Assembly (NCBI GenBank): GCA_017623295.1
Contig: JAGAPK010000074.1
Coordinates: forward strand, 18,092-82,091
Origin: Lachnospiraceae bacterium
Lineage (GTDB): Bacteria; Bacillota; Clostridia; Lachnospirales; Lachnospiraceae
DNA: 64,000 nucleotides
Direction of reading: 5' to 3'
The translations under genes and the position numbers were made by a program. Positions within the stretch are counted from its first letter, which is position 1. Every line of letters begins with the position of its first letter. Of the stretch, positions 1 to 64,000 are shown in pieces. Below the pieces are notes generated by a model. The model was not told the origin of the DNA. It did not search any database and saw nothing but the letters and a program-made list of their open reading frames with translations.

Positions 1-817
1 CACAGAAATGCCTTTGGGGGAAAATTTGATTAAATCGTAATTCAAACAATTTACCCGACTCCAAATGCTCTTTTGCAAAATCCCGCATGACACAACCAAC
101 GCCTAAATTTCGCAGTGCAAACTGCACAATCATATCGCTGGTTGCAAGTTCAAACTCTGGTTTGATTTCCACCTGATTTTTCTGCAAAAAGGAATCCATA
201 TAATTACGCGTACTGGTTCCTCCTTCCAGACAAATAAGCGGCATTTCTTCTAATTCCTGTAAATCCAACATTCTGTTCTTATATGAAATGAACTTTCTTC
301 CCGCGACAAAAATATCCTCTATTTCCCGCACTACAATCGCCTGCATTTCTTCTTTCGCTTCAAAAGGTGTACTGACAACACCAAAATCAATTTTTCCTTC
401 TTGAAGATTCTGCAAGGTTTCCGGTGTCGGTGCATTTGTAACTTTAACCTTAATTCCCGGATATTTTTCGTGAAAACGCTCCAGATACGGCAACAGATAA
501 AACTGTAGTGTCATATCACTGGCTCCGATGTGCACCTCACCCAAATCCAGATTCAGCATCTGCTGCAATTTCTTTTCCCCGAGTTCAATCTGTTCATAAC
601 CTTTCGCCACATAGTCATAAAGAAGTTCTCCCTCTTTGGTTAACTTCACACCTTTGGAGGCTCTGGTAAAAAGCTTTGCACCCAATGAAGTTTCCAGTTG
701 CTTAACAGACTGACTGACCGCCGGCTGAGAAATTGCAAGTTTACCAGCTGCCGTAGTCAGGCTTTTATGCTTGGCTACATAATAGAAGACTTTGTAATAT
801 TCCAGATTGTTTATCAT
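1..817 (-). CDS. LysR-family transcriptional regulator, C-terminus outside the window
   Basis: The protein starts at an ATG (815-817) behind GAGGAA and runs off the left edge, giving about 272 visible residues. Residues 1-60 form the LysR winged helix-turn-helix, with the recognition-helix pattern AISQPAVSQSVKQLE and then LGAKLF. From about residue 90 comes the periplasmic-binding-like effector domain (VHIGASDMTLQFYLLPYLERF). Members bind a small inducer and usually regulate a neighbouring or divergent gene, but the plus-strand target is not visible here. It follows the purA terminator on the same strand and is probably a separate unit. The family is clear; effector and regulon are unknown. 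Confidence 0.93.
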   Translation of the reverse strand, partial: MINNLEYYKVFYYVAKHKSLTTAAGKLAISQPAVSQSVKQLETSLGAKLFTRASKGVKLTKEGELLYDYVAKGYEQIELGEKKLQQMLNLDLGEVHIGASDMTLQFYLLPYLERFHEKYPGIKVKVTNAPTPETLQNLQEGKIDFGVVSTPFEAKEEMQAIVVREIEDIFVAGRKFISYKNRMLDLQELEEMPLICLEGGTSTRNYMDSFLQKNQVEIKPEFELATSDMIVQFALRNLGVGCVMRDFAKEHLESGKLFELRFNQIFPQRHFC

Positions 818-893
818 AAGCATTCCTCTTTTTCATAAGTAGGTCTTATATCAGAATAGCATGGTATAAGGTGTGTGTCTAGGGAAGATTCAA

Positions 894-919
894 AAAGGGA
901 ACCACGTGGGGTTCCCTTT
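894..919 (-). terminator. Rho-independent terminator of purA
   Basis: An inverted repeat AAGGGAACC/GGTTCCCTT on the minus strand is followed by TTTTTG, about 35 nt after the purA stop codon. It separates purA from the lysR-type gene. Confidence 0.85.
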
Positions 920-952
920 CCTATTTCTATCCTTATTCTTGATTTCAATTCC

Positions 953-2245
953 TTATTTACTAAACTTGCTCTCACGGTAAATGATATCATTTCTGCCCGG
1001 GCCGTTAGAAACCATAGTAATCGGATAACCAATCTGTTCCTCAATAAACTCAATATAGTTACGACAATTTTCCGGAAGGTCTTCGTATTTCTTGATACCA
1101 CGAATATCGCATTTCCAGCCCGGTAAGGTTTTCAGAACCGGTTTGGATTTCTCTAATTTATGTGTTACAGGGAAGTCTGTTGTAACTTCACCATCGATTT
1201 CATAGCCAACACATACCGGGATTTCATCCAGATAACCAAGTACATCCAATACAGTGAAAGCAACATCGGTTGTACCCTGTAATCTACAGCCATATTTGGA
1301 AGCCACACAGTCAAACCATCCCATACGGCGTGGACGACCTGTTGTTGCGCCAAATTCACCACCGTCACCGCCGCGTCTTCTAAGTTCATCTGCTTCCTCT
1401 CCGAAGATTTCAGATACAAATGCACCTGCTCCTACTGCGGAAGAATATGCTTTACAAACGGTAACAACCTGTTTGATTTCATATGGTGGAATACCCGCTC
1501 CGATAGCACCGTATGCTGCTAATGTTGAAGAAGAGGTTACCATTGGGTAAATTCCGTGATCCGGGTCTTTCAAAGTACCAAGCTGTCCTTCTAATAAGAT
1601 AGTCTTTCCTTCTTTGATTGCTTTGTCAAGGTATGCAGAAACATCACATACATAAGGAGCAACCATTTCTCTATATTCATGGAGTGTTGCCAGCAATTCT
1701 TCCGGCACAATTAATGGTTTGTGATATAAGTGCTCTAACAAGATGTTCTTAGTTTCACAGATTCTTTCTACTTTTTCTTTCAATAACTCTTCATCAAAAA
1801 GTTCGCTTACCTGGAAACCGATTTTTGCATATTTATCAGAATAGAAAGGTGCAATACCAGACTTAGTAGAACCAAAGGATTTACCGCCTAATCTTTCTTC
1901 CTCATACTGGTCAAAAAGAATGTGATAAGGCATTACCATCTGACATCTGTCAGATACAAGAATCTTCGGCATCGGAACATCTCTGTCCGTAATGGATTTG
2001 ATTTCATTAAAAAGAATTGGAATATTTAATGCCACACCATTTCCGATAATGCTTGTTGTATGATTATAAAATACTCCGGATGGTAATGTATGCAAAGCAA
2101 ATTTACCATAATCGTTTACAATAGTATGACCTGCATTTGCACCGCCCTGAAAACGAACGATAATATCCGCTTCCTCTGCCAGCATATCAGTAATCTTACC
2201 TTTTCCTTCGTCACCCCAGTTAGCACCTACTACTGCTTTTACCAT
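953..2245 (-). CDS. purA: Adenylosuccinate synthetase
   Basis: PurA joins IMP and aspartate with GTP to make adenylosuccinate, the first committed step to AMP. The 430-residue length matches the family. The N-terminal GTP-binding loop reads GANWGDEGKGK, followed by the IMP-site segment FQGGANAGHTI; the C-terminal half has TTGRPRRMGWFD and ends GPGRNDII. The chosen start (2243-2245, MVKAVVG) sits 7 nt behind AGGAGGA; longer in-frame extensions lack homology and a ribosome site. It lies downstream of purB but has its own apparent promoter and a leader containing a terminator-like hairpin, so it may be controlled separately from purC-purF-purB. Confidence 0.98.
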   Translation of the reverse strand: MVKAVVGANWGDEGKGKITDMLAEEADIIVRFQGGANAGHTIVNDYGKFALHTLPSGVFYNHTTSIIGNGVALNIPILFNEIKSITDRDVPMPKILVSDRCQMVMPYHILFDQYEEERLGGKSFGSTKSGIAPFYSDKYAKIGFQVSELFDEELLKEKVERICETKNILLEHLYHKPLIVPEELLATLHEYREMVAPYVCDVSAYLDKAIKEGKTILLEGQLGTLKDPDHGIYPMVTSSSTLAAYGAIGAGIPPYEIKQVVTVCKAYSSAVGAGAFVSEIFGEEADELRRRGGDGGEFGATTGRPRRMGWFDCVASKYGCRLQGTTDVAFTVLDVLGYLDEIPVCVGYEIDGEVTTDFPVTHKLEKSKPVLKTLPGWKCDIRGIKKYEDLPENCRNYIEFIEEQIGYPITMVSNGPGRNDIIYRESKFSK

Positions 2246-2305
2246 GATTTTCCTCCTAAATTTTGCATAAAATTTCTCGTCTGAAAAACTTCTCAAGAGC
2301 CACAA

Positions 2306-2334
2306 AAGGATGGGCTTGTAAAAAACCCATCCTT
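2306..2334 (-). terminator. Terminator-like hairpin inside the purA leader (possible attenuator)
   Basis: On the minus strand AAGGATGGG and CCCATCCTT form a nine-base-pair stem followed by TTTG. It lies downstream of the apparent purA promoter (2415-2423) and about 60 nt before the purA start, so it could end purB read-through or attenuate purA. No known riboswitch consensus is recognisable around it. Confidence 0.6.
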
Positions 2335-2414
2335 CTTCGTTTCTTACTTTATGATTATAAAACAAACATACTCATAAGTAAAATCAATATTCATTATACA
2401 TATTATAATATACA

Positions 2415-2423
2415 ATTATATCA
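2415..2423 (-). promoter_or_regulatory. Probable purA promoter (extended -10)
   Basis: The minus strand reads TGATATAAT, an extended -10 element, between the purB stop and purA. No good -35 hexamer stands at 17 nt, which is tolerable for extended -10 promoters. It would give a leader of roughly 165 nt. Confidence 0.45.
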
Positions 2424-2465
2424 TATGCTTTTCACACCAATATAGTGTTTCGCAACCGGGATAAA

Positions 2466-3917
2466 TTATACATTAATTTCAGCTTTCACACCAAGAAGTT
2501 CTTTATTTTCTTCCAGAATCGGTGCAATCACTTCTTTTAAGAAGTTTTCTACCTGTAATGGTGCACGTCCGACATATTTTGCCGGGTCCATCGTTTTCTG
2601 TAAATCTTCCAGACTCATATTGAAAGCAGGATCTTGCGCAATTAACTCTAACAAGTTGTTGTCCTTACCTTCTTTTTTCACATTTGCACCGGCAATCATG
2701 GAAAGTTCACGAATCTTCTCATGAAGTTCCTGACGATTACCTCCCATCTTAACAGCATCCATCATGATATTTTCAGTTGCCATAAATGGAAGTTCGCTCA
2801 TAAGACGTTTGGTAATTACTTTGTCATACACTACCAAACCATCTACTACATTCAGGCATAAGTCCAGAATACCGTCGATTGCAAGGAATCCTTCCGGAAT
2901 AGAAAGTCTCTTGTTTGCAGAGTCATCCAATGTTCTTTCAAACCACTGTGTTGCAGAAGTAATAGCAGGATTTAATGCATCTACCATAACAAAACGTGAC
3001 AGGGAAGCAATTCTTTCACTTCTCATTGGATTTCTCTTATATGCCATAGCAGAGGAACCAATCTGGCTCTTTTCAAAAGGTTCTTCTACTTCTTTCAAAT
3101 GCTGAAGGAGTCTGATATCGTTAGACATCTTGTGTGCAGATGCCGCGATTCCTGCAAGGATGTTGCAGACTCTTGTATCCACTTTACGAGAATAGGTCTG
3201 ACCGGATACCGGATAGCATTTTTCAAAGCCCATTTTCTTTGCAATCATCGGATCAATTTTATCAATTGTTTCCTGATCACCATCAAATAATTCTAAGAAG
3301 GATGCCTGTGTACCGGTTGTTCCTTTGGAACCTAATAATTTTAAAGTAGAAAGAACATAATCTAAGTCTTCTAAGTCCAGACAAAATTCCTGTGCCCAGA
3401 GAGTTGCTCTTTTTCCTACAGTGGTCGGCTGTGCCGGCTGGAAATGAGTAAATGCAAGTGTCGGTAAGTCTTTGTATTCTTCTGCAAACTTTGCAAGTTC
3501 TGCAATTACATTTACCAGTTTCTTTTTCACAAGCATAAGGGCTTCACGCATAACGATAATATCGGTATTATCGCCTACATAACAGGAAGTTGCTCCCAGA
3601 TGAATGATACCGGCTGCTTTCGGACACTGCTTACCATAAGCATATACATGGCTCATAACATCATGACGAACTTCTTTTTCTCTTGCTTTGGCCACATCAT
3701 AATTGATGTCATCTGCATGAGCTTTCAGTTCATCAATCTGTTCCCTCGTAATAACCGGCTTACCATTCTGGCTAAGTCCAAGTTCCATCTCTGTTTCTGC
3801 CAGAGCAATCCATAACTTTCTCCATGTTCTGAATTTCATATCCGGAGAAAAGATGTACTGCATTTCTTTGCTTGCATATCTCTCTGATAACGGACTTACA
3901 TATCTGTCTGTACTCAT
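2466..3917 (-). CDS. purB: Adenylosuccinate lyase, long eukaryote-like form
   Basis: PurB cleaves SAICAR to AICAR and adenylosuccinate to AMP, releasing fumarate in both cases. At 483 residues it is clearly longer than the roughly 430-residue B. subtilis enzyme. From memory it follows the vertebrate ADSL closely: an N-terminal SPLSERYAS...FSPDMKFRTWRKLW, HLGATSCYVGDNTD, THFQPAQPTTVGKR and the flexible catalytic-serine loop GSSAMAYKRNPMRSER. The start lies behind GGGAGAT. It is 19 nt downstream of purF and evidently cotranscribed with purC-purF. Confidence 0.97.
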   Translation of the reverse strand: MSTDRYVSPLSERYASKEMQYIFSPDMKFRTWRKLWIALAETEMELGLSQNGKPVITREQIDELKAHADDINYDVAKAREKEVRHDVMSHVYAYGKQCPKAAGIIHLGATSCYVGDNTDIIVMREALMLVKKKLVNVIAELAKFAEEYKDLPTLAFTHFQPAQPTTVGKRATLWAQEFCLDLEDLDYVLSTLKLLGSKGTTGTQASFLELFDGDQETIDKIDPMIAKKMGFEKCYPVSGQTYSRKVDTRVCNILAGIAASAHKMSNDIRLLQHLKEVEEPFEKSQIGSSAMAYKRNPMRSERIASLSRFVMVDALNPAITSATQWFERTLDDSANKRLSIPEGFLAIDGILDLCLNVVDGLVVYDKVITKRLMSELPFMATENIMMDAVKMGGNRQELHEKIRELSMIAGANVKKEGKDNNLLELIAQDPAFNMSLEDLQKTMDPAKYVGRAPLQVENFLKEVIAPILEENKELLGVKAEINV

Positions 3918-3936
3918 ATTCTATCTCCCATTTTCA

Positions 3937-5373
3937 CTATTTTTCAAAATCCCCTCGGATATCCTCTTTCGGAGGCTCCAACGGATATTTTCCTGTAAAG
4001 CATCCTTTACAGATGCCCAGATGATTTGCAATCTCATCCAGTCTTTCTAATTCCAAATAACCGAGTGAATCTGCTCCAATAATCTCACAAATCTCATCGA
4101 TTGAACGGTTATATGCAATTAACTGTTCTCTTGCCGGAACATCCGTACCGAAGTAACAAGGCCACAGAAAAGGTGGCGAACTTACCCGCATATGTACTTC
4201 TTTGGCACCGGCATCACGAAGCATTCTGACAATACGGTCCGAAGTGGTTCCTCGTACAATGGAATCGTCAATCATAATAATTCTTTTGCCTTTTACCGCT
4301 TCTTTAATTACATTCAGTTTGACCTGTACACTGCTTTCGCGGTTTTTCTGCTTCGGTTTAATAAAGGTTCGTCCGACATAAGTATTTTTTACAAATGCCT
4401 GTCCATAAGGAATTCCGGACTGCATAGCATATCCCAATGCCGCACAGTTACCGGATTCCGGTACTCCGACTACTAAATCCGCTTCCACCGGCGAGTCCAT
4501 TGCCAGATATTTTCCGGCAAGAATACGGGAATCATAAACACTGACACCGTCAAAATGTGTGTCCGGTCTTGCAAAATAGATGTATTCAAAGACACATCTT
4601 GCATGCTGTTCCTTCGGAATGCACATACTTTTGTCTGATTCAATTCCTTTTTCCGGAGAAATCGTAACAACTTCTCCCGGTTCTACATCTCTGATATAGG
4701 TTGCGCCAATCGTGTCCAGTGCACATGTCTCTGATGCCAGAATATAAGCATTATCTCTTTTGCCGATACAAAGCGGTCTAAAACCATATGGATCTCTTGC
4801 GCCAATCAGTTTACGAGGTGACATGATGACTAACGAATAGGCACCCTTTATTTTCTGCATAGCACGTCCTACGGCCTCTTCCACAGTACCGCAGTTCAAA
4901 CGTTCTCTTGCAATGTGATACGCAATAACTTCGGAATCTATCGTAGTCTGGAAAATCGCTCCCGAGTATTCCAGTTCATGACGTAATTCCAATGCATTGA
5001 TTAAATTTCCATTATGTGCAAGTCCTAAAGTACCTTTCACATAATTCAGAACTAATGGCTGCGCATTTTCTCTGGTACTGCTGCCTGCTGTCGAATATCT
5101 GACATGGCCCACACCGATATCACCTTTAAGTTTCTCAAGCGTATCCGGCGTAAAATTCTCATGGAGCAGTCCCATTTCTTTAGCACTTAATACTTTACCT
5201 TTGGGGCCATTGGTATCACTTACTGCTATACCACAGCTTTCCTGACCTCGATGCTGTAAGGCAAACAAACCATAATAAATAGTAGATGCCACATCATTTC
5301 CATCAAAATCGTAAATACCAAAAACGCCACATTCTTCCCCTAGTTTGTCCGATTTTTCCATCTGACTAACCAT
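3937..5373 (-). CDS. purF: Amidophosphoribosyltransferase, iron-sulfur type
   Basis: PurF makes 5-phosphoribosylamine from PRPP and glutamine, the first step of purine synthesis. A short propeptide precedes the catalytic cysteine in EECGVFGI (Cys15 from this start), so N-terminal processing is expected. The Ntn-glutaminase half carries HVRYST and GLAHNGNL; the phosphoribosyltransferase half carries the PRPP loop IIMIDDSIVRGTTS. Cysteines in ARCVFEYIYF, PCYFGTD and CKGCFTGKYP match the 4Fe-4S ligands of the oxygen-sensitive Bacillus-type enzyme. The AGGAG before the first ATG is 15 nt away, so Met5 (propeptide MEKSDKLGEE) is an alternative start. Confidence 0.97.
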   Translation of the reverse strand: MVSQMEKSDKLGEECGVFGIYDFDGNDVASTIYYGLFALQHRGQESCGIAVSDTNGPKGKVLSAKEMGLLHENFTPDTLEKLKGDIGVGHVRYSTAGSSTRENAQPLVLNYVKGTLGLAHNGNLINALELRHELEYSGAIFQTTIDSEVIAYHIARERLNCGTVEEAVGRAMQKIKGAYSLVIMSPRKLIGARDPYGFRPLCIGKRDNAYILASETCALDTIGATYIRDVEPGEVVTISPEKGIESDKSMCIPKEQHARCVFEYIYFARPDTHFDGVSVYDSRILAGKYLAMDSPVEADLVVGVPESGNCAALGYAMQSGIPYGQAFVKNTYVGRTFIKPKQKNRESSVQVKLNVIKEAVKGKRIIMIDDSIVRGTTSDRIVRMLRDAGAKEVHMRVSSPPFLWPCYFGTDVPAREQLIAYNRSIDEICEIIGADSLGYLELERLDEIANHLGICKGCFTGKYPLEPPKEDIRGDFEK

Positions 5374-5436
5374 TTTTTTCGCTTTACGCTCCTATTGTTC
5401 TGTTTTATTTTTCCATACTATTTTGATAAGATAATC

Positions 5437-6141
5437 CTATAAACCAAGTCTTTTGAATACTTCGTTATAAGCTTCTTCTACATTTCCTAAATCTCTACGG
5501 AAACGGTCTTTATCCAGTTTTTCGTTTGTATGTACATCCCATAATCTACAAGTATCAGGGCTTGTTTCATCTGCTAAGATAATTTCGCCATGGTAACGAC
5601 CAAATTCAATCTTAAAGTCGATTAACTTGATATCTGCCTGTAAGAAGTAGTTCTTTAATACTTCATTTACTTTAAACGCATATTTCTTGATTGTCTCGAT
5701 TTCATCCCATGTAGCAAGATTCATTGCCACTGCGAAATAGCTATTGATAAGTGGATCGCCCAGTTCATCATTCTTATAGCTGAATTCAATAGTAGGTTCT
5801 GCGAATGGAGTTCCTTCCGGTACTCCCAATCTCTTAGAAAAGCTTCCTGCTGCTACGTTACGAATAATAACCTCTAACGGTACAATTTCTACTTTTTTAA
5901 CCGCTGTTTCTCTATCACTTAACTCTTCAACGAAATGAGTTGGAACGCCTTCCTTTTCCAGAAGTTTAAAAACATGGTTTGTCATACGGTTATTTATAAC
6001 ACCTTTACCAACAATAGTGCCCTTTTTCTCTCCATTAAATGCTGTTGCATCATCTTTGTAATCCACGATTAAAACATCCGGATCTTCTGTTGTAAATACC
6101 TTTTTGGCTTTGCCTTCATAAAGCTGTTCCAATTTTTTCAT
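5437..6141 (-). CDS. purC: SAICAR synthetase
   Basis: PurC couples CAIR with aspartate using ATP. The 234 residues are normal for a bacterial single-domain enzyme. Visible motifs are the N-terminal [37 protein letters not shown] and [15 protein letters not shown]. The start MKKLEQ (6139-6141) follows a purine-rich AAGGTAAGG stretch; an extension of 14 residues is open but looks non-coding. It is the first recognised purine gene of the unit and lies 72 nt behind the uncharacterised membrane coiled-coil gene, with no obvious terminator between them. Confidence 0.97.
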
Positions 6142-6213
6142 TGTAATTACCTTACCTTTCCTCATGATTTTCTTTAAAATCAAACTCGCATTTTGTAAAA
6201 ATACGGTTTTATT

Positions 6214-7401
6214 CTACACATTTTTCTCGTACTTTTCAACCGTTTCTAAGATTTCTCTCGCATATTGTGGATAACGATTTACTAATTCTTTAATTTCTTT
6301 CTGGGAACCACCAGCCACAACTTCCTTGTTATAATCCATTCTTCTACGCAAGGATTGTCTTCTGATAATCAGATTATGACGGATTTCTACCATTTCCTTA
6401 TGCTCCAGAATTGCTTCTGTCTGATGCAGCCAGATTGCCGGGTCACTAATCTGATAGCGTTTCAAAATCTTAATTAACTCCTGCTGATTATAATCCAGTT
6501 CCAGTTCCGCGCGTCTGTATTTCTCGCGTTCTTCTTTTTCTTCATGGTAATTCTGCCACAATTTCTCCAGTTCCTCTGCACTGGATACATTATATTTCAG
6601 ATAAAGATAATCCAACAGGTTTGTGTTATTGACATATCTGATTTTTACTTTATTCTGCAAAAGAATAATTTTGTTGATACCAACCTCAACTCTTTTTAAT
6701 TCTCTTCTGGCTTCTGTATGTTTCACATAGACGATTGTTAAAACGATTGCCGCAACTCCGGCTGTTATCAGATAACCTGCTTCTGTATTCATTTCCAGGA
6801 AAAACTGTAATAGCAACAACAGCAGCAAACACAATCCGAGTGCTGTAATGCAGATAATTGCCATTCCTTTGGTATCTGCAATCGCTCCCATCAGTTCACT
6901 CTTCCGGTACAGGTATGCATGTTTTTCACCTTCTAATCGGCTCAAATCTTTCTTGATAAGTTCTTGATAATCTTCTGCCTTCTTTAACTTTTCGCAGCCT
7001 TCTTCCACTTCATCTAACATTCGTTCCATCTGATGAAAACGTTCGTCGCTCATACGACGTTTACGATACGCATAATCATCACGGCTGCTCTGCAAAAGTT
7101 CTACCTTTTTGGCACAAGACTTCAGTTCTTCTGCTTCCTCCTCCGGTAACGCTTCGATTTCTTCCATATCTTTCAGATAAGCAGTTACCATATTATATTC
7201 AAAAGTCAGATTTTCCAGTTCTTTGGACGCATCGGCTATCTTTTCAAGACAATTTCTCACATACTCTTCTCGGATTTCCCGATTTCCCAAATCAAGGGTT
7301 CCTTCTTCGGAAGAGGTATCTTCCCAGTCCCCTTCTTCCTCATAATCCGGTTCTTCAATTGTTTTATTAAATCTTGAAAATAATTTTTTAAACCAATTCA
7401 T
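6214..7401 (-). CDS. Membrane-anchored coiled-coil protein of unknown function
   Basis: A 395-residue protein of no recognised family. Residues 1-40 are acidic. Residues about 45-165 are charged heptad-rich coiled coil, two hydrophobic helices span about 178-200 and 206-226 (MAIICITALGLCLLLLLLLQ, then AGYLITAGVAAIVLTIVYV), and the rest is again coiled coil. Both long arms would therefore lie on the same side, probably the cytoplasm. The start follows AGGGG. It is the last member of the four-gene block with the TPR, Hsp70-like and solenoid proteins and lies 65 nt from the TPR gene. A membrane scaffold for those partners is plausible but inferred. Confidence 0.75.
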   Translation of the reverse strand: MNWFKKLFSRFNKTIEEPDYEEEGDWEDTSSEEGTLDLGNREIREEYVRNCLEKIADASKELENLTFEYNMVTAYLKDMEEIEALPEEEAEELKSCAKKVELLQSSRDDYAYRKRRMSDERFHQMERMLDEVEEGCEKLKKAEDYQELIKKDLSRLEGEKHAYLYRKSELMGAIADTKGMAIICITALGLCLLLLLLLQFFLEMNTEAGYLITAGVAAIVLTIVYVKHTEARRELKRVEVGINKIILLQNKVKIRYVNNTNLLDYLYLKYNVSSAEELEKLWQNYHEEKEEREKYRRAELELDYNQQELIKILKRYQISDPAIWLHQTEAILEHKEMVEIRHNLIIRRQSLRRRMDYNKEVVAGGSQKEIKELVNRYPQYAREILETVEKYEKNV

Positions 7402-7466
7402 ATTTTTTCCCCTGTTTTTCTATTTTCCCTTGCGCATAGTATTTTACTATTATCTTATCACAATTC

Positions 7467-8315
7467 CTATCTTGCTACACTTTCACGGTAAGCATCCTTC
7501 AGAGAATTTGTGATTTTCTCAATCTCACTATAATAGGGTGCAGTATTGCCTGCCGTAGTGCTTCCCTCTTCTTTGCAGACCTGTAATGTAAATAACATTC
7601 TATTTTCTTCGGTTGTATCAAATTGTCCCTTCGCCTGTTCTATCAATCGCTCTACCTGCAAAGATATCTCATGGTAATTCGGATTCTGTGCAATAAAATC
7701 AATATACTCCTTATCCTTGCTATACATACGCCGCGCCATCAGGCACTGCTTCAGGCTCTCTGAGTTACCGCTTATCCGATAAGCTTCCATAAATTCTCCT
7801 GCAGCATGTTCAAACATAAAAAGCTTTGCATTCGCCACTCCCATGTTGTGTTTCACTTTTCCACGAAGTTCTATTTCTTCTTCAGGTATTTGTGCAAACA
7901 ATGCTGCATACTGCTCTATCGCAATTGCATATCGTTTATTCTGCAACATATAGTCTGCCTTCGCCTTCTGCTTTTCATACGAACTAAGGCCTGCATTGTT
8001 CTTAATGACCGTTTCAATATGGGCAACCTGTTCAGCCGAATAAAGCCCTACATATTCCAGAATCGTTCCAACATATGCACTGGGTGAGCCCTTCTGATTT
8101 ACAAGAGAATAAAGTGCATGGGCAAGCTGTGACAAACCACACTGTTCATCCAGCCAGCGTGCCAGTTTCTCACTTACAATTTCCTGATCCAGAAGTTCTG
8201 CATTCTCTGCCAGACAATAGCATAGTTCTTCCGCAGAATACAGGTTTACATAAGTTTTATCAAAAAAATATGGAATTTCTGCATAATTTCCTGTTTCCAG
8301 TATGATGTTACTCAT
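7467..8315 (-). CDS. TPR-like helical repeat protein of unknown function
   Basis: 282 residues, no signal peptide or membrane helix. Residues about 115-205 look like tetratricopeptide-type helix pairs: KAKADYMLQNKRYAIAIEQY followed by VKHNMGVANAKLFMFEHAAG and FMEAYRISGNSESLKQCL. The N-terminal 100 residues are helical and unassigned. AGGAG stands only one base before the ATG, so initiation may depend on the AAGGG further upstream. It sits between the Hsp70-like gene (45 nt upstream) and the coiled-coil gene. A cofactor or adaptor role for the Hsp70-like protein is suggested only by context. Confidence 0.75.
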   Translation of the reverse strand: MSNIILETGNYAEIPYFFDKTYVNLYSAEELCYCLAENAELLDQEIVSEKLARWLDEQCGLSQLAHALYSLVNQKGSPSAYVGTILEYVGLYSAEQVAHIETVIKNNAGLSSYEKQKAKADYMLQNKRYAIAIEQYAALFAQIPEEEIELRGKVKHNMGVANAKLFMFEHAAGEFMEAYRISGNSESLKQCLMARRMYSKDKEYIDFIAQNPNYHEISLQVERLIEQAKGQFDTTEENRMLFTLQVCKEEGSTTAGNTAPYYSEIEKITNSLKDAYRESVAR

Positions 8316-8360
8316 GCTCCTACCATGCCCTTCCCGGCGTTCCTTTCCTAGTCATTGCTT

Positions 8361-9674
8361 TTATACTACGTTGAATTGTTTTATCCATACTTTTCCAGTG
8401 GAAAGGAACAACTCTCCAAATCCCAAATCCGTTATCTGCACTTCTACACATTCCGTAGAAAGCATTTTCATTTCCATTTTATATCTACTAAATGCACCCT
8501 TTCGCATCGGGGCATCTTCCAGAATAATTTCCTGTTCTCCGGCATTTTTACCTGTTAGCGGTGTAATAACAAAAGAAATTTTATTTTCCTCTCCCGGCAA
8601 AATAAACTCACATTCCTTGTGAACCTCAAACCAGTTTTCTCCGGCATCCAGCAATGCAAAATAGGAATCTTTTCCCCTTCTTTTTACATTCATACCAATA
8701 TTGGCTTTCAGCTTGTCCGGTCCTAAAAAAATATGTTCCTGTCCCGCCTTACTTGGCTCTATTTTCTCAAGCAGACCATAGCAGGCACCTTTGCTGAATA
8801 AATTATTCCCCTGAAAAACTCTTCGGTTTCTGCATAAGAAATGCAGCGATTCTTCTGCCCATCCATCCCGGAAACCATCTCCCAAGAGATAAGCGGAAGA
8901 TACGATTCTGTCATTACACTGTCTTTGTAAAATATCCAGAAACTTCTCATCTGCAAGACGATAGCTGTCTTTCTTAATCGCTTCCTCTTCGTCTTCTCCC
9001 GGCAATACTAATGTATTATAAGCCTGTTCTTCAATTAACACGACAATTGGTGTTGTTTTCTTGTTTGCTTCCAGCCGATAGGTTTTCAGACGTTTTCCAT
9101 TATGCTCACAGGCAAGCACCTGATATTGCCATAATTCTTCCGGCTGATGCAATACAAAATAATAGAAGCTTTCCGTATGACTCTGAAAATAGATTCTTGA
9201 TGTTTTTAAATTCAGATTCACTGCTGCTTTCGCCAGAACTTCCACCATACGGTCATCCAGATTATCTACGGTAAACATCAACGCATCGATATTTTCAATC
9301 GTAGCTATAAAGCTCATCAAAGTTAAGCTTCTTTTCAGGAATAAAGTAAGGAGTGCAATCGGATCATATTCTTCCTCTTCTATGGAAAGCATTTCGCCCT
9401 TTTTCGCTGCCTCCACAAGATTTGTCACTAACGTTCCATCCTCACCACAGTTTTTCAGCGCATCTTTGCCATAAAACCATTGATTGATTCCTTTTCGTTT
9501 ACATAATACCGTAGGAATATTGTATTGTTTCGTCCCGACAACAGTGGCAACGCTCTCTACATCCTCTTCTCCGAAAATGCAGTAGCTAATCTGAGAAAAA
9601 TCATCTCCCAAATCATATCCTACTAACACACTGCCCTTATGCACTTTTCCCTCTTCTTTTCGTTCAAAGAACAT
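8361..9674 (-). CDS. Degenerate Hsp70/actin-fold (ASKHA) protein, DUF5716-like
   Basis: 437 residues. Three segments resemble the ASKHA nucleotide-binding core: an N-terminal VLVGYDLGDDFSQISYCIF (phosphate-1-like DLG), a middle YQVLACEHNGKRLKTYRL (phosphate-2-like strand) and YLLGDGFRDGWAEESLHFL followed by LFSKGACYGLL, which parallels the Hsp70 adenosine motif and its 'A.GAA' helix. The C-terminal 100 residues are beta-rich. The usual catalytic lysine and threonines are not obvious, so it may bind but not hydrolyse nucleotide. I recall this family as DUF5716 in Clostridia, unverified. It begins 14 nt after the giant solenoid gene, so the two are probably coupled. Confidence 0.7.
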   Translation of the reverse strand: MFFERKEEGKVHKGSVLVGYDLGDDFSQISYCIFGEEDVESVATVVGTKQYNIPTVLCKRKGINQWFYGKDALKNCGEDGTLVTNLVEAAKKGEMLSIEEEEYDPIALLTLFLKRSLTLMSFIATIENIDALMFTVDNLDDRMVEVLAKAAVNLNLKTSRIYFQSHTESFYYFVLHQPEELWQYQVLACEHNGKRLKTYRLEANKKTTPIVVLIEEQAYNTLVLPGEDEEEAIKKDSYRLADEKFLDILQRQCNDRIVSSAYLLGDGFRDGWAEESLHFLCRNRRVFQGNNLFSKGACYGLLEKIEPSKAGQEHIFLGPDKLKANIGMNVKRRGKDSYFALLDAGENWFEVHKECEFILPGEENKISFVITPLTGKNAGEQEIILEDAPMRKGAFSRYKMEMKMLSTECVEVQITDLGFGELFLSTGKVWIKQFNVV

Positions 9675-9688
9675 AATTGTTTCCTCAC

Positions 9689-12600
9689 TTACAGCATGGT
9701 AAACAGCTTATCCACCATAAAGTCTTTCTTATAATACTCTTCTAACACATTGTTTACGGTATCGTAATCCTGAAGTGTTTTTCCAATCATAATATCATTC
9801 AGCATACTGAAACGGCTTTCCTGCGCATTATTGCCGATATCACTCTTGCTAATCGTACCGCTCTCTGTCAGCTGCTCTTTACCGTCTTCTTCCTCAGTAA
9901 TGTAGTATTGCAATCTTTCTCCAAAGAACAGGACAAATTCTTTCACACAGATTCCGGCAAAAACATCACGCATTTCTTCCTTACAATACTCCTGTTCACT
10001 GCCGTCTTCTTTCTGAATCAGAAAATGAATAACCGCCCTGTGTCCCGGCTTTGCACGATACTCCAAAATCGATTTATCCAGGAACTGATCCAGTTGTGGA
10101 AGATAACTCTGATATTCTTTGAACATCGGCAATACAATCTTCTCCTGTATCATGTCCTTTAAAAATGCCTTAATCACTTCCCTGATTTCTTCGGTAATCT
10201 CCTGCTGATTTTCCGCATAATATTTCAAAAAAGCAATCTTACATACCAGATGAAGCGGCATGTCTTTCTGATACATCTGCATAACCGTCTGAACGAAAAA
10301 TACTTCTGTTATTTTCTCTTTTACTACATAGTCATAGCAACACTGGGATAAAAATGCTGCAATCAGCTTCTCTTTGCCGCCCTCTCTTCTATATGAACGG
10401 AAAATATCTGTTTTCTCACCGATATAAGAACCGGTATACAGCATCTGCAAAAGGATTCTTTCACTCAGCTCATAGGTATCGACTCCAAAATCATTTGCTG
10501 CTTTCCAGATATCCCGCATATCTTTGATACTGCCATCAAAATATTTTACCAGATAACGAAGTACCTGTTCATCGTATTTTCCTTTTTTCAGAACATAATA
10601 CAAGATACCGGTCATCATGGCATCTTCTTCCAAATCATTCTGTTCCAGTAATCGACTGCACAATTTTACAAGGACTTTCGCATCCACACCATAAGGGCTA
10701 CTGAAGCGAATCCACTCATAAGCTTCCGGATACATTCCGCGTAATACCATAATGCGCACAATGTCTTTCCTGTCATCAATAGCAATCATTTCCGGTTCCA
10801 AAGCCAGTAAATATTCGTCCAGTTCACGCATTCTGTCTTTTTCATAATAAAACTGCACTAATTTGATACGAATATCCTGACGATATGACTCTGCAATCAG
10901 TACCGAATCTGCCAGTTGTTTAAACCGTCCTACGTTTTCTTCCTGTATCATGACGAAATTCTTATGGTCAAAACAGGTATAAATATTATAGCCAAGATGT
11001 TCCTCAAGAAAAGGAGCCGCCATAATAGATAGTTTTCCGGTTGTGATAAGCCGTTCTGACTGATAAGGTACACTGCTTGTATAACGGTTGTGTTCTCCAT
11101 CTTCCAAAATAATCTTACAGTCCGCATCATAAATCGGAACCTGCGCTTTTCCACCAATTACCGGATATGCCCGTTCTACCATGCAATACGGATATACCAG
11201 AATAATCTGCCTTATATTCTCACTCTCGATTGTAATATCATGCATAAAAAGCAGAGTCATCAGTTCTTCTGCATTTTCTCCATCCACCATAGGATGCTTT
11301 ATTACATTTCGATAAAGATATGCCAAATCTTTATTAATTCTTCCCCGCTTAATCTGTTCCACTACAAAGTGCTCAATTGCAGGCATATAGCTTGCAAAAA
11401 TTTCCGGGAACTCTTCCTGATGTTTATATACATACGCGTATATGTACGCTGTAATCTCATAGCTTAAATCACTTTGATAAGAGAAATACATCAAAATCAT
11501 TTTCGGCAAAACTGCCTTCTCATCCAAAGGTGCCGACATCATATAATATTCATATAATCTGGTAATTCTCAGATTCTGTTCCACACCCGCCTGATACCAG
11601 CGGAAATATTTGCTGCCATACTTATTACCTTTTATTAAAGTGGAACAAATTGCATGCAAAATATCATTCTGTGGTCTTTCTTCATAGCATGCCGTCAGAA
11701 TTTGGAATAATCGCTCCGAATATCCCTTCTGTTTCTCTGCCAGGTATAAAAGCTGTATAATAATCTCAGCCTTCATGAGTTCATGCTTGACCGCATAATT
11801 AAGTATCTGCAATTCAAATTCGCCCAGTTTCAACAACATTGCCGGATTCATACATAATAAATGCCATGCTTCCACATAAATCATCGGGCTGGTGCAATGA
11901 CACTGGAACAACTCTTCCAATAATCCCCACTTTCTGGTCGGACTTTTCGTATATTCATCAGACAAGAACAAAAGTAACCATGCAATTCGCCAATTACCTC
12001 TGTTTCTTTCATAGATTCCTGCTATCTCTCTGGCAACATCATCCACATAACTGTCTTCTTTACTGTACAGAGTTGTCAGATATAGATAATAACACCAAAG
12101 TGCCGGTTGTTCTTCCTGAAGTATTTCAATTTTTTCCCGGTTCTGCTCCAAAATCCACTTTGCTTCATTATATCTTTCTTCTGTAATAAGAAGTTGTGCG
12201 TGGAACAGTCTGGCTGCCATATCCTTGTCATCCATTTCCTGGAGCCGCTCTACCAATTTCCCGGTTTCCTGCATCCACGTTTTGGTACTGATTTTTTTCA
12301 ATCGAAATGCCTGATAATATTCCATCAGCTGCATCAAAGTCCATTTTCTCTCTTTGCGCAGACCAAGCAGCTTTCTGCCACTGTGCTGATTCATATGATT
12401 GACTACGGTAACCGGTATACTGATTACCTGTTCACAGCTAATCAGACGGATACAGCCATAATTATTTCCGGCATGCAATTTATCATCTTCTATGTAATAA
12501 TACAGACGATACATATTACCAAGAAAAGCATCATCCGAAATCACATCTTCACTTACCTTCAGAAAATCCCCTTCGGTTTCAATGCGTAAATAAGTATATC

Positions 12601-13273
12601 CCCATCCGTTTCTGTTAATGACAAGGGCATAACGCGACAAGGCAATCGGATCTTCCAATTTTATCTCTGTTTCCTCCGGTATAAATTCCACCGGTTTCTT
12701 TTTATTTATTTCCAGCAAAAATTCTTCCATGTTATGCTCGTTACCATGCACTTTGGAAAGTCCCTTGTATGCTGCATAATATTGTTTGTCATTTCCGGCA
12801 AAAATACGTTCAAAGTCTTCACCGTAAAATAAATTTACCGCTTCTGACCAGTTACTTTTGGCAAGGTTTGTAAAATGAAATAAGTTTTTAATCGGACCAA
12901 GACTGGATTCTATAACATCACTAACTACTGCAACAGAAAAAGGGAGATAATATTCTCCCTGATTTGATACAATATTAAATGCTCCTTTGATTTCCGTTCC
13001 GGCTTCCATTTCCGTTGCATCAACATGGTAAAAAATCTCGTCCTGACTTCCACTGAAAGACTGGGTAATGCACTTCATACGCAAATCAGAAGATACCACA
13101 TATCCTTCCGTGACCGTTCCCTGTGGTCCGTAAACGGTAAAAGAACCTTCCTTTTCACTACCTGCCTGAACCGACAACTCAATACGTGGGCATGAAAAAT
13201 CCAAAGAACCATTATCATACTTAAAATTTCCATCTAATATTTCATGAATGATTTGTTTCAATTTCCACACCAC
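9689..13273 (-). CDS. Giant helical-solenoid protein, DUF5717-like
   Basis: 1194 residues without signal peptide or membrane helix. Residues about 1-120 are beta-rich and resemble an immunoglobulin-like domain (RIELSVQAGSEKEGSFTVYG). From about 150 on the sequence is regular amphipathic helix with many Tyr, Leu and Glu residues, as in TPR or HEAT solenoids. The start is GTG (13271-13273) with only a weak GAG behind it; the leader from the predicted promoter is about 17 nt. It is the first gene of the block that continues into the ASKHA, TPR and coiled-coil genes. I recall the family as DUF5717, unverified. Function unknown. Confidence 0.75.
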   Translation of the reverse strand: MVWKLKQIIHEILDGNFKYDNGSLDFSCPRIELSVQAGSEKEGSFTVYGPQGTVTEGYVVSSDLRMKCITQSFSGSQDEIFYHVDATEMEAGTEIKGAFNIVSNQGEYYLPFSVAVVSDVIESSLGPIKNLFHFTNLAKSNWSEAVNLFYGEDFERIFAGNDKQYYAAYKGLSKVHGNEHNMEEFLLEINKKKPVEFIPEETEIKLEDPIALSRYALVINRNGWGYTYLRIETEGDFLKVSEDVISDDAFLGNMYRLYYYIEDDKLHAGNNYGCIRLISCEQVISIPVTVVNHMNQHSGRKLLGLRKERKWTLMQLMEYYQAFRLKKISTKTWMQETGKLVERLQEMDDKDMAARLFHAQLLITEERYNEAKWILEQNREKIEILQEEQPALWCYYLYLTTLYSKEDSYVDDVAREIAGIYERNRGNWRIAWLLLFLSDEYTKSPTRKWGLLEELFQCHCTSPMIYVEAWHLLCMNPAMLLKLGEFELQILNYAVKHELMKAEIIIQLLYLAEKQKGYSERLFQILTACYEERPQNDILHAICSTLIKGNKYGSKYFRWYQAGVEQNLRITRLYEYYMMSAPLDEKAVLPKMILMYFSYQSDLSYEITAYIYAYVYKHQEEFPEIFASYMPAIEHFVVEQIKRGRINKDLAYLYRNVIKHPMVDGENAEELMTLLFMHDITIESENIRQIILVYPYCMVERAYPVIGGKAQVPIYDADCKIILEDGEHNRYTSSVPYQSERLITTGKLSIMAAPFLEEHLGYNIYTCFDHKNFVMIQEENVGRFKQLADSVLIAESYRQDIRIKLVQFYYEKDRMRELDEYLLALEPEMIAIDDRKDIVRIMVLRGMYPEAYEWIRFSSPYGVDAKVLVKLCSRLLEQNDLEEDAMMTGILYYVLKKGKYDEQVLRYLVKYFDGSIKDMRDIWKAANDFGVDTYELSERILLQMLYTGSYIGEKTDIFRSYRREGGKEKLIAAFLSQCCYDYVVKEKITEVFFVQTVMQMYQKDMPLHLVCKIAFLKYYAENQQEITEEIREVIKAFLKDMIQEKIVLPMFKEYQSYLPQLDQFLDKSILEYRAKPGHRAVIHFLIQKEDGSEQEYCKEEMRDVFAGICVKEFVLFFGERLQYYITEEEDGKEQLTESGTISKSDIGNNAQESRFSMLNDIMIGKTLQDYDTVNNVLEEYYKKDFMVDKLFTML

Positions 13274-13294
13274 GCTTTGCTCATATTTAAATAA

Positions 13295-13324
13295 ATTATA
13301 TCATTCTTCGGGTACTCTCTGCAA
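13295..13324 (-). promoter_or_regulatory. Promoter of the DUF5717-like block
   Basis: Minus strand TTGCAG, 18-nt spacer, TATAAT. It is the only good promoter seen upstream of the block and may also feed the purine genes by read-through. Confidence 0.6.
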
Positions 13325-13352
13325 GGTGCAAAGAAAGTATATAATAAGAAAT

Positions 13353-13387
13353 GAGCTTTGCCGCAAAATACTGATTCGACAAAGCTC
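13353..13387 (-). terminator. Terminator-like hairpin after the SpoIID-like gene
   Basis: GAGCTTTG and CAAAGCTC form a stem on the minus strand, followed by ATTTCTT, 28 nt after the upstream gene's stop. The T-run is weak. Confidence 0.6.
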
Positions 13388-13414
13388 CTTATACGCTATC
13401 CACTTTTGCCATTA

Positions 13415-14680
13415 TCAACCGGGTTCTGCAATTCTACTGACTCCCACATAAACATTAGAAATTTCATACCATGTCGGATAATCTGTAATTCCGTTTGCCG
13501 GTAATCCAAACACTCTCTGAAAAGCGCGGACTGCATCTGCCGTTCCCTGTCCATAGATACCATCCACTGTTACCTTTGGAATAGCCGGGAAATTCTGTGC
13601 AATACGGTTCAACTGTTGCTGAAGCTGCCTTACTTTATCACCGGATGCTCCAATAGACAAATTATATCCCGGGAATGAAGACGGTACGCCCGAAATACTG
13701 ACCGCTGTATTAATATACATATCACTTCCGTAATAGTATCGAATGATTTCAATTGCCGAATATCCTTCATCGCCCAGATATTTTGATCCCCATTGGCTAA
13801 GTCCGTCACAGGTAACTCTTTTTCCATCGCAGTAAGATGTGAAAATGGGCTGTCTTACACCCGGTCTTGATAGAAAGTTAGCAAAAATGGTATCAACCAG
13901 ACGATCAATATTCTGGTAAGTATTTCTACCGTAAATCCACTTCTGATCATAGGCAGTAGAAGATGTGATGGTAAAATTATATCCTTGATTACGGTACCAT
14001 TCCGTATATACTCTGTTCAATGTAAAAGACAGAATCGCCAGAATGTTTGCATAAATAGCACTTTCCGGCCAAGTTGCATAAATTTCAGAGGAAGCTACGT
14101 TTTTGATGTAGTCTTTGTACCTGACATAGTAGTTTGGTGCACTGGAATCATTTGGAACACCGTCATGTACAATAACATACTCCGGCACTACCACACGACT
14201 TAAAACAATTTCGCCCGTTTCATCCATTGGTTTAATCTCATCCTCAGGAATCTTAGGTGGATAAATCCCATATAAAGTATGATCTGGGATGACAATTGTT
14301 TCTTCCGGTTCTTCGGATGTTTCTACTGGTATCATTCGGATATTCTGTACCGCTGTAACATCCGGGAGCACTTCCACACCGGAAATCATAACCGGTTCGT
14401 ACCCCTCTGCTTCTATTGTCAAATCATATTCTGAATATGGTCTTGGCGATTCCGGTACCTGACTATATTCAAAAGGCGGTGCCGCAAGCTGTACTTCCTG
14501 TGCCTGACCCGAATTATCTGTTTCCAGTTTCTCTACTGTTGTCTCCGGAAGGTCAGTATAAGCAATCGAAATTACTGCATTTTGAACCGGTATCAGTCCA
14601 ATATTCGAAGTGACATTTATTTGCAGTCCGCCCGTCTGTTCACCCGCCATCTGCGCACTCCGCATTATTTTTTCGCTCAT
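13415..14680 (-). CDS. SpoIID-like protein with C-terminal peptidoglycan-binding domain
   Basis: 421 residues from MSEKIM. Residues about 20-120 look like a carboxypeptidase-regulatory/prealbumin-like beta domain. Residues about 165-325 resemble the SpoIID/LytB fold (YIKNVASSEIYATWPESAIYANILAI, then CDGLSQWGSKYLGDEGYS and IIRYYYG). Residues about 340-410 form a PG_binding_1 domain (LQQQLNRI...VDGIYGQGTADAVRAFQ). No signal peptide is visible, which is odd for a wall-acting protein and suggests a forespore or non-classical route. Its 5' end abuts the hairpin that follows the upstream glycosidase gene, so the start (14678-14680) is chosen outside the stem. Confidence 0.8.
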   Translation of the reverse strand: MSEKIMRSAQMAGEQTGGLQINVTSNIGLIPVQNAVISIAYTDLPETTVEKLETDNSGQAQEVQLAAPPFEYSQVPESPRPYSEYDLTIEAEGYEPVMISGVEVLPDVTAVQNIRMIPVETSEEPEETIVIPDHTLYGIYPPKIPEDEIKPMDETGEIVLSRVVVPEYVIVHDGVPNDSSAPNYYVRYKDYIKNVASSEIYATWPESAIYANILAILSFTLNRVYTEWYRNQGYNFTITSSTAYDQKWIYGRNTYQNIDRLVDTIFANFLSRPGVRQPIFTSYCDGKRVTCDGLSQWGSKYLGDEGYSAIEIIRYYYGSDMYINTAVSISGVPSSFPGYNLSIGASGDKVRQLQQQLNRIAQNFPAIPKVTVDGIYGQGTADAVRAFQRVFGLPANGITDYPTWYEISNVYVGVSRIAEPG

Positions 14681-14729
14681 ATAAATACCTGCATACAATA
14701 ACTTTCTTCTTAGTTATTATATGCAGGTA
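14681..14729 (-). repeat. 44-nt hairpin element, copy 1, probably a terminator
   Basis: An 18-bp inverted repeat (one mismatch) beginning TACCTGCATA with a pyrimidine-rich loop on the plus strand, 22 nt after the glycosidase stop. Its first 31 nt are identical to copy 2 at 16508-16556. On the minus strand it is followed by TTTATATG, so it could terminate the glycosidase gene; the next gene's start codon touches its base. Confidence 0.8.
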
Positions 14730-14751
14730 CTCTGTACTCGTCACAAACTAT

Positions 14752-16404
14752 TTACTGTACAACGCCATCGCCGCCACGTGTCCACATAATTCCCTGATTA
14801 ATCATCTGGTCAATGTCCATACCGATAATTTCAGATGCTCTTGCCTTCGCTGCCGCTTCATTTGCTGTACCAAGCTTCTGATAAATATAGTAAGCCGGTT
14901 TCTTATTGCCATTCAAATCATATAAACCAAGTGCTAAATTACTTTCCATCTCATGCGCATTATCTGTCTGACGGAACAACATAAATGCATCTACATCCGG
15001 AAGTGATGCTGCCTTCAGATATCCATATGCAATGGACGCCTCTTGTGCTTCATCTCCAAAACTGGAAGTGTAACCAATCTCTGCTAATGAAATACTTCTG
15101 ACTTCTCCTGCCGGATTTAAAAATTGTGGCTGATGCATATAGTTAATCAAAATATCAATATTCTGCATCGTAATATATGGTGTTGTAATGCTATTTTTCA
15201 CCCATACTGCCGGACCATTCCATGCATAAGGATCGTACAGCGGAGAGTTATATGGATGATAGGAAAGTCCCCAATCAATATTTCCCTCTCGATTCATGTA
15301 ATAATTAAACTGATCCAGATAATCTTTTGCAAGGAAGCTGCCCGGATTAGATTTACGATTCCACTCCTGGTCAATGGAGTTGTAAATTCTAACATTCGCG
15401 TTCATGCTCTTCATTTCATTGTAAATGATTCGGAATGCTTTTACATAAATATTCACGTTAAAATCAAGTGATGAAGAATTAGTATACCACCATGAAGTTC
15501 TTGCATTTACTTCATTACCAAGAATCCAGTTATCAACTTGGCCACAATTCTGATGACCGGAGTAACGCTGTCCTAAAAATGCACCAACTGCTTTCAAATG
15601 ATTCGTACCCGCAGCATCTGCCACATTCAAAGCATATCCCGGACACTCCGCACCGGTAGCTGCCGGATGTACTAAATCTTTTGAATAAGCACCCTCGCCG
15701 CGATTCAAAAGAACCATTGTAACCTGCATTCCATAAGCATTAAAACTTCTAATCATGGAATCATATTTACCAACCATATTACTGTCAAAATAGTATATCT
15801 GTCCATTATAGTTAAACGGAATCGCACCCGGAACAGATGCATCTGAGCAAATGTCATCTACATACATGTTGTAAACAACCTGCTGCACGCCAAGTTCCTG
15901 TAACTCTCCATTGGAACACTTTGTAAGGTCCGGTAAAATACCTTTGATTCCTGCCGGTTTACGGGCAGATGTATAAGCTGCCATTGCTTCTGGATTTGTA
16001 ATATAATGCTCATCACTTACCTGAACCATCTGTCCATTCTGTTTTACTGCAACAAGAAACTTACGACTCAAATTGGAATCTGCTGTATTGTAATTCAAAG
16101 CAAAGCTCGCTGTAACAGCTTTTCCTGCATCAACTGTTGCTACTACTTTACCTGTTGGTCCATCCTGATAAACTTCATCCGCATAAATATAGTATTTACC
16201 ATCATCACTTGATGGAACACTGCTTGCACTGATTTGGCAATTTACATTTGCTCCCGAAATCAAACAGGATGTAATGGAAACCGGACGACCGGCTGCTTCT
16301 ACCTGTATCGCATTACTTTCCGGCAACACCGCTGCACCAACTGCTACGATTACGGCAACTGCCACTGCCAACAAGGTCATGATTGTTCTTTTGATTTTGC
16401 TCAT
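14752..16404 (-). CDS. Secreted TIM-barrel glycoside hydrolase, DUF5722-like
   Basis: 550 residues from an ATG 5 nt behind GGGGAGGA. A signal peptide spans about 1-38 (hydrophobic MTLLAVAVAVIVAVGAAVL, then VEAAG). A beta-rich domain (about 40-150) precedes a TIM-barrel-like region with typical glycosidase phrases: WILGNEVNAR (an Asn-Glu pair in the acid/base position) and ISLAEIGYTSSFG (Glu in the nucleophile position), plus LSYHPYNSPLYDP. I recall similar proteins as DUF5722. The substrate is unknown. The gene is bracketed by two near-identical hairpins, and no other gene shares the unit. Confidence 0.75.
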   Translation of the reverse strand: MSKIKRTIMTLLAVAVAVIVAVGAAVLPESNAIQVEAAGRPVSITSCLISGANVNCQISASSVPSSDDGKYYIYADEVYQDGPTGKVVATVDAGKAVTASFALNYNTADSNLSRKFLVAVKQNGQMVQVSDEHYITNPEAMAAYTSARKPAGIKGILPDLTKCSNGELQELGVQQVVYNMYVDDICSDASVPGAIPFNYNGQIYYFDSNMVGKYDSMIRSFNAYGMQVTMVLLNRGEGAYSKDLVHPAATGAECPGYALNVADAAGTNHLKAVGAFLGQRYSGHQNCGQVDNWILGNEVNARTSWWYTNSSSLDFNVNIYVKAFRIIYNEMKSMNANVRIYNSIDQEWNRKSNPGSFLAKDYLDQFNYYMNREGNIDWGLSYHPYNSPLYDPYAWNGPAVWVKNSITTPYITMQNIDILINYMHQPQFLNPAGEVRSISLAEIGYTSSFGDEAQEASIAYGYLKAASLPDVDAFMLFRQTDNAHEMESNLALGLYDLNGNKKPAYYIYQKLGTANEAAAKARASEIIGMDIDQMINQGIMWTRGGDGVVQ

Positions 16405-16507
16405 TTTATCCTCCCCTATCACTTTTCTATGTTTAAATTTAAATTGTTTTTTGTAAAAAAATGTCAAATTGACGAGTATCTTAATAATAGCACATAATTT
16501 TTGCAAA

Positions 16508-16556
16508 ATAAATACCTGCATACAATAACTTTCTTCTTCATTATTGTATGCAGGTA
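16508..16556 (-). repeat. 44-nt hairpin element, copy 2, probable htpG terminator
   Basis: A perfect 16-bp stem starting TACCTGCATACAATAA, 23 nt after the htpG stop, followed on the minus strand by TTTATTTTG. It nearly duplicates copy 1, which lies 1.8 kb away on the other side of the glycosidase gene. Confidence 0.8.
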
Positions 16557-16578
16557 CGCTCTGCTAATCACCAAACAA

Positions 16579-18651
16579 TTATTTTGTTAATAACATCATA
16601 ATGTCATTGCTTCTTGCAACAAACTTAGTCATTGCTTCCGGCTCAAGCGGTGCCTGTTGCAGCAATGCAAGGTCATATAACTGTTCACAAATCATTGTCA
16701 CATTATCACCATCTTTATTTTCCAGTACATACTGAACTAACGGATGGTTTGCATTGAGAATCAGGGTTTCGCCTTCTTTACCGAACATACCCATATCCAT
16801 TCCCATGCCCTGCATAGAATACATTTTCATCATATCCTGCATTCTTCTGCTTTCCTCGGATAAGGTAATCATAGAAGAAATCTTCTTATTTTTCAGCTTC
16901 TCAACTTTTACGTTGATTGCATCTTTTTTCAGAGCTTTCTTCATAATCTTAGCAATTTCTTCTGCCTGTTCTTCCATTTCCTTTTCTGCTTTCTTGGAAG
17001 TTTTGGCTTTGAAAGTATCAGTTAAATCTGCATCAATTCTCTGGAATTTGATTCCTTCGTTCTTTGCTTCCAACTGAGAAACGAAAGGCTGGTCGATATT
17101 ATGTGTCAGAATTACTGCATCCATCTTAGCAGCCTTAAACATATTGATATACTGACTCTGCTGTTTTTCATCGGTTACATAGTAGATAACTTTCTCTTTC
17201 TTTTCTTCTGCATTATCAGCATCTTCACCAGTAACAGTGTCGCCGTTTTCATCTACTACTTCTGCTTCTACCTTTTCACCATTTTCATCCGTTGCAGATT
17301 CTCCTGCTTCATCTGGATCAATCTTGTTAACTTCCAGACATTCCGGAAGAGTCATATAGTTGCCATCAAGGTTCTTAAACAGAATATAATCAGTCATCTT
17401 CTCACAGAATTTATCATCTTTTAAGCAGCCAAATTTGATAAATGGACTGATATCATCCCAGTATTTCTCGTATTCTTCTTTTTCGGTTTTGCACATACCG
17501 GAAAGCTTATCTGCCACTTTCTTCGTGATATATTCATTGATTTTCTTTACGAAACCATCATTTTGAAGTGCGCTTCTGGATACGTTAAGCGGTAAATCAG
17601 GACAATCAATAACACCTTTTAACAGAAGTAAAAATTCCGGAATAACTTCTTTGATATTATCTGCAATAAATACCTGATTGTTATATAACTTAATCGTTCC
17701 TTCAATGGATTCATATTCCATATTGATTTTTGGGAAATACAAAATACCTTTCAAGTTAAACGGATAGTCCATATTCAGATGAATCCAGAACAAAGGCTCT
17801 TTGTAATCCTGGAATACTTTACGATAAAACTCCAGATATTCTTCCTTCGTACATTCATTTGGATGTTTTGCCCAAAGTGGCTGTGTTTCATTTAAAAGTT
17901 CCGGACGTTTTGTAATCTTTAATTTCTGCTCGTCCTCTTCTTTTTCTTTTTTAATTTCTTCTACAACTGTATCGGTATCAAGCTTTTCTGCTTCTGTAAT
18001 AATCTGCGTTTCTGTTGTATTTGCTTTGGAAAGATAAATTTCTGTCGGCATGAAGGAACAATATTTCTTAATTACTTCTCTTGCCTTATATTCATTGCAG
18101 AACTCCAGGCAATCTTCATTGATGAAAAGAGTAATCTCTGTACCAACTTCTGTTCTGCTGCCTTCTTCCATATCAAATTCAGTACCACCATCACATTCCC
18201 AGTGAACAGCCTGTGCACCATCTTTATAAGAAAGTGTATCAATATGCACTTCATCGGCTACCATAAAGGCAGAATAGAATCCCAAACCAAAATGACCGAT
18301 AATCTGATCCTCATTTGTTTTATCTTTATATTTCTCAATAAAATCGGTTGCTCCTGAAAAAGCAATCTGGTTAATGTACTCTTCTACTTCATCAGCAGTC
18401 ATACCAATACCATTATCAATAAACTTCAAAGTCTTCTCTTCCGGGTTAACAATAACCTGAATCTTTGCTTTGTAATCTTCCGGCAAAGAGTATTCGCCCA
18501 TCATATCAAGCTTCTTCAATTTTGTGATTGCATCACATCCGTTAGAAATCAACTCACGGAAGAAAATATCGTGGTCAGAATATAACCACTTCTTGATAAT
18601 TGGAAAAATATTGTCGCTGTTAATGGATAAGCTACCGTGTTTTGCTGCCAT
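16579..18651 (-). CDS. htpG: Hsp90-family molecular chaperone HtpG
   Basis: 690 residues, an ATP-dependent cytosolic chaperone. The GHKL ATPase motifs are in the N-terminal domain: FRELISNGCDAITK, FIDNGIGMTADEV and GHFGLGFYSAFMV; the middle-domain catalytic arginine region reads SRSALQ. A long acidic insertion near residues 455-500 (DEAGESATDENGEKVEAEV) is unusual for a bacterial HtpG. GGA is the only ribosome-site trace, about 12 nt from the ATG. The promoter just upstream carries a CIRCE operator, so HrcA control is expected, unlike B. subtilis htpG. Confidence 0.98.
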   Translation of the reverse strand: MAAKHGSLSINSDNIFPIIKKWLYSDHDIFFRELISNGCDAITKLKKLDMMGEYSLPEDYKAKIQVIVNPEEKTLKFIDNGIGMTADEVEEYINQIAFSGATDFIEKYKDKTNEDQIIGHFGLGFYSAFMVADEVHIDTLSYKDGAQAVHWECDGGTEFDMEEGSRTEVGTEITLFINEDCLEFCNEYKAREVIKKYCSFMPTEIYLSKANTTETQIITEAEKLDTDTVVEEIKKEKEEDEQKLKITKRPELLNETQPLWAKHPNECTKEEYLEFYRKVFQDYKEPLFWIHLNMDYPFNLKGILYFPKINMEYESIEGTIKLYNNQVFIADNIKEVIPEFLLLLKGVIDCPDLPLNVSRSALQNDGFVKKINEYITKKVADKLSGMCKTEKEEYEKYWDDISPFIKFGCLKDDKFCEKMTDYILFKNLDGNYMTLPECLEVNKIDPDEAGESATDENGEKVEAEVVDENGDTVTGEDADNAEEKKEKVIYYVTDEKQQSQYINMFKAAKMDAVILTHNIDQPFVSQLEAKNEGIKFQRIDADLTDTFKAKTSKKAEKEMEEQAEEIAKIMKKALKKDAINVKVEKLKNKKISSMITLSEESRRMQDMMKMYSMQGMGMDMGMFGKEGETLILNANHPLVQYVLENKDGDNVTMICEQLYDLALLQQAPLEPEAMTKFVARSNDIMMLLTK

Positions 18652-18718
18652 AAAAAATCACATTCCTTTCTTACTTACATAACCTTGTATAACGCTTAAG
18701 TTCTTTCGTCTAAAAGAA

Positions 18719-18747
18719 AGTGTAATGCTGTCAAGCTTAAAAGTCAA
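18719..18747 (-). promoter_or_regulatory. htpG promoter
   Basis: Minus strand TTGACT, 17-nt spacer, TACACT, about 70 nt before the htpG start. Confidence 0.75.
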
Positions 18748-18754
18748 GGCGAAA

Positions 18755-18781
18755 TTAGCACTCAACCGCATTGAGTGCTAA
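18755..18781. promoter_or_regulatory. CIRCE operator (HrcA binding site)
   Basis: A perfect match to the CIRCE consensus: TTAGCACTC, nine bases, GAGTGCTAA. It lies 7 nt upstream of the -35 box of the htpG promoter. Confidence 0.95.
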
Positions 18782-18895
18782 TAATTTCGTCAAAACCCGC
18801 ATATTTACTGGTTTTCAGCATTTCTAAACTTTTTCTAAACTGCCAAATTCCGCCTTTTTCCACGCTAAATTTTCATGGATAAAACAGAGAAAATG

Positions 18896-19990
18896 TTATT
18901 CAAAATAATCATTATAGACTTCAAAAAAATCTGCTGTAACAACATTATCGTCATGAATGAAACGAACTTCTTCCCATAAATCTTCATTCAATTTTCTGGT
19001 CAGAGTTGCCACAAAAGCATCATACTCCTGTCCAAAAACTTCCTCTTTTCGTTGCTCCACAATTTTGATTTTATTGCTATCTGTCTCCTCTTTATCAAAT
19101 GTACTGATACATTTAATGATGTGATATCCGTATTCCGTTTCTACAATATCACTGATTTCTCCATTTCCTAAATTAAATGCAGCTTTTTCAAAGGTTGCAT
19201 CCATCTCACCTTTACCAAAAGAATAAGTTGCTTTATCATCTTCACTGTAATGGCGTATCAGTTCGTCAAAATCTTCACCTGCCTGTGCTTTTTCCAGTAC
19301 TTCACAAGCGGTTTTATAAGCATCCAGCTTAGCAGTATCCGTATATTCTATCTTTTTTCCGGTTCCATCAAGTGCATAGGTTTTCAGTAAAATATGCTGC
19401 ACCGTAATCGTTCTGGCTTCATCATCACTGATTTCCGGATTTACATCCTTGATAATATACTGGTATACCTTTTTGGCAAGGGCATATTCACTATATAAGC
19501 TGACAATTGTATCTTCACTGACTCCCATCAGTTCAATTTCCGTTTCATTTAAAGAAGCATAATAGGTTTTGGCAGCATTCTTAACCTGTTCCTTCTCTTC
19601 TTTGGTAAGTGTTACATCATATTGTTCTGCCATCAGATTCATTGTTTTAATCTGTGCAATTTGCGCAAGTGCAATGTCCTTCACATTTTCCTCAAGCGTA
19701 ACCCCTTCCAGATTGGTATTCCAGATTTCTTCGCCATAAACACTTTCATACTGGTTCTGAATATTGGTCAGATATACCATGATTTCCGGCAACGTACAGG
19801 ACATGGTTTCAATACGGAATATTTCATCTTTATCAAATCCTGTCGTCAGCACAACCTTTACGCTCTCACCATTTTCCTTACCACATCCGGTCAGACTAAA
19901 GGTCAGCATACAGATACATAATACTAATGCCACAATTCTTTTTTTCTTTTTCATATGTTTTTTCTTTTCCATATGCTTTTTCTTTCTCAT
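18896..19990 (-). CDS. PrsA-like lipoprotein with parvulin peptidyl-prolyl isomerase domain
   Basis: 364 residues. A lipoprotein signal ends in LTFSLTGCGKE, with Cys as the lipidation site near residue 36. Residues about 60-190 form the SurA/PrsA N-terminal chaperone helices. The parvulin core follows at about 195-310 (ITVQHILLKTY, AQAGEDFDELIRHYSEDD, TEYGYHIIKC). It should act outside the membrane in folding secreted proteins. The start has three near-identical units, each a Met followed by a lysine-rich stretch and His, so Met7 and Met13 are alternative starts; GGAG lies 4 nt before the first. It lies 41 nt downstream of the PHP gene. Confidence 0.88.
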   Translation of the reverse strand: MRKKKHMEKKKHMKKKKRIVALVLCICMLTFSLTGCGKENGESVKVVLTTGFDKDEIFRIETMSCTLPEIMVYLTNIQNQYESVYGEEIWNTNLEGVTLEENVKDIALAQIAQIKTMNLMAEQYDVTLTKEEKEQVKNAAKTYYASLNETEIELMGVSEDTIVSLYSEYALAKKVYQYIIKDVNPEISDDEARTITVQHILLKTYALDGTGKKIEYTDTAKLDAYKTACEVLEKAQAGEDFDELIRHYSEDDKATYSFGKGEMDATFEKAAFNLGNGEISDIVETEYGYHIIKCISTFDKEETDSNKIKIVEQRKEEVFGQEYDAFVATLTRKLNEDLWEEVRFIHDDNVVTADFFEVYNDYFE

Positions 19991-20031
19991 AACTCTCCAT
20001 ATACAATCATTCTCTAGTTTCGGATAATAGC

Positions 20032-20808
20032 TTAATTACTTTTCTTTACTTCTGAAAGTATATTACCTTCCTTATCATACCAGTATTCCCCATTTGTCAA
20101 TACATAGTCCTCGCCTGATAAAACAGCCTTCACATAATCTGCACCGGATGTCAGTTTACGTTTAAAAGCAACACCGCCACCTAACAAATTGGTATAATGA
20201 ATATCCGAGCCTGCTGTCATCGGAAATTTATGCTCTCTGGCATATGCGATGGCTTTCTCATCATACTCTGGCGCATTATGTGACACACTTTTGCTGTTAG
20301 AATGCATGGCATTTACTGCTTCTACACCATCCACCCACTCCGGGAAAAGGCGAATCTCCGGGATATAATCTTCTTCCCGATAAGGATGCGCATGAATTAC
20401 CATACCACCTTTTTGATGCACCAGTTCATATTGTTCCTCGATACTTGCATGACGAAGTGTCGGATTTGCCAACATCCATTCCTTATCAATTCCATATAAT
20501 AAAAATTCCGTTCCCGCATATCCGGCTTCATAGGAGAAAAATACATCCAAACCGATTTTATCTCCTTCTTCTTTGGCATTTTCATAGCCTTTACAAAACA
20601 GATTTACCCATTCATCCCAGGGAAGTTTACGGTTCACTGCTGTATTGCCACCCCAGTTATGGTCGGTAACAAAAATTCCGGTATATCCATACTCTTTACA
20701 AGCTCTTACCATTTCTTTGGCTGTATAATGCGCACACGCACTTCCTTCCAATGTATGAAGGTGTGTTTCATATAAATAGGGATACTGCTCTCTTATTTTA
20801 TCACACAT
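20032..20808 (-). CDS. PHP-domain metal-dependent hydrolase
   Basis: 258 residues from MCDKIR behind GGAGAG. The PHP metal ligands are visible: ETHLHT near the N-terminus, VTDHNWGG, an internal Glu in FSYEAGYAG, MVIHAHPYRE and the C-terminal AGSDIHYT. The family covers phosphoesterases such as histidinol phosphatase and nucleotide 3'-phosphatases; which substrate applies cannot be read from the sequence. It precedes the PrsA-like gene in the same direction and follows the ilvE terminator. A 17-residue upstream extension would run into that hairpin and is rejected. Confidence 0.85.
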   Translation of the reverse strand: MCDKIREQYPYLYETHLHTLEGSACAHYTAKEMVRACKEYGYTGIFVTDHNWGGNTAVNRKLPWDEWVNLFCKGYENAKEEGDKIGLDVFFSYEAGYAGTEFLLYGIDKEWMLANPTLRHASIEEQYELVHQKGGMVIHAHPYREEDYIPEIRLFPEWVDGVEAVNAMHSNSKSVSHNAPEYDEKAIAYAREHKFPMTAGSDIHYTNLLGGGVAFKRKLTSGADYVKAVLSGEDYVLTNGEYWYDKEGNILSEVKKSN

Positions 20809-20827
20809 TTCGCTCTCTCCACACTCT

Positions 20828-20872
20828 AAAAAAGGATTAAATTGTGTGTGTATACACACAACTTAATCCTTT
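20828..20872 (-). terminator. Terminator of ilvE
   Basis: A long inverted repeat, AAAGGATTAAGTTGTGTG pairing across a GTATAC centre with its complement, followed on the minus strand by TTTTTTAG. It lies 15 nt after ilvE and just upstream of the PHP gene. Confidence 0.85.
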
Positions 20873-20886
20873 CACAATCTACTTTA

Positions 20887-21912
20887 TTATTTGATAACCT
20901 GAATCCATCCTTCCGGAGCTTCAATGCGACCCATCTGAATACCTGTTAAAGTTTCATATAACCTCTTCGTTACAGGGCCCATTTCTGTCATACCGCTTGG
21001 GAATGCGATTTCCTTACCATGATCTACTACTTTTCCTACCGGAGAAATAACTGCTGCTGTACCACAGAGACCACATTCAGCAAAATCTTTTAATTCTTCC
21101 AAAGCAACCGGTCTTTCTTCTACTTCCAGTCCCAGATAATCTTTTGCAACTACCATCAGGGAACGACGTGTAATAGAAGGTAAAATACTATTGGATTTTG
21201 GTGTCACTACTTTATTGTCTTTTGTTACAAATAAGAAGTTTGCACCACCTGTTTCTTCTACATATGTTCTTGTCTTAGCATCCAGATACATGTTCTCGTC
21301 ATAACCTTCTTCATGAGCTGTTACAATTGCATGAAGACTCATTGCATAGTTAAGACCAGCTTTGATATGTCCTGTACCGTTTGGTGCTGCTCTGTCAAAA
21401 TCACTTACTTTGATAGTAAGAGGTTTTACACCACCTTTGAAATATGGTCCAACCGGTGTTGTGAAAATTCTGAACTGATATTCTTCTGCCGGTTTAACAC
21501 CGATAACGGAAGAACTTCCAAACATATAAGGACGAATATATAATGTTGCACCGGAACCGTATGGTGGCACATAAGCTTCATTTGCTGCTACGGTATCAAT
21601 AACTGCCTGAACAAAACGATCTTTTGGGAATACCGGCATTTCCAATCTCTTGCAGGAATCTTCCATACGCTGTGCATTTAAATCAGGGCGGAAGGTTACA
21701 ATATGTCCATCTTCTGTTGTATAAGCTTTCATACCTTCAAAACAAGTCTGTGCATACTGGAACACACCTGCACATTCATTAATAGTAATGTTTGCATCAG
21801 ACACTAATGCGCCTTCATCCCATGCACCATTTTTATAATTTGCAACAAATCTTTTGTCTGTCTGCTGATAACCAAAACCAAGATTTGCCCAGTCAATATT
21901 TTTCTTTTCCAT
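20887..21912 (-). CDS. ilvE: Branched-chain amino acid aminotransferase
   Basis: 341 residues, PLP-dependent fold type IV, interconverting Leu/Ile/Val and their 2-oxo acids with glutamate. Seen are FQYAQTCFEGMKAY, RPYMFGSS, the PLP-lysine region GTGHIKAGLNYA and YVEETGGANFLFV, matching the bacterial BCAT-II type. The ribosome site AAGGAG is 8 nt before the ATG. It is transcribed alone and closed by its own terminator. Confidence 0.96.
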   Translation of the reverse strand: MEKKNIDWANLGFGYQQTDKRFVANYKNGAWDEGALVSDANITINECAGVFQYAQTCFEGMKAYTTEDGHIVTFRPDLNAQRMEDSCKRLEMPVFPKDRFVQAVIDTVAANEAYVPPYGSGATLYIRPYMFGSSSVIGVKPAEEYQFRIFTTPVGPYFKGGVKPLTIKVSDFDRAAPNGTGHIKAGLNYAMSLHAIVTAHEEGYDENMYLDAKTRTYVEETGGANFLFVTKDNKVVTPKSNSILPSITRRSLMVVAKDYLGLEVEERPVALEELKDFAECGLCGTAAVISPVGKVVDHGKEIAFPSGMTEMGPVTKRLYETLTGIQMGRIEAPEGWIQVIK

Positions 21913-21996
21913 GTTTCTTACTCCTTCTTTCCCTCAAAGTATGTCTTTCAAAAACGCTCATACATTATATTATACTTTTATCCCCAAAAGTCAAGC

Positions 21997-23985
21997 CTAC
22001 AGTGCAGAAGTTACAATATCCATTGCCACATCATACGCAAAGTCATTTACTGCTTTTTCACACATACGAAGGAATTTTTCCTTTTCTTCTGTAAGTTGAT
22101 ATTTCTTTAATTCTTTCATACACTCTGCGGCTCCTTCGCCGTCAAAGTCATCCAGTTTATTATGCAGATTCAGAAGCAGTTCTTTCCAGCCCGCTTCTGA
22201 GAACGGAATTTTTTCTTCCGGTTCTGTTTCTCCGGCTTCGTTCTCCTCCAAAACAGTAGGTCCAAGATAAAGTTCCAGATTCTCGCCAAGTGTACGCATC
22301 ATACCAAACAAAATCGGAGACTGTACTTCTACTTCTTCCAGTCTTCCGGCTTTACTCTTTTTCTCTAATTCAAAAGAAAGCTCGGCAAGTTCATCTGCAC
22401 CAATATTTCTTGCATTACCTTTGAGTGCATGAACGATAATTGCATAACCGGAAGTATCGCCTTTCTCTAACATATTTTTCAGCTGTTCTTCTTTCTCAAG
22501 CAACATGTCGTGGAAATCCCGCAAAACCTTTTCATAAAGCACTTTACTTCCGCCCATATATTTGAGTCCGTGTTCTGCATTAATTCCGATATCTGTCAGG
22601 CGTTCTTCATCCAGACCAACCGTTTCAAAGCCTTCGGTTACTTCTTCATTGGTATCCTCTGTCATATATACCAATTCTTTCGGAAGATATTTAAGCAGCA
22701 TATCCTCCAGTTTCTCCGGTTCGATTGGCTTTGTCAGATAGTCCTGGAAACCGGCCTGCAAATAAAAATCACGGGCACCAATAACAGCATTGGCAGTCAG
22801 GGCAATAATCGGAACATCTTTGGATGGATTTCCTTCTAGTTCGCGAATTGCGTGCAAGGTCTGCACACCATCCATAATCGGCATCATATGATCCATGCAA
22901 ATAAGATGATATTCTTTTCGCTTAATCAGTTCCAGACATTCCTCGCCACTTGCCGCCACATCAATCTGCAGCTTTGTCTTACGAAGCAAATCCTGGGCTA
23001 CTGCCAGATTCATGGCATTGTCATCAACCACCAGAATTTTGCCAAGCGGTGCAATAAATTTCTCTTTATAACTGATCGAGTTTTTCAAGCTCTTATCATA
23101 CTGTTTCTTAAAATCGCCCAGCGGTGCCTTATCAATAACCTTCTGAACAACGGCAAAAGAGAAAACAGAACCTTTTCCATACTCACTCTTTACCGTCAGT
23201 TTACCGCCCATCATTTCTACCAGACGATTGGTAACTGCCAGACCAAGTCCTGTACCTTCTTCCGTACGGCTTGCTTCCATATCCAGTCTGTTAAAAGTAC
23301 CAAAAATCTTCTCGATGTCTTTTTCTTTAATACCAATGCCAGTATCTTCAATCGCTACTTCCAGTAAAATTTCGTCCTCGGAATGCTGCTTCCATGTCAG
23401 GTGCAACGTAACTGTACCAACTTTGGTATACTTTGCTGCATTGGATAAAAGATTGCCAATAATCTGGCGCAAATGAATTTCATCACCGGATAATTTGTAT
23501 GGTACATCCGGGGCAATGTCCAGTGCCAGCTGCAATTTTTTCTTACGAATTGGAACTGTAATACTGTTAATCAGGTCATTTAACATTGAACTAATATCAT
23601 AAATGCCGTCCAGTATTTCCATCTTGCCTGACTGAATCTGTGAAAAATCCAGAATATCACTGATAAGCGATAACAAAATACTTCCCGCCTGCTTAATATC
23701 CAGTGCATATTCTCTGATATTTTCTTCCTGGCTTTCTCGCAAAATCAGTTCGTTTAATCCAAGAATTGTATTGATTGGTGTTCTGATTTCGTGTGACATA
23801 TTGGCAAGAAATAAATCTCTTGCATGGGTTGCCTTCCTGGCTTCTGTCATAGCAGTTTCTAACTCTATATTTTTCTTTTCTAACTGCTCTTTGGCAAGCA
23901 GAAGGGATACCGCCTGTTTCTCCAATTTTGAGGTAAAACCGTTTTTCTTATCCCGGTTTTTATCCTGATTCTTGTCCTCACCCAT
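21997..23985 (-). CDS. Soluble hybrid histidine kinase (HisKA-HATPase-REC-Hpt)
   Basis: 662 residues with no membrane helix or sensor domain. A short coiled coil (about 20-55) precedes the HisKA box FLANMSHEIRTPIN (His65). The HATPase part has NLLSNAAKYT, EDTGIGI and GTGLGLAV. A receiver domain spans about 315-430 with phosphoacceptor Asp365 in MDHMMP and Lys419. An Hpt domain follows with His519 in HALKGNARNIG. All four phosphorelay modules are thus in one chain, but the final response regulator is not attached. It lies 18 nt downstream of folA. Its domains from HisKA onward parallel the kinase at 31565-34207. Confidence 0.93.
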   Translation of the reverse strand: MGEDKNQDKNRDKKNGFTSKLEKQAVSLLLAKEQLEKKNIELETAMTEARKATHARDLFLANMSHEIRTPINTILGLNELILRESQEENIREYALDIKQAGSILLSLISDILDFSQIQSGKMEILDGIYDISSMLNDLINSITVPIRKKKLQLALDIAPDVPYKLSGDEIHLRQIIGNLLSNAAKYTKVGTVTLHLTWKQHSEDEILLEVAIEDTGIGIKEKDIEKIFGTFNRLDMEASRTEEGTGLGLAVTNRLVEMMGGKLTVKSEYGKGSVFSFAVVQKVIDKAPLGDFKKQYDKSLKNSISYKEKFIAPLGKILVVDDNAMNLAVAQDLLRKTKLQIDVAASGEECLELIKRKEYHLICMDHMMPIMDGVQTLHAIRELEGNPSKDVPIIALTANAVIGARDFYLQAGFQDYLTKPIEPEKLEDMLLKYLPKELVYMTEDTNEEVTEGFETVGLDEERLTDIGINAEHGLKYMGGSKVLYEKVLRDFHDMLLEKEEQLKNMLEKGDTSGYAIIVHALKGNARNIGADELAELSFELEKKSKAGRLEEVEVQSPILFGMMRTLGENLELYLGPTVLEENEAGETEPEEKIPFSEAGWKELLLNLHNKLDDFDGEGAAECMKELKKYQLTEEKEKFLRMCEKAVNDFAYDVAMDIVTSAL

Positions 23986-24003
23986 ATTCCCTATGCCCCT
24001 TTC

Positions 24004-24495
24004 TTATTTTTTACGTTCGTATTTCACAAACTGGTAAGCAATGTCAAAATAGGTCTGTTCATCACTATCCGCTGTAATCTCCCACTCTTCCATTTCATCC
24101 AGATTCGGGAAATGCGCATCTGCTTCATAGGCATGGTCTATTTTCGTAACATGTGCCACATCACAATATGGCAACATCATTCGATATACGCTTTCTCCTC
24201 CGATAATATAAACATCTTCGGTGTTATATTGCTTCAGTTCCTCAAGTAGTTCTTCCTTGCTGTGTACAACAATTGCATCTTTTACTTTATAATCCGGATT
24301 CGTAGAAAGAATAATATTCGTTCTGTTTTTTAAGGGCATTCCCTGTGGAAAAGTTTCCAATGTTTTTCTTCCCAAAACGACTACTTTACCAGTCGTTTCC
24401 TGTCTGAAGAACTTGTGATCATTCGGAATGCTGACGAGCAGACTGTTCTTACAGCCTATCGCCCAATTACTATCAACTGCAACAATTAAATTCAT
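24004..24495 (-). CDS. folA: Dihydrofolate reductase
   Basis: 163 residues, NADPH-dependent reduction of dihydrofolate to tetrahydrofolate. Motifs: MNLIVAVDSNWAIGCKNSLL at the start, VVLGRKTLETFP and VYIIGGESVYRMMLPYCD, with KIDHAYEADAHFP near the end. The ATG follows AAGGAG. It sits 18 nt after thyA, the usual pairing, because ThyA generates the dihydrofolate that FolA recycles. Confidence 0.97.
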   Translation of the reverse strand: MNLIVAVDSNWAIGCKNSLLVSIPNDHKFFRQETTGKVVVLGRKTLETFPQGMPLKNRTNIILSTNPDYKVKDAIVVHSKEELLEELKQYNTEDVYIIGGESVYRMMLPYCDVAHVTKIDHAYEADAHFPNLDEMEEWEITADSDEQTYFDIAYQFVKYERKK

Positions 24496-24513
24496 CTTAC
24501 GTTCTCCTTCTCT

Positions 24514-25362
24514 TTAAATAGCAACCGGAATGTTTTCTACCTGCGGTCCTGCTATATAATTTTCCAGTTTTACATCATTTCTGGTAAACTGGTAAAAATC
24601 TTTCACTTCCGGATTCAACCAGAAAGTTGGTGCTTCATAAGTCGGACGTTCAATCAATTCCTTGATAATTGGAATATGTCTGTCATAAATATGGGCATCT
24701 GCAATTACATGTACAAGTTCGCCCACCTGCATATCACAAACCTGTGCCAGCATATGCACCAACACCGCATACTGCGCCACATTCCAGTTATTTGCTGTCA
24801 GAATATCCTGTGAACGCTGATTTAGAATGGCATTTAAGGTCAGTTTCTCTTCGCCTTTTTTCTGTGTTACATTAAAAGTCATACTGTAAGCACAAGGATA
24901 CAAATTCATTTCGTGTAAATCCTGATGAACATAAATATTCGTCATAATACGACGGCTGAATGGATTATTTTTCAAATCATAAATCACACGGTCAACCTGA
25001 TCCATCATTCCTTCTTTGTATTGGTGTTTTACACCCAGCTGATAGCCATATGCCTTTCCGATGGAGCCATTTTCATCTGCCCACTCATCCCAGATATGAC
25101 TGTGCAAATCATTGATATTATTGGACTTCTGCTGCCATATCCAAAGCATTTCATCCGTTGCACTCTTAATGGCTGTCTTACGAAGCGTAATTACCGGAAA
25201 TTCTTTGGTTAAATCATACCGATTCACTACACCAAATTTTTTAATCGTATATGCCGGTGTACCGTCTTCCCAATGTGGTCTTACCTTCTCCCCTTCCGTG
25301 CTTGTTCCATTCTCCAGAATGTCCTTACACATATTAATGAATATTGTATCTGCTAAACTCAT
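24514..25362 (-). CDS. thyA: Thymidylate synthase (ThyA type)
   Basis: 282 residues, converting dUMP to dTMP with methylene-tetrahydrofolate. The catalytic cysteine is in LYPCAYSMTFNV, which lacks the common CHxxxQF context of E. coli ThyA and resembles the divergent clostridial forms. NQRSQDILTANNWNVAQYAVL carries the dUMP contacts, followed by HVIADAHIYDRHI. The ribosome site is GCAGGAG. It is 14 nt downstream of the MBL nuclease gene and leads the thyA-folA pair. Confidence 0.95.
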   Translation of the reverse strand: MSLADTIFINMCKDILENGTSTEGEKVRPHWEDGTPAYTIKKFGVVNRYDLTKEFPVITLRKTAIKSATDEMLWIWQQKSNNINDLHSHIWDEWADENGSIGKAYGYQLGVKHQYKEGMMDQVDRVIYDLKNNPFSRRIMTNIYVHQDLHEMNLYPCAYSMTFNVTQKKGEEKLTLNAILNQRSQDILTANNWNVAQYAVLVHMLAQVCDMQVGELVHVIADAHIYDRHIPIIKELIERPTYEAPTFWLNPEVKDFYQFTRNDVKLENYIAGPQVENIPVAI

Positions 25363-25376
25363 TTCTATTTCTCCTG

Positions 25377-26975
25377 CTATCTGTCATATTTATCGCAAAG
25401 TGCATTAATCTGATCAGCAAACTTCGCCAAATCTTTGTTTGCACAACCTTCATTCTTGTAAATAACTGCCACAAGTCTCTGTCCTGCTGCCACAAGTCTT
25501 GCAAAGACATCGGATACCGCATGTGCCTTCTTCTTGAGTACCACCGGATCTGCTTCATAAATGAATTCATTCGCAAGCAAATCATATCGTGTACCACTAT
25601 AAGGCGCATACGCTTTAATGCCATGCTCTATTTTCAGACACTCTGTAAACAGTTTACACACACTGTCTTCACCATGCACAATAAAAACTCGCTCCGGCTT
25701 GGTTTCAAAACTTTCTATCCAATGAATCAAACCGCCCTTATCCGCATGACCACTAAGACCCGCTAACTTCTCAATATTAGCACGAATCTCGATTACTTCG
25801 CCAAAAAGCTTAACTTCCTTCGCACCCTCTACAATCGCACGGCCTAATGTACCAATTGCCTGATAACCAACAAACAGAATGGTACATTCCGGTCTCCATA
25901 AATTGTGTTTCAGATGATGTCTGATACGTCCTGCTTCACACATACCGGAAGCAGAAATAATAACCTTCGGTGTATTTTCAAAGTTAATTGCTTTGGATTC
26001 ATCACTTGTAATTGCCAGTCGAAGCCCCGGAAAAGTAATTGGGTTAATTCCTTTCTGCACCAATTCCATTGCTTCTTCATCAAAACATTCTGCAATATTT
26101 TTCTGGAAAATACCGGTTGCCTCTACTGCAAGCGGACTATCTACATAGACCAAAAAGTCCTCATGGCCTTCTACCAGTCTCTCTTCTTTAATCTGCCGCA
26201 GAAAATAAAGCATTTCCTGAGTTCTTCCGACCGCAAAAGAAGGAATTACTACATTGCCGCCCTTATCAAAAGTCGTTTTCAGAATTCTGGTAAGTTCCCC
26301 GATATAATCCGGTCTGGTATCACCATGATATCTATCACCATAAGTAGATTCCATTACCACATAATCTGCTTCTTTGGTAATCTTCGGGTCTTTGATTAAC
26401 GGCTGGTTAACATTACCAATGTCACCGGAAAAAACAATTTTCTTCGTCACATCACCCTCGGTTGCCCATACTTCAATACTTGCAGAACCGAGCAAATGTC
26501 CAATGTCCGTAAAACGGATTTTAACACCGTCACAAATCTGAATTTCTTTCTCATATTCGCATGGAACAATTCGCTTGATTGTTCCATCCGCATCTTCCAT
26601 CGTATAAAGCGGTTCAATTACCGCATTGTTTGCACTACGTTTCGCCTTGCGGTTCTTCCATTCTGCCTCCTGCATCTGGATATGCGCACTATCACGCAAC
26701 ATAATACTACATAAATCTGCCGTAGCATCCGTTGTATAAATACTGCCACGAAAACCTCTGGCATATAGAAGCGGAAGCATACCGGAATGATCGATATGCG
26801 CATGTGTCAGAAAAACATAATCTATCAATGCAGGTTCCATCGGCAACTCACAATTTTCAAACGCCTGTGTTCCCTGCTCCATACCATAATCCACTAAAAT
26901 ATTCTTATCATTGACACGAAGATAATGGCAACTGCCAGTTACCTCATGGTCGGCTCCAATAAACATTAATTCCAT
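25377..26975 (-). CDS. MBL-fold beta-CASP RNA-processing nuclease
   Basis: 532 residues from MELMFIG (AGGAGG, 7 nt). The metallo-beta-lactamase core has the zinc motif THAHIDHSGMLPLLYARG, then IGHLLGSASIEVW, FSGDIGN and ESTYGDR. The beta-CASP insertion has SFAVGRTQEMLYFL and the closing ISASGMCEAGRIRHHL, GLSGHAD and FIVHGE. These match the family of CPSF73-like and RNase J-related hydrolases (the YSH1/RNA-exonuclease group). The protein is cytosolic. It is the first gene of a tight unit continuing into thyA, folA and the hybrid kinase. Confidence 0.93.
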   Translation of the reverse strand: MELMFIGADHEVTGSCHYLRVNDKNILVDYGMEQGTQAFENCELPMEPALIDYVFLTHAHIDHSGMLPLLYARGFRGSIYTTDATADLCSIMLRDSAHIQMQEAEWKNRKAKRSANNAVIEPLYTMEDADGTIKRIVPCEYEKEIQICDGVKIRFTDIGHLLGSASIEVWATEGDVTKKIVFSGDIGNVNQPLIKDPKITKEADYVVMESTYGDRYHGDTRPDYIGELTRILKTTFDKGGNVVIPSFAVGRTQEMLYFLRQIKEERLVEGHEDFLVYVDSPLAVEATGIFQKNIAECFDEEAMELVQKGINPITFPGLRLAITSDESKAINFENTPKVIISASGMCEAGRIRHHLKHNLWRPECTILFVGYQAIGTLGRAIVEGAKEVKLFGEVIEIRANIEKLAGLSGHADKGGLIHWIESFETKPERVFIVHGEDSVCKLFTECLKIEHGIKAYAPYSGTRYDLLANEFIYEADPVVLKKKAHAVSDVFARLVAAGQRLVAVIYKNEGCANKDLAKFADQINALCDKYDR

Positions 26976-27099
26976 AAGCATGCCTCCTTTTATCTATCAT
27001 ACCATTTTTCCCAAAAACCGTACAGTCAATTTCCAAAGTTTTGCATAGGATAAATTAAAATTATTCTATCATAATTTTATTCAAACCAGAGGTAGCACT

Positions 27100-27738
27100 A
27101 TGTTTCTTTCTCTTTTCCCCGTGTTGCTCTTTCTTCTTGCCGTTTCCATAGATTCCTTCACTGCCGGACTCTCATATGGTACTTCCAAAGTTCATATCAA
27201 GCCGCTTGGCGCCATTTTTTTGATATTCATTCCTTCGATTACCATTACTCTGATGACCCAAATCGGTTCTCTGCTATTTTCCCTTTTCCCGGCAGACTTG
27301 TTTTCTGTACTTTCATTTCTGCTGCTGTTCCTCTTAGGCTGTGAGAAACTGCTAGAAAGCCTGATACGTCATTACGCAGAAAAATATCCAAGTATCATCG
27401 GAAACTGGGCATGTAAAATCAAGCAGCTCAATATTATTTTTACCATATATTTTTCTCCGGAAGATGCTAACAAACAGGATATTCAGGTATTGAGTGCCAA
27501 AGAAGCCTTTTGTTTAAGTCTTGCTCTTTCTCTGGACAGCATGATTGCCAGTATGGCTTTCTCCTGTCAGGTTAATTCTCTGCTAACCTTTTTCCTTCTG
27601 GCAGTCCTCTTTCACTTTCTCTTGTTTTTTATCGGCTTCGGACTCGGCTTACTGATTTCTAAGAAGAGCAACCTTGACCTGTCCTGGCTTAGTGGACTGT
27701 TTCTTCTTCTACTGGCACTAAGCTGTCTTGTGCCATAA
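27100..27738 (+). CDS. ytaF: YtaF-type sporulation membrane protein (MntP-like fold)
   Basis: 212 residues, about six membrane helices. The N-terminal LFLLAVSIDSFTAGLSYGT and the internal repeat FCLSLALSLDSMIASMAFS are the duplicated Asp-containing helices typical of the MntP/YtaF superfamily. YtaF proteins are linked to sporulation, but their transported substrate is not established. AGAGGT stands 7 nt before the start. It is one of few plus-strand genes here, and its last 50 bases overlap the 3' end of the convergent Ca2+-ATPase gene. Confidence 0.85.
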   Translation: MFLSLFPVLLFLLAVSIDSFTAGLSYGTSKVHIKPLGAIFLIFIPSITITLMTQIGSLLFSLFPADLFSVLSFLLLFLLGCEKLLESLIRHYAEKYPSIIGNWACKIKQLNIIFTIYFSPEDANKQDIQVLSAKEAFCLSLALSLDSMIASMAFSCQVNSLLTFFLLAVLFHFLLFFIGFGLGLLISKKSNLDLSWLSGLFLLLLALSCLVP

Positions 27739-30478
27739 TATCTTGCACTTGCCCGTTCTCCTTTTTATCTGCTGCCTTATCTGTTCCATAATAAACCGCT
27801 ACCAGAAGCTCATGTACAATCATCGGTGTCAAAGACAACGCAAGCAGTTGCATCCATTCCATAAAATCCAGTTTAATCGTTCCAAACAGACGAATAAGTG
27901 GTTCAATTTCGGTTACTGCAAGCTGCAAAAGCAAGCCTATACCAACTGCTAAAAGCATATATGGATTTTTCTTATGATTCATTTTGAATATAGAACGGTT
28001 CACATCTCTCATACCAATTGCATGAAAAAGCTGACTCATTCCAAGCACCATAAAAGCATGTGTCTGTGCTTTCGTCAAAACAGCAGAAATCTGATAGGTC
28101 TGTATTATGTTATGTAAGCTTACAGGCAATCCCTCTGCAACCAGTTTGTCATATGGAACCTTCAGAAAAGCGGCAAGACTTACCCCACCGATTACTAAGC
28201 CATAACATATCACACATAACAGACCGCCTTTGGCAAATAAGGATGCTTCCTTTCGTCTGGGCGGTTCTTTCATGAGCAAATCCGTTTCGTTATCGTCTAC
28301 TCCCAGCGCCAGTGCCGGAAGAGAATCCGTAATCAGATTAATCCATAAAATAAAGCTGGCTTTTAACGGACTCGGAAATCCGGCAATGATAGTAACTAAC
28401 ATCGTCATTATCTCACCCAGATTAGATGACAACAGGAAAAGCACTGACTTTCTTATATTCTCATAAATTCCTCTGCCTTCCCGGATTGCCAGATGTATCG
28501 TTGCAAAATTATCATCCATCAGAACAAAGTCTGCTGCATTTCTGGCAACATCGGTTCCATTTTTGCCCATTGCAATGCCAATATCTGCTGCCTGCAAAGA
28601 CGGTGCATCATTCACTCCATCCCCCGTCATCGCTACCGTCTTGCCCAATTTCTTAAACCCTTCTACAATACGTACCTTATGCTCCGGTGTTACCCTTGCA
28701 AAAACACGTAGTTGCGGCAGTTTTTTTAGAAATGTCTTCTCATCCATTGCATCTAATTCCCTGCCGGAAATACATTCCTTCGGGGAAGATGCAATATGCA
28801 GTTCTTTTGCAATGGAAAAAGCGGTATTCTGGTGGTCGCCGGTTATCATGGCTGTTGCCACTCCTGCTTTTTTGAATTCTTCCACTGCTTCCACAGCTTC
28901 CGGTCTGACCGGGTCCTGCATGCTGATAAAACCTAAGAAAACCATATCTTTTTCCTGCATTTTACCATCCTGCTCCATTGCAATCGCCAAAACTCTTCTG
29001 CCTTCACTCATCAAATGTTCTAACACAGCATAAAGTTCTGCCTTGTCGCCCGCACTCATATTTCGCAGTCGCCCATTCTGATAGAGAGAACTACACTTCT
29101 CCAATACCTTTTCTGCTGCGCCCTTGGAATATGCCACAAGTGGATGGGAACTGTTTGCACTTCCCATCATATGACAGGTTGTCATCATTTTTCGTTCAGA
29201 ATCAAACCCTTTTTCTTCTTTTCGGCGGAATCGATTTCGCACCGATGATATTTCAATTCCGCAATTTTCTGCCATATGTATCAGCGCCATCTCTGTCGGG
29301 TCACCAAAATCCCCTTCCTCTGATGACATACCATCGTTACAGAGAATACATCCTAAGAGAAAATGTGACAAACTGTTGCCTGTATGTAGTTCCCCCTGTA
29401 ACAACTCCTTTGCAAAAGTATGCTTAAATTTCTCCTGCTCTATCATTCTGCCATCTACATAACATTCTCTGACCGTCATCCTATTCTGGGTCAGAGTTCC
29501 TGTTTTATCCGAACAGACAATATCAACTGCTCCTAATGTTTCTACGGAAGAAAGCTTTCGCACGATTGTCTTTGCCCGAACCATACGGGATACACTAAGG
29601 GCAAGTACAATTGTAACAATTGCCGGAAGCCCTTCCGGGACAGCCGCAACCGTAAGTGAAACGGAAGTTAACAGCATCTCCCCGATATTTCTTTTCTGCA
29701 AAACTGCGATTACAAAAAGAAGTGCACAGATTCCGACTGCCAGTATACTCAACATTTTCCCCAGTTCACCCAATTTTACCTGTAATGGTGTCAACTTCTC
29801 TTTGGTGGCATGCAGCATATCCGCAATGTGACCGATTCGCGTGTCCATACCAATCGCGGTAACAACTCCCATACCCCTTCCTTTTGTAACATAAGTGGAC
29901 ATATAAGCCATATTTTCACAACTGTTATCACCTTGCACCATTTCTACATAATCTGCATTTTTCTCGACCGGAGCAGACTCTCCTGTTAGGGTAGACTCTT
30001 CCACCTGCATCCCGATTGTTTCTATCAATCGTAAATCTGCCGGAACCATATTTCCTGCCTCTAAAACAACCACATCACCCGTTACCAAATCTTCTGCAGC
30101 CACCTTAAATGCCTTTCCTTCCCGTATTACCATTGCCTGCGGAGAAGAAATTTTCTTCAAGGCTTCTACTGCCTTTCCTGCCTTACCTTCCTGAATTACA
30201 CCAATTGCAGCATTTAAAACAACTACTGTCACAATGATAATGGCATCTCCCACTTCCCCAAGCAGAATAGAAATCGCCATTGCCACTACCAAAATCAGAA
30301 TCAATGGGTCGTTCAACTGTCCCAAGATCATTTGACCGATGCTTTTTGCTTCCTGCTCTTTCAGACGGTTCGCTCCTTGCTTATTTTTGCGTTCCAGTGC
30401 CTCCCGCCTGTCCAGTCCTTTTTCCTTATCTGTCTGCAGCAATCTGACCGTTTCTGCTGCCGTCTTCATTTCATACAT
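27689..30478 (-). CDS. Calcium-type P-type ATPase (PMCA/SERCA-like)
   Basis: 929 residues. An N-terminal cation-ATPase domain leads to the actuator motif TGES (165-168), the membrane PEGL motif (281-284), the phosphorylation site DKTGTLT (Asp324) and the hinge TGDGVNDAP. The C-terminal membrane half has LWINLITDSLPALALG, with the Asn/Asp residues that bind Ca2+ in the family. The length and the PEGLP motif favour export of Ca2+ over heavy metals. AGGAGG precedes the ATG by 9 nt; Met4 is an alternative. It is convergent with ytaF and overlaps it. Confidence 0.95.
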   Translation of the reverse strand: MYEMKTAAETVRLLQTDKEKGLDRREALERKNKQGANRLKEQEAKSIGQMILGQLNDPLILILVVAMAISILLGEVGDAIIIVTVVVLNAAIGVIQEGKAGKAVEALKKISSPQAMVIREGKAFKVAAEDLVTGDVVVLEAGNMVPADLRLIETIGMQVEESTLTGESAPVEKNADYVEMVQGDNSCENMAYMSTYVTKGRGMGVVTAIGMDTRIGHIADMLHATKEKLTPLQVKLGELGKMLSILAVGICALLFVIAVLQKRNIGEMLLTSVSLTVAAVPEGLPAIVTIVLALSVSRMVRAKTIVRKLSSVETLGAVDIVCSDKTGTLTQNRMTVRECYVDGRMIEQEKFKHTFAKELLQGELHTGNSLSHFLLGCILCNDGMSSEEGDFGDPTEMALIHMAENCGIEISSVRNRFRRKEEKGFDSERKMMTTCHMMGSANSSHPLVAYSKGAAEKVLEKCSSLYQNGRLRNMSAGDKAELYAVLEHLMSEGRRVLAIAMEQDGKMQEKDMVFLGFISMQDPVRPEAVEAVEEFKKAGVATAMITGDHQNTAFSIAKELHIASSPKECISGRELDAMDEKTFLKKLPQLRVFARVTPEHKVRIVEGFKKLGKTVAMTGDGVNDAPSLQAADIGIAMGKNGTDVARNAADFVLMDDNFATIHLAIREGRGIYENIRKSVLFLLSSNLGEIMTMLVTIIAGFPSPLKASFILWINLITDSLPALALGVDDNETDLLMKEPPRRKEASLFAKGGLLCVICYGLVIGGVSLAAFLKVPYDKLVAEGLPVSLHNIIQTYQISAVLTKAQTHAFMVLGMSQLFHAIGMRDVNRSIFKMNHKKNPYMLLAVGIGLLLQLAVTEIEPLIRLFGTIKLDFMEWMQLLALSLTPMIVHELLVAVYYGTDKAADKKENGQVQDIMAQDSLVPVEEETVH

Positions 30479-30579
30479 ATCCGTTTCCTCCTGTCGCCCG
30501 TTTTCTATAAGATGCTCTTTCGATGGCTTGTCATGCTCTTATACCTATACCTTATGCTTGTTCAAAAACGGATATGCAA

Positions 30580-30609
30580 AAAGGAGTGCCATTCTGATAT
30601 GACACTCCT
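30580..30609 (-). terminator. Terminator of greA
   Basis: AGGAGTGTC and GGCACTCCT form a stem followed by TTTTTGC on the minus strand. The greA stop codon lies inside the first arm. Confidence 0.9.
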
Positions 30610-31111
30610 AAAAACTTCTTAACTTATCACTTCCATCATCCACAGTATTTTCAATCGACTTAATTACAACATAGTAACCATATCCTGCGTTCACTTCTAC
30701 ATAAACTCTGTCATTTACCTTATGTCCAAGAAGTGCCTTTCCCATTGGGGATTCTGTACTAATCAGACCTTCCAGCGAATTACCTCGTACCGTCGTTACC
30801 AGCTTGTACTTCTCAATGGATCCATCTTCTTCAAACATAACTTCAACGGTATTGTTCATGCCAACTTCGTCTTCTGCTGACTCATCTGATACAATCACAG
30901 CCGTCTTAATCATTCTCTCCAGATAACGGATTCTGCTTTCGTTCTGATTCTTAACCTTCTTCGCAGCATAATACTCGAAATTCTCGCTCAAATCGCCGTG
31001 CGCTCTTGCTTCTTTTACATCCTCTAGAGCATTCTTGCGCACTACCAGCTTGCGATATTCTATTTCTTCCTCCATCTTTTCGATGTCTTTCTTCGTTAAT
31101 TCGTTATGCAT
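30608..31111 (-). CDS. greA: Transcription elongation factor GreA-like
   Basis: 167 residues. The N-terminal antiparallel coiled coil carries the acidic tip DLSENFEYYAAK, which in GreA inserts into the RNA polymerase channel to stimulate cleavage of backtracked RNA. The C-terminal FKBP-like half has STESPMGKALLGHKVND. The N-terminus before the coiled coil (MHNELTKKDIEKMEEEIEY) fits GreA. It starts 3 nt after the stand-alone receiver gene, so both are translated from one message. Confidence 0.93.
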   Translation of the reverse strand: MHNELTKKDIEKMEEEIEYRKLVVRKNALEDVKEARAHGDLSENFEYYAAKKVKNQNESRIRYLERMIKTAVIVSDESAEDEVGMNNTVEVMFEEDGSIEKYKLVTTVRGNSLEGLISTESPMGKALLGHKVNDRVYVEVNAGYGYYVVIKSIENTVDDGSDKLRSF

Positions 31112-31114
31112 ATT

Positions 31115-31483
31115 TTACTCCGACAATACTTTTTGAACATTATCCAATAAATCCTGTGGCATAAATGGTTTTCTGATAAAAGCAAGCGCACCAAGTCTTT
31201 CTGCCGCTTCCTGCGTTGCTGCCGTTTCGTCCGCACTCAAGAACATGACCGGCATAGATGCTGTTTTAGCATCTTCTCTAATATGCTCTAATGTCACAAT
31301 ACCATTTATTCCCGGCATTTCCACATCCAAAAGTACCAAATCAATATTCTCTTTCGCCAAGATATCCAGACACTCCGTTCCTGATGATGCTTTTAACACC
31401 TCATATGCTTCTGCTTTTCCCAAAATGAATTCTGCCATTCGCAAATTCATTCCATCATCATCTACTACTAGTATTCTTTTCAT
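31115..31483 (-). CDS. Stand-alone response-regulator receiver domain
   Basis: 122 residues from MKRILVV, only a receiver domain. The acidic pair is in VVDDDGMN, the phosphoacceptor Asp53 in LVLLDVEMPG, the switch Ser in MFLSADE and the Lys in FIRKPF. There is no output domain, so it would act by protein contact or as a phosphorelay shuttle. It lies 81 nt downstream of the hybrid kinase gene at 31565, a likely partner. AGGTG precedes the start. Confidence 0.92.
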   Translation of the reverse strand: MKRILVVDDDGMNLRMAEFILGKAEAYEVLKASSGTECLDILAKENIDLVLLDVEMPGINGIVTLEHIREDAKTASMPVMFLSADETAATQEAAERLGALAFIRKPFMPQDLLDNVQKVLSE

Positions 31484-31564
31484 AACTGTGCACCTGTCTT
31501 TCCCCATTACTATGTTTTGCTACTTTTCATATAAATTTTTATTATTTTATTTAGTAACATTTTA

Positions 31565-34207
31565 TCATATAGAAATAGATTTGGTAAATATCTCTTTGAT
31601 TTTCTGCAGAATTTCACTATACTGCTCCATTACGGTCTGATGATTCTCTGTAATATAATCACCATTTCCTGCTTTCGCAGCTTCCTCTAACTGCTTCGCC
31701 GCATCCGATAAGGCAACAGCACCAATGGATAGTGAAGTACTCTTCAATGCATGAATCTGAATCCGGTAGTTTTCCCAATCCTGTTTTTCAAAACATTCAT
31801 CCAATGATGTACGTTTATCACCATCTATATATGAATTCAGCATTTCACAATAGAAATCATTGTCCCCACAGCAGTACTGCATTGCTGTTTCCTTATCAAG
31901 AAAATCTATTTTTTCAATCGGAGAGATTGCGGAAGAATTCTCTTTTTGTTCTAATTCTTCCGTTTTCACGGTTTCTACCCGCTCCGTTTTTTCTTTCTGT
32001 ATTAACTCTTCCGGCAGATATTTAAGTACCATATTTTCTAACTCAATCCATTTAATTGGCTTGGAAAGATAATCAGAAAAACCACTGCTTATATACTCTT
32101 CTTTTACTCCAAGAATTGCATTCGCTGTTAAAACAATCACCGGCGTATCCTTATTTATACAATCAGGAATCTGTTGCATTCTTCCCAACGTTTCGATACC
32201 ATCCATCTCCGGCATCATATGATCCATAAAAATGATATGGTACACATTTTGTTGTACTTTTTCCAGACATTCCTTACCACTCAAAGCCGTGTCTATCTGT
32301 ATTTTTGTATTTTTTAACAAACCTGACATAACCTTTAAGTTCATTGGAACGTCATCTACTACAAGAATTTTAGCATCCGGTGCCTGAAATTTTTCTTCAT
32401 AATCCTGAACTGTTTCCGTACTACCAATATACTTTTTCGCAAAATCTCCAAGCGGAACATCCTTTACAATGGTCTGTGGAATCTCTACCGTGAAAATAGA
32501 ACCTTTTCCATATTCACTTTCAACCCGTATCGTTCCACCCATTAAATCAACTAACTGCTTTGTAATGGTAAGCCCAAGACCTGTTCCCTCAATATTACGA
32601 TTTTTCTTTTCTTCAATTCTCTGGAAGGATTCAAAAAGTAATTTTTGATTTTCTTGCGAAATACCCACTCCCGTATCTTCTACGGCACAAATCAGAAGCA
32701 TCCTGTTATCTTCCTGCTTCTTCCAGCTGATTTTGATTGTAACAGAACCTTCCTTCGTATATTTTACCGCATTGGTCATAAGGTTTGTCCAAATCTGGCG
32801 TATTCTGATTTCATCTCCATATAAAACAGACGGAATGGTTTCTTCATTTTCAAGAGAAAATTTGAGTTGCTTTTCCTTCGCCCGCATGGCAACCATATTA
32901 TAGCTGTCATTTAACAATGAAGCTACATCATATTTTACCGGAAGAATTTCAATCTTACCGGATTCAATTTTGGAAAAATCCAAAATATCATTGATTAGCG
33001 ATAACAAGGTCTGTCCCGCGCTACGAATATCCGTAGCGTAACCTCTGATTTCTTCATCCTTGCTCTCCCGCAAAATCATCTCATCCATACCAAGTACCGC
33101 ATTGATTGGAGTACGAATTTCATGTGACATATTTGCAAGGAACTCACTTTTTGCCTGATTCGCACGCTGTGCTTCTAACAACATCGCTTCTTCTTTTGTC
33201 AAATCATACACAAAGCAAATAAGACAATAAGGATCATCATGAGAATCTCGGATTACCGTAAAATTCAAAGAACAACTTATCTGGTTTTTTCTGGAAACCA
33301 CATGAATATCCTTACTTTCTTTTCCGGAAAGAATCTTCTGAAACATTTCAGCACTTTCCTCGCTTGAAACCTGGAATAAATCAATAAATTTTTTCCCCGC
33401 ATAAGAATTAAACTGGAAAAATTTCTTAGCAAAATCGTTGGTAAGCGCAACATCCATATCTGTTGTGAAAACAAGAATTCCCGACTCTGCATATCCCCAA
33501 ACATAAGCTCCCATATTCTGAGCCGTAATGTTAAACGCATTCAATTTTACAGTAACATACCATATACTGATAAATACCGTTACTCCTCCCAATCCAGAAG
33601 ACGGAAAAGAAGGCAGATTAAGGGATGGTAAAATGGTATCCGGCAATGCAAAAGCCAAAAGAATCAAATTGGTAACATACAATGTCTTGATAATTTGTTT
33701 ATCACGCAGTTTCTTTCCCTGTCGATATAGAAACAGTCCCGTCAAAGACATTGTTAACGCTATTACAACAATGAATATATTATGAAAGGATCTTCCGAAA
33801 GTTTTTTCTGCATAATAGCAGGTACGATAATCAACTCTGGTAAAAGAGATATTTTCTGCCTGTCCAAAAACAATCAAATCAATCGCACCAATCAAGACAA
33901 TTATAATGTCTAAAACTTTTCGAATGCTTTTCGCTACGACACACTGCTGCAACAAAAAAAGTGCTTCTGTAAGCAAAAAACCTATACAGCCGGACAAACC
34001 TATATTTCTTCCAAATAACGCCATAGATTCATCTTCACAAAATCCCATATAGCCATAGCCGCCACACCACGCTGCTGCAAAAATTGCCATAAAGAGCATA
34101 TAACTCCGCAATTGTCTTGCATCCTTTTCTCGTATATAAAAATGTATTCCTGCAACCATTACCACAGTTGCCAACATAATCATGACACAATTAATTAAAA
34201 TTCCCAT
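31565..34207 (-). CDS. Membrane hybrid histidine kinase (7TM-PAS-HisKA-HATPase-REC-Hpt)
   Basis: 880 residues. Seven hydrophobic segments fill residues 1-222, as in the histidine-kinase N-terminal 7TM sensor. A PAS-like domain follows (about 232-340). HisKA has FLANMSHEIRTPIN (His362), then HATPase motifs NLMTNAVKYT, EDTGVGI and GTGLGLTI. The receiver domain has Asp662 in MDHMMPEMDG, and the Hpt domain His819 in IHALKSTSLSIGA. From HisKA onward it closely matches the soluble kinase at 21997-23985. AGAGGA precedes the ATG. With the receiver next to it, it could form a multistep phosphorelay. Confidence 0.93.
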   Translation of the reverse strand: MGILINCVMIMLATVVMVAGIHFYIREKDARQLRSYMLFMAIFAAAWCGGYGYMGFCEDESMALFGRNIGLSGCIGFLLTEALFLLQQCVVAKSIRKVLDIIIVLIGAIDLIVFGQAENISFTRVDYRTCYYAEKTFGRSFHNIFIVVIALTMSLTGLFLYRQGKKLRDKQIIKTLYVTNLILLAFALPDTILPSLNLPSFPSSGLGGVTVFISIWYVTVKLNAFNITAQNMGAYVWGYAESGILVFTTDMDVALTNDFAKKFFQFNSYAGKKFIDLFQVSSEESAEMFQKILSGKESKDIHVVSRKNQISCSLNFTVIRDSHDDPYCLICFVYDLTKEEAMLLEAQRANQAKSEFLANMSHEIRTPINAVLGMDEMILRESKDEEIRGYATDIRSAGQTLLSLINDILDFSKIESGKIEILPVKYDVASLLNDSYNMVAMRAKEKQLKFSLENEETIPSVLYGDEIRIRQIWTNLMTNAVKYTKEGSVTIKISWKKQEDNRMLLICAVEDTGVGISQENQKLLFESFQRIEEKKNRNIEGTGLGLTITKQLVDLMGGTIRVESEYGKGSIFTVEIPQTIVKDVPLGDFAKKYIGSTETVQDYEEKFQAPDAKILVVDDVPMNLKVMSGLLKNTKIQIDTALSGKECLEKVQQNVYHIIFMDHMMPEMDGIETLGRMQQIPDCINKDTPVIVLTANAILGVKEEYISSGFSDYLSKPIKWIELENMVLKYLPEELIQKEKTERVETVKTEELEQKENSSAISPIEKIDFLDKETAMQYCCGDNDFYCEMLNSYIDGDKRTSLDECFEKQDWENYRIQIHALKSTSLSIGAVALSDAAKQLEEAAKAGNGDYITENHQTVMEQYSEILQKIKEIFTKSISI

Positions 34208-34264
34208 ATGTATTCCTCTGAATTCATTTTTAAGCTTTTGAACGGACTTTTAACTGTTCTTTTC

Positions 34265-34292
34265 AGTATAGCAAATAATCCTAATAATGTAA
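34265..34292 (-). promoter_or_regulatory. Promoter of the 7TM hybrid kinase
   Basis: Minus strand TTACAT, 16-nt spacer, TATACT, about 60 nt before the start codon. Confidence 0.5.
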
Positions 34293-34336
34293 AATATGAA
34301 CGTCTGAAATGCAACAAAAAAGGACCGAAAACACGA

Positions 34337-34368
34337 GGAGACAAGCACTCTATCCACTGCTTGTCCCC
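34337..34368. repeat. Inverted repeat between the kinase and the RNA gene
   Basis: GGAGACAAGCA and TGCTTGTCCCC pair over 10 of 11 positions around a 10-nt loop. No clear T-run follows on either strand. TTGTCCCC recurs at 34402-34409. It may be a weak terminator for the HEPN gene or a remnant of a mobile element. Confidence 0.5.
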
Positions 34369-34399
34369 AAAACTGTTCCCGGTTTAATTAAATCTAATT

Positions 34400-34444
34400 A
34401 ATTGTCCCCTGTATAATTGACAATTTATTCGCATATGCTATAAT
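34400..34444 (+). promoter_or_regulatory. Consensus promoter of the structured RNA, with an overlapping dyad
   Basis: TTGACA (34417-34422), 16-nt spacer, TATAAT (34439-34444), both hexamers perfect. A 7-bp dyad, AATTGTC at 34400-34406 and GACAATT at 34419-34425, overlaps the -35 box and could be an operator. Confidence 0.75.
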
Positions 34445-35513
34445 ATGAATAAGTTAACTCGTGAAGGATAAGGCTGGGTTCCCGAATGGGAGTAAGTCGC
34501 AAGACTGAGAATGCCTTCGCCCCTGGGGTTAGCTTATTTTTTGCCAAATACTCTTTAAGATTCTGAATAATATTATCTGGATCTTTTTTTATTTCTTCCA
34601 CAATAAAGTCAATGGTCTGTATACTGTAACCATATGTATGAGTCAGCTGATGTTGATAACAAAACTTGGGATTCTCTTTTATCCCATAATATTTACAAAA
34701 CAAATTGAAATGGTATGTATTAAAACGCTTTGTCTCCTCACCGTACCTCAAGGTAATTCCAAGTCGGTTTAAGCGGGCACCTATTTCGACAACGCAGCTC
34801 TTTGTACTGTACTTATGTGTCACATTAGGATCTTTCAGTTCTTTCACAATTTTTACTTTGGCATCAGCCGAATTATCAATTCCAACAAACGATGTTGCCT
34901 TAGCTTTATCTTTTGTTATGAAATGATGATGCTCTATCTTGATAGCAAATTTGTCATTGTGCGAAACAATCATATCAGTAATAGAATCATTTACACTCAA
35001 CAGCTTATTTGCAATTTCTTCCGGATATTTAGCAATTATCTCAGACTCATCAAGAGCTTTCATGCTAATAGATAATGTCAAAAAGTTCTGAGGAACCACC
35101 GCAGTCATATCTATATTATGAAACACCAGCATCTTCTCGTTATAGTTCAATACGCATGATTGAAACAAAGGAACGTATACCATTTCATATTCCTCTGTAA
35201 TAAAATGAGTACTGGTATTTCGTAATTCAATAATTTTTTCTAAATTGATACGAAGCGGATCTTTATTATTGGTAAAAACTTTTTGAACACAGTTTTCCAA
35301 GGATAGTGTTCTCTGCGGATTATCCTTGTGATAAATACTATTCTCTCCCATTGTCTTTATCATATGTGCCTTCAGCATAAGCTCCCACGCATTGCATATA
35401 AATAACGCAAAACCTTCCACACGATACTTTATTGTTGGCTTGTTATATAATTCTATCGCCATGCAAAAGGCTTCTTTAGATTTTTCAACCAGCTTGTCTT
35501 GAATATTTTGCAT
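34425..35513 (-). CDS. DUF3644-like protein with a HEPN RNase motif
   Basis: 362 residues, cytosolic. The helical N-terminal part (1-110) contains ELRNTSTHFI, that is Arg98-x4-His103, the RX4-6H motif of HEPN ribonucleases, together with FALFICNAWELMLKAHMI typical of DUF3644. The middle is mixed alpha/beta; the C-terminal HTYGYSIQTIDFIVEEIKKD is also family-like. From about residue 323 on, the reading frame crosses the antisense RNA gene, and those 39 residues look unlike the rest, so the original end was probably near KEYLAKNK. AAAGGA precedes the ATG. HEPN proteins are often toxins or anti-phage RNases; that role here is inferred. Confidence 0.75.
   Translation of the reverse strand: MQNIQDKLVEKSKEAFCMAIELYNKPTIKYRVEGFALFICNAWELMLKAHMIKTMGENSIYHKDNPQRTLSLENCVQKVFTNNKDPLRINLEKIIELRNTSTHFITEEYEMVYVPLFQSCVLNYNEKMLVFHNIDMTAVVPQNFLTLSISMKALDESEIIAKYPEEIANKLLSVNDSITDMIVSHNDKFAIKIEHHHFITKDKAKATSFVGIDNSADAKVKIVKELKDPNVTHKYSTKSCVVEIGARLNRLGITLRYGEETKRFNTYHFNLFCKYYGIKENPKFCYQHQLTHTYGYSIQTIDFIVEEIKKDPDNIIQNLKEYLAKNKLTPGAKAFSVLRLTPIREPSLILHELTYSYYSICE
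34448..34542 (+). ncRNA. Structured small RNA gene of unknown class
   Basis: The RNA would begin just after the promoter and end at a T6 run. A 13-bp closing stem (34448-34460 with 34526-34538) surrounds a 7-bp stem (GTGAAGG 34461-34467 with CCTTCGC 34514-34520), which encloses two hairpins: TCCC-GAAT-GGGA (34480-34491) and AGTC-GCAA-GACT (34495-34506), the latter capped by a GNRA loop. Three T-G pairs hold only as G-U wobbles if the plus strand is the transcript. It overlaps the last 39 codons of the HEPN gene in antisense. I recognise no known RNA family. Confidence 0.7.
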
Positions 35514-35552
35514 TTAAATATATCCTTTCAAATGTTAACTAATATTTTCAAA

Positions 35553-35597
35553 AAAAGACGGGGACTTAACCGCCGGATGGTGGACCCGGGTCTTTAG
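35553..35597 (-). terminator. Terminator-like structure before the HEPN gene
   Basis: AAAGAC and GTCTTT close a GC-rich inner region on the minus strand, followed by T7. It overlaps the end of the dinD remnant and would isolate the HEPN gene from upstream transcription. Confidence 0.55.
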
Positions 35598-35724
35598 AGC
35601 AGTTTAAATAATAACAATTATAACACGCATATCTAGACAGTTCATAGTCTATCACTGGCTTTGATGTTGCTCCGGCATCTACGATTTTGCTGACCTCAGC
35701 AAAATCGTTTATATTCTTTTGCAT
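35566..35724 (-). pseudogene. dinD-like gene remnant
   Basis: A 52-codon frame whose central part, NINDFAEVSKIVDAG...VIDYELSRYACY, matches the middle of DinD (damage-inducible BRO-type proteins), where the phrase continues CYLIVQNGDP. Here the frame breaks right after CY: bases ATTGTTATT of the expected Ile-Val-Ile lie in another frame, and the rest of the gene is missing. The 5' part is also absent. A perfect 13-bp palindrome (35681-35708) lies inside it. A GGGGAGGT ribosome site in front opens only a 13-codon frame. It is probably not functional. Confidence 0.6.
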
Positions 35725-35754
35725 TTAATCTGCTCATATTTTACCTCCCCATTT

Positions 35755-36441
35755 TTACAGTTCAATCATATCATTATACAAGCAGTAAAACATATCCTCC
35801 ACTTCAGTATCATCATGGAAATGTCCAAAGTACCATGCTTCAAATTCCGTATAGTCTGCAACCCTCTGAAGGTACTGCCGCAGTTCTACTTCATCATCGG
35901 ACAATTCTTTATAGCCCATTGCCGCCGCAATCTCCCTTGGACCTGTGTGGCTCAAAATATAGTCTACTTTAAAATGGGCCTTTTCTAAATTTTTCCACCC
36001 CTCCTCATACTCCTCACGAGAAGGAATTTCCTCAGGAAACCATGAAATTCCTTCTGCTCTGTACATTTTATCAATACTATAAGCTCCACCAAAGGTAAAA
36101 AAAGTGGTTCCGCCAATATTATAAACCTGACCTCTCATCAGATGTATGATATCACTCTCTATAAAATGTACTTTACCGCCGTTCCATTCATCAACACCAT
36201 ATGAATTTAATTCTGCAAAATTCTCATGATTACCGTCCACAAACAATGTGGTAACCGGTAGATTTCGCAAAATCCTTCTGGTTACATTCTGTTCTGTTAC
36301 TGAAAAACCGCAAACACCTACATCGCCGCATATGATAAGATAATCATCCTTAGAAAACTCATCTTCCCTTCCATCAAAAAAATCCACTATTTTAGTAATA
36401 TCTAATGTTCCATGTATATCCCCTGCAATCACAAATCCCAT
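35755..36441 (-). CDS. Calcineurin-like metallophosphoesterase
   Basis: 228 residues, cytosolic. All family motifs are present in order: GDIHG (from residue 7), CGDVGVCG, DGNHEN, LSHTGP and YFGHFHDD, giving a two-metal phosphoesterase centre. The substrate could be a phosphoprotein, nucleotide or nucleic acid and is not deducible. GGGAGGAAAG precedes the start. It lies between tRNA-Gly and the dinD remnant and has no clear operon partner. Confidence 0.92.
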   Translation of the reverse strand: MGFVIAGDIHGTLDITKIVDFFDGREDEFSKDDYLIICGDVGVCGFSVTEQNVTRRILRNLPVTTLFVDGNHENFAELNSYGVDEWNGGKVHFIESDIIHLMRGQVYNIGGTTFFTFGGAYSIDKMYRAEGISWFPEEIPSREEYEEGWKNLEKAHFKVDYILSHTGPREIAAAMGYKELSDDEVELRQYLQRVADYTEFEAWYFGHFHDDTEVEDMFYCLYNDMIEL

Positions 36442-36559
36442 ATAATCTTTCCTCCCGTGTCAAATACAATCTTCTTAATTTTATCATACTCCTAATAAGC
36501 ATTACGGAACGCAGACCTCGAACCTCCGAGCTCCAGTAGGGCTCGTTTCAAACAAAAAA

Positions 36560-36578
36560 AACAGTCTCTTCGACTGTC
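36560..36578 (-). terminator. Terminator of tRNA-Gly
   Basis: GACAGTC and GACTGT with a GAAGA loop are followed by T8 on the minus strand, 19 nt after the tRNA. Confidence 0.9.
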
Positions 36579-36596
36579 TTTTCGCTTAAACTATAG

Positions 36597-36669
36597 AGCG
36601 CGAGACGGGACTCGAACCCGCGGCCCCGACCTTGGCAAGGTCGTGCTCCACCAACTGAGCCACTCGCGC
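36597..36669 (-). tRNA. tRNA-Gly (GCC)
   Basis: 73 nt without encoded CCA. The acceptor stem GCGCGAG/CTCGCGC is perfect. The anticodon stem CGACC/GGTCG holds the loop TTGCCAA with anticodon GCC, and the T arm contains GGTTCGAGTCC. The discriminator base is U. Confidence 0.97.
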
Positions 36670-36674
36670 ATATC

Positions 36675-36740
36675 ACTTGTCCGTTTCTGTTGTATCCCTC
36701 GGACAAGTAATAGATTACTACACTTTAAATCTTTTGTCAA
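36675..36740 (-). promoter_or_regulatory. tRNA-Gly promoter and leader dyad
   Basis: Minus strand TTGACA (36735-36740), 17-nt spacer, TAATCT (36712-36717). Between promoter and tRNA a 9-bp inverted repeat, ACTTGTCCG/CGGACAAGT (36675-36683 and 36700-36708), forms a hairpin in the precursor. The rest of the 36742-36857 gap is AT-rich with nothing recognised. Confidence 0.8.
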
Positions 36741-36857
36741 CGGTTAATTTAAAAATTTTTTAAATTTTTTGTATTGTTATGAAAATACATGATTTTTACA
36801 CAATTTTAGGACTTTCAAAACTCATTTCATTTATCCAGTTTCTTTCGCCCCTTCCTT

Positions 36858-38462
36858 TTATTCTAACTTGTCAGCATATTTAACACGATAGATTCTTCTC
36901 AAGGATTCATTGATTCTTTCTTCTGAAATTGTTCCATCCTGTACTGCGGTTAAAACAGCATTATATGCTGTTTCAAAATCTTCCGGCATGAGAAGCATGT
37001 CCGCTCCTGCTTCAATTGCCATAACAGCTGCTTCTTCCGAAGTATAATATTCTGTGATTGCACTCATATTCAATGCATCTGTAATAACGATACCATCATA
37101 TCCTAACTCGCCACGAAGAACTGTCGTAATAACCGGTTCAGAAAGTGAACTTGGTACACCCTCTGTATCAATACCACTGGCAACAACATGACTTACCATA
37201 ATACAATCTACACCAGATTCAATTCCAGCTTCAAACGGAAGGAACTCAGAAGTTCTCATTTCTTCTAATGACTTTGTAATCTCTACTCTGCCATCATGAG
37301 TATCACCCTCGGAAGTTCCAATGCCCGGGAAATGTTTCATACACGCACTAATTCCCGTTCCTTCCATACCTTCAACAATACTTCCGGTCATATCCGCAAC
37401 AACTGCTGCATCTTCCCCGAAGGAACGATTTCCTAAGACTTCATCATTTGCAGCCGCTACATCTGCTACCGGAGCAAAATTGAGATTAAATCCTAATTCA
37501 TTCAAATAAGAACCAATTGTTACACCAGCTTCATAAGCAGCAGACGTATCACCCGTGGAACCAATCGTTGCCATATCATCCACCTGAATCACTTCAATAC
37601 TGCTATTTGCAACACGACTGACTTCTCCACCTTCCTCATCAACAGTAAGGAAAATCGGATATTTACTCTTTGGTGTAGTGTTACTTAACATTTCTGTCAA
37701 TTGTTCTTTATCCTCAATGTTTTTATCGAAATAGATAAAACCACCTACTGCATATTCATTTAATGCATTCTGTGTTCCTTCACCAGCCTGTGTAACAGTT
37801 CCGACACCAGTCAAAGACTCAGGCGTAACAATAAACAGACCCGCCACTTTATCTTCTAATGGCATTTCTGAAATACAACTATTAACAATTTCTTCCAATT
37901 GCTCATCATAAGTTGCTTCTTCTATTTCCGGTGGTGCTTCAATTACCAAATCTTCCGGTTCTGTCTGTTCCTGTGCCAACAATTCTGCCTGTTCCTGTGC
38001 CAAACGTTTCTCTTTTATAGAAGTAGAAATACGATGTCCTGCAAAAATGCCAACTCCGACTAAAATCGCAACAAAAATGCCAACTACGCCATAAACAATG
38101 ATTTGGTTTCGGATACGTCTTCTTCGACGATATTCTCGTCTATCACCTTCATCCTCTTCCTCCTCATCATCCTCTAGTTCTTCTTCATCATCTTCTATAT
38201 CTTCATCATCGTCGATATCTTCGTCGTCTTCTATGTCATCATCATCGTAGATATCTTCTTCATCTTCCATATCTTCTTCGTCGTCGATGTCTTCGTCATC
38301 CTCTATATCATCGTCGTCGTCGATGTCTTCGTCATCCTCTATATCATCGTCGTCGTCAATGTCTTCATCATCTTCCATATCTTCTTCGTCATCTTCTAAT
38401 TCGTCATCGTCAAATTCTCCATCATCAAAAAAATCCTTTGCACGATTAAATAATTTTCCCAT
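36858..38462 (-). CDS. Membrane-anchored GH3 beta-N-acetylhexosaminidase-like enzyme with acidic tail
   Basis: 534 residues from MGKLF (GGGAGG, 6 nt). Residues 12-108 are almost only Asp/Glu in tandem 12-residue units. Then come a basic RRRRR patch and one membrane helix (about 121-141), so the acidic tail should be cytoplasmic and the catalytic domain outside. The GH3 N-terminal barrel (about 190-530) shows GGFIYFDKN, NFAPVADV, KHFPGIG, DTHDG and the nucleophile Asp462 in VITDALNMSAI, as in NagZ. It likely acts on peptidoglycan or other beta-linked aminosugars. It is monocistronic as far as visible. Confidence 0.88.
   Translation of the reverse strand: MGKLFNRAKDFFDDGEFDDDELEDDEEDMEDDEDIDDDDDIEDDEDIDDDDDIEDDEDIDDEEDMEDEEDIYDDDDIEDDEDIDDDEDIEDDEEELEDDEEEEDEGDRREYRRRRRIRNQIIVYGVVGIFVAILVGVGIFAGHRISTSIKEKRLAQEQAELLAQEQTEPEDLVIEAPPEIEEATYDEQLEEIVNSCISEMPLEDKVAGLFIVTPESLTGVGTVTQAGEGTQNALNEYAVGGFIYFDKNIEDKEQLTEMLSNTTPKSKYPIFLTVDEEGGEVSRVANSSIEVIQVDDMATIGSTGDTSAAYEAGVTIGSYLNELGFNLNFAPVADVAAANDEVLGNRSFGEDAAVVADMTGSIVEGMEGTGISACMKHFPGIGTSEGDTHDGRVEITKSLEEMRTSEFLPFEAGIESGVDCIMVSHVVASGIDTEGVPSSLSEPVITTVLRGELGYDGIVITDALNMSAITEYYTSEEAAVMAIEAGADMLLMPEDFETAYNAVLTAVQDGTISEERINESLRRIYRVKYADKLE
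38163..38427 (-). repeat. Tandem acidic coding repeat, about 36-nt period
   Basis: The repeat encodes variants of DIDDDDDIEDDE within the cytoplasmic tail of the GH3 protein. At least five units are visible, with synonymous and conservative changes. Such arrays tend to vary in copy number between strains. Confidence 0.85.
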
Positions 38463-38599
38463 GTTAAACCTCCCGTCTAACCACAAAATAACCCAGTATT
38501 TCTACTATATATAGTATATAATAACCTATTTTTGCCCCTTTTACCACATAATTTTTCCTATTCTTCTATTTTCCTCTTATATAAGACAGCATATTTAAA

Positions 38600-38917
38600 G
38601 CAAAATGCGAAGCGGGCATCAATCCTTTCGATCAACACCCGCTTCTAAACTATACTATCCAATGGCCTTTACCTCCATTTTTTCTTCTTTCGTATTCTTT
38701 CCATTTTTCTTTTGTATGCATATACTGTAACGTCTTATTATTTTTTCTTTTGTTATGCGTTACTTTTTCTTCTGTACTTGATTACGATTTCTTTTTTTTT
38801 TAAATTTTCTTTTGTTCTTTATTCATTTGTACTTTAAAATGGATTTTTAATTTAAGGTTTTGGTGGACTGTACCTCTCTTTCTTTTATTTTTCATCTATG
38901 TGAATTTGCTTGTTTAT
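38600..38917 (-). ncRNA. Candidate A-rich non-coding transcript
   Basis: A 318-nt stretch between a consensus promoter (38924-38951) and a strong end hairpin (38609-38645). On the minus strand it is extremely purine-rich with several copies of ACAAAAGAAAAA. The hairpin has 16 consecutive pairs around a GAAAG loop, and several are G-U only if the minus strand is the RNA, which fixes the direction. The only open frames are Lys/Arg-rich peptides of 31 and 23 codons without ribosome sites. It fills the otherwise empty gap between the GH3 and LUD genes. Confidence 0.45.
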
Positions 38918-38923
38918 GTTTTT

Positions 38924-38951
38924 ATTATATCATGCGATTCTAATTTGTCAA
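38924..38951 (-). promoter_or_regulatory. Consensus promoter of the A-rich transcript
   Basis: Minus strand TTGACA (38946-38951), 16-nt spacer, TATAAT (38924-38929), both hexamers perfect. Confidence 0.7.
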
Positions 38952-39061
38952 CACATTTTTACAATTTTATTTTAATTTTTTCATTTTTTTCAAAATGTGT
39001 TATAATTTTCAAACTTTTCCATTTTCATCCTTTTTTTGAATGAATATTTATTGACCAAATT

Positions 39062-39120
39062 AGAAAGGAAACAGTATTACGTTCCCTTTCTTGCATACGC
39101 ACATCCTCTAATGCTATACT
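39062..39120 (+). promoter_or_regulatory. Inverted repeat and promoter upstream of the LUD gene
   Basis: AGAAAGGAAAC (39062-39072) pairs with GTTCCCTTTCT (39081-39091) with one mismatch. Directly after it TTGCAT (39091-39096) and TATACT (39115-39120) form a weak promoter with an 18-nt spacer. The dyad abuts the -35 box and could be an operator or a terminator of upstream transcription. Confidence 0.45.
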
Positions 39121-39176
39121 ATTAATGAGAATTTCATATAAATATCATGTAAATATCGAAAGAGGAGGATAATTCT

Positions 39177-39812
39177 ATGTCGCATAAAAAAGAAGCCTTT
39201 GCTTTACAGGCACAGTCCATTATTAAAAACCTCGAAAAACGCAATATGGAAGGTTACTACTTTGAAACAAGTGAGGAATGTGTCAATGCTATTATGGATT
39301 CCATACCGGAAGGAAGTGTAATCAGCTGGGGTGGCAGTGAAACATTGAAAGAATGTGGGTTGATGGATGCAATTCATAATAGTTCTTATGACTTGATTGA
39401 CCGTACTACTGCCAAAACACCGGAAGAATCCAGACAGATTTTTTCCAGAACTGTTTTAGCTGATTATTATCTTATGAGTACAAATGCAATTACTTTAGAT
39501 GGTGAATTAATCAATATTGACGGAAACGGAAATCGTGTTGCCTGTCTGATTCAGGGACCAAGTCATGTTATTCTTGTTGTTGGTATGAACAAAATTGTTA
39601 CAGATGTTCCGAGTGGTGTTGCCAGAGTACGAAATATGGCATCTCCTGCAAATGCCATTCGTTTAAACAGAAAACTACCTTGCGCAACAACAGGCCATTG
39701 CCACGATTGTCTTTCACCGGATTGCTTCTGTAACCAGATTGTTGTTACAAGAAGAAGCGGACATACCGGAAGAATCAAGGTCTACCTTGTAGCGGAAGAA
39801 CTTGGTTACTAA
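39177..39812 (+). CDS. LUD-domain (LutC/YkgG-like) protein
   Basis: 211 residues. The fold is that of the lactate-utilisation domain (DUF162): NMEGYYFETSEECVNAIMDSIPEGSVISWGGSETL, then TKTPEES-like TAKTPEESRQIF and GPSHVILVVGMNKIV. The C-terminal part has extra cysteines (CATTGHCHDCLSPDCFCNQ), which suggest a metal or Fe-S site not found in plain LutC. It stands alone, without lutA/lutB, so a role in lactate oxidation is not supported by context. The ribosome site is GAGGAGG. It converges with the hydrogenase-like gene. Confidence 0.88.
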   Translation: MSHKKEAFALQAQSIIKNLEKRNMEGYYFETSEECVNAIMDSIPEGSVISWGGSETLKECGLMDAIHNSSYDLIDRTTAKTPEESRQIFSRTVLADYYLMSTNAITLDGELINIDGNGNRVACLIQGPSHVILVVGMNKIVTDVPSGVARVRNMASPANAIRLNRKLPCATTGHCHDCLSPDCFCNQIVVTRRSGHTGRIKVYLVAEELGY

Positions 39813-39819
39813 TACATAC

Positions 39820-39854
39820 AAAAGGGTTCTGCATCCTCGATGCAAAACCCTTTT
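39820..39854. terminator. Bidirectional terminator between convergent genes
   Basis: AAAAGGGTT...TGCAT and ATGCA...AACCCTTTT form a stem with A- and T-rich flanks on both strands, so it can serve both the LUD gene and the hydrogenase-like gene. Confidence 0.88.
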
Positions 39855-39887
39855 ATTATTCCTATAAGATATACTTTATCATTTATC

Positions 39888-41837
39888 TTATTTCAAACGA
39901 TCCATTTTTTCTCTTAAGCCTGAAGAAATAGAACTTACCATATCAGCAGATGCCGCAATTTCTTCTGTTGATGCTGCCAGATTAGTAACTCTGACATTTA
40001 CACCATCAATGACGGAAATCAATTTCTCAGCATCGGTTAACAGACCATTGATTGCTGTCTGAATTTCTTCTTTGTTTCTATCACTGTCACTAGCTGTATC
40101 TTTGGAAGAATCAGCAAGTTTCTTGATATTTTCTGCAATAATTGCAAAACCTCTTCCGGATTCTCCGGCTCTGGCTGCTTCAATACTTGCATTCAATGCA
40201 AGAAGATTTGTTTCTTCTGCAACATTCGTAATTTCTACGTTGTTCTCTTCCAACTTCACAAGCAATTCCTGAATCTGAGTCAAGGCTTCTTTCAGTTCAT
40301 CACAGAAAGCAACAACATCACTCATGGATGTGGAAATTCCTGTACTCTCTTCTGCATTGCTGTTATTACCAACTGCCATTTCTTCAATGGAAGTATCCAA
40401 GCTGTCGAAATCTGCTGCAACCTCTGCTACAAGCTGCGCAATCATCTCATTCTTTTCTTCTACTTCTCTATGTGACTCGCGCATTTCTTCTGTCAGCTGC
40501 TCTGCCAGAACTTTTTCTTTCTCTACTTCGTCTTTTATGTAATGAACACAGTTCTCTTTATTATTACATTCATTGTAAATAGCTGTTGCCATTTCGGTAC
40601 AATTCTTGTAACCACATGCAGAACAGTTAATCTTACGGCTTGCTGCCGTATTCTTCTCCATAGATGCAAAAATAGCTTCCAGTTCAGAAGTATTCGGACG
40701 ATGAATCTCAACGCCTTTGGACTTATCTGTATAATGTCTGATAAAGTCATTGATATCAAGGTCTTTAAACTGTTTATTAAGGTGTGCAAGTCTCTGTTTT
40801 GGTGTCAGTTTCTTACTCCAGGTATCTTTCTTACCATTCTTCTTACTTGCTTCCTTAATCTTCTGAATTTCATAAAGAATATCATCAGTCTTGGTCTTTT
40901 CTTCTTCAACTGCTGTTCCATAAATACAGCCTTTTCCGCAATTCAGTGCATCGACCATAAACGGAAGATCTTTCTTGCCAAGAACTCTCTCTTTATAATC
41001 TTCTAAGAATTCGTAAGCATGACGTTCACCTTCAATCTGACGAATAAATACATCTTCGCCACAGAACCAGTAAACGTTCTCTTTCAAACCGCCCGGCATT
41101 GGATAAATAGAACCAAGTCCGTATTCAATTTCATCAGATACAGGACTACCGGAAATATTATTTTTTCTGATATATTCCATCAAATGATCAAATGTTACGT
41201 TATAAGAAATATATCCACCACAGTTTGGATCATCAATTTCATTCTTCTTAGCGATACATGGACTGATAAACGCAAGTTTATCAGAAACCTTCATATATTT
41301 CTTCGCATAAATAGCACCACACATCATTGGTGAATGTACCGGCACTAAGCTTGGAATCAATTCCGGAATGTATTTCTCAATATATCCAACAATTGCCGGA
41401 CATGGCTGTGAAATACCACCTGTGAAATTATGTTCTGTAATATACTTAATATACGCCCATGTTGTAATATCTGCACCAAAGCTGATACTGATAATACGAT
41501 TAACACCCATTTTCTTCAAACCGCCAAGAACGGATTCATATTCTCTTGGATAGTTTGCCAAAAATGCCGGTGCAAGTAAAATGGAAATTTTCTCGCCCCT
41601 CTTTAAATCCTCAAAGAAGCGTTCTGTATCATCATTAAAGCTTCTTGCTTTGTGCTCGCACACATCGAAACAAGCACCACATGCAACACACTGACTGCCA
41701 TCAACAACAATCTTGTTATTTCCATTCTCTTCTACCGCATGATTTGCAGTAAGTACCGGACATACTGAAATACATTTATTACATCCGATACAATTGTCGT
41801 TTGTATAAACTAGTGAGTTTCCTATTGTCTTCGCCAT
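39888..41837 (-). CDS. FeFe-hydrogenase-like sensor fused to a chemoreceptor signalling domain
   Basis: 649 residues, no membrane helix. Residues 16-60 hold two 4Fe-4S ferredoxin motifs ([12 protein letters not shown] and [11 protein letters not shown]). The H-cluster-like domain keeps four ligand cysteines: Cys146 in QPCPAIV, Cys194 in SPCIAKKNE, and Cys300 and Cys304 in CGKGCIYG, but lacks the second L1 cysteine that shuttles protons. A further Fe-S motif (CSACGYKNC) spans 405-413. Residues about 440-649 are a coiled coil with the chemoreceptor hairpin ([19 protein letters not shown]). A cytosolic sensor of H2 or redox state talking to CheA/CheW is inferred. The start follows GGGGG. Confidence 0.88.
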
Positions 41838-41849
41838 TTGTAAGCCCCC

Positions 41850-41910
41850 AAAATGTAATATAGTAAAATTGTACTATTTACACTATATTACATTTTGCAC
41901 AAAAAGTAAA
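41850..41910 (-). promoter_or_regulatory. Promoter with a perfect 15-bp dyad before the hydrogenase-like gene
   Basis: Minus strand TTTACT (41905-41910), 17-nt spacer, TATAGT (41882-41887). Two perfectly complementary 15-nt arms (41850-41864 and 41882-41896), separated by 17 nt, overlap the -10 box and the start of the transcript. This is either a repressor operator or a 5'-leader hairpin. Confidence 0.65.
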
Positions 41911-41915
41911 GGTTT

Positions 41916-43235
41916 TTATAGCTGAGAAAGCACAAAAATGTCATAAATTGCCTTAATTGCGGTTTCAAAGTCTGCATTTGCCACACCAATGATGATATTT
42001 AGCTCACTGGAACCCTGGTCAATCATTTTTACATTGACATTTGCATGCGCAAGTGCAGAGAAAATTCTACCAGCTGTACCTCTTGTGGATTTCATACCAC
42101 GACCTACAACTGCAATCAATGCAAGATCCGCTTCAATATCAATTGCATCCGGATCCGCCATTCTATGAATTGCAGAAACAACCTTCTGTTCCTTGTGCAT
42201 AAATTCATCCTGATGCACGAAAACAGTCATAGTATCAATACCGGATGGAACATGTTCAAAGGAAATTCCATTGTCTTCAAGTGCCTGCAAAACTTTACGT
42301 CCGAATCCGATTTCGGAATTCATCATATCTTTTTCAATATTAACCGCACAGAAACCTTTTTTGCCTGCAATACCTGTGATAACAAATTTCGGTTTCTGAC
42401 AGGTACTTTCTACAATCCATGTACCGTTATCTTCCGGTGCATTGGTATTTCTGATATTAATCGGAATACCTTCTCTTCTAACCGGGAAAATAGCATCTTC
42501 ATGAAGTACCGTTGCGCCCATGTAAGACAACTCACGAAGTTCTTTATAGGTAATTGTTTCAATTCCCTGTGGTTTATAAATAATTCTTGGGTCTGCAATC
42601 AGGAAACCGGAAACATCTGTCCAGTTTTCGTAAACATCTGCTTTGACTGCTCTTGCTACGATAGAACCTGTAATATCGGAACCACCACGAGAGAATGTTT
42701 TAACTGTTCCGTCCGCATAAGCACCGTAGAAGCCCGGAATAACTGCTGCATCTACATTGGCAAGACGTGCCCGCATGAGTTCGTTGGTCTTCTCTGCATC
42801 ATATTCGCCGTTTTCATCAAACAAAATAACGGTTGCTGCATCCACAAACTCAAAGCCGAGGTAATTAGCCATAATAATACCATTTAAGTATTCACCTCGA
42901 GATGCTGCATAATTTGTTCCGGCTTTGTTCTTAAAGTTTTTCTCAATTGTTTTAAATTCATCATCCAAAGATAAAGTCAAAGAAAGACCATCGATGATTT
43001 CCTGATATCTTGCCTGAATTGCCTTCAACTGCTCTTTGAAATCTTTACCTGCTTCTGCTAAATCATAGCATGTATAAAGCATATCAGTTACTTTAATATC
43101 ATCAGAATATCTTTTACCCGGCGCAGAAGGTACAACAAATTTACGTTCCTTATCTGCCTGAATGATTGCTCCGACTTTTTTAAACTGTTCTGCACTTGCA
43201 AGAGAACTTCCACCGAATTTCACTACTTTTCTCAT
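41916..43235 (-). CDS. lysC: Aspartate kinase
   Basis: 439 residues, ATP-dependent phosphorylation of aspartate, the first step to Lys, Met and Thr. The kinase domain starts KFGGSSLASAEQ and has FSRGGSDITGSIVA and WTDVSGFLIADPR. The C-terminal 150 residues contain two ACT domains (FEHVPSGIDTMTVFV and VGRGMKSTRGTAGRIFSAL), the usual allosteric sites. It is monofunctional. GAGGAG precedes the start. It lies 30 nt after the ApgM-like gene and is the last gene of the hom-kinase-lysC group. Confidence 0.95.
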   Translation of the reverse strand: MRKVVKFGGSSLASAEQFKKVGAIIQADKERKFVVPSAPGKRYSDDIKVTDMLYTCYDLAEAGKDFKEQLKAIQARYQEIIDGLSLTLSLDDEFKTIEKNFKNKAGTNYAASRGEYLNGIIMANYLGFEFVDAATVILFDENGEYDAEKTNELMRARLANVDAAVIPGFYGAYADGTVKTFSRGGSDITGSIVARAVKADVYENWTDVSGFLIADPRIIYKPQGIETITYKELRELSYMGATVLHEDAIFPVRREGIPINIRNTNAPEDNGTWIVESTCQKPKFVITGIAGKKGFCAVNIEKDMMNSEIGFGRKVLQALEDNGISFEHVPSGIDTMTVFVHQDEFMHKEQKVVSAIHRMADPDAIDIEADLALIAVVGRGMKSTRGTAGRIFSALAHANVNVKMIDQGSSELNIIIGVANADFETAIKAIYDIFVLSQL

Positions 43236-43265
43236 ATCCTTAAATCTCCTCTATTCCTCATAACT

Positions 43266-44468
43266 CTATTTTGCAAATAAATGATCAATAATTGTATATC
43301 CCTGTGCAATAAAGTTACCGCTTGCAGCACCTTCTTTTTCATTATAATTCCAAGTCTTATCAAGCGGATTGGTACTGTCATACAGCATATATGGTACACT
43401 GTCAGATGTATGCGTTCTTACACGAATTGGTGTCGGATGATCCGGCAATACCAACATACGATAATCTACACCTTCCTCATCCAGTTTCTCTGTAAGCGGT
43501 CCAATCACTCTGGTATCCAGATACTCAATCGCTTGAACCTTGCGTTCCACACTGCCTTGATGTCCCATCTCATCCGGTGCTTCCAGATGTACATATACAA
43601 AATCATAATTATCTTCTAATAAAGCTTTTAAAGCTGCCTGTGTTTTGCCTTCATAATTCGTATGAAGCCCACCGTTGGCACCTTCTACTTCTACAACGCC
43701 CATACCGGCTCCGACTGCAATACCTTTTAATAAATCAACAGCAGAAACCATCATACCTTTTTTACCGGTCTTTTCTTCAAAAGAGGAAAGCATCGGCTTC
43801 GTACCTGCTCCCCAGAACCAGCAGCAGTTTGCCGGATTTAAGCCCTTTTTCTTACGTTCAATATTGATTGGATGATTTACCAGAATATCATAGCTCTTTT
43901 TCATGATTTCACGAAGTGCTTCATCCTGTGGTAAATACTGTCCAATTACCTGGGTTAAAACATCATGAGGCGGTGTTAATTCTACGACCTCACCTTTATC
44001 CCAGATAAGACAATGTCTGTAACTTGTTCCTACATAGAATTTATAAGTTTCTGTTTCCAGTTCTTTTCTGACTGCATCTAACAAAACTGCACAATCTTCC
44101 GTGCTGATTTCACTGGAACTATGGTCGATAATGGTCTTTTCTTCGAAAGGAACATCATCTTCGGAAATGGTTACGATATTACAACGAATTGCAATATCAG
44201 TATCCTTCATCGGCACACCGATACTAAGTGCTTCAAGCGGAGAACGTCCTGAATAATATTTTTTCGGGTCATATCCAAGCACGGACAAGTTTGCTGTATC
44301 AGACCCCGGTTTCATTCCTTCCGGAATTGTATGTACCATTCCAATCTCTGCTTTTTTACTTAATCTGTCCATTGTCGGTGTTACAGCATACTCAAGTGGT
44401 GTCTTACCACCCAGACTTTCAATTGTTTCATCTGCCATACCATCGCCCAAAACAACTACATACTTCAT
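43266..44468 (-). CDS. ApgM-like phosphotransfer enzyme, probable homoserine kinase
   Basis: 400 residues from MKYVVV behind GGAGA. It belongs to the alkaline-phosphatase superfamily, archaeal-type cofactor-independent phosphoglycerate mutase branch: VVLGDGMADETIESLGGKTPLEYA, PGSDTANLSVLGYDP with the nucleophile Ser, and LPDHPTPIRVRTHTSDSVPYM with metal ligands. In many Clostridia without thrB this branch has been proposed to be the homoserine kinase. The position between hom and lysC supports that strongly here. A glycolytic phosphoglycerate mutase role is the alternative. Confidence 0.85.
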   Translation of the reverse strand: MKYVVVLGDGMADETIESLGGKTPLEYAVTPTMDRLSKKAEIGMVHTIPEGMKPGSDTANLSVLGYDPKKYYSGRSPLEALSIGVPMKDTDIAIRCNIVTISEDDVPFEEKTIIDHSSSEISTEDCAVLLDAVRKELETETYKFYVGTSYRHCLIWDKGEVVELTPPHDVLTQVIGQYLPQDEALREIMKKSYDILVNHPINIERKKKGLNPANCCWFWGAGTKPMLSSFEEKTGKKGMMVSAVDLLKGIAVGAGMGVVEVEGANGGLHTNYEGKTQAALKALLEDNYDFVYVHLEAPDEMGHQGSVERKVQAIEYLDTRVIGPLTEKLDEEGVDYRMLVLPDHPTPIRVRTHTSDSVPYMLYDSTNPLDKTWNYNEKEGAASGNFIAQGYTIIDHLFAK

Positions 44469-44542
44469 GATTATCTCCATTTCTGCGCACGCATTTGTTG
44501 CGCAATGTGAAAATCTGCTTTCCACACTTTTTTTCTTATCTA

Positions 44543-45748
44543 TTAAGCTTCTACACGAATTCTGTTGATTGCACCACCGATAGAAGCAATCTTGTCGTTA
44601 AATTCTTTCTCACTCATAACATCTGTTACAAAAGCAAATTCATCTGCAAAACCTGCGTTTACTTCTGCAATGGATGCAAAAGCCGCAATAGCTGCTTCTT
44701 TTTTATCTGCACTGACACGAACGAAGAACCTGCGTTTGGTATCTGCTACATCCATTAATGATACATTTTCTGCATCCCAGAAGCACATAATTGTTTTGCC
44801 CTGGTGTCTTGCACAGTCTACTACGTCAGAAACAACTGCGCTTGCTGTCGGAAGCTTACCTGCTCCACGACCATAATACATAGAATCACCTAACATATTA
44901 CCATGTACAAAAACGGCATTGAACACATCATTTACACTGTATAACGGATGCTCGGTCGGAATCATGAAAGGAGCTACCATTGCAAAAAATCCGTCTTCTG
45001 TTTCTTTACTCATTGCAAGAAGCTTTACTGAACGGTTCATTTTCTTTGCATACAGGAAATCTGCTGCTGTAATCTTTGTAATACCCTCTGTATAAATATC
45101 TTCAAATTTTACATTTTTGCCTGTCATCAAAGAAGAAAGAATGGCAATCTTACGACATGCATCATAACCTTCTACGTCTGCTTCTGGATTTCTTTCTGCA
45201 TATCCTTTTTCCTGTGCTTCTTTCAATACATCTTCGAAGTCAGCGCCTTCTTTATCCATCTTTGTTAAAATATAGTTTGTTGTACCATTTAAGATACCTG
45301 TAATGGCATCAATTTTCTCTGCTGTCAAAGAATAGTTGAGTGGACGGATAATCGGAATACCACCACCTACACTTGCTTCAAATAAGTAGTTGCAGTTATT
45401 TTCTCTGGCAATCTGGAGTAATTCCGGTCCGTGATTTGCTACTAACTCTTTGTTGGAAGTACAAACGCTTTTTCCTGCCATAAGAGCTTTCTTGGAAAAA
45501 GTATAAGCCGGTTCATTACCACCCATTGTTTCACAAATAATAGAAACTTCAGGATCTTCCAAAATAATGTTAAAATCATGTACTACTTTATTTTCATAAG
45601 GGTCACCCGGAAAATCTCTTAAATCGAGAATGTATTTAACATTCAACTCTGCTCCGGATTTCTTATTGATATCTGTCTTGTTTGTTTCAATTACCTCTAC
45701 AACACCACTTCCTACTGTACCGTATCCTAAAACTGCTACATGAATCAT
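44543..45748 (-). CDS. hom: Homoserine dehydrogenase
   Basis: 401 residues, NAD(P)H reduction of aspartate semialdehyde to homoserine. The Rossmann start reads AVLGYGTVGSGVVEVI, followed by TSNKELVANHG, EASVGGGIPIIRPL and GILNGTTNYIL; PEADVEGYDACRKIAILSS contains the catalytic lysine. The C-terminal 80 residues form an ACT domain, the usual threonine-feedback module. AGGAAAAAG precedes the start. It precedes the ApgM-like gene and lysC on the same strand. Confidence 0.97.
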   Translation of the reverse strand: MIHVAVLGYGTVGSGVVEVIETNKTDINKKSGAELNVKYILDLRDFPGDPYENKVVHDFNIILEDPEVSIICETMGGNEPAYTFSKKALMAGKSVCTSNKELVANHGPELLQIARENNCNYLFEASVGGGIPIIRPLNYSLTAEKIDAITGILNGTTNYILTKMDKEGADFEDVLKEAQEKGYAERNPEADVEGYDACRKIAILSSLMTGKNVKFEDIYTEGITKITAADFLYAKKMNRSVKLLAMSKETEDGFFAMVAPFMIPTEHPLYSVNDVFNAVFVHGNMLGDSMYYGRGAGKLPTASAVVSDVVDCARHQGKTIMCFWDAENVSLMDVADTKRRFFVRVSADKKEAAIAAFASIAEVNAGFADEFAFVTDVMSEKEFNDKIASIGGAINRIRVEA

Positions 45749-45777
45749 TTTTCTTTTTCCTCACTTTCTCTTTTTGT

Positions 45778-45853
45778 GAAGAATTGTTTTACAATTCTTC
45801 CAGACAAAACTTAGAAAATCTTTTGCATCTTTCTATGATGCATTAGATTTTCT
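45778..45853 (-). terminator. Two tandem hairpins between the ACT gene and hom
   Basis: On the minus strand a first hairpin (45813-45853, arms AGAAAATCT/AGATTTTCT plus ATGCATC/GATGCA) follows the ACT gene's stop. A second (45778-45800, GAAGAATTGT/ACAATTCTTC) lies about 30 nt before hom. Neither has a strong T-run. They could end the ACT transcript or attenuate hom. Confidence 0.55.
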
Positions 45854-45860
45854 TTTTGTC

Positions 45861-46304
45861 TTATTCTTTGGCTAAAATCTTTACATTATGTACGCCTTTT
45901 TGTGCTTCCATCGCTTCAATCATACTCGATATGTTTCCGGTTGTGGGAAGCACCTGAACGCTTAAACTAAGAGATGCAACTCCATTAATCGGAATACTCT
46001 GGTGGATGGTTAATATATTCGCACCAAAATCAGCTATGTTCTTCAGTACATCTGATAAAAGACCGGGTTCATCATCCATCTGAAAAGTCAGCGTAATGGT
46101 TGTCCCCTGTGCATTATCATGAAATTGAAAAATATCATCTTTGTACTTATAAAAAGAACTGCGGCTTATCCCTACCTGCTCTACAGCATCCTGTACGGAT
46201 AAAACTTTTCCTGAGTCTATTAATCTCTTGGCTTCCACTACCTTGAGCAACACCTCAGGAACCGCTTTCTGCTTTACTACAAAGTATTTGGTCGATTCCT
46301 GCAT
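45861..46304 (-). CDS. UPF0735 ACT-domain protein (PheB-like)
   Basis: 147 residues from MQESTK (GGAGG, 6 nt). Residues about 15-65 form a helix-turn-helix-like region (VQDAVEQVGISRSSFYKYKDDIF). The C-terminal ACT domain (about 70-147) has ITLTFQMDDEPGLLSDVLKNIADFGANILTIHQSIPING. The family includes B. subtilis PheB, located beside pheA. Here it is immediately upstream of hom, so an amino-acid-sensing regulatory role on the aspartate pathway is likely but inferred. Confidence 0.9.
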   Translation of the reverse strand: MQESTKYFVVKQKAVPEVLLKVVEAKRLIDSGKVLSVQDAVEQVGISRSSFYKYKDDIFQFHDNAQGTTITLTFQMDDEPGLLSDVLKNIADFGANILTIHQSIPINGVASLSLSVQVLPTTGNISSMIEAMEAQKGVHNVKILAKE

Positions 46305-46450
46305 AACTTCCTCCATGTCTTTCTACAAAGGACAGTTGTTTGTCACCGAGGGATATTCTAGCACAGTTGCACAATTATGGCAAGTCCATATTGTAGAAAA
46401 AGCGCAAAAATATTTTTACACAGTAAATTTTCATATAATCACATAATAAA

Positions 46451-46480
46451 AGAGAGAAATGCATCACTGCATTTCTCCCT
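46451..46480 (-). terminator. Terminator of glyA
   Basis: GAGAAATGCA and TGCATTTCTC form a perfect stem on the minus strand, followed by TCTTTTATT, 17 nt after the glyA stop. Confidence 0.85.
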
Positions 46481-46494
46481 TACTTCTTACCATA

Positions 46495-47733
46495 TTAGAT
46501 GAGTGGATATTTATCTGTCAGTTCTTTTACGATTGCACGCGCTTTATCAATTCCTGCTTCGCCTTCTTTGATAACGATAGAAATTGCTTCTGCAACCTTA
46601 TCCATATCGGCTGTATTAAGACCACGAGAAGTTGCTGCCGGTGTACCAAGACGGATGCCGCTTGTTACGAATGGAGATTTCGGGTCATTTGGAATTGTAT
46701 TTTTGTTTGCTGTAATATGTGCTTCGTCTAACAGTTTCTCTACTGCTTTACCTGTTAAATCATAATTTGTTAAATCTACTAACATCAAGTGATTATCCGT
46801 TCCACCGGAAACAATCTTAACATCTCTTGCAAGAAGTCCTTTGCAAAGTGCCTGTGCATTGTCAATAACACCCTGCTGATATTCTTTGAACGCAGGAGAT
46901 AATGCTTCTTTGAAGCAAACTGCCTTAGCTGCAATTACATGCATCAAAGGACCACCCTGAATACCTGGGAAAATTGCTTTGTTAAAGTTATATTTATCAG
47001 CAACTTCCTGGCTGGACATAATCATACCACCACGAGGTCCGCGTAATGTCTTGTGAGTTGTTGTAGTTGTTACATGCGCATACGGAATTGGGCTTGGATG
47101 AAGTCCTGCTGCTACAAGACCTGCAATATGTGCAATATCAACCATAAGTACAGCACCAACTTCATCTGCAATTTCTCTGAATTTCTTGAAATCAAGTGTT
47201 CTTGCATAAGCAGAAGCACCTGCTACAATCAATTTCGGTTTGCATTCCAATGCAATTTCACGTACTTTATCGTAATCAAGGAAACCTTCATCATTTACAC
47301 CATAAGGTACACAATTGAAATATTTTCCTGACATGTTTACCGGTGAACCGTGAGAAAGATGTCCGCCGTGATCTAAGTTCATACCCATAAAAGTATCACC
47401 CGGTTCCATTACAGCAAAGAATACTGCCATATTAGCCTGTGCTCCGGAGTGTGGCTGTACATTTACATATTCACATCCGAATAATTCTTTTGCTCTTTCT
47501 CTTGCTAAATCTTCTACTACGTCTACGCATTCACATCCACCATAATATCTTTTTCCCGGATATCCTTCTGCGTATTTATTTGTAAGTGGGCTTCCCATAG
47601 CTGCCATAACAGCCTTGCTTACCCAGTTCTCAGATGCAATCAACTCAATATGAGAGTTCTGACGTTCCTGTTCATCCACAATCGCCTGTGCAATTTCAGG
47701 ATCAACTGCTTTTACTTCATCTAATGAATACAT
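46495..47733 (-). CDS. glyA: Serine hydroxymethyltransferase
   Basis: 412 residues, PLP enzyme converting serine and tetrahydrofolate to glycine and methylene-tetrahydrofolate. Visible: [29 protein letters not shown], the PLP-lysine site [16 protein letters not shown], and [15 protein letters not shown]-type C-terminal motif. AGGTAGGA precedes the start. It is transcribed alone from the promoter at 47798-47827 and supplies the one-carbon unit used by ThyA and purine synthesis encoded elsewhere in the window. Confidence 0.98.
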
Positions 47734-47797
47734 TCCAATTCCTACCTTTCTTTTTGCTCACGCCTTCTTATTTTATATTTTATAAAAAGTTATCGTA

Positions 47798-47827
47798 AGT
47801 ATATCACATGGTTGGATTGTGGCGCAA
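47798..47827 (-). promoter_or_regulatory. glyA promoter
   Basis: Minus strand TTGCGC, 18-nt spacer, TATACT, about 65 nt before the glyA start. Confidence 0.5.
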
Positions 47828-47998
47828 CAAATTCTGATATGTTTTCTGTCTTATTCTGCCAATCACGCATTATTCTACCAATCATGTCGTTAGCAGTTCA
47901 CGATTTTCCTTTTTCATGCTATACTTATTTTGTTTGCAAAGTTTGCTAATTTGTCGTATATATTTTTTGCAAAAGCACAAATGAGAGGTTTTCCTATT

Positions 47999-48955
47999 AT
48001 GTACTATATTATTGTAAATCCTTCTTCCAAATCCGGCAGAGGCATGCAGATTTGGAAAGATTTGGAACAAGTTTTCCTGGAACGTGAAATTGCCTATAAA
48101 GTCATGGTAACAAACCATATTGGTCATGTAAAAGAAATCACTCAGGAAATAACAAAAGCAGATGAAATTATCAATATCATTATTTTAGGCGGCGATGGAA
48201 CAATCAATGAAGCCTTGCAGGGAATTCGTGATTTTTCCAAAGTCAGAATCGGCTATATTCCTACCGGTTCCAGTAATGACCTTGCAAGAGCCATGAAACT
48301 TTCCAAAAATCCGCGTGAAATTCTGGAAAAAATATTGAGTGGAACCGGTTCACATATGGTTGATTTAGGGAAATTGACTTATGTTACTCAGTCAGGAGAC
48401 CACTCCCGTCTGCATAAGTCAGCTGATTCTGTAGAACGCTTTTTTGTAGTCAGCAGTGGTATCGGCTTTGATGCTGCAGTATGTGAAGAAGCGCTTTCTT
48501 CCCATATAAAAAATTTGTTTAATAAGTTAAAACTCGGAAAGCTGACTTATCTTGGCATAGCTCTCAAACAGTTATTTACTGCAAAAGCCGTGTCATGTGA
48601 TATCTATGTTGATGACAAGCCTCCAATTCACTTAAAACGCTTTCTTTTCGTTGCTTCTATGATTCATCCATATGAAGGTGGCGGCTTCAAATTCGGTCCG
48701 GATGCAGATGCTACCGATGGTCTGATGGACATTTGCGTTATTGGTGGGCTTCCAAAACTGCTTATTTTGTTGGCGCTTCCTACCGCTTATTTTGGAAAAC
48801 ACTATATCTTCCCAAAGATATATTTCTATCGTGCCACCAAAATAGAGATTAAAACCTCCGTTCCTTTATGGGTTCATACAGATGGCGAGGTATATTTAAA
48901 ATCCAACCACATATACTTATCCTGTGAACAACAAAAGGTACATTTTCTTGCATAA
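47999..48955 (+). CDS. Diacylglycerol/lipid kinase family protein (YegS/DagK-like)
   Basis: 318 residues. The kinase motif IILGGDGTINEALQGI and the preceding YYIIVNPSSKSGRG are diagnostic of the DAGK catalytic domain. Later YIPTGSSNDLARAMKLS and the C-terminal HTDGE complete the pattern. It phosphorylates diacylglycerol or a related lipid at the membrane and may recycle lipid from phospholipid turnover. The start codon is chosen at MYYIIV, behind AGAGG; a 23-residue upstream extension is open. The PAP2-type gene follows in the same direction. Confidence 0.92.
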   Translation: MYYIIVNPSSKSGRGMQIWKDLEQVFLEREIAYKVMVTNHIGHVKEITQEITKADEIINIIILGGDGTINEALQGIRDFSKVRIGYIPTGSSNDLARAMKLSKNPREILEKILSGTGSHMVDLGKLTYVTQSGDHSRLHKSADSVERFFVVSSGIGFDAAVCEEALSSHIKNLFNKLKLGKLTYLGIALKQLFTAKAVSCDIYVDDKPPIHLKRFLFVASMIHPYEGGGFKFGPDADATDGLMDICVIGGLPKLLILLALPTAYFGKHYIFPKIYFYRATKIEIKTSVPLWVHTDGEVYLKSNHIYLSCEQQKVHFLA

Positions 48956-49112
48956 TTATGGAATGTCCTGTTTCTTTGAACAATATTGCTATTTTTCGGA
49001 AAAAATAGGCAGAAATTTTATTCAAAACGCATTTTGACTTTTCTATATAATCTGATAAGATAATTTTTATGCATATAGTTTTTTGTTCTGCAATAAAGAA
49101 AGAAGGAAACAA

Positions 49113-49793
49113 ATGAAGTTATTTTGTAATAAATATAAACATGCCCTTCCATTGATAATCTATTTTCCGATTTATCTGTTATGGTTCGGCCACTTAGAAC
49201 AAAGCGTTACACATTATAAAGTCATACATGTCGCTTTGGATGATTATATACCATTTTGCGAAGTATTTGTTATTCCATATTTATTATGGTTTTTATATAT
49301 CGCTGTTGTACTTGGCTATTTTCTTTTTAAAGATAAAGAAGATTATTTTAAATGTTGTACCTTCCTGTTTACAGGAATGACCATTTTCCTTCTTATCTCT
49401 ACCTTATGGCCTAACGGACATCATTTAAGACCATTTGTAATGCCAAGAGATAATATTTTTACCAAAATGGTTGCTGCTTTATATCAAACGGATACTGCTA
49501 CAAATTTATGGCCAAGTATCCATGTTTATAATTCACTTGGTTGTCACTTTGCAATTGTGAAAAGCAAACACTTCGAAACCAGAAAAGGAATTCGTATTGC
49601 ATCTTTAATCCTTTGTGTTTCTATTATTATGTCAACCATGCTTTTAAAACAGCATTCCGTATTTGATGTAACTACCGCTTTCATTATGGCAACTGTTATG
49701 TATTTAATCGTTTATCGTTCGGATGTTCTGTTGAATATGAAGAACAGCTTCGAAAATAGAAAAAGAAGAAAACCGGGACCAGAGACTCTCTAG
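49113..49793 (+). CDS. PAP2-like membrane phosphatase
   Basis: 226 residues with about five or six membrane helices. Motifs of the inositol-phosphorylceramide-synthase type of PAP2: NGHHLRPFVMPRD, LWPSIHVYNSLG (PSxH in place of PSGH) and TMLLKQHSVFDV with the catalytic His and Asp. It probably dephosphorylates a lipid phosphate such as phosphatidate or undecaprenyl-PP. The gene lies 157 nt after the lipid kinase, which would act on the same lipid in reverse. AAGGAAAC precedes the start. Confidence 0.85.
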   Translation: MKLFCNKYKHALPLIIYFPIYLLWFGHLEQSVTHYKVIHVALDDYIPFCEVFVIPYLLWFLYIAVVLGYFLFKDKEDYFKCCTFLFTGMTIFLLISTLWPNGHHLRPFVMPRDNIFTKMVAALYQTDTATNLWPSIHVYNSLGCHFAIVKSKHFETRKGIRIASLILCVSIIMSTMLLKQHSVFDVTTAFIMATVMYLIVYRSDVLLNMKNSFENRKRRKPGPETL

Positions 49794-49806
49794 TCCCGAT
49801 TTTTTT
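49776..49806 (+). terminator. Terminator of the PAP2 gene
   Basis: GGGAC and GTCCC close a stem-loop followed by GATTTTTTT. The PAP2 stop codon (TAG) lies inside the loop side of the hairpin. Confidence 0.85.
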
Positions 49807-49857
49807 ATTTTAAGTATATCTTTAATACAATTTTCACTTATTATACTTATATTATAC

Positions 49858-50883
49858 TTAGTTGAATTTGAAGAATCGCTGACAAATCTTATAAGCTTCT
49901 ACGGATATTTTTCTACCACCCTTGCCCGGAAGATTCATCGTATTACCCATAATACCATAGCGCAAACGCATATAAAGAAGTGAATTTTTCTTTTTGATAC
50001 AATCCCAAAGTTCTTTCTTTTTCTCCAGATTTTCTTCTGTACCGGAACGAATCAAAAGTACCGATGAAATAACTGTGATAATCTCCAAATAGTTCACCAT
50101 ATATGTACGCAGTTTCTTCTGCTTGCTGATTTCTGCTTTCTTATCAATAATGTAATCCAACATTATTTTGTTGACTTTAATCTGTTGGTCAATTCTGGAT
50201 ATCATTACCTGCTCGTTAACAGACTGTCCTTCTCTTCCTATATAATAACGATAGAAATTTACATCCAGATAATACATGGTTTTCACATATGGCAGTGGTT
50301 CAAATACAAACAGGTTATCCACATAGAAAGTATGCTCCGGTAATTTCAGACCACAATCTTTTAAAAGTTGCGTTCTATAAATAACCGAATGCATCAAAAT
50401 ATACTGGCCTTTGTAAAAATGTTTTACTTCATCCCATGTAAAGATTTTATTCTGAGGTAATGCATGTTTGTATCTCATTACCTTATGTTTCTTTTCGCCT
50501 TCTTTCTCATAAACAAAGTTACTGATAAGCATGTCCAGAGTGGTATCACCGGCAACTACTTCACGTAACGTTTTGAGAATTTCCATGTAAGCACTTTCTT
50601 TTACCCAGTCATCACTGTCCACTACTTTAAAATAAAGTCCGGTTGCCTGCTCCAGACCTGCATTTACTGCTGAACCATGTCCACCGTTTTCTTTATGAAT
50701 TGCTTTCACAATACTTGGGTACTTTGCCTGATATTCATCAGCAATCTCTGCTGTCTTATCTTTTGAACCATCATTGACAATTAAGATTTCAACATCTTCT
50801 CCGCCTACTAACAACGACTCAATGCATTTACGCATATAAGCTTCTGAATTATAGCTTGGAATAGCTATTGATAACAGTTTCAT
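49858..50883 (-). CDS. Family 2 glycosyltransferase
   Basis: 341 residues. The GT-A core is at the N-terminus: LSIAIPSYNSEAYMRKCIESLL, ILIVNDGSKDKTAEIADEY, and the metal-binding VVDSDDWV. No membrane helix is evident, so it would act at the membrane surface or in the cytoplasm with a nucleotide sugar. The acceptor is unknown. TGGAGG precedes the ATG. It lies 43 nt after the SfsA-MutY gene in the same direction. Confidence 0.92.
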   Translation of the reverse strand: MKLLSIAIPSYNSEAYMRKCIESLLVGGEDVEILIVNDGSKDKTAEIADEYQAKYPSIVKAIHKENGGHGSAVNAGLEQATGLYFKVVDSDDWVKESAYMEILKTLREVVAGDTTLDMLISNFVYEKEGEKKHKVMRYKHALPQNKIFTWDEVKHFYKGQYILMHSVIYRTQLLKDCGLKLPEHTFYVDNLFVFEPLPYVKTMYYLDVNFYRYYIGREGQSVNEQVMISRIDQQIKVNKIMLDYIIDKKAEISKQKKLRTYMVNYLEIITVISSVLLIRSGTEENLEKKKELWDCIKKKNSLLYMRLRYGIMGNTMNLPGKGGRKISVEAYKICQRFFKFN

Positions 50884-50925
50884 CGTTTTCCTCCATTTTG
50901 TTTGTGCATTTATTTTACTATTGTA

Positions 50926-52671
50926 TCAGATTCCTAACTTAATATCCATATATTCTGTATAAGCAGCAAAAGCTGCCGGAATCGGATAGTTCTGTTCTGT
51001 TTCCTGTGGAGTGACAAAAAATATGGGTTCTTTAAGCTGCATTCGTTCCAATTCATCCACACGAATAACGTAACCAATCATATGCCATTCCTTATGACTA
51101 AAAATATGTTTTGCTGCCGGTAACCTTTCAATACGAAGCGGCCAAACACCAAGTTCTTTCAAATAAGCCAACACTCTCTTTTCCGTCTGATGTCCTTCCA
51201 TAGAAGGGAATTCATACATTCCTGCCAGCAAGCCTTTTTCGGGACGTTTATGCAATGCCACCTTATCTTCATCCCGAATTACAAGAATTGTCTTTTTTTC
51301 AATATTTCTTGGCTTCTTAGGCGCCTTTTTCGGAAATTCCAATACACAGTCTTCACTTCTTGCTTGGCAGAGTTCCTTCCAAGGACATTCCTCACACTTC
51401 GCCATACCGTTTGGAATGCAAACCATCGCTCCCAGTTCCATAAGCGCCTGATTAAAGTCTCCAGGTCTGTCCTTAGGTATCACATCTGCCAATTCTTCCT
51501 CTATTTCCTTTTTAACTTTCACATCTAAAACATCTCTGTCATCCATACGAAGTCTTGCAAGTATTCGAAGTACATTTCCATCCACTGCCGGTACTGCATT
51601 TCCAAATGCAATCGAAGCAATTGCCCCAGCTGTATAACTGCCGATTCCCGGAAGTTTTAGCAGTTCTTCATAGGTTCCCGGCATTTGACCTTCATAATTA
51701 TTAACGATTTCAAGCGCTGCTTTCTTCAAATTTCTTGCACGATTATAATATCCAAGCCCTTCCCATAGCTTTAAGAGTCTTTCTTCTTCAACATCTGCCA
51801 GACTTTGAATATCCGGCAATTCCTTAAGAAACCTGTCATAATACGGTTTCACAGCTTCCACTCTTGTCTGTTGAAGCATAATTTCTGAAAGCCACACATG
51901 GTAAGGTGTTGGTTCTTCTCTCCAGGGTAAGATTCTTCTTCCTCTGTCATACCATGCTAAAAGTGGCTTAGCAATTTCATCCAAAGCAGATAATACTACC
52001 GGCACTTCTTCCTGCACTTCCATACTATCCGGTGTCACATAACAATCATAAGCAAGAATATGAACACCTGCTCTCCTTGCTTTCTGCAATGCCTTACCAA
52101 ACTCCGGTTGTGTTTCCCAATTTGGCGAAAAGGAAAACACCCCCTTCATCTGGACAACAAACAAAATATAAGACTCATAGCCTTCTTCTTTCGCCTGTAT
52201 CAGCTCTTCCACATGTTTTACCGCACGCTCCGATGGTGCATCCGGGAATGAAACAAGGTTATCCTTTTCCAAAGTAACACCTTTCACTTCCATAAATATT
52301 TTTCGCCCGGATTCTGTTTCTATATAAAAATCAAAACGTGAATTTCCATAAGTTGTCTCCGGTCGGACAAGCGATATATCCGGAAAAAGGACTTTCTTGT
52401 AAAGCCATTCTTCCACTGCCTTATTCGGTGCATTAGAATCCATATTAACAAGCCGTCCTGCTTTATCTACTGCTATCAAATCATATGCTGTTGAACGCTC
52501 CGGATTAGAACTTTTTTCCAAATACACCGTCGCATTCTCTGCCAAAAGTTCTTTACATCGACCGGTATTTTTCACATGCACCTTCGTCTTCTCGCCATGC
52601 AATTCCACATAAGCAATAAACCGGTTCGGTCTGGAAAGAAACTTAGCTTCTTCTATATTATTATAATTCAT
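50926..52671 (-). CDS. SfsA-MutY fusion: predicted nuclease plus A/G-specific adenine glycosylase
   Basis: 581 residues in one unbroken frame. Residues 1-225 are SfsA, with a nuclease-like core FDFYIETESGRKIFMEVKGVTL in which Asp114 and Glu128-Val-Lys130 fit PD-(D/E)xK. Residues 228-581 are MutY: catalytic Glu263 in SEIMLQQTRV, the helix-hairpin-helix LPGIGSYTAGAI, Asp364 in VDGNV, an Fe-S cluster from Cys418, 426, 429 and 435, and a C-terminal NUDIX-like 8-oxoG-recognition domain. MutY removes A opposite 8-oxoguanine. The start follows AAAGG. Confidence 0.93.
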   Translation of the reverse strand: MNYNNIEEAKFLSRPNRFIAYVELHGEKTKVHVKNTGRCKELLAENATVYLEKSSNPERSTAYDLIAVDKAGRLVNMDSNAPNKAVEEWLYKKVLFPDISLVRPETTYGNSRFDFYIETESGRKIFMEVKGVTLEKDNLVSFPDAPSERAVKHVEELIQAKEEGYESYILFVVQMKGVFSFSPNWETQPEFGKALQKARRAGVHILAYDCYVTPDSMEVQEEVPVVLSALDEIAKPLLAWYDRGRRILPWREEPTPYHVWLSEIMLQQTRVEAVKPYYDRFLKELPDIQSLADVEEERLLKLWEGLGYYNRARNLKKAALEIVNNYEGQMPGTYEELLKLPGIGSYTAGAIASIAFGNAVPAVDGNVLRILARLRMDDRDVLDVKVKKEIEEELADVIPKDRPGDFNQALMELGAMVCIPNGMAKCEECPWKELCQARSEDCVLEFPKKAPKKPRNIEKKTILVIRDEDKVALHKRPEKGLLAGMYEFPSMEGHQTEKRVLAYLKELGVWPLRIERLPAAKHIFSHKEWHMIGYVIRVDELERMQLKEPIFFVTPQETEQNYPIPAAFAAYTEYMDIKLGI

Positions 52672-52717
52672 ATTATGTAAACCTTTTGTTCAAGACATAT
52701 ACATTATGTCGACCACA

Positions 52718-53638
52718 CTATCCACTGTCCGGTACTTTATTTTTATATGGTACACGCGCTGATGGTACTACCTCAGAAGCAATTTTCGTATGCACTAACT
52801 GGTCATCAAAAAAGATATGCGCTCCGAAAGCTTTCAGAATATCCTTCTTCTGTACACCGCCAAGGAAAAAAGCTTCATCAATCCTGACATTCCATGCCCG
52901 CAAGGTACGAATAACTCGCTCATGCGCCGGCGCACTTCTGGAAGTTACTAAGGCAGTTCTGATTGGTGCTTCTTCGGTTGTAAAATCCTTCTGCAATTCA
53001 GATAACGTCTTTAAAAATCTGGCAAATGGTCCTGCCTGCAATGGATTATTGGCATTCTTTCTCTCATTTTCTTCAAAAGCTTCCAATCCCTGCTCCTGAA
53101 ATATTCTCTCAGATTCATCGGAAAACAATACTGCATCTCCATCAAACGCAATACGAATCTGCTTAATCTGATGCTCACAGTCATAGGTATGTATTCCGTC
53201 ACTACAAATAATTCCTGCCGCAATATTAGAATCAATGGCACTTTGTACATCATCTTCATATGCTGAAAGAAATAAATCTGTTCGAAAAGCCTCCAGATAC
53301 GGCGCAAGTGAAGCTCCGCTTGCTAAAACGGCTCTGGTAATATTTAATCCATAATGCTTTATTGCATTAAAAACACGAAGCGAAGTGTCCGGACTATTTC
53401 TTGACATGATAATCACTTCCACACAGCCTTCTTTACCCGGCAAATGATTCAGATTAAGCAATGCCTGTATCAATGGGAATCCCGGTCCGGGCTGTAATAC
53501 TTCATTCTCATGTTCTACCTGATAGCGGCAATAAGCTTCTACGCCCTCTCTTTCAAATATTTCATTCTCACATGACAAATCAAATAATGCTCTTGAAGAA
53601 ACACCTACAACAAGTCTGCTTTCCAAATCATACGCCAT
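52718..53638 (-). CDS. Cytosolic 5'-nucleotidase I-like protein
   Basis: 306 residues from MAYDLE behind AGGAGG. The pattern fits the 5'-nucleotidase family known from eukaryotic NT5C1 and scattered bacteria: RLVVGVSSRALFDLS, VIIMSRNSPDTSLRVF, RIAFDGDAVLFSDESE (the HAD-like Asp-x-Asp) and ALVTSRSAPAHERVIRTLR, with FFLGGVQKKDIL near the end. It should dephosphorylate a nucleoside monophosphate. It lies 46 nt upstream of the SfsA-MutY gene, so it may share its transcript. Confidence 0.88.
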   Translation of the reverse strand: MAYDLESRLVVGVSSRALFDLSCENEIFEREGVEAYCRYQVEHENEVLQPGPGFPLIQALLNLNHLPGKEGCVEVIIMSRNSPDTSLRVFNAIKHYGLNITRAVLASGASLAPYLEAFRTDLFLSAYEDDVQSAIDSNIAAGIICSDGIHTYDCEHQIKQIRIAFDGDAVLFSDESERIFQEQGLEAFEENERKNANNPLQAGPFARFLKTLSELQKDFTTEEAPIRTALVTSRSAPAHERVIRTLRAWNVRIDEAFFLGGVQKKDILKAFGAHIFFDDQLVHTKIASEVVPSARVPYKNKVPDSG

Positions 53639-53732
53639 ACCATTTCCTCCTGACAAAAAAACACTGTTAGCAGTTGCACTTTCTACCTCGAAGTCTGCTC
53701 TACTGATTCTCTGTCAGTTCATGGGATTTCTC

Positions 53733-54296
53733 CTAGCGAAGTCTGTTACACTCGTATTTTTCAAAGGTTAGAAGACAATTCTTCAATTCATCATATCTTT
53801 CTTCTATATCGCCTTCTTTAATTTCGATATCCACTGCAACAGCCATTGTATTAATCATTTCATCATCAATACGACAATGAAGCATACTTAGAATCTCTAA
53901 TCGTCTTTCATAAGAATCCGCATCCAGAAATTCCAATACCAGAGGATCAATATTCAGTTCTTCCTGCATTTCATTTTCTGTAACTGATACTACTTGTTTT
54001 TCTTCCTGTATCTGCTCTTCTGCTTTATCTGTTGTATGTCGTATAACCATCTCATTCTCCGCCATCGCACTTTGCAGTTCAAAACGATATTGCTGTGATG
54101 TATTCGGATACTTGTTTCTGTCTACTTCTTCCATAAACATAGCAAGCGGTCTTACATAAATCTGAAAATCACCATACAATGCCTGATATACGACCATCAC
54201 TTCACCAGTTTCACTATGCTTGGCAAGCGTGCAAATCTGATACAGGTTACCTTTAAAATGTCTATAAATTTCCTGTGGTTGTGGATTATGTCTCAT
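53733..54296 (-). CDS. DUF1653-domain protein with a longer C-terminus
   Basis: 187 residues from MRHNPQ behind GGAG. Residues 5-70 match DUF1653 (YRHFKGNLYQICTLAKHSETGEVMVVYQAL...YVRPLAMFMEEVD), a small beta domain found in many bacteria. The following acidic linker (about 85-115) and the helical tail (LEFLDADSYERRLEILSML) are not part of it. No catalytic residues are known for the family, and the function is unknown. Confidence 0.85.
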   Translation of the reverse strand: MRHNPQPQEIYRHFKGNLYQICTLAKHSETGEVMVVYQALYGDFQIYVRPLAMFMEEVDRNKYPNTSQQYRFELQSAMAENEMVIRHTTDKAEEQIQEEKQVVSVTENEMQEELNIDPLVLEFLDADSYERRLEILSMLHCRIDDEMINTMAVAVDIEIKEGDIEERYDELKNCLLTFEKYECNRLR

Positions 54297-54426
54297 ACTT
54301 TTCTCCATTTCATGCTACTTTCTAAAGAATACAAAGTAATTTCATTCTGACTTTGCAATTCAATCCTTATTATAATCCCAAACCCGGTAAATGTCATTCC
54401 TTTCTCTTCTTAAAAATTTTGGAAGA

Positions 54427-54801
54427 TTATACCGTCAAAAATTCATAAACAAATATACAATTATCATCTTCAAACTCTGTTCCTGAGAGCTTTTCCTGTA
54501 ATAATTTCTGTTCCTGCATACTCAGATTATCTATCTTCTGATGATGAATCATCACCGTATAAATCCGACTTCCCTCTTCATCCGTTACCCATCGAATTGT
54601 TACACCACTATTCTGATAGCCCATATCGGTCAACATCTGTTTCACACCGGATAAATATTCCTGCTCCATTGCCGCATAATATTTTTTCTGACTTCTCACA
54701 TCTGCTTTCTCCTGACTCAGAACAGTCTGTGATGTACAAAACAAAATCACCATAACTAACAATACAGTTACTACTCCAAATAAACCATTTCTCTTTCCCA
54801 T
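54427..54801 (-). CDS. Small SOS-regulated membrane protein of unknown function
   Basis: 124 residues. One N-terminal hydrophobic helix (about 8-28, FGVVTVLLVMVILFCTSQTV) is followed by an external domain rich in Gln, Glu and Tyr (KKYYAAMEQEYLSGVKQMLTDM, then VTIRWVTDEEGSRIYTVMIHH). No LysM or other known domain is present. GGAGAGGAG precedes the ATG. Its promoter carries two LexA boxes, so it should be induced by DNA damage. Size, topology and control resemble YneA- or SidA-like cell-division inhibitors, but sequence homology to them is not apparent. Confidence 0.75.
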   Translation of the reverse strand: MGKRNGLFGVVTVLLVMVILFCTSQTVLSQEKADVRSQKKYYAAMEQEYLSGVKQMLTDMGYQNSGVTIRWVTDEEGSRIYTVMIHHQKIDNLSMQEQKLLQEKLSGTEFEDDNCIFVYEFLTV

Positions 54802-54821
54802 ACTATTCTCCTCTCCAAACC

Positions 54822-54870
54822 AGAACAGATGTTCTAATTATAGAATAAAACAAATGTTCGATTTTGACAA
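54822..54870 (-). promoter_or_regulatory. Promoter with two LexA (SOS) boxes
   Basis: Minus strand TTGTCA (54865-54870), 17-nt spacer, TATTCT (54842-54847). One box, CGAACATTTGTTT (54848-54860), fills the spacer. The second, AGAACATCTGTTCT (54822-54835), a perfect GAAC-N4-GTTC, lies just after the start of transcription. Both match the Gram-positive LexA consensus CGAAC-N4-GTTCG. Confidence 0.85.
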
Positions 54871-54954
54871 TACTTTTTCATTCGTTTGCTTAACTTCTGT
54901 CTATAAGATATCAGTTTTTGTGTACCATAAAACGGACTTTATTTTTTATCAAAA

Positions 54955-54982
54955 AAAGAGAACCTCCTAAGAGATTCTCTTT
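54955..54982 (-). terminator. Terminator of the exopolysaccharide operon
   Basis: AAAGAGAA and TTCTCTTT pair on the minus strand around a 12-nt loop, followed by further T residues, about 40 nt after the GH5 stop codon. Confidence 0.88.
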
Positions 54983-55018
54983 CCATAACTTATAATGCTC
55001 ATTTATAATTCCAAAATA

Positions 55019-56098
55019 CTATTTTACCAGTTCTTCCACTAATTCCGGATAGACCACTTCACAGGTTTCACGGTCTAGCAGCCGATAATCACTGCCATTA
55101 TCCCACCAAATATATCCGATATCATTTTCTTCTGCCTGTTCCATGTATAATTGTAACCATTCCATACGATTTTCAATATTATCTTTGTCACGACAGGCAA
55201 ACTCTGTTATGATAACAGGTACTCCTTTTTGTACAAACAGGCTATTCATATCTCCAAAGGTATTTTCTATCTTTTCGACAGATTCTGTATCCTGTCTGCT
55301 CCATTCAGCAGTTCCGTCTTCCTCCTGGCAAAAATCATGTGGCGAATAAAAATGAATTGAAACAATAATATTTCCTTTTGGCACTTCCAATGCTTTCAAG
55401 GCATCATATTCATATCGGTTCGCATATGGGCATATCAGAAGGTATCTGTCTTCATTGCCTTCTCCGGTGCTTCGTACTGTTTCAATAAAAACTTCATTCA
55501 ATCGGTTAACCAACGCCTGCATTTCCTCTGTGCCGGCTGTCCATTCGTCTTCACTGTCACGTAATCGCGGTTCATTCATTCCCTCAAACAACAGTTTTTC
55601 ATCATAAAAACGAAATCTGTTTGCTATCTGTAACCATATTTTACGGAAGTTTTCTATAATTTCATCTTCTTTTTCTACTTGAAGATCAAGCCACTCCTCA
55701 TGATGCGTATCCAGAATTACATACAAATCCTGTGCAAGAGCCATATCAACAACTTCCTGAACCCGGCTAATCCAATCTTCGGAAATATTCCCATCTTCAT
55801 CGATATGTTCATCCCATGTAACCGGTATTCTTACGGTAGAAAATCCAGCATCCCGGATTGCCTGAAACAGTTCTTCACTAATCTCAGGATTCCCCCATGA
55901 AACTTCATAGTCCTTCACAGAGGCGCCTTCCTCATACTCTTCAAGTCTTGTGGAATCCAGCGAATTACCAATGTTAATTCCGGCTCCCATGTTTTCTACA
56001 AATCGAAGATGTCTCATTTCATAATATTTCCAAGCGACTATCGCAGCAATAAGCAATAACAAACCTAATATTACGATTGCTATCCTCTTTTTTTTCAT
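55019..56098 (-). CDS. Membrane-anchored GH5 endoglucanase
   Basis: 359 residues. An N-terminal helix (about 4-23) anchors the protein outside the membrane. The GH5 barrel shows GINIGNSLDS, GFSTVRIPVTW, ILDTHHEEW, the acid/base Glu176 in FEGMNEPR and the nucleophile Glu299 in VIITEFACR, as in cellulases. It is the last gene of the operon, 21 nt after the BcsA-like synthase. In cellulose clusters such an enzyme trims or edits nascent glucan; the C. difficile counterpart is CcsZ from memory. Confidence 0.92.
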   Translation of the reverse strand: MKKKRIAIVILGLLLLIAAIVAWKYYEMRHLRFVENMGAGINIGNSLDSTRLEEYEEGASVKDYEVSWGNPEISEELFQAIRDAGFSTVRIPVTWDEHIDEDGNISEDWISRVQEVVDMALAQDLYVILDTHHEEWLDLQVEKEDEIIENFRKIWLQIANRFRFYDEKLLFEGMNEPRLRDSEDEWTAGTEEMQALVNRLNEVFIETVRSTGEGNEDRYLLICPYANRYEYDALKALEVPKGNIIVSIHFYSPHDFCQEEDGTAEWSRQDTESVEKIENTFGDMNSLFVQKGVPVIITEFACRDKDNIENRMEWLQLYMEQAEENDIGYIWWDNGSDYRLLDRETCEVVYPELVEELVK

Positions 56099-56119
56099 AA
56101 CTAATCTCCATTTTCCGGA

Positions 56120-58501
56120 CTAGACAAGGTTGGTTTCATTGAAATCTTCTTTTGATTTCTCTGCCTTCTCTTCCGCTTTCTTCTGCTCTGCACGTTGTTG
56201 TGTCCGCTTGCAGGCTTCATCGTTGGTCTTAACTAACCATGCCAGTAATCCCTCCATAGCCGGTTCATTCTGCCATATCTGGTCGCAGTTCAAAACGCGG
56301 TACAATTTAAGACCTGACTGCAGTTCTGTTTCAAATTCACATTCCAGATGCCATTGCTCCTGTGGCATTAATGTAATTTTTTTCGGCATATTTTTATCAT
56401 CAATGCAGGCATAGCAATAATTGAAATCATATAAATGAATCATACCTTCTTCCGGAAGTCCTGCATCTTTTAATGCATCTTTCGGAATCCGATAGGATAC
56501 ATCTGCATCAAGCAAAACTCTCGGGAACTGTCTTTTCTGGAAAAATGGTGATACAACACGCTTCTTTGTATTCAGCTTCAAATCCTCGAAAGTTCCACTG
56601 TCTTTTTTGATTTCAGTCGGCAATATCGGAACACGGTCATACATCATCTGCAAATAATCATCATAGGTATCTTTGTAGTCCAGTATTTTCATGGAATAAT
56701 TCCACTTATCATTAATACGGCTTACATATACAACCTGAACCTGAAGATGCGCATGATATTTCTCCAAATCCAATTCGACATCCAACCATTCTCCCTCCGG
56801 GAAATAATACGGTTTATCCAGAAATACTGCAACGCCTTCTTCGGAAATATCTTTTGTCACACAAGTAAAATTGTATTTTGCATTATACATTTTACAAGGT
56901 ATTGCTACCGCAACACGTTCTGTCTTACGATAAGGCACACGTCCATCTACGAAGAATAAGGACATTATCAAAAGGTATAAATTGTATACCAGCCAGAAAA
57001 CTACTACGATAGGACCAAATGAGCCACTATCGAACATAATTGTGATACAGCGGATTAAACCGACAACAGACAACACAATCAAAATCAGGAACGGAACCAT
57101 ATAAACTACATTCTTTCCTTTTTCATTTAACTGCGTTTCTTTCTTGGTAACTTTAAATTTCTTCAAAGAAATACCAACTGTTTCTAACAGAATCGGCACC
57201 AGCATAAACGGGAATAACACGTTTTCATAAATACTGGTCCATTTTGTATTACGGATGTTTCGGCTTAACATCTTCAAACTGATATTACTGGAAACATACA
57301 TCGGTAACCAGAAAAGAAGCACTTCAGGCAAAGTACATTTAAATACCATAAAGCCAAACGCCGCATACAACAACGGAGAAAGCATATAAATCAATCTTTT
57401 TACCGGAGCATACCAATACCAGATGGATGCCCAGTAGTTCATCTTCTGCGCAAAGGACAAATCCTTGGAAGTAAAAATATGCATTTTTCTTCCTGTTGAA
57501 ATAACACCTCGTCCCCAACGAATACGCTGTTGAATCAAGCCCTGTAAATCACTTGCGGACATTCCTGATGCAAGCACTTCACCAATTCCAAGGCTGACAT
57601 ATCCTGCTTTCTGTATCAAAATACCGGTTGCAAAATCTTCTGTAATCGCATGTGTATAAAAACCACCAACTGCCTCTAATGCCTCTCTGGCAAGCACCGT
57701 ATTGGAGCCACCATAAATTACACTGTTTGTCCTTGTTCTTGCCACCTGAATATCTTTATAGAAATAATCCTGCTCATTCGGAATTCTTCCTTCTGAGAAA
57801 AAGTTAAACTGGAACAAATCAGGATTATAGAATGCCTGTGGAGACTGTAAGAAGCCAATCTTTACTTTATCCTCTTCCTTACGTCCCTTATTCTTAATCT
57901 CAGCATCTACGAAATACGGAATCGTTCTCATTAAGAAATCACTCTTTGGAATCATATCCGCATCCAATGTTACTACATATGGTGAACTGGAATGTGCCAG
58001 ACCATTGTTTAAGTTACCGGCTTTGGCACCTTCATTATTCTCTCTGTCAAGATAGTTAATACCCATTCTGGCAGCAAGTTCTCTCATTTCCGGTCTTCTG
58101 TTGTCGTCACACAAATAGATATGTACCTTGCTTTTATCCGGATATTCCATATGCTTACAGCCATTAATTGTCTTATAAAGCAGACTGCACTCTTCACTGT
58201 AAGTAGCAATAAAAACATCCACATCCGGGAACATATCAAGTGGCACTTCCGGACACTCATATCCTCTTACCGAATACATATTGGCAAAATGAATAAATGC
58301 TTCTACCATACCAAGTGCCTCTACAATCAGCAGAGCAATACCTGCTACAATAGATACGATTCCATATTCAAACGGAATAGTAAAGAAGATTCGCCATGTA
58401 AGATACACAACGGTAAGAAACATATTGATAAAAAACCATACTTTACCTTTTGAATCCTGAAAAAATCGTTTGATTTTTCCTTTTTCCCTCTCTTTTGTCA
58501 T
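56120..58501 (-). CDS. Cellulose synthase-like catalytic subunit with PilZ domain
   Basis: 793 residues, GT2 family. Two helices open the protein, then the catalytic domain: YLCDDNRRPEM, LDADMIPKSDF, the base-containing ITEDFATG and QQRIRW, the processive Q(Q/R)xRW signature. About six more helices form the channel. A PilZ domain follows with RKTER and DISEEG, the two c-di-GMP-binding motifs, so synthesis should be c-di-GMP-activated. A second beta-rich domain and a charged tail end the protein. It is 3 nt downstream of the AlgX-like gene. Beta-1,4-glucan is the likely product. Confidence 0.93.
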   Translation of the reverse strand: MTKEREKGKIKRFFQDSKGKVWFFINMFLTVVYLTWRIFFTIPFEYGIVSIVAGIALLIVEALGMVEAFIHFANMYSVRGYECPEVPLDMFPDVDVFIATYSEECSLLYKTINGCKHMEYPDKSKVHIYLCDDNRRPEMRELAARMGINYLDRENNEGAKAGNLNNGLAHSSSPYVVTLDADMIPKSDFLMRTIPYFVDAEIKNKGRKEEDKVKIGFLQSPQAFYNPDLFQFNFFSEGRIPNEQDYFYKDIQVARTRTNSVIYGGSNTVLAREALEAVGGFYTHAITEDFATGILIQKAGYVSLGIGEVLASGMSASDLQGLIQQRIRWGRGVISTGRKMHIFTSKDLSFAQKMNYWASIWYWYAPVKRLIYMLSPLLYAAFGFMVFKCTLPEVLLFWLPMYVSSNISLKMLSRNIRNTKWTSIYENVLFPFMLVPILLETVGISLKKFKVTKKETQLNEKGKNVVYMVPFLILIVLSVVGLIRCITIMFDSGSFGPIVVVFWLVYNLYLLIMSLFFVDGRVPYRKTERVAVAIPCKMYNAKYNFTCVTKDISEEGVAVFLDKPYYFPEGEWLDVELDLEKYHAHLQVQVVYVSRINDKWNYSMKILDYKDTYDDYLQMMYDRVPILPTEIKKDSGTFEDLKLNTKKRVVSPFFQKRQFPRVLLDADVSYRIPKDALKDAGLPEEGMIHLYDFNYCYACIDDKNMPKKITLMPQEQWHLECEFETELQSGLKLYRVLNCDQIWQNEPAMEGLLAWLVKTNDEACKRTQQRAEQKKAEEKAEKSKEDFNETNLV

Positions 58502-58504
58502 CTA

Positions 58505-59713
58505 TCATTCCCCCTTAAAAAAATCAAATGCTGCATCTGCTATATTATATGGATATATCTCTACGATAATGTAGTCATAAGTGCCTTCTTTTACACGAGT
58601 TTCAATATCCAGACTTGCAGCCTCCTCCAATGACCAGATTGCTTCCACTTCTCCACACATCGGTGCCATGAAGGTCATTACCGGTGAGAAATAGGAGTCT
58701 CGAATCAGAAATATTTTCGCTCCATCCGGATTATCCAGATTCGTAATTTTCTCATAATTCAAAATACCATTCAGATACAAGGAATACTGTGAATCAGAAT
58801 AAACATCCGCATGATTTAACAAAATATTTGTATTCATCATAGTCTTCACAAAATTACCTTGCTTCTCAGTAATTCCATCATCGGTTCTTGCAATGGACTC
58901 TCTATGAAAATTGCCTTCAAATTTCGGCCAGATAGCTGTAAAATCTTCCATACCACTGTATGATGCACCGGTCTTTCGGCCCATAGAACCAAGCATACCG
59001 GACTTATAAGTTATCAGTTCATAATTGTCAAGGTTGGTATAATATCCTTCCGGATCAAGATTTTCTCCAAAATCTTCCTCTATCTTCTTAACAACCTCTC
59101 CGGTTGCATAGAACGCTGCCGGTATCGTCCAGTGATGGTCTGTTTTGAAGAAGGTCTCCTCATAGGTCAGTTCTTCATTTGGAAAACATTCCCTCAAATC
59201 TAAGGTTGATATACCTAATCGGTTGAGATAAAACAATAATTCATCCACCGTAGGATTCGGGTCATTGACTGACAATCCCGGGCGCAATGTCGTGTATTCT
59301 GCAATATACTTTCCGGGCGGTACTACAAAAAGTACCTTTGTTCCCTTTGCATCTACACACTCCTGCAAACGTTTTACACGCATAGCATATTCAAATATCA
59401 TCGGGTCATCATCTCTGTAAAAAGCCGAATAATGCAGGTAACCTTCTTCATCCCGAATATAAGAAAAGTTATTTACTTCTCTTTTATCAAGCAATACTTG
59501 CACATATCCGTATGCTTCAACAAAGTTCATTCTTCCATACAGATTCTCATTGATTGCTGTTTCTAACTCTGATACCGTAATCACTTCATCTGAAGAAACA
59601 ATTTCTTCTTTCAGCGGCTCAAAGCTGTGTATAAAATTCATTATGGAAAATGAAAATATCACAATGATAAATACAACTGCAAATATTCTCTTTTTCAGAA
59701 TGTATTCCTTCAT
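58505..59713 (-). CDS. AlgX/DHHW-family acetylation protein
   Basis: 402 residues. One N-terminal membrane helix (about 10-28) and an extracellular SGNH-like domain. The DHHW signature is TDHHWTIPAAFY; VLFVVPPGKYIAEY and FLIRDSYFSP carry the other SGNH-type blocks, the latter with the Asp-Ser pair. With an MBOAT partner next door it should transfer acetyl groups to the polymer outside the cell. From memory it corresponds to CcsH of the C. difficile cellulose locus. It starts 12 nt after the MBOAT gene. Confidence 0.88.
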   Translation of the reverse strand: MKEYILKKRIFAVVFIIVIFSFSIMNFIHSFEPLKEEIVSSDEVITVSELETAINENLYGRMNFVEAYGYVQVLLDKREVNNFSYIRDEEGYLHYSAFYRDDDPMIFEYAMRVKRLQECVDAKGTKVLFVVPPGKYIAEYTTLRPGLSVNDPNPTVDELLFYLNRLGISTLDLRECFPNEELTYEETFFKTDHHWTIPAAFYATGEVVKKIEEDFGENLDPEGYYTNLDNYELITYKSGMLGSMGRKTGASYSGMEDFTAIWPKFEGNFHRESIARTDDGITEKQGNFVKTMMNTNILLNHADVYSDSQYSLYLNGILNYEKITNLDNPDGAKIFLIRDSYFSPVMTFMAPMCGEVEAIWSLEEAASLDIETRVKEGTYDYIIVEIYPYNIADAAFDFFKGE

Positions 59714-59725
59714 GCCTTTTCACTC

Positions 59726-61144
59726 CTAGAAATTGAAATAAATAAATGGATTATAGGTTCCGCTTGCCAGATAACAAACACTGACAGCCAGAATAAGCAG
59801 CATAACAACCGGGTATATTACTGTATAAATCCGGTTAACAATTGTTCCCTGTTTCGCATAGAACATCTCATTCATATTTCTTGCAATCGGTGTTGAAAAT
59901 ACGATACCCAAAAGCAGAAATACCCAGTTTTCACGAATAAGCATAACTGCTGTATCACTATAAAAACCATTGTTATTTAAGCCAAGCATGTTCATATAAT
60001 ATCGTCCTGCCTGATACAAATTGTCTGCACGGAATACGACCCATGCTGTATTTACAACAAGCAAGGTATATACATGTTTTATAAAGTTACTTTTTATCTT
60101 TTCAGGATATTCAAAAAATCTCTCTGCCAACTGAAATACAAAGTAAAGCAATCCCCAGAAAATAAATGTCCAGTTTGCACCATGCCAGATACCGGTAAGT
60201 AACCATACAATGAACATATTTCGAACCATAAAGTCCTGATTCGCAACCCGGCTTCCGCCAAGCGGGAAATATATATATTCTCTAAACCAGTCTGTCAGGG
60301 AAATATGCCATCTTTTCCAGAAATCTGAAACAGATGTTGCAATATAAGGATAATTAAAGTTTTCTCCAAATTTGAATCCAAAACATAATGCCAGACCAAT
60401 CGCCATATCGGAATATGCAGAAAAGTCAAAGTATATCTGTAATGTATAAGCAATACTTCCAACCCAGGCCAACATGGCAGGAACAACATCTTTATCCGTT
60501 CCGATGGAAGACAACTGGAATACGGTATCTGCAATGGATGCAAAACAGTTACTCAAAAGTACCTTTTTTCCCAATCCTGTTGTAAAACGGCAAATACCTA
60601 CTGCTATTTTATCAAAGGATGATTTTCTGTTTTTAATCTGATCCGCAACCGAATTATACTGAATAATCGGACCGGCAATCAACTGTGGGAAGAACGATAT
60701 ATACAAGCCTACGTTAAACACGCTATCCGGTTTGGTCGTTCCTCTGTATACATCCACTACATAAGATAATGCCTGGAACGTAAAGAAGGAAATACCAATC
60801 GGAAGCGGCAAATCAACTCCAAGTTCTTCCAATCCCAAAGTTTCCAGAACAAATCCCAGATATTTAAATACAAACAAAACTGCAATATTAACAGCTATCG
60901 TAACCCACAACCAAATTTTTTTACTTTTTCCATCCTGTTTTCCTACCAGCCATCCCATTAGGGAGTTAAATACAATCGAACCAATCATTAAAAATACATA
61001 TATCGGTTCACCCCATGCATAAAACACCAGACTGGCGCATAGAAGCAAAACATTCTGCAATGTTCTGGAAAAGGAAAACAAATAATACAATAAAAATACT
61101 ATCGGGAAAAAATAAAACAGGAATACTACACTAGAAAAAAGCAT
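59726..61144 (-). CDS. MBOAT-family O-acyltransferase (AlgI-like)
   Basis: 472 residues with about ten membrane helices. The MBOAT signature is present: FWKRWHISLTDWFREYIYFPLGGSR and, with the catalytic His, LLTGIWHGANWTFIFWGLLY. AlgI-type proteins move acetyl groups across the membrane for polymer O-acetylation together with a DHHW partner, encoded immediately downstream here. Its start follows 3 nt after the stop of the 58-residue membrane protein, implying translational coupling. Confidence 0.95.
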   Translation of the reverse strand: MLFSSVVFLFYFFPIVFLLYYLFSFSRTLQNVLLLCASLVFYAWGEPIYVFLMIGSIVFNSLMGWLVGKQDGKSKKIWLWVTIAVNIAVLFVFKYLGFVLETLGLEELGVDLPLPIGISFFTFQALSYVVDVYRGTTKPDSVFNVGLYISFFPQLIAGPIIQYNSVADQIKNRKSSFDKIAVGICRFTTGLGKKVLLSNCFASIADTVFQLSSIGTDKDVVPAMLAWVGSIAYTLQIYFDFSAYSDMAIGLALCFGFKFGENFNYPYIATSVSDFWKRWHISLTDWFREYIYFPLGGSRVANQDFMVRNMFIVWLLTGIWHGANWTFIFWGLLYFVFQLAERFFEYPEKIKSNFIKHVYTLLVVNTAWVVFRADNLYQAGRYYMNMLGLNNNGFYSDTAVMLIRENWVFLLLGIVFSTPIARNMNEMFYAKQGTIVNRIYTVIYPVVMLLILAVSVCYLASGTYNPFIYFNF

Positions 61145-61147
61145 CCT

Positions 61148-61324
61148 TTACTCTCCCTTCTTCCGCTTCATTTTTATATAAATTATGAGAGCAGATATAG
61201 CTGCCACAATACAGACAATTCTAATTCCCCAGATAATATAAGGTGCTGTTAACGCTTCCATAAAGAAGGTTTTCTCCTGCACTTCTTCTGTTGGAATTGC
61301 TGTCAAAATTTCTTGAAATATCAT
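61148..61324 (-). CDS. Small single-span membrane protein in the exopolysaccharide operon
   Basis: 58 residues between CotH and the MBOAT gene, with 5-nt and 3-nt gaps on its two sides. AAGGG stands 9 nt before the ATG. It has an acidic N-terminus (MIFQEILTAIPTEEVQEK), a hydrophobic helix about residues 26-50 (IIWGIRIVCIVAAISALII) and a basic end KMKRKKGE, which predicts an outside N-terminus. Easily overlooked because of its size. It may be an accessory subunit of the acetylation or synthase complex; no homologue is recognised. Confidence 0.8.
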   Translation of the reverse strand: MIFQEILTAIPTEEVQEKTFFMEALTAPYIIWGIRIVCIVAAISALIIYIKMKRKKGE

Positions 61325-61329
61325 ATTTC

Positions 61330-62955
61330 TTACCCTTTTCGATTGATTAATATGGATGGCACTAAGAACAATACCATAATAACAAGTAAAAACAGCTCAT
61401 TTTCATTCTTCATGGAGCTATTGTATTCTGCCAGATCATATAATTTAGTCAGTTCTGTCTGAATGGCATTTCCATGCTTATGTAAATAATTACGAATAAT
61501 ATATAATTCCTGATCGTAATCATCATTAAAACGACTGATAATCACATCTTCCTTTTCATAATCCTGAAGATAATAATTGTACATACTGGACATACTGTCA
61601 TCCATATAATCCGCTGCCCAACGATGCCATTCACGCTCTCTTGCAGATGTCAGATATTCATCCGTTTCATCTATAACTGCAAAAACATGTTCCTCGGAAA
61701 GTGGTCCTTTCCGTAATTCACTATATCGTTCTTTCAGGCAATCAATAAAACGGGTATCCTTTGACAACTGCTCAAAAAATGGCTTTGTCTGAAATGCCAG
61801 TGTACTTGGGTCCATTTCATCGGCGTAATAATTGTTCATTGCCTGGTCAAAATCCCACACCGGACCAATATAGAGCTTTCCGCCGGAATTTTTGTACATA
61901 TAGGTTGAGTGTTCTCCCGCATCATAATTTCCAAAAAATTCATTAATCAGGAAATAATCAACAAAAGAATCTATCTCTATATATTTATCGTATGCCTTAA
62001 AAACGCCTTCATCTTCTGAATAAATAATCTGCTCTGTTCTGGAGAAATCCTGTTCAATATACTGCTTCATTTCCTCCGTCACCTTCTGCGCTGCCGGATA
62101 TTTGATACCAATCCATTCAGCCGATAAGCCACTAAGACGACCATAAGTATCAAGCATAACATCAAAATGTGTATAACGGTCTCTTCTGACAATATAACTG
62201 GTATACTTCTCACCATCTTTGCTATTATCGATGTTTACCCTGTTTTCGCCTCGGGAAATTGTTTCCATTAACAGATATACCCCTTGGTATTCGTAACCGG
62301 ATTCCGTTTCCAAAACCACTTCACAATACTTACAATCCGGTGCCATTGCACCACCGCCCACTTCTGATGCAATACGATATGACAGATAATTACGCATCAT
62401 ACTTTTATCCGCCATACTACCATTGAGAATCCAGCTGTCGCCTTCTCCCATTCCAAAAATTTCTGTTTTGTTCTCCAAACCATCTTCGTCGTACATCTTC
62501 ATCAAATATTGAGGTTTATCATAATAATAGGATGTATGACCTCTCTTTTTGATTTTCATATTACTGCTGTAAACCGGCGAATCAGTCAGATAATTTTCTT
62601 TCTCCGGATTTGAATTATCCAGAACCCATATCTGTCCATCTGTATATGGTTCTATATCTTCATATGCAATTTCCTGACTATTCTTGAAATCCTTATATTG
62701 TGTAACTTCTCCGTCAATTTTCAAAATCACAATCGGCAAATTGGAATGAAACCCTTCATCCACCAAAAAGTCTTCTCCTATATGTGCCAATGGTTCTTCG
62801 GTTGAAATATCCTTCGGTAATGTTTCATAAACACCTTCTTTGGCAGCCGTCTCTTCCTCATTCAATGTGGAGCGCAGCACACCAAATAAATAAAGTACCA
62901 CAATACAAAGCAGACTGATAACAGTCATGAGTTCTATGCTCCTTCTACGTGACAT
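61330..62955 (-). CDS. CotH-family protein kinase-like membrane protein
   Basis: 541 residues with membrane helices at both ends (about 8-27 and 522-537) and a large extracellular domain. CotH motifs: KIKKRGHTSYYYDKPQYLMK, SWILNGSMADKSMMRNYLSYRI, YQGVYLLMETI and GPVWDFDQAMNN, the last being the metal-binding Asp of these atypical kinases. CotH in Bacillus phosphorylates spore-coat proteins. In exopolysaccharide operons its substrate is unknown. It follows DUF4956 by 12 nt and precedes the 58-residue gene. Confidence 0.93.
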   Translation of the reverse strand: MSRRRSIELMTVISLLCIVVLYLFGVLRSTLNEEETAAKEGVYETLPKDISTEEPLAHIGEDFLVDEGFHSNLPIVILKIDGEVTQYKDFKNSQEIAYEDIEPYTDGQIWVLDNSNPEKENYLTDSPVYSSNMKIKKRGHTSYYYDKPQYLMKMYDEDGLENKTEIFGMGEGDSWILNGSMADKSMMRNYLSYRIASEVGGGAMAPDCKYCEVVLETESGYEYQGVYLLMETISRGENRVNIDNSKDGEKYTSYIVRRDRYTHFDVMLDTYGRLSGLSAEWIGIKYPAAQKVTEEMKQYIEQDFSRTEQIIYSEDEGVFKAYDKYIEIDSFVDYFLINEFFGNYDAGEHSTYMYKNSGGKLYIGPVWDFDQAMNNYYADEMDPSTLAFQTKPFFEQLSKDTRFIDCLKERYSELRKGPLSEEHVFAVIDETDEYLTSAREREWHRWAADYMDDSMSSMYNYYLQDYEKEDVIISRFNDDYDQELYIIRNYLHKHGNAIQTELTKLYDLAEYNSSMKNENELFLLVIMVLFLVPSILINRKG

Positions 62956-62967
62956 AGACCTTGCCTC

Positions 62968-63654
62968 CTACTGATTAATCTCATCATCCTGTCTAACAAT
63001 ACTTACGGATTTTACTCCTTCAATTTCAGAAATTACCTTGTTACACATACCATTTGTTTTTTCAGATTTCTTTACTAATTTATCGGAAATTTCAAAAATC
63101 ATTTCTGCACTTTTTTCTTCTACGGAATGATTATTCACACGCAAAACTGCCTTACCTTCAAACAAAGAGGAAATACTGTTATTCACAGCTTCCATTGCTT
63201 TGTCTTCCATACGAACTACAATGAGAATTCTTTCATTATCTCTTACAAAACCAAAGAATGTCAGGAATAAAAAGATAATAAAGGTTCCGATTCCGGCAAT
63301 CAGATAATCAGATACACCACAACAGATACCTACTGCAATGGCCCAGAAAATATATGCTGTATCGCGAGGATCTTTAATGGCTGTACGGAATCTGACGATA
63401 GAAAGCGCACCAACCATACCAAGTGAAAGTGCAATATTGTTACCAATTACATTCATAACCAGTGTTGTTACCAATACAAGCATAACAAGTGAAACATTGA
63501 ATTTCTGGCTGTAAACAGCACCTGTATGTGACAGTTTGTAAGAAATATAAATTAAAATACTGATAACGCATGCTGCCAGGAAGTTGATAATAACATCTTC
63601 CAGTGTCAAAGCTCCCTGTGTACTAACTAAGTTGTTATATAATAATTCTTTCAT
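62968..63654 (-). CDS. DUF4956 membrane protein
   Basis: 228 residues. Four hydrophobic segments lie in the first 135 residues; SLGMVGALSIVRFRTAIKDPRDTAYIFWAIAVG is the conserved DUF4956 core (compare MgtC-like membrane proteins). The C-terminal 90 residues are a soluble ferredoxin-like domain. In Clostridia and Actinobacteria it is typically encoded with a VTC-type polyphosphate polymerase and CotH, as here. Its activity is unknown. The start lies one base after the stop of the VTC remnant, behind AAGGA. Confidence 0.92.
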   Translation of the reverse strand: MKELLYNNLVSTQGALTLEDVIINFLAACVISILIYISYKLSHTGAVYSQKFNVSLVMLVLVTTLVMNVIGNNIALSLGMVGALSIVRFRTAIKDPRDTAYIFWAIAVGICCGVSDYLIAGIGTFIIFLFLTFFGFVRDNERILIVVRMEDKAMEAVNNSISSLFEGKAVLRVNNHSVEEKSAEMIFEISDKLVKKSEKTNGMCNKVISEIEGVKSVSIVRQDDEINQ

Positions 63655-63655
63655 T

Positions 63656-63943
63656 TTATTTTCTTCCTTTCTTTGAAACCATTCTGGCTCGTACATATTT
63701 GCTGTTCGATATCTGCATTTTATCTGCCTGACTCACAGCATCTTTTATATAGGTATACAAAAATCCATTATATTTTACTTCCAATGTAATTTCATCCTTA
63801 GAACTTACCGGATATAAAACCAGATTTTTGTCAAATAAATTATAACAGGATTCTGTAGCCGCAAAGTTTAAAATGTATTTATAAGGTAAGCGCGAACCTA
63901 AATATAACAAATAAACAGCTTTTCCGAACGTTCGGAAAAACAC
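63656..63943 (-). pseudogene. Truncated 3' end of a VTC-type polyphosphate polymerase
   Basis: The last 60 or so codons match the end of VTC/polyphosphate-polymerase domains (LFDKNLVLYPVSSKDEITLEVKYNG, then YIKDAVSQ and KYVRARM). Upstream of about 63890 the frame stays open to the window edge, but its residues lose all resemblance to the family, other frames are closed, and an opposite-strand gene begins at 63971. The roughly 200-residue N-terminal part with the catalytic lysines and arginines is therefore missing from this place. It may be a decayed gene or the joint of an insertion. Confidence 0.55.
63920..63939. promoter_or_regulatory. Perfect 20-bp palindrome, probable operator
   Basis: TTTTCCGAACGTTCGGAAAA lies 31 nt before the plus-strand start codon. 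The uninterrupted two-fold symmetry suits a TetR- or MarR-type operator. It lacks the four-base gap of a LexA box. Confidence 0.55.
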
Positions 63944-63970
63944 AAGTTGAAAGGGTAAGGGATATATATT

Positions 63971-64000
63971 ATGAGTGAATTGATCATGGTAAATAAGAAG
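63971..64000 (+). CDS. Start of a plus-strand gene, cut by the window edge
   Basis: ATG at 63971 behind AAGGG (63951-63955), giving MSELIMVNKK before the sequence ends. Ten residues are too few to name a product. The preceding palindrome suggests a regulated or autoregulated gene. Confidence 0.4.
   Translation, partial: MSELIMVNKK

What the first reader, a model, noticed from the sequence alone, without database searches (positions are those of the whole stretch)
34400..35513. Antisense structured RNA gene overlapping a HEPN-motif protein: possible RNA-controlled toxin or defence locus
Seen: a perfect promoter (TTGACA-16-TATAAT), a compact RNA with closing stem, inner stem and two hairpins (one with a GCAA tetraloop), and a T6 end, all on the plus strand. 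Wobble pairs fix the strand. It overlaps in antisense the 3' end of a gene whose protein has R98-x4-H103, the HEPN RNase motif. Known: HEPN proteins are common toxins and anti-phage RNases, and some are held in check by RNA or nucleotidyltransferase partners. Inference: the RNA could act as antisense regulator, guide or antitoxin of the protein. I know no described system of this form.
Basis: partly seen in the sequence, partly recalled or inferred. Interest (0 to 1): 0.85.

Follow-up and report, generated by a model that had tools for sequence, protein, structure and literature searches.

The report
RNA leash on an anti-phage toxin
A small folded RNA, not found in Rfam, sits at the tail of a suspected anti-phage RNA-cutting gene in bacteria, temperate phages and phage satellites, and other phages carry the RNA alone, which suggests that it restrains the enzyme and that phages copy it to disarm the defence.

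Summary
A consensus promoter, a ~92-nt RNA with two hairpins and a T6 end lie on the plus strand at 34417-34542, facing a gene for a HEPN (DUF3644) + EC042_2821 protein, PADLOC candidate PDC-S19. Rfam 15 gives no match. In relatives found through the protein, the RNA lies at the gene's 3' end in 55 of 57 bacterial loci (the two misses end inside the gene), 18 of 18 viral contigs and 16 of 17 phage records fetched. Its fold covaries.

Two corrections: gene and RNA normally meet tail to tail (full overlap is peculiar to this window), and the RNA is no simple antisense. In annotated phages and satellites it usually sits between regulator and integrase.

The surprise is asymmetry: full-length close relatives of the gene all had the RNA, but 52 of 223 RNA hits (43 contexts) lack the gene. 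These orphans, some in phage tRNA arrays (Corynebacterium phage Darwin), keep the fold with their own covariation but mostly lose the terminator.

Best reading: an AbiF/ToxIN-like RNA antitoxin of a HEPN nuclease, with phage orphans as decoys. No experiment or structure model supports this yet.

The parts
34417..34444 (+). Promoter of the RNA: TTGACA-16-TATAAT
   Evidence: Read; conserved in 50 of 55 distinct upstream regions
34451..34542 (+). Structured RNA gene, about 92 nt, closing stem 34447-34460 with 34526-34539, T6 end 34537-34542
   Evidence: Fold; covariation; no Rfam match
34472..34521 (+). Core of about 50 nt kept in phage orphans: inner stem, hairpin 1 (34479-34492, GAAU loop), hairpin 2 (34495-34506, GCAA loop)
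34425..35513 (-). ORF of 362 aa, HEPN DUF3644 + EC042_2821 REase-like protein; relatives stop near residue 320-330, so the last ~36 codons here run through the RNA gene
34974..35495 (-). DUF3644 (HEPN) domain, aa 7-180
35205..35222 (-). R98-x4-H103 putative RNase motif
   Evidence: Invariant in 34 of 34 sequences; HEPN assignment of DUF3644 from PMC3710099 passages
34554..34832 (-). EC042_2821-like restriction-endonuclease-like domain, aa 228-320

Best explanation
The locus is a two-part anti-phage module: a HEPN RNase (DUF3644 + EC042_2821 domains) and a separately transcribed, structured RNA that binds the protein and keeps it inactive, as AbiFr/RCd22 does for AbiF and ToxI for ToxN. Infection is proposed to shift the RNA:protein balance and free the RNase. 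Solitary copies of the RNA core in other phages are proposed to be decoy antitoxins that keep the enzyme off. Shown: linkage of the close gene clade to the RNA, covarying fold, own promoter and terminator, conserved Rx4H, frequent place next to the integrase, orphan RNAs that keep the fold. Inferred: toxicity, RNA-protein binding, inhibition, trigger, RNA target, decoy role.
For: RNA at the gene's 3' end in 55 of 57, 18 of 18 and 16 of 17 protein-selected loci. Asymmetry: among 159 full-length ORFs the only ones without RNA are 7 distant members under 100 bits, while 52 of 223 RNA hits have no gene; 9 of the 57 bacterial loci have a gene not intact in one frame and still the RNA. Orphans alone give the same fold, 17 of 23 pairs changed on both sides. 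22 of 22 orphan records lack a DUF3644 relative, control 10 of 10 positive. A phage profits from an inhibitor, not from an activator. Darwin carries the core and infects Corynebacterium vitaeruminis, host of temperate phages with the full unit. Precedents: RCd22 neutralises AbiF by direct binding (PMC12373285, abstract); phiTE pseudo-ToxI (PMC3475682, abstract).
Against: No binding, toxicity or defence data. No structure model: the prediction machine was busy each time. No relative among solved structures by sequence. Unlike ToxI there are no repeats. Distant DUF3644 proteins lack this RNA, so the protein class does not always need it; one broken gene fragment at 71% identity (G024) has no RNA within the ~1.5 kb held. 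Many orphan records may be fragments. tRNA-array placement has only 4 independent contexts. Darwin's core scores weakly (22.8 bits, E 0.0036; nhmmer E 1.6e-7).
Confidence: 0.6

Rival explanations
1. The RNA is a required cofactor or guide of the nuclease (Cas13-like), not an inhibitor.
For: Strict linkage fits a cofactor as well. HEPN nucleases of CRISPR type VI use RNA (PMC12373285, discussion part 1).
Against: No variable unpaired guide stretch in A1. Phages would gain nothing from carrying the activator, yet 52 of 223 RNA hits are orphans.
Confidence: 0.13
2. Orphan RNAs are leftovers of a lost gene in swapped accessory slots, with no decoy function; the RNA is still the antitoxin of the intact module.
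For: Some orphans lie beside repressor, integrase or resolvase, or other candidate defence genes: AbiD twice, PDC-S25, PDC-M68B, REase_II, PDC-S13. Loci with broken or truncated gene and kept RNA exist.
Against: Orphans show compensated stem changes and have mostly lost the terminator (T5 in 12 of 52, against 155 of 171 paired), as if rewired into other transcripts. Some sit in tRNA arrays far from such slots. No gene remnant found in 22 records.
Confidence: 0.15
3. The RNA is a cis antisense or transcription-collision regulator of the DUF3644 mRNA.
For: Convergent genes sharing the terminator region; complete overlap in the window.
Against: Does not explain covarying fold and invariant loops or orphans without the gene; coding overlap usually 4-9 nt.
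Confidence: 0.07
4. The RNA is primarily a phage RNA with a function of its own, and the module's RNA imitates it so that phage RNA acts as a trigger or competitor.
For: Wide occurrence in phages of different sizes and contexts.
Against: A trigger would be selected against in phages; the full unit with promoter and terminator is the commoner form here (171 of 223), though the sampling was partly through the protein.
Confidence: 0.05

Closest known systems
AbiF (Abi_2 HEPN) with RNA antitoxin AbiFr / RCd22 (PMC12373285: abstract and discussion part 1; PMC12737573: passages)
   Same: HEPN RNase with R...H motif, neighbouring non-coding RNA, prophage location.
   Different: Protein is DUF3644, not Abi_2; RNA shows no abiF (RF03085) match up to E 10; RNA is convergent with its own promoter, whereas RCd22 lies upstream and is co-transcribed with its gene; binding not shown here.
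ToxIN type III toxin-antitoxin and phiTE pseudo-ToxI (PMC3475682: abstract)
   Same: RNA antitoxin of an RNase, and a phage that carries an imitation of it: works-like claim.
   Different: ToxN is not a HEPN protein (recalled); ToxI is repetitive, this RNA is a single unit.
RNA anti-CRISPRs, Racrs (PMC10651486: abstract)
   Same: Solitary phage copies of an immune system's RNA.
   Different: Different immune system; no functional test here.
PADLOC PDC-S19 / HEPN families DUF3644 and EC042_2821 (PMC3710099: passages)
   Same: The protein belongs here (PDC-S19 E 1.2e-143).
   Different: No RNA partner in the passages read; 'PDC-S19' is in no paper of the library.

Membership tests
HEPN superfamily, DUF3644 / PDC-S19 | Match to the family models | tested here: met
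   PF12358 201.8 bits; PDC-S19 476.6 bits
HEPN superfamily, DUF3644 / PDC-S19 | Conserved R-x4-H | tested here: met
   34 of 34
HEPN superfamily, DUF3644 / PDC-S19 | Four-helix HEPN fold and dimer | not tested
   Structure prediction never ran
AbiF / Abi_2 system | Abi_2 domain PF07751 in the protein | tested here: not met
   Only DUF3644 and EC042_2821 up to E 1
AbiF / Abi_2 system | abiF RNA motif RF03085 | tested here: not met
   No match up to E 10
Type III toxin-antitoxin | RNA binds and neutralises the protein toxin | not testable with these tools
   Needs expression and binding tests
Type III toxin-antitoxin | Toxin not kept without antitoxin RNA | tested here: met
   Close full-length genes all with RNA; gene fragment G024 without it
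Any Rfam 15 family | Score at or above a gathering cut-off | tested here: not met
   DUF3800-III weak match 14.3 bits not repeated in 20 records
RNA-based anti-defence (Racr / pseudo-ToxI kind) | Solitary RNA copies in phages without the effector | tested here: met
   52 of 223 hits; 22 of 22 records without the gene, control 10 of 10
RNA-based anti-defence (Racr / pseudo-ToxI kind) | Orphan RNA blocks the defence | not testable with these tools
   Needs infection tests

The most novel reading that the evidence does not exclude
An RNA family not in Rfam is the antitoxin of a DUF3644-HEPN anti-phage nuclease carried by prophages, satellites and bacteria of several phyla, and many phages defend themselves with solitary copies of its ~50-nt core, some placed in tRNA operons: a natural, recurrent RNA-based counter-defence outside CRISPR.
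Probability: 0.45. Interest if true: 0.9.

Novelty: new variant of a known kind. Interest (0 to 1): 0.8.

Why it matters
It would add a second HEPN protein family to the RNA-restrained toxins from which Cas13 is thought to descend (PMC12737573, passages), so how RNA-dependent HEPN nucleases arose could be tested on an independent case. It gives the candidate defence gene PDC-S19 an apparent missing half, without which expression tests could fail or mislead. And it offers a naturally repeated set of phage RNA decoys with a named host pairing (Corynebacterium vitaeruminis phages Poushou and Darwin) in which RNA-based counter-defence can be tested directly.

Tried and rejected
Antisense overlap as the mechanism: rejected as general, since coding overlap is a few bases in most relatives.

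DUF3800-III as the RNA's family: the weak match (14.3 bits, E 0.81) is not repeated in 20 related viral records (0 of 20 up to E 10). DUF3800-XI upstream of the gene is real in the two closest relatives (58.9 and 58.8 bits), decayed in the window (15.2 bits) and not reported in 19 other loci: not part of the system.

RNA pairing with Abi_2: two orphans (L173, L235) face an Abi_2/AbiD gene, but these proteins barely resemble each other (E 0.009) or the DUF3644 profile; I read shared accessory slots, not a second partner. A search for relatives of the L173 protein in viral contigs found only itself. I did not look for the RNA beside the Abi_2 genes listed.

Other orphan neighbours: of 10 proteins sent to PADLOC six hit known or candidate defence models, four did not; of 10 sent to Pfam nine hit something. 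No common second partner.

tRNA placement as an enrichment: 8 of 52 orphans against 0 of 136 deduplicated paired RNAs, but only 4 of 43 independent contexts, and against 8 paired contexts p = 1. Kept as an observation only.

Genome co-occurrence: order, RNA in 9 of 295 and PF12358 in 11 of 295 (9 over cut-off), both in 5. RNA-only: G498 and G537 orphans, G351 (no tblastn hit; a short ORF resembling the N-terminus by eye), G369 at a contig edge. PF12358-only over cut-off: G024 and G525 fragments, G337 and G433 distant members. Phylum, RNA in 6 of 348; protein in 7 of 348, of which the 3 strong ones have the RNA and 4 are distant. RNA without the close gene: G662, G862, a second copy in G814, and G641, whose contig piece ends 55 nt beyond the RNA, so its status is open.

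Recount: one search called 49 of 80 pattern-selected loci gene-bearing and 31 not; one of the 49 (L173) rested on a 51-aa chance frame, so the count is 48 (41 full, 7 partial) and 32.

Structure: no model; a profile search of PDB sequences gave 0 matches up to E 10.

Full report
What is there. The plus strand at 34417-34542 carries TTGACA, 16 nt, TATAAT, then an RNA gene ending in T6. The start expected from the promoter is near 34451, giving about 92 nt. The RNA folds into a long closing stem, an inner stem and two hairpins, -32.9 kcal/mol, z -2.86, with 3 of 200 shuffles as stable. Facing it on the minus strand is a 362-aa ORF (34425-35513) with DUF3644 (aa 7-180) and EC042_2821 restriction-endonuclease-like (aa 228-320) domains. 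It scores 476.6 bits with the PADLOC candidate defence model PDC-S19 and nothing in NCBIfam. PMC3710099 (passages) lists DUF3644 and EC042_2821 as HEPN families. R98 and H103 are invariant in 34 of 34 aligned sequences.

Not in Rfam. No gathering match at the RNA and nothing credible up to E 10.

Linkage. A protein search of bacterial genome contigs gave 57 loci. The RNA lies on the opposite strand at the gene's 3' end in 55; for L061 and L070 the contig ends within the gene. Of the 57, 46 have a full-length frame, 9 a gene not intact in one frame, all 55 with the RNA. A protein search of viral contigs gave 18 loci, 18 with the RNA. Of 47 phage and 8 plasmid records with a protein match I fetched 17 and 3; the RNA is in 16 and 1. 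The three without it (L116, L117, L130) are 21-27% identical. The most distant carrier among those fetched is Corynebacterium phage Poushou, 38% identical.

Fold. On A1 (55 rows, 54 distinct) 98.8% of cells pair and 13 of 25 pairs show changes on both sides; none of 500 shuffles reaches these values, and sliding partners by 1-3 columns drops pairing to 39-69%. The structure came from the same alignment, so that control favours it somewhat. Hairpin 2 varies most: of 66 distinct segments cut by a simple rule, 64 gave a stem of 3 bp or more and 16 a GNRA loop (a few were mis-cut). The promoter is conserved in 50 of 55 distinct upstream regions.

Anatomy. In 45 loci with RNA and an ORF of 300 aa or more (window included) the stop codon falls 4 nt (21), 9 nt (12) or 32 nt (6) inside the RNA's 3' arm. 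The window alone reads through the whole RNA gene. So the general design is two convergent genes meeting at the RNA's terminator.

Location. In 11 annotated phages and satellites examined the gene lies next to the integrase, with the RNA between them and, in most, a repressor, regulator or metalloprotease on the other side: Javan375, 344, 495, 254, 9, 263, 737, 463, Chenonceau, phiSabovST1, S-CoN_Ph25. Listeria phage LP-HM00113468 has it downstream of its endolysin with the integrase further on, Poushou beside its integrase. In StB20-like the unit follows lexA and capA at the record's end. The window shows no integrase among ORFs listed nearby (by eye).

Asymmetry. Among all sequences held at that point (246 loci and part of the window) 159 contain a full-length relative of the gene; 150 have a convergent RNA by nhmmer. 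Of the other nine, L079 and L085 are one locus whose RNA the covariance model finds, and seven (L116, L117, L130, L244, L243, L008, L084) are distant members under 100 bits. These loci are redundant and many were chosen by the RNA, so the protein-selected counts above are the fair ones. Against the pattern: in G024 a broken gene fragment, 71% identical, has no RNA in the ~1.5 kb held. The other way round, of 223 RNA hits 150 have a full gene, 21 a partial one (some cut by contig ends, some broken) and 52 none. The 52 fall into 43 contexts, 36 with at least 1 kb on the gene side. An RNA-pattern scan of viral contigs, blind to the gene, gave 96 stretches. Of 95 that I hold, all match the RNA model; 51 have a full gene, 8 a partial one, 36 none. 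Four of the orphans among the first 80 have under 250 nt on the gene side. In 22 orphan-bearing records there is no DUF3644 relative, while the same search finds it in 10 of 10 control records; the RNA search rings in 21 of the 22, and the missed one, Darwin, is seen weakly. Many records may be fragments.

Orphans keep the fold. RNAalifold on 28 orphan RNAs (a few near-duplicates among them) gives the same architecture, with 17 of 23 pairs changed on both sides in some sequence. What most lose is the terminator: T5 at the 3' end in 155 of 171 paired but 12 of 52 orphan RNAs. Some orphan cores abut or lie among tRNA genes on the same strand: a related group of five contigs (L147, L194, L200, L209, L232), L227, L229 in a 210-kb record, and Darwin between tRNA-Lys and tRNA-Arg. 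Eggerthella phage LE2-3 has it about 500 nt from a tRNA. Darwin infects Corynebacterium vitaeruminis, the host of four temperate-type phages that match the protein (Poushou, Colleen, TouchMeNot, Arianna; the RNA was confirmed by the model in Poushou, and by blastn of the core in all four).

Mechanism. A partner RNA that the close gene clade is not seen without, but that is kept without the gene, fits an antitoxin. AbiF, another HEPN protein, is neutralised by direct binding of RCd22 (PMC12373285, abstract and discussion part 1), and ToxN by ToxI, which phage phiTE imitates (PMC3475682, abstract). By analogy I propose that this RNA holds the DUF3644 RNase inactive and that phage orphans are decoys, as Racrs are for CRISPR-Cas (PMC10651486, abstract). 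Toxicity, binding, trigger and target are not shown. A guide role is less likely because A1 has no variable unpaired stretch. A cis antisense role explains neither orphans nor fold.

Known or new. Library searches for DUF3644 (one paper, PMC3710099), EC042_2821 (the same paper), PDC-S19 (none), RNA antitoxin + HEPN + phage + noncoding RNA (six, listings read), tRNA array + phage + RNA antitoxin (none) showed no paper on this RNA. The library holds open-licence papers and no preprints, so a report elsewhere cannot be excluded. The kind (HEPN toxin with RNA antitoxin) is known; protein family, RNA, arrangement and spread of orphans differ. Hence new variant of a known kind.

Noticed in passing
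window 35559-35606 (-); L016 3903-3950; L015 3905-3952: DUF3800-XI RNA (RF02975) directly upstream of the DUF3644 gene in the two closest relatives (58.8 and 58.9 bits), decayed in the window (15.2 bits), not reported in 19 other loci.
   Followed up: partly
L129 1627-1728 and L097 2130-2230: A second copy of the RNA, convergent with a capA-family gene, in Staphylococcus phage StB20-like and plasmid pSep6-3, besides the copy at the DUF3644 gene.
   Followed up: no
L076 1501-1671: An orphan RNA lies directly before a GP20-b RNA (RF03003) and large structural-type phage ORFs.
   Followed up: no
L147, L194, L209, L232: The core abuts a tRNA that ARAGORN reads with a four-base anticodon (cccc) in the first three; L232 has an unassigned tRNA at the same place.
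   Followed up: no
L058 and L060 (Shouchella miscanthi); G814 (L235, L239): Two copies of gene and RNA in one Shouchella chromosome, both in predicted prophages L113/L114 of IMG/VR; G814 has one full unit and one RNA facing an AbiD-type gene.
   Followed up: partly
window 36858-38486 (-): ORF of 542 aa with a long run of D/E repeats in its N-terminal part before a hydrophobic segment.
   Followed up: no
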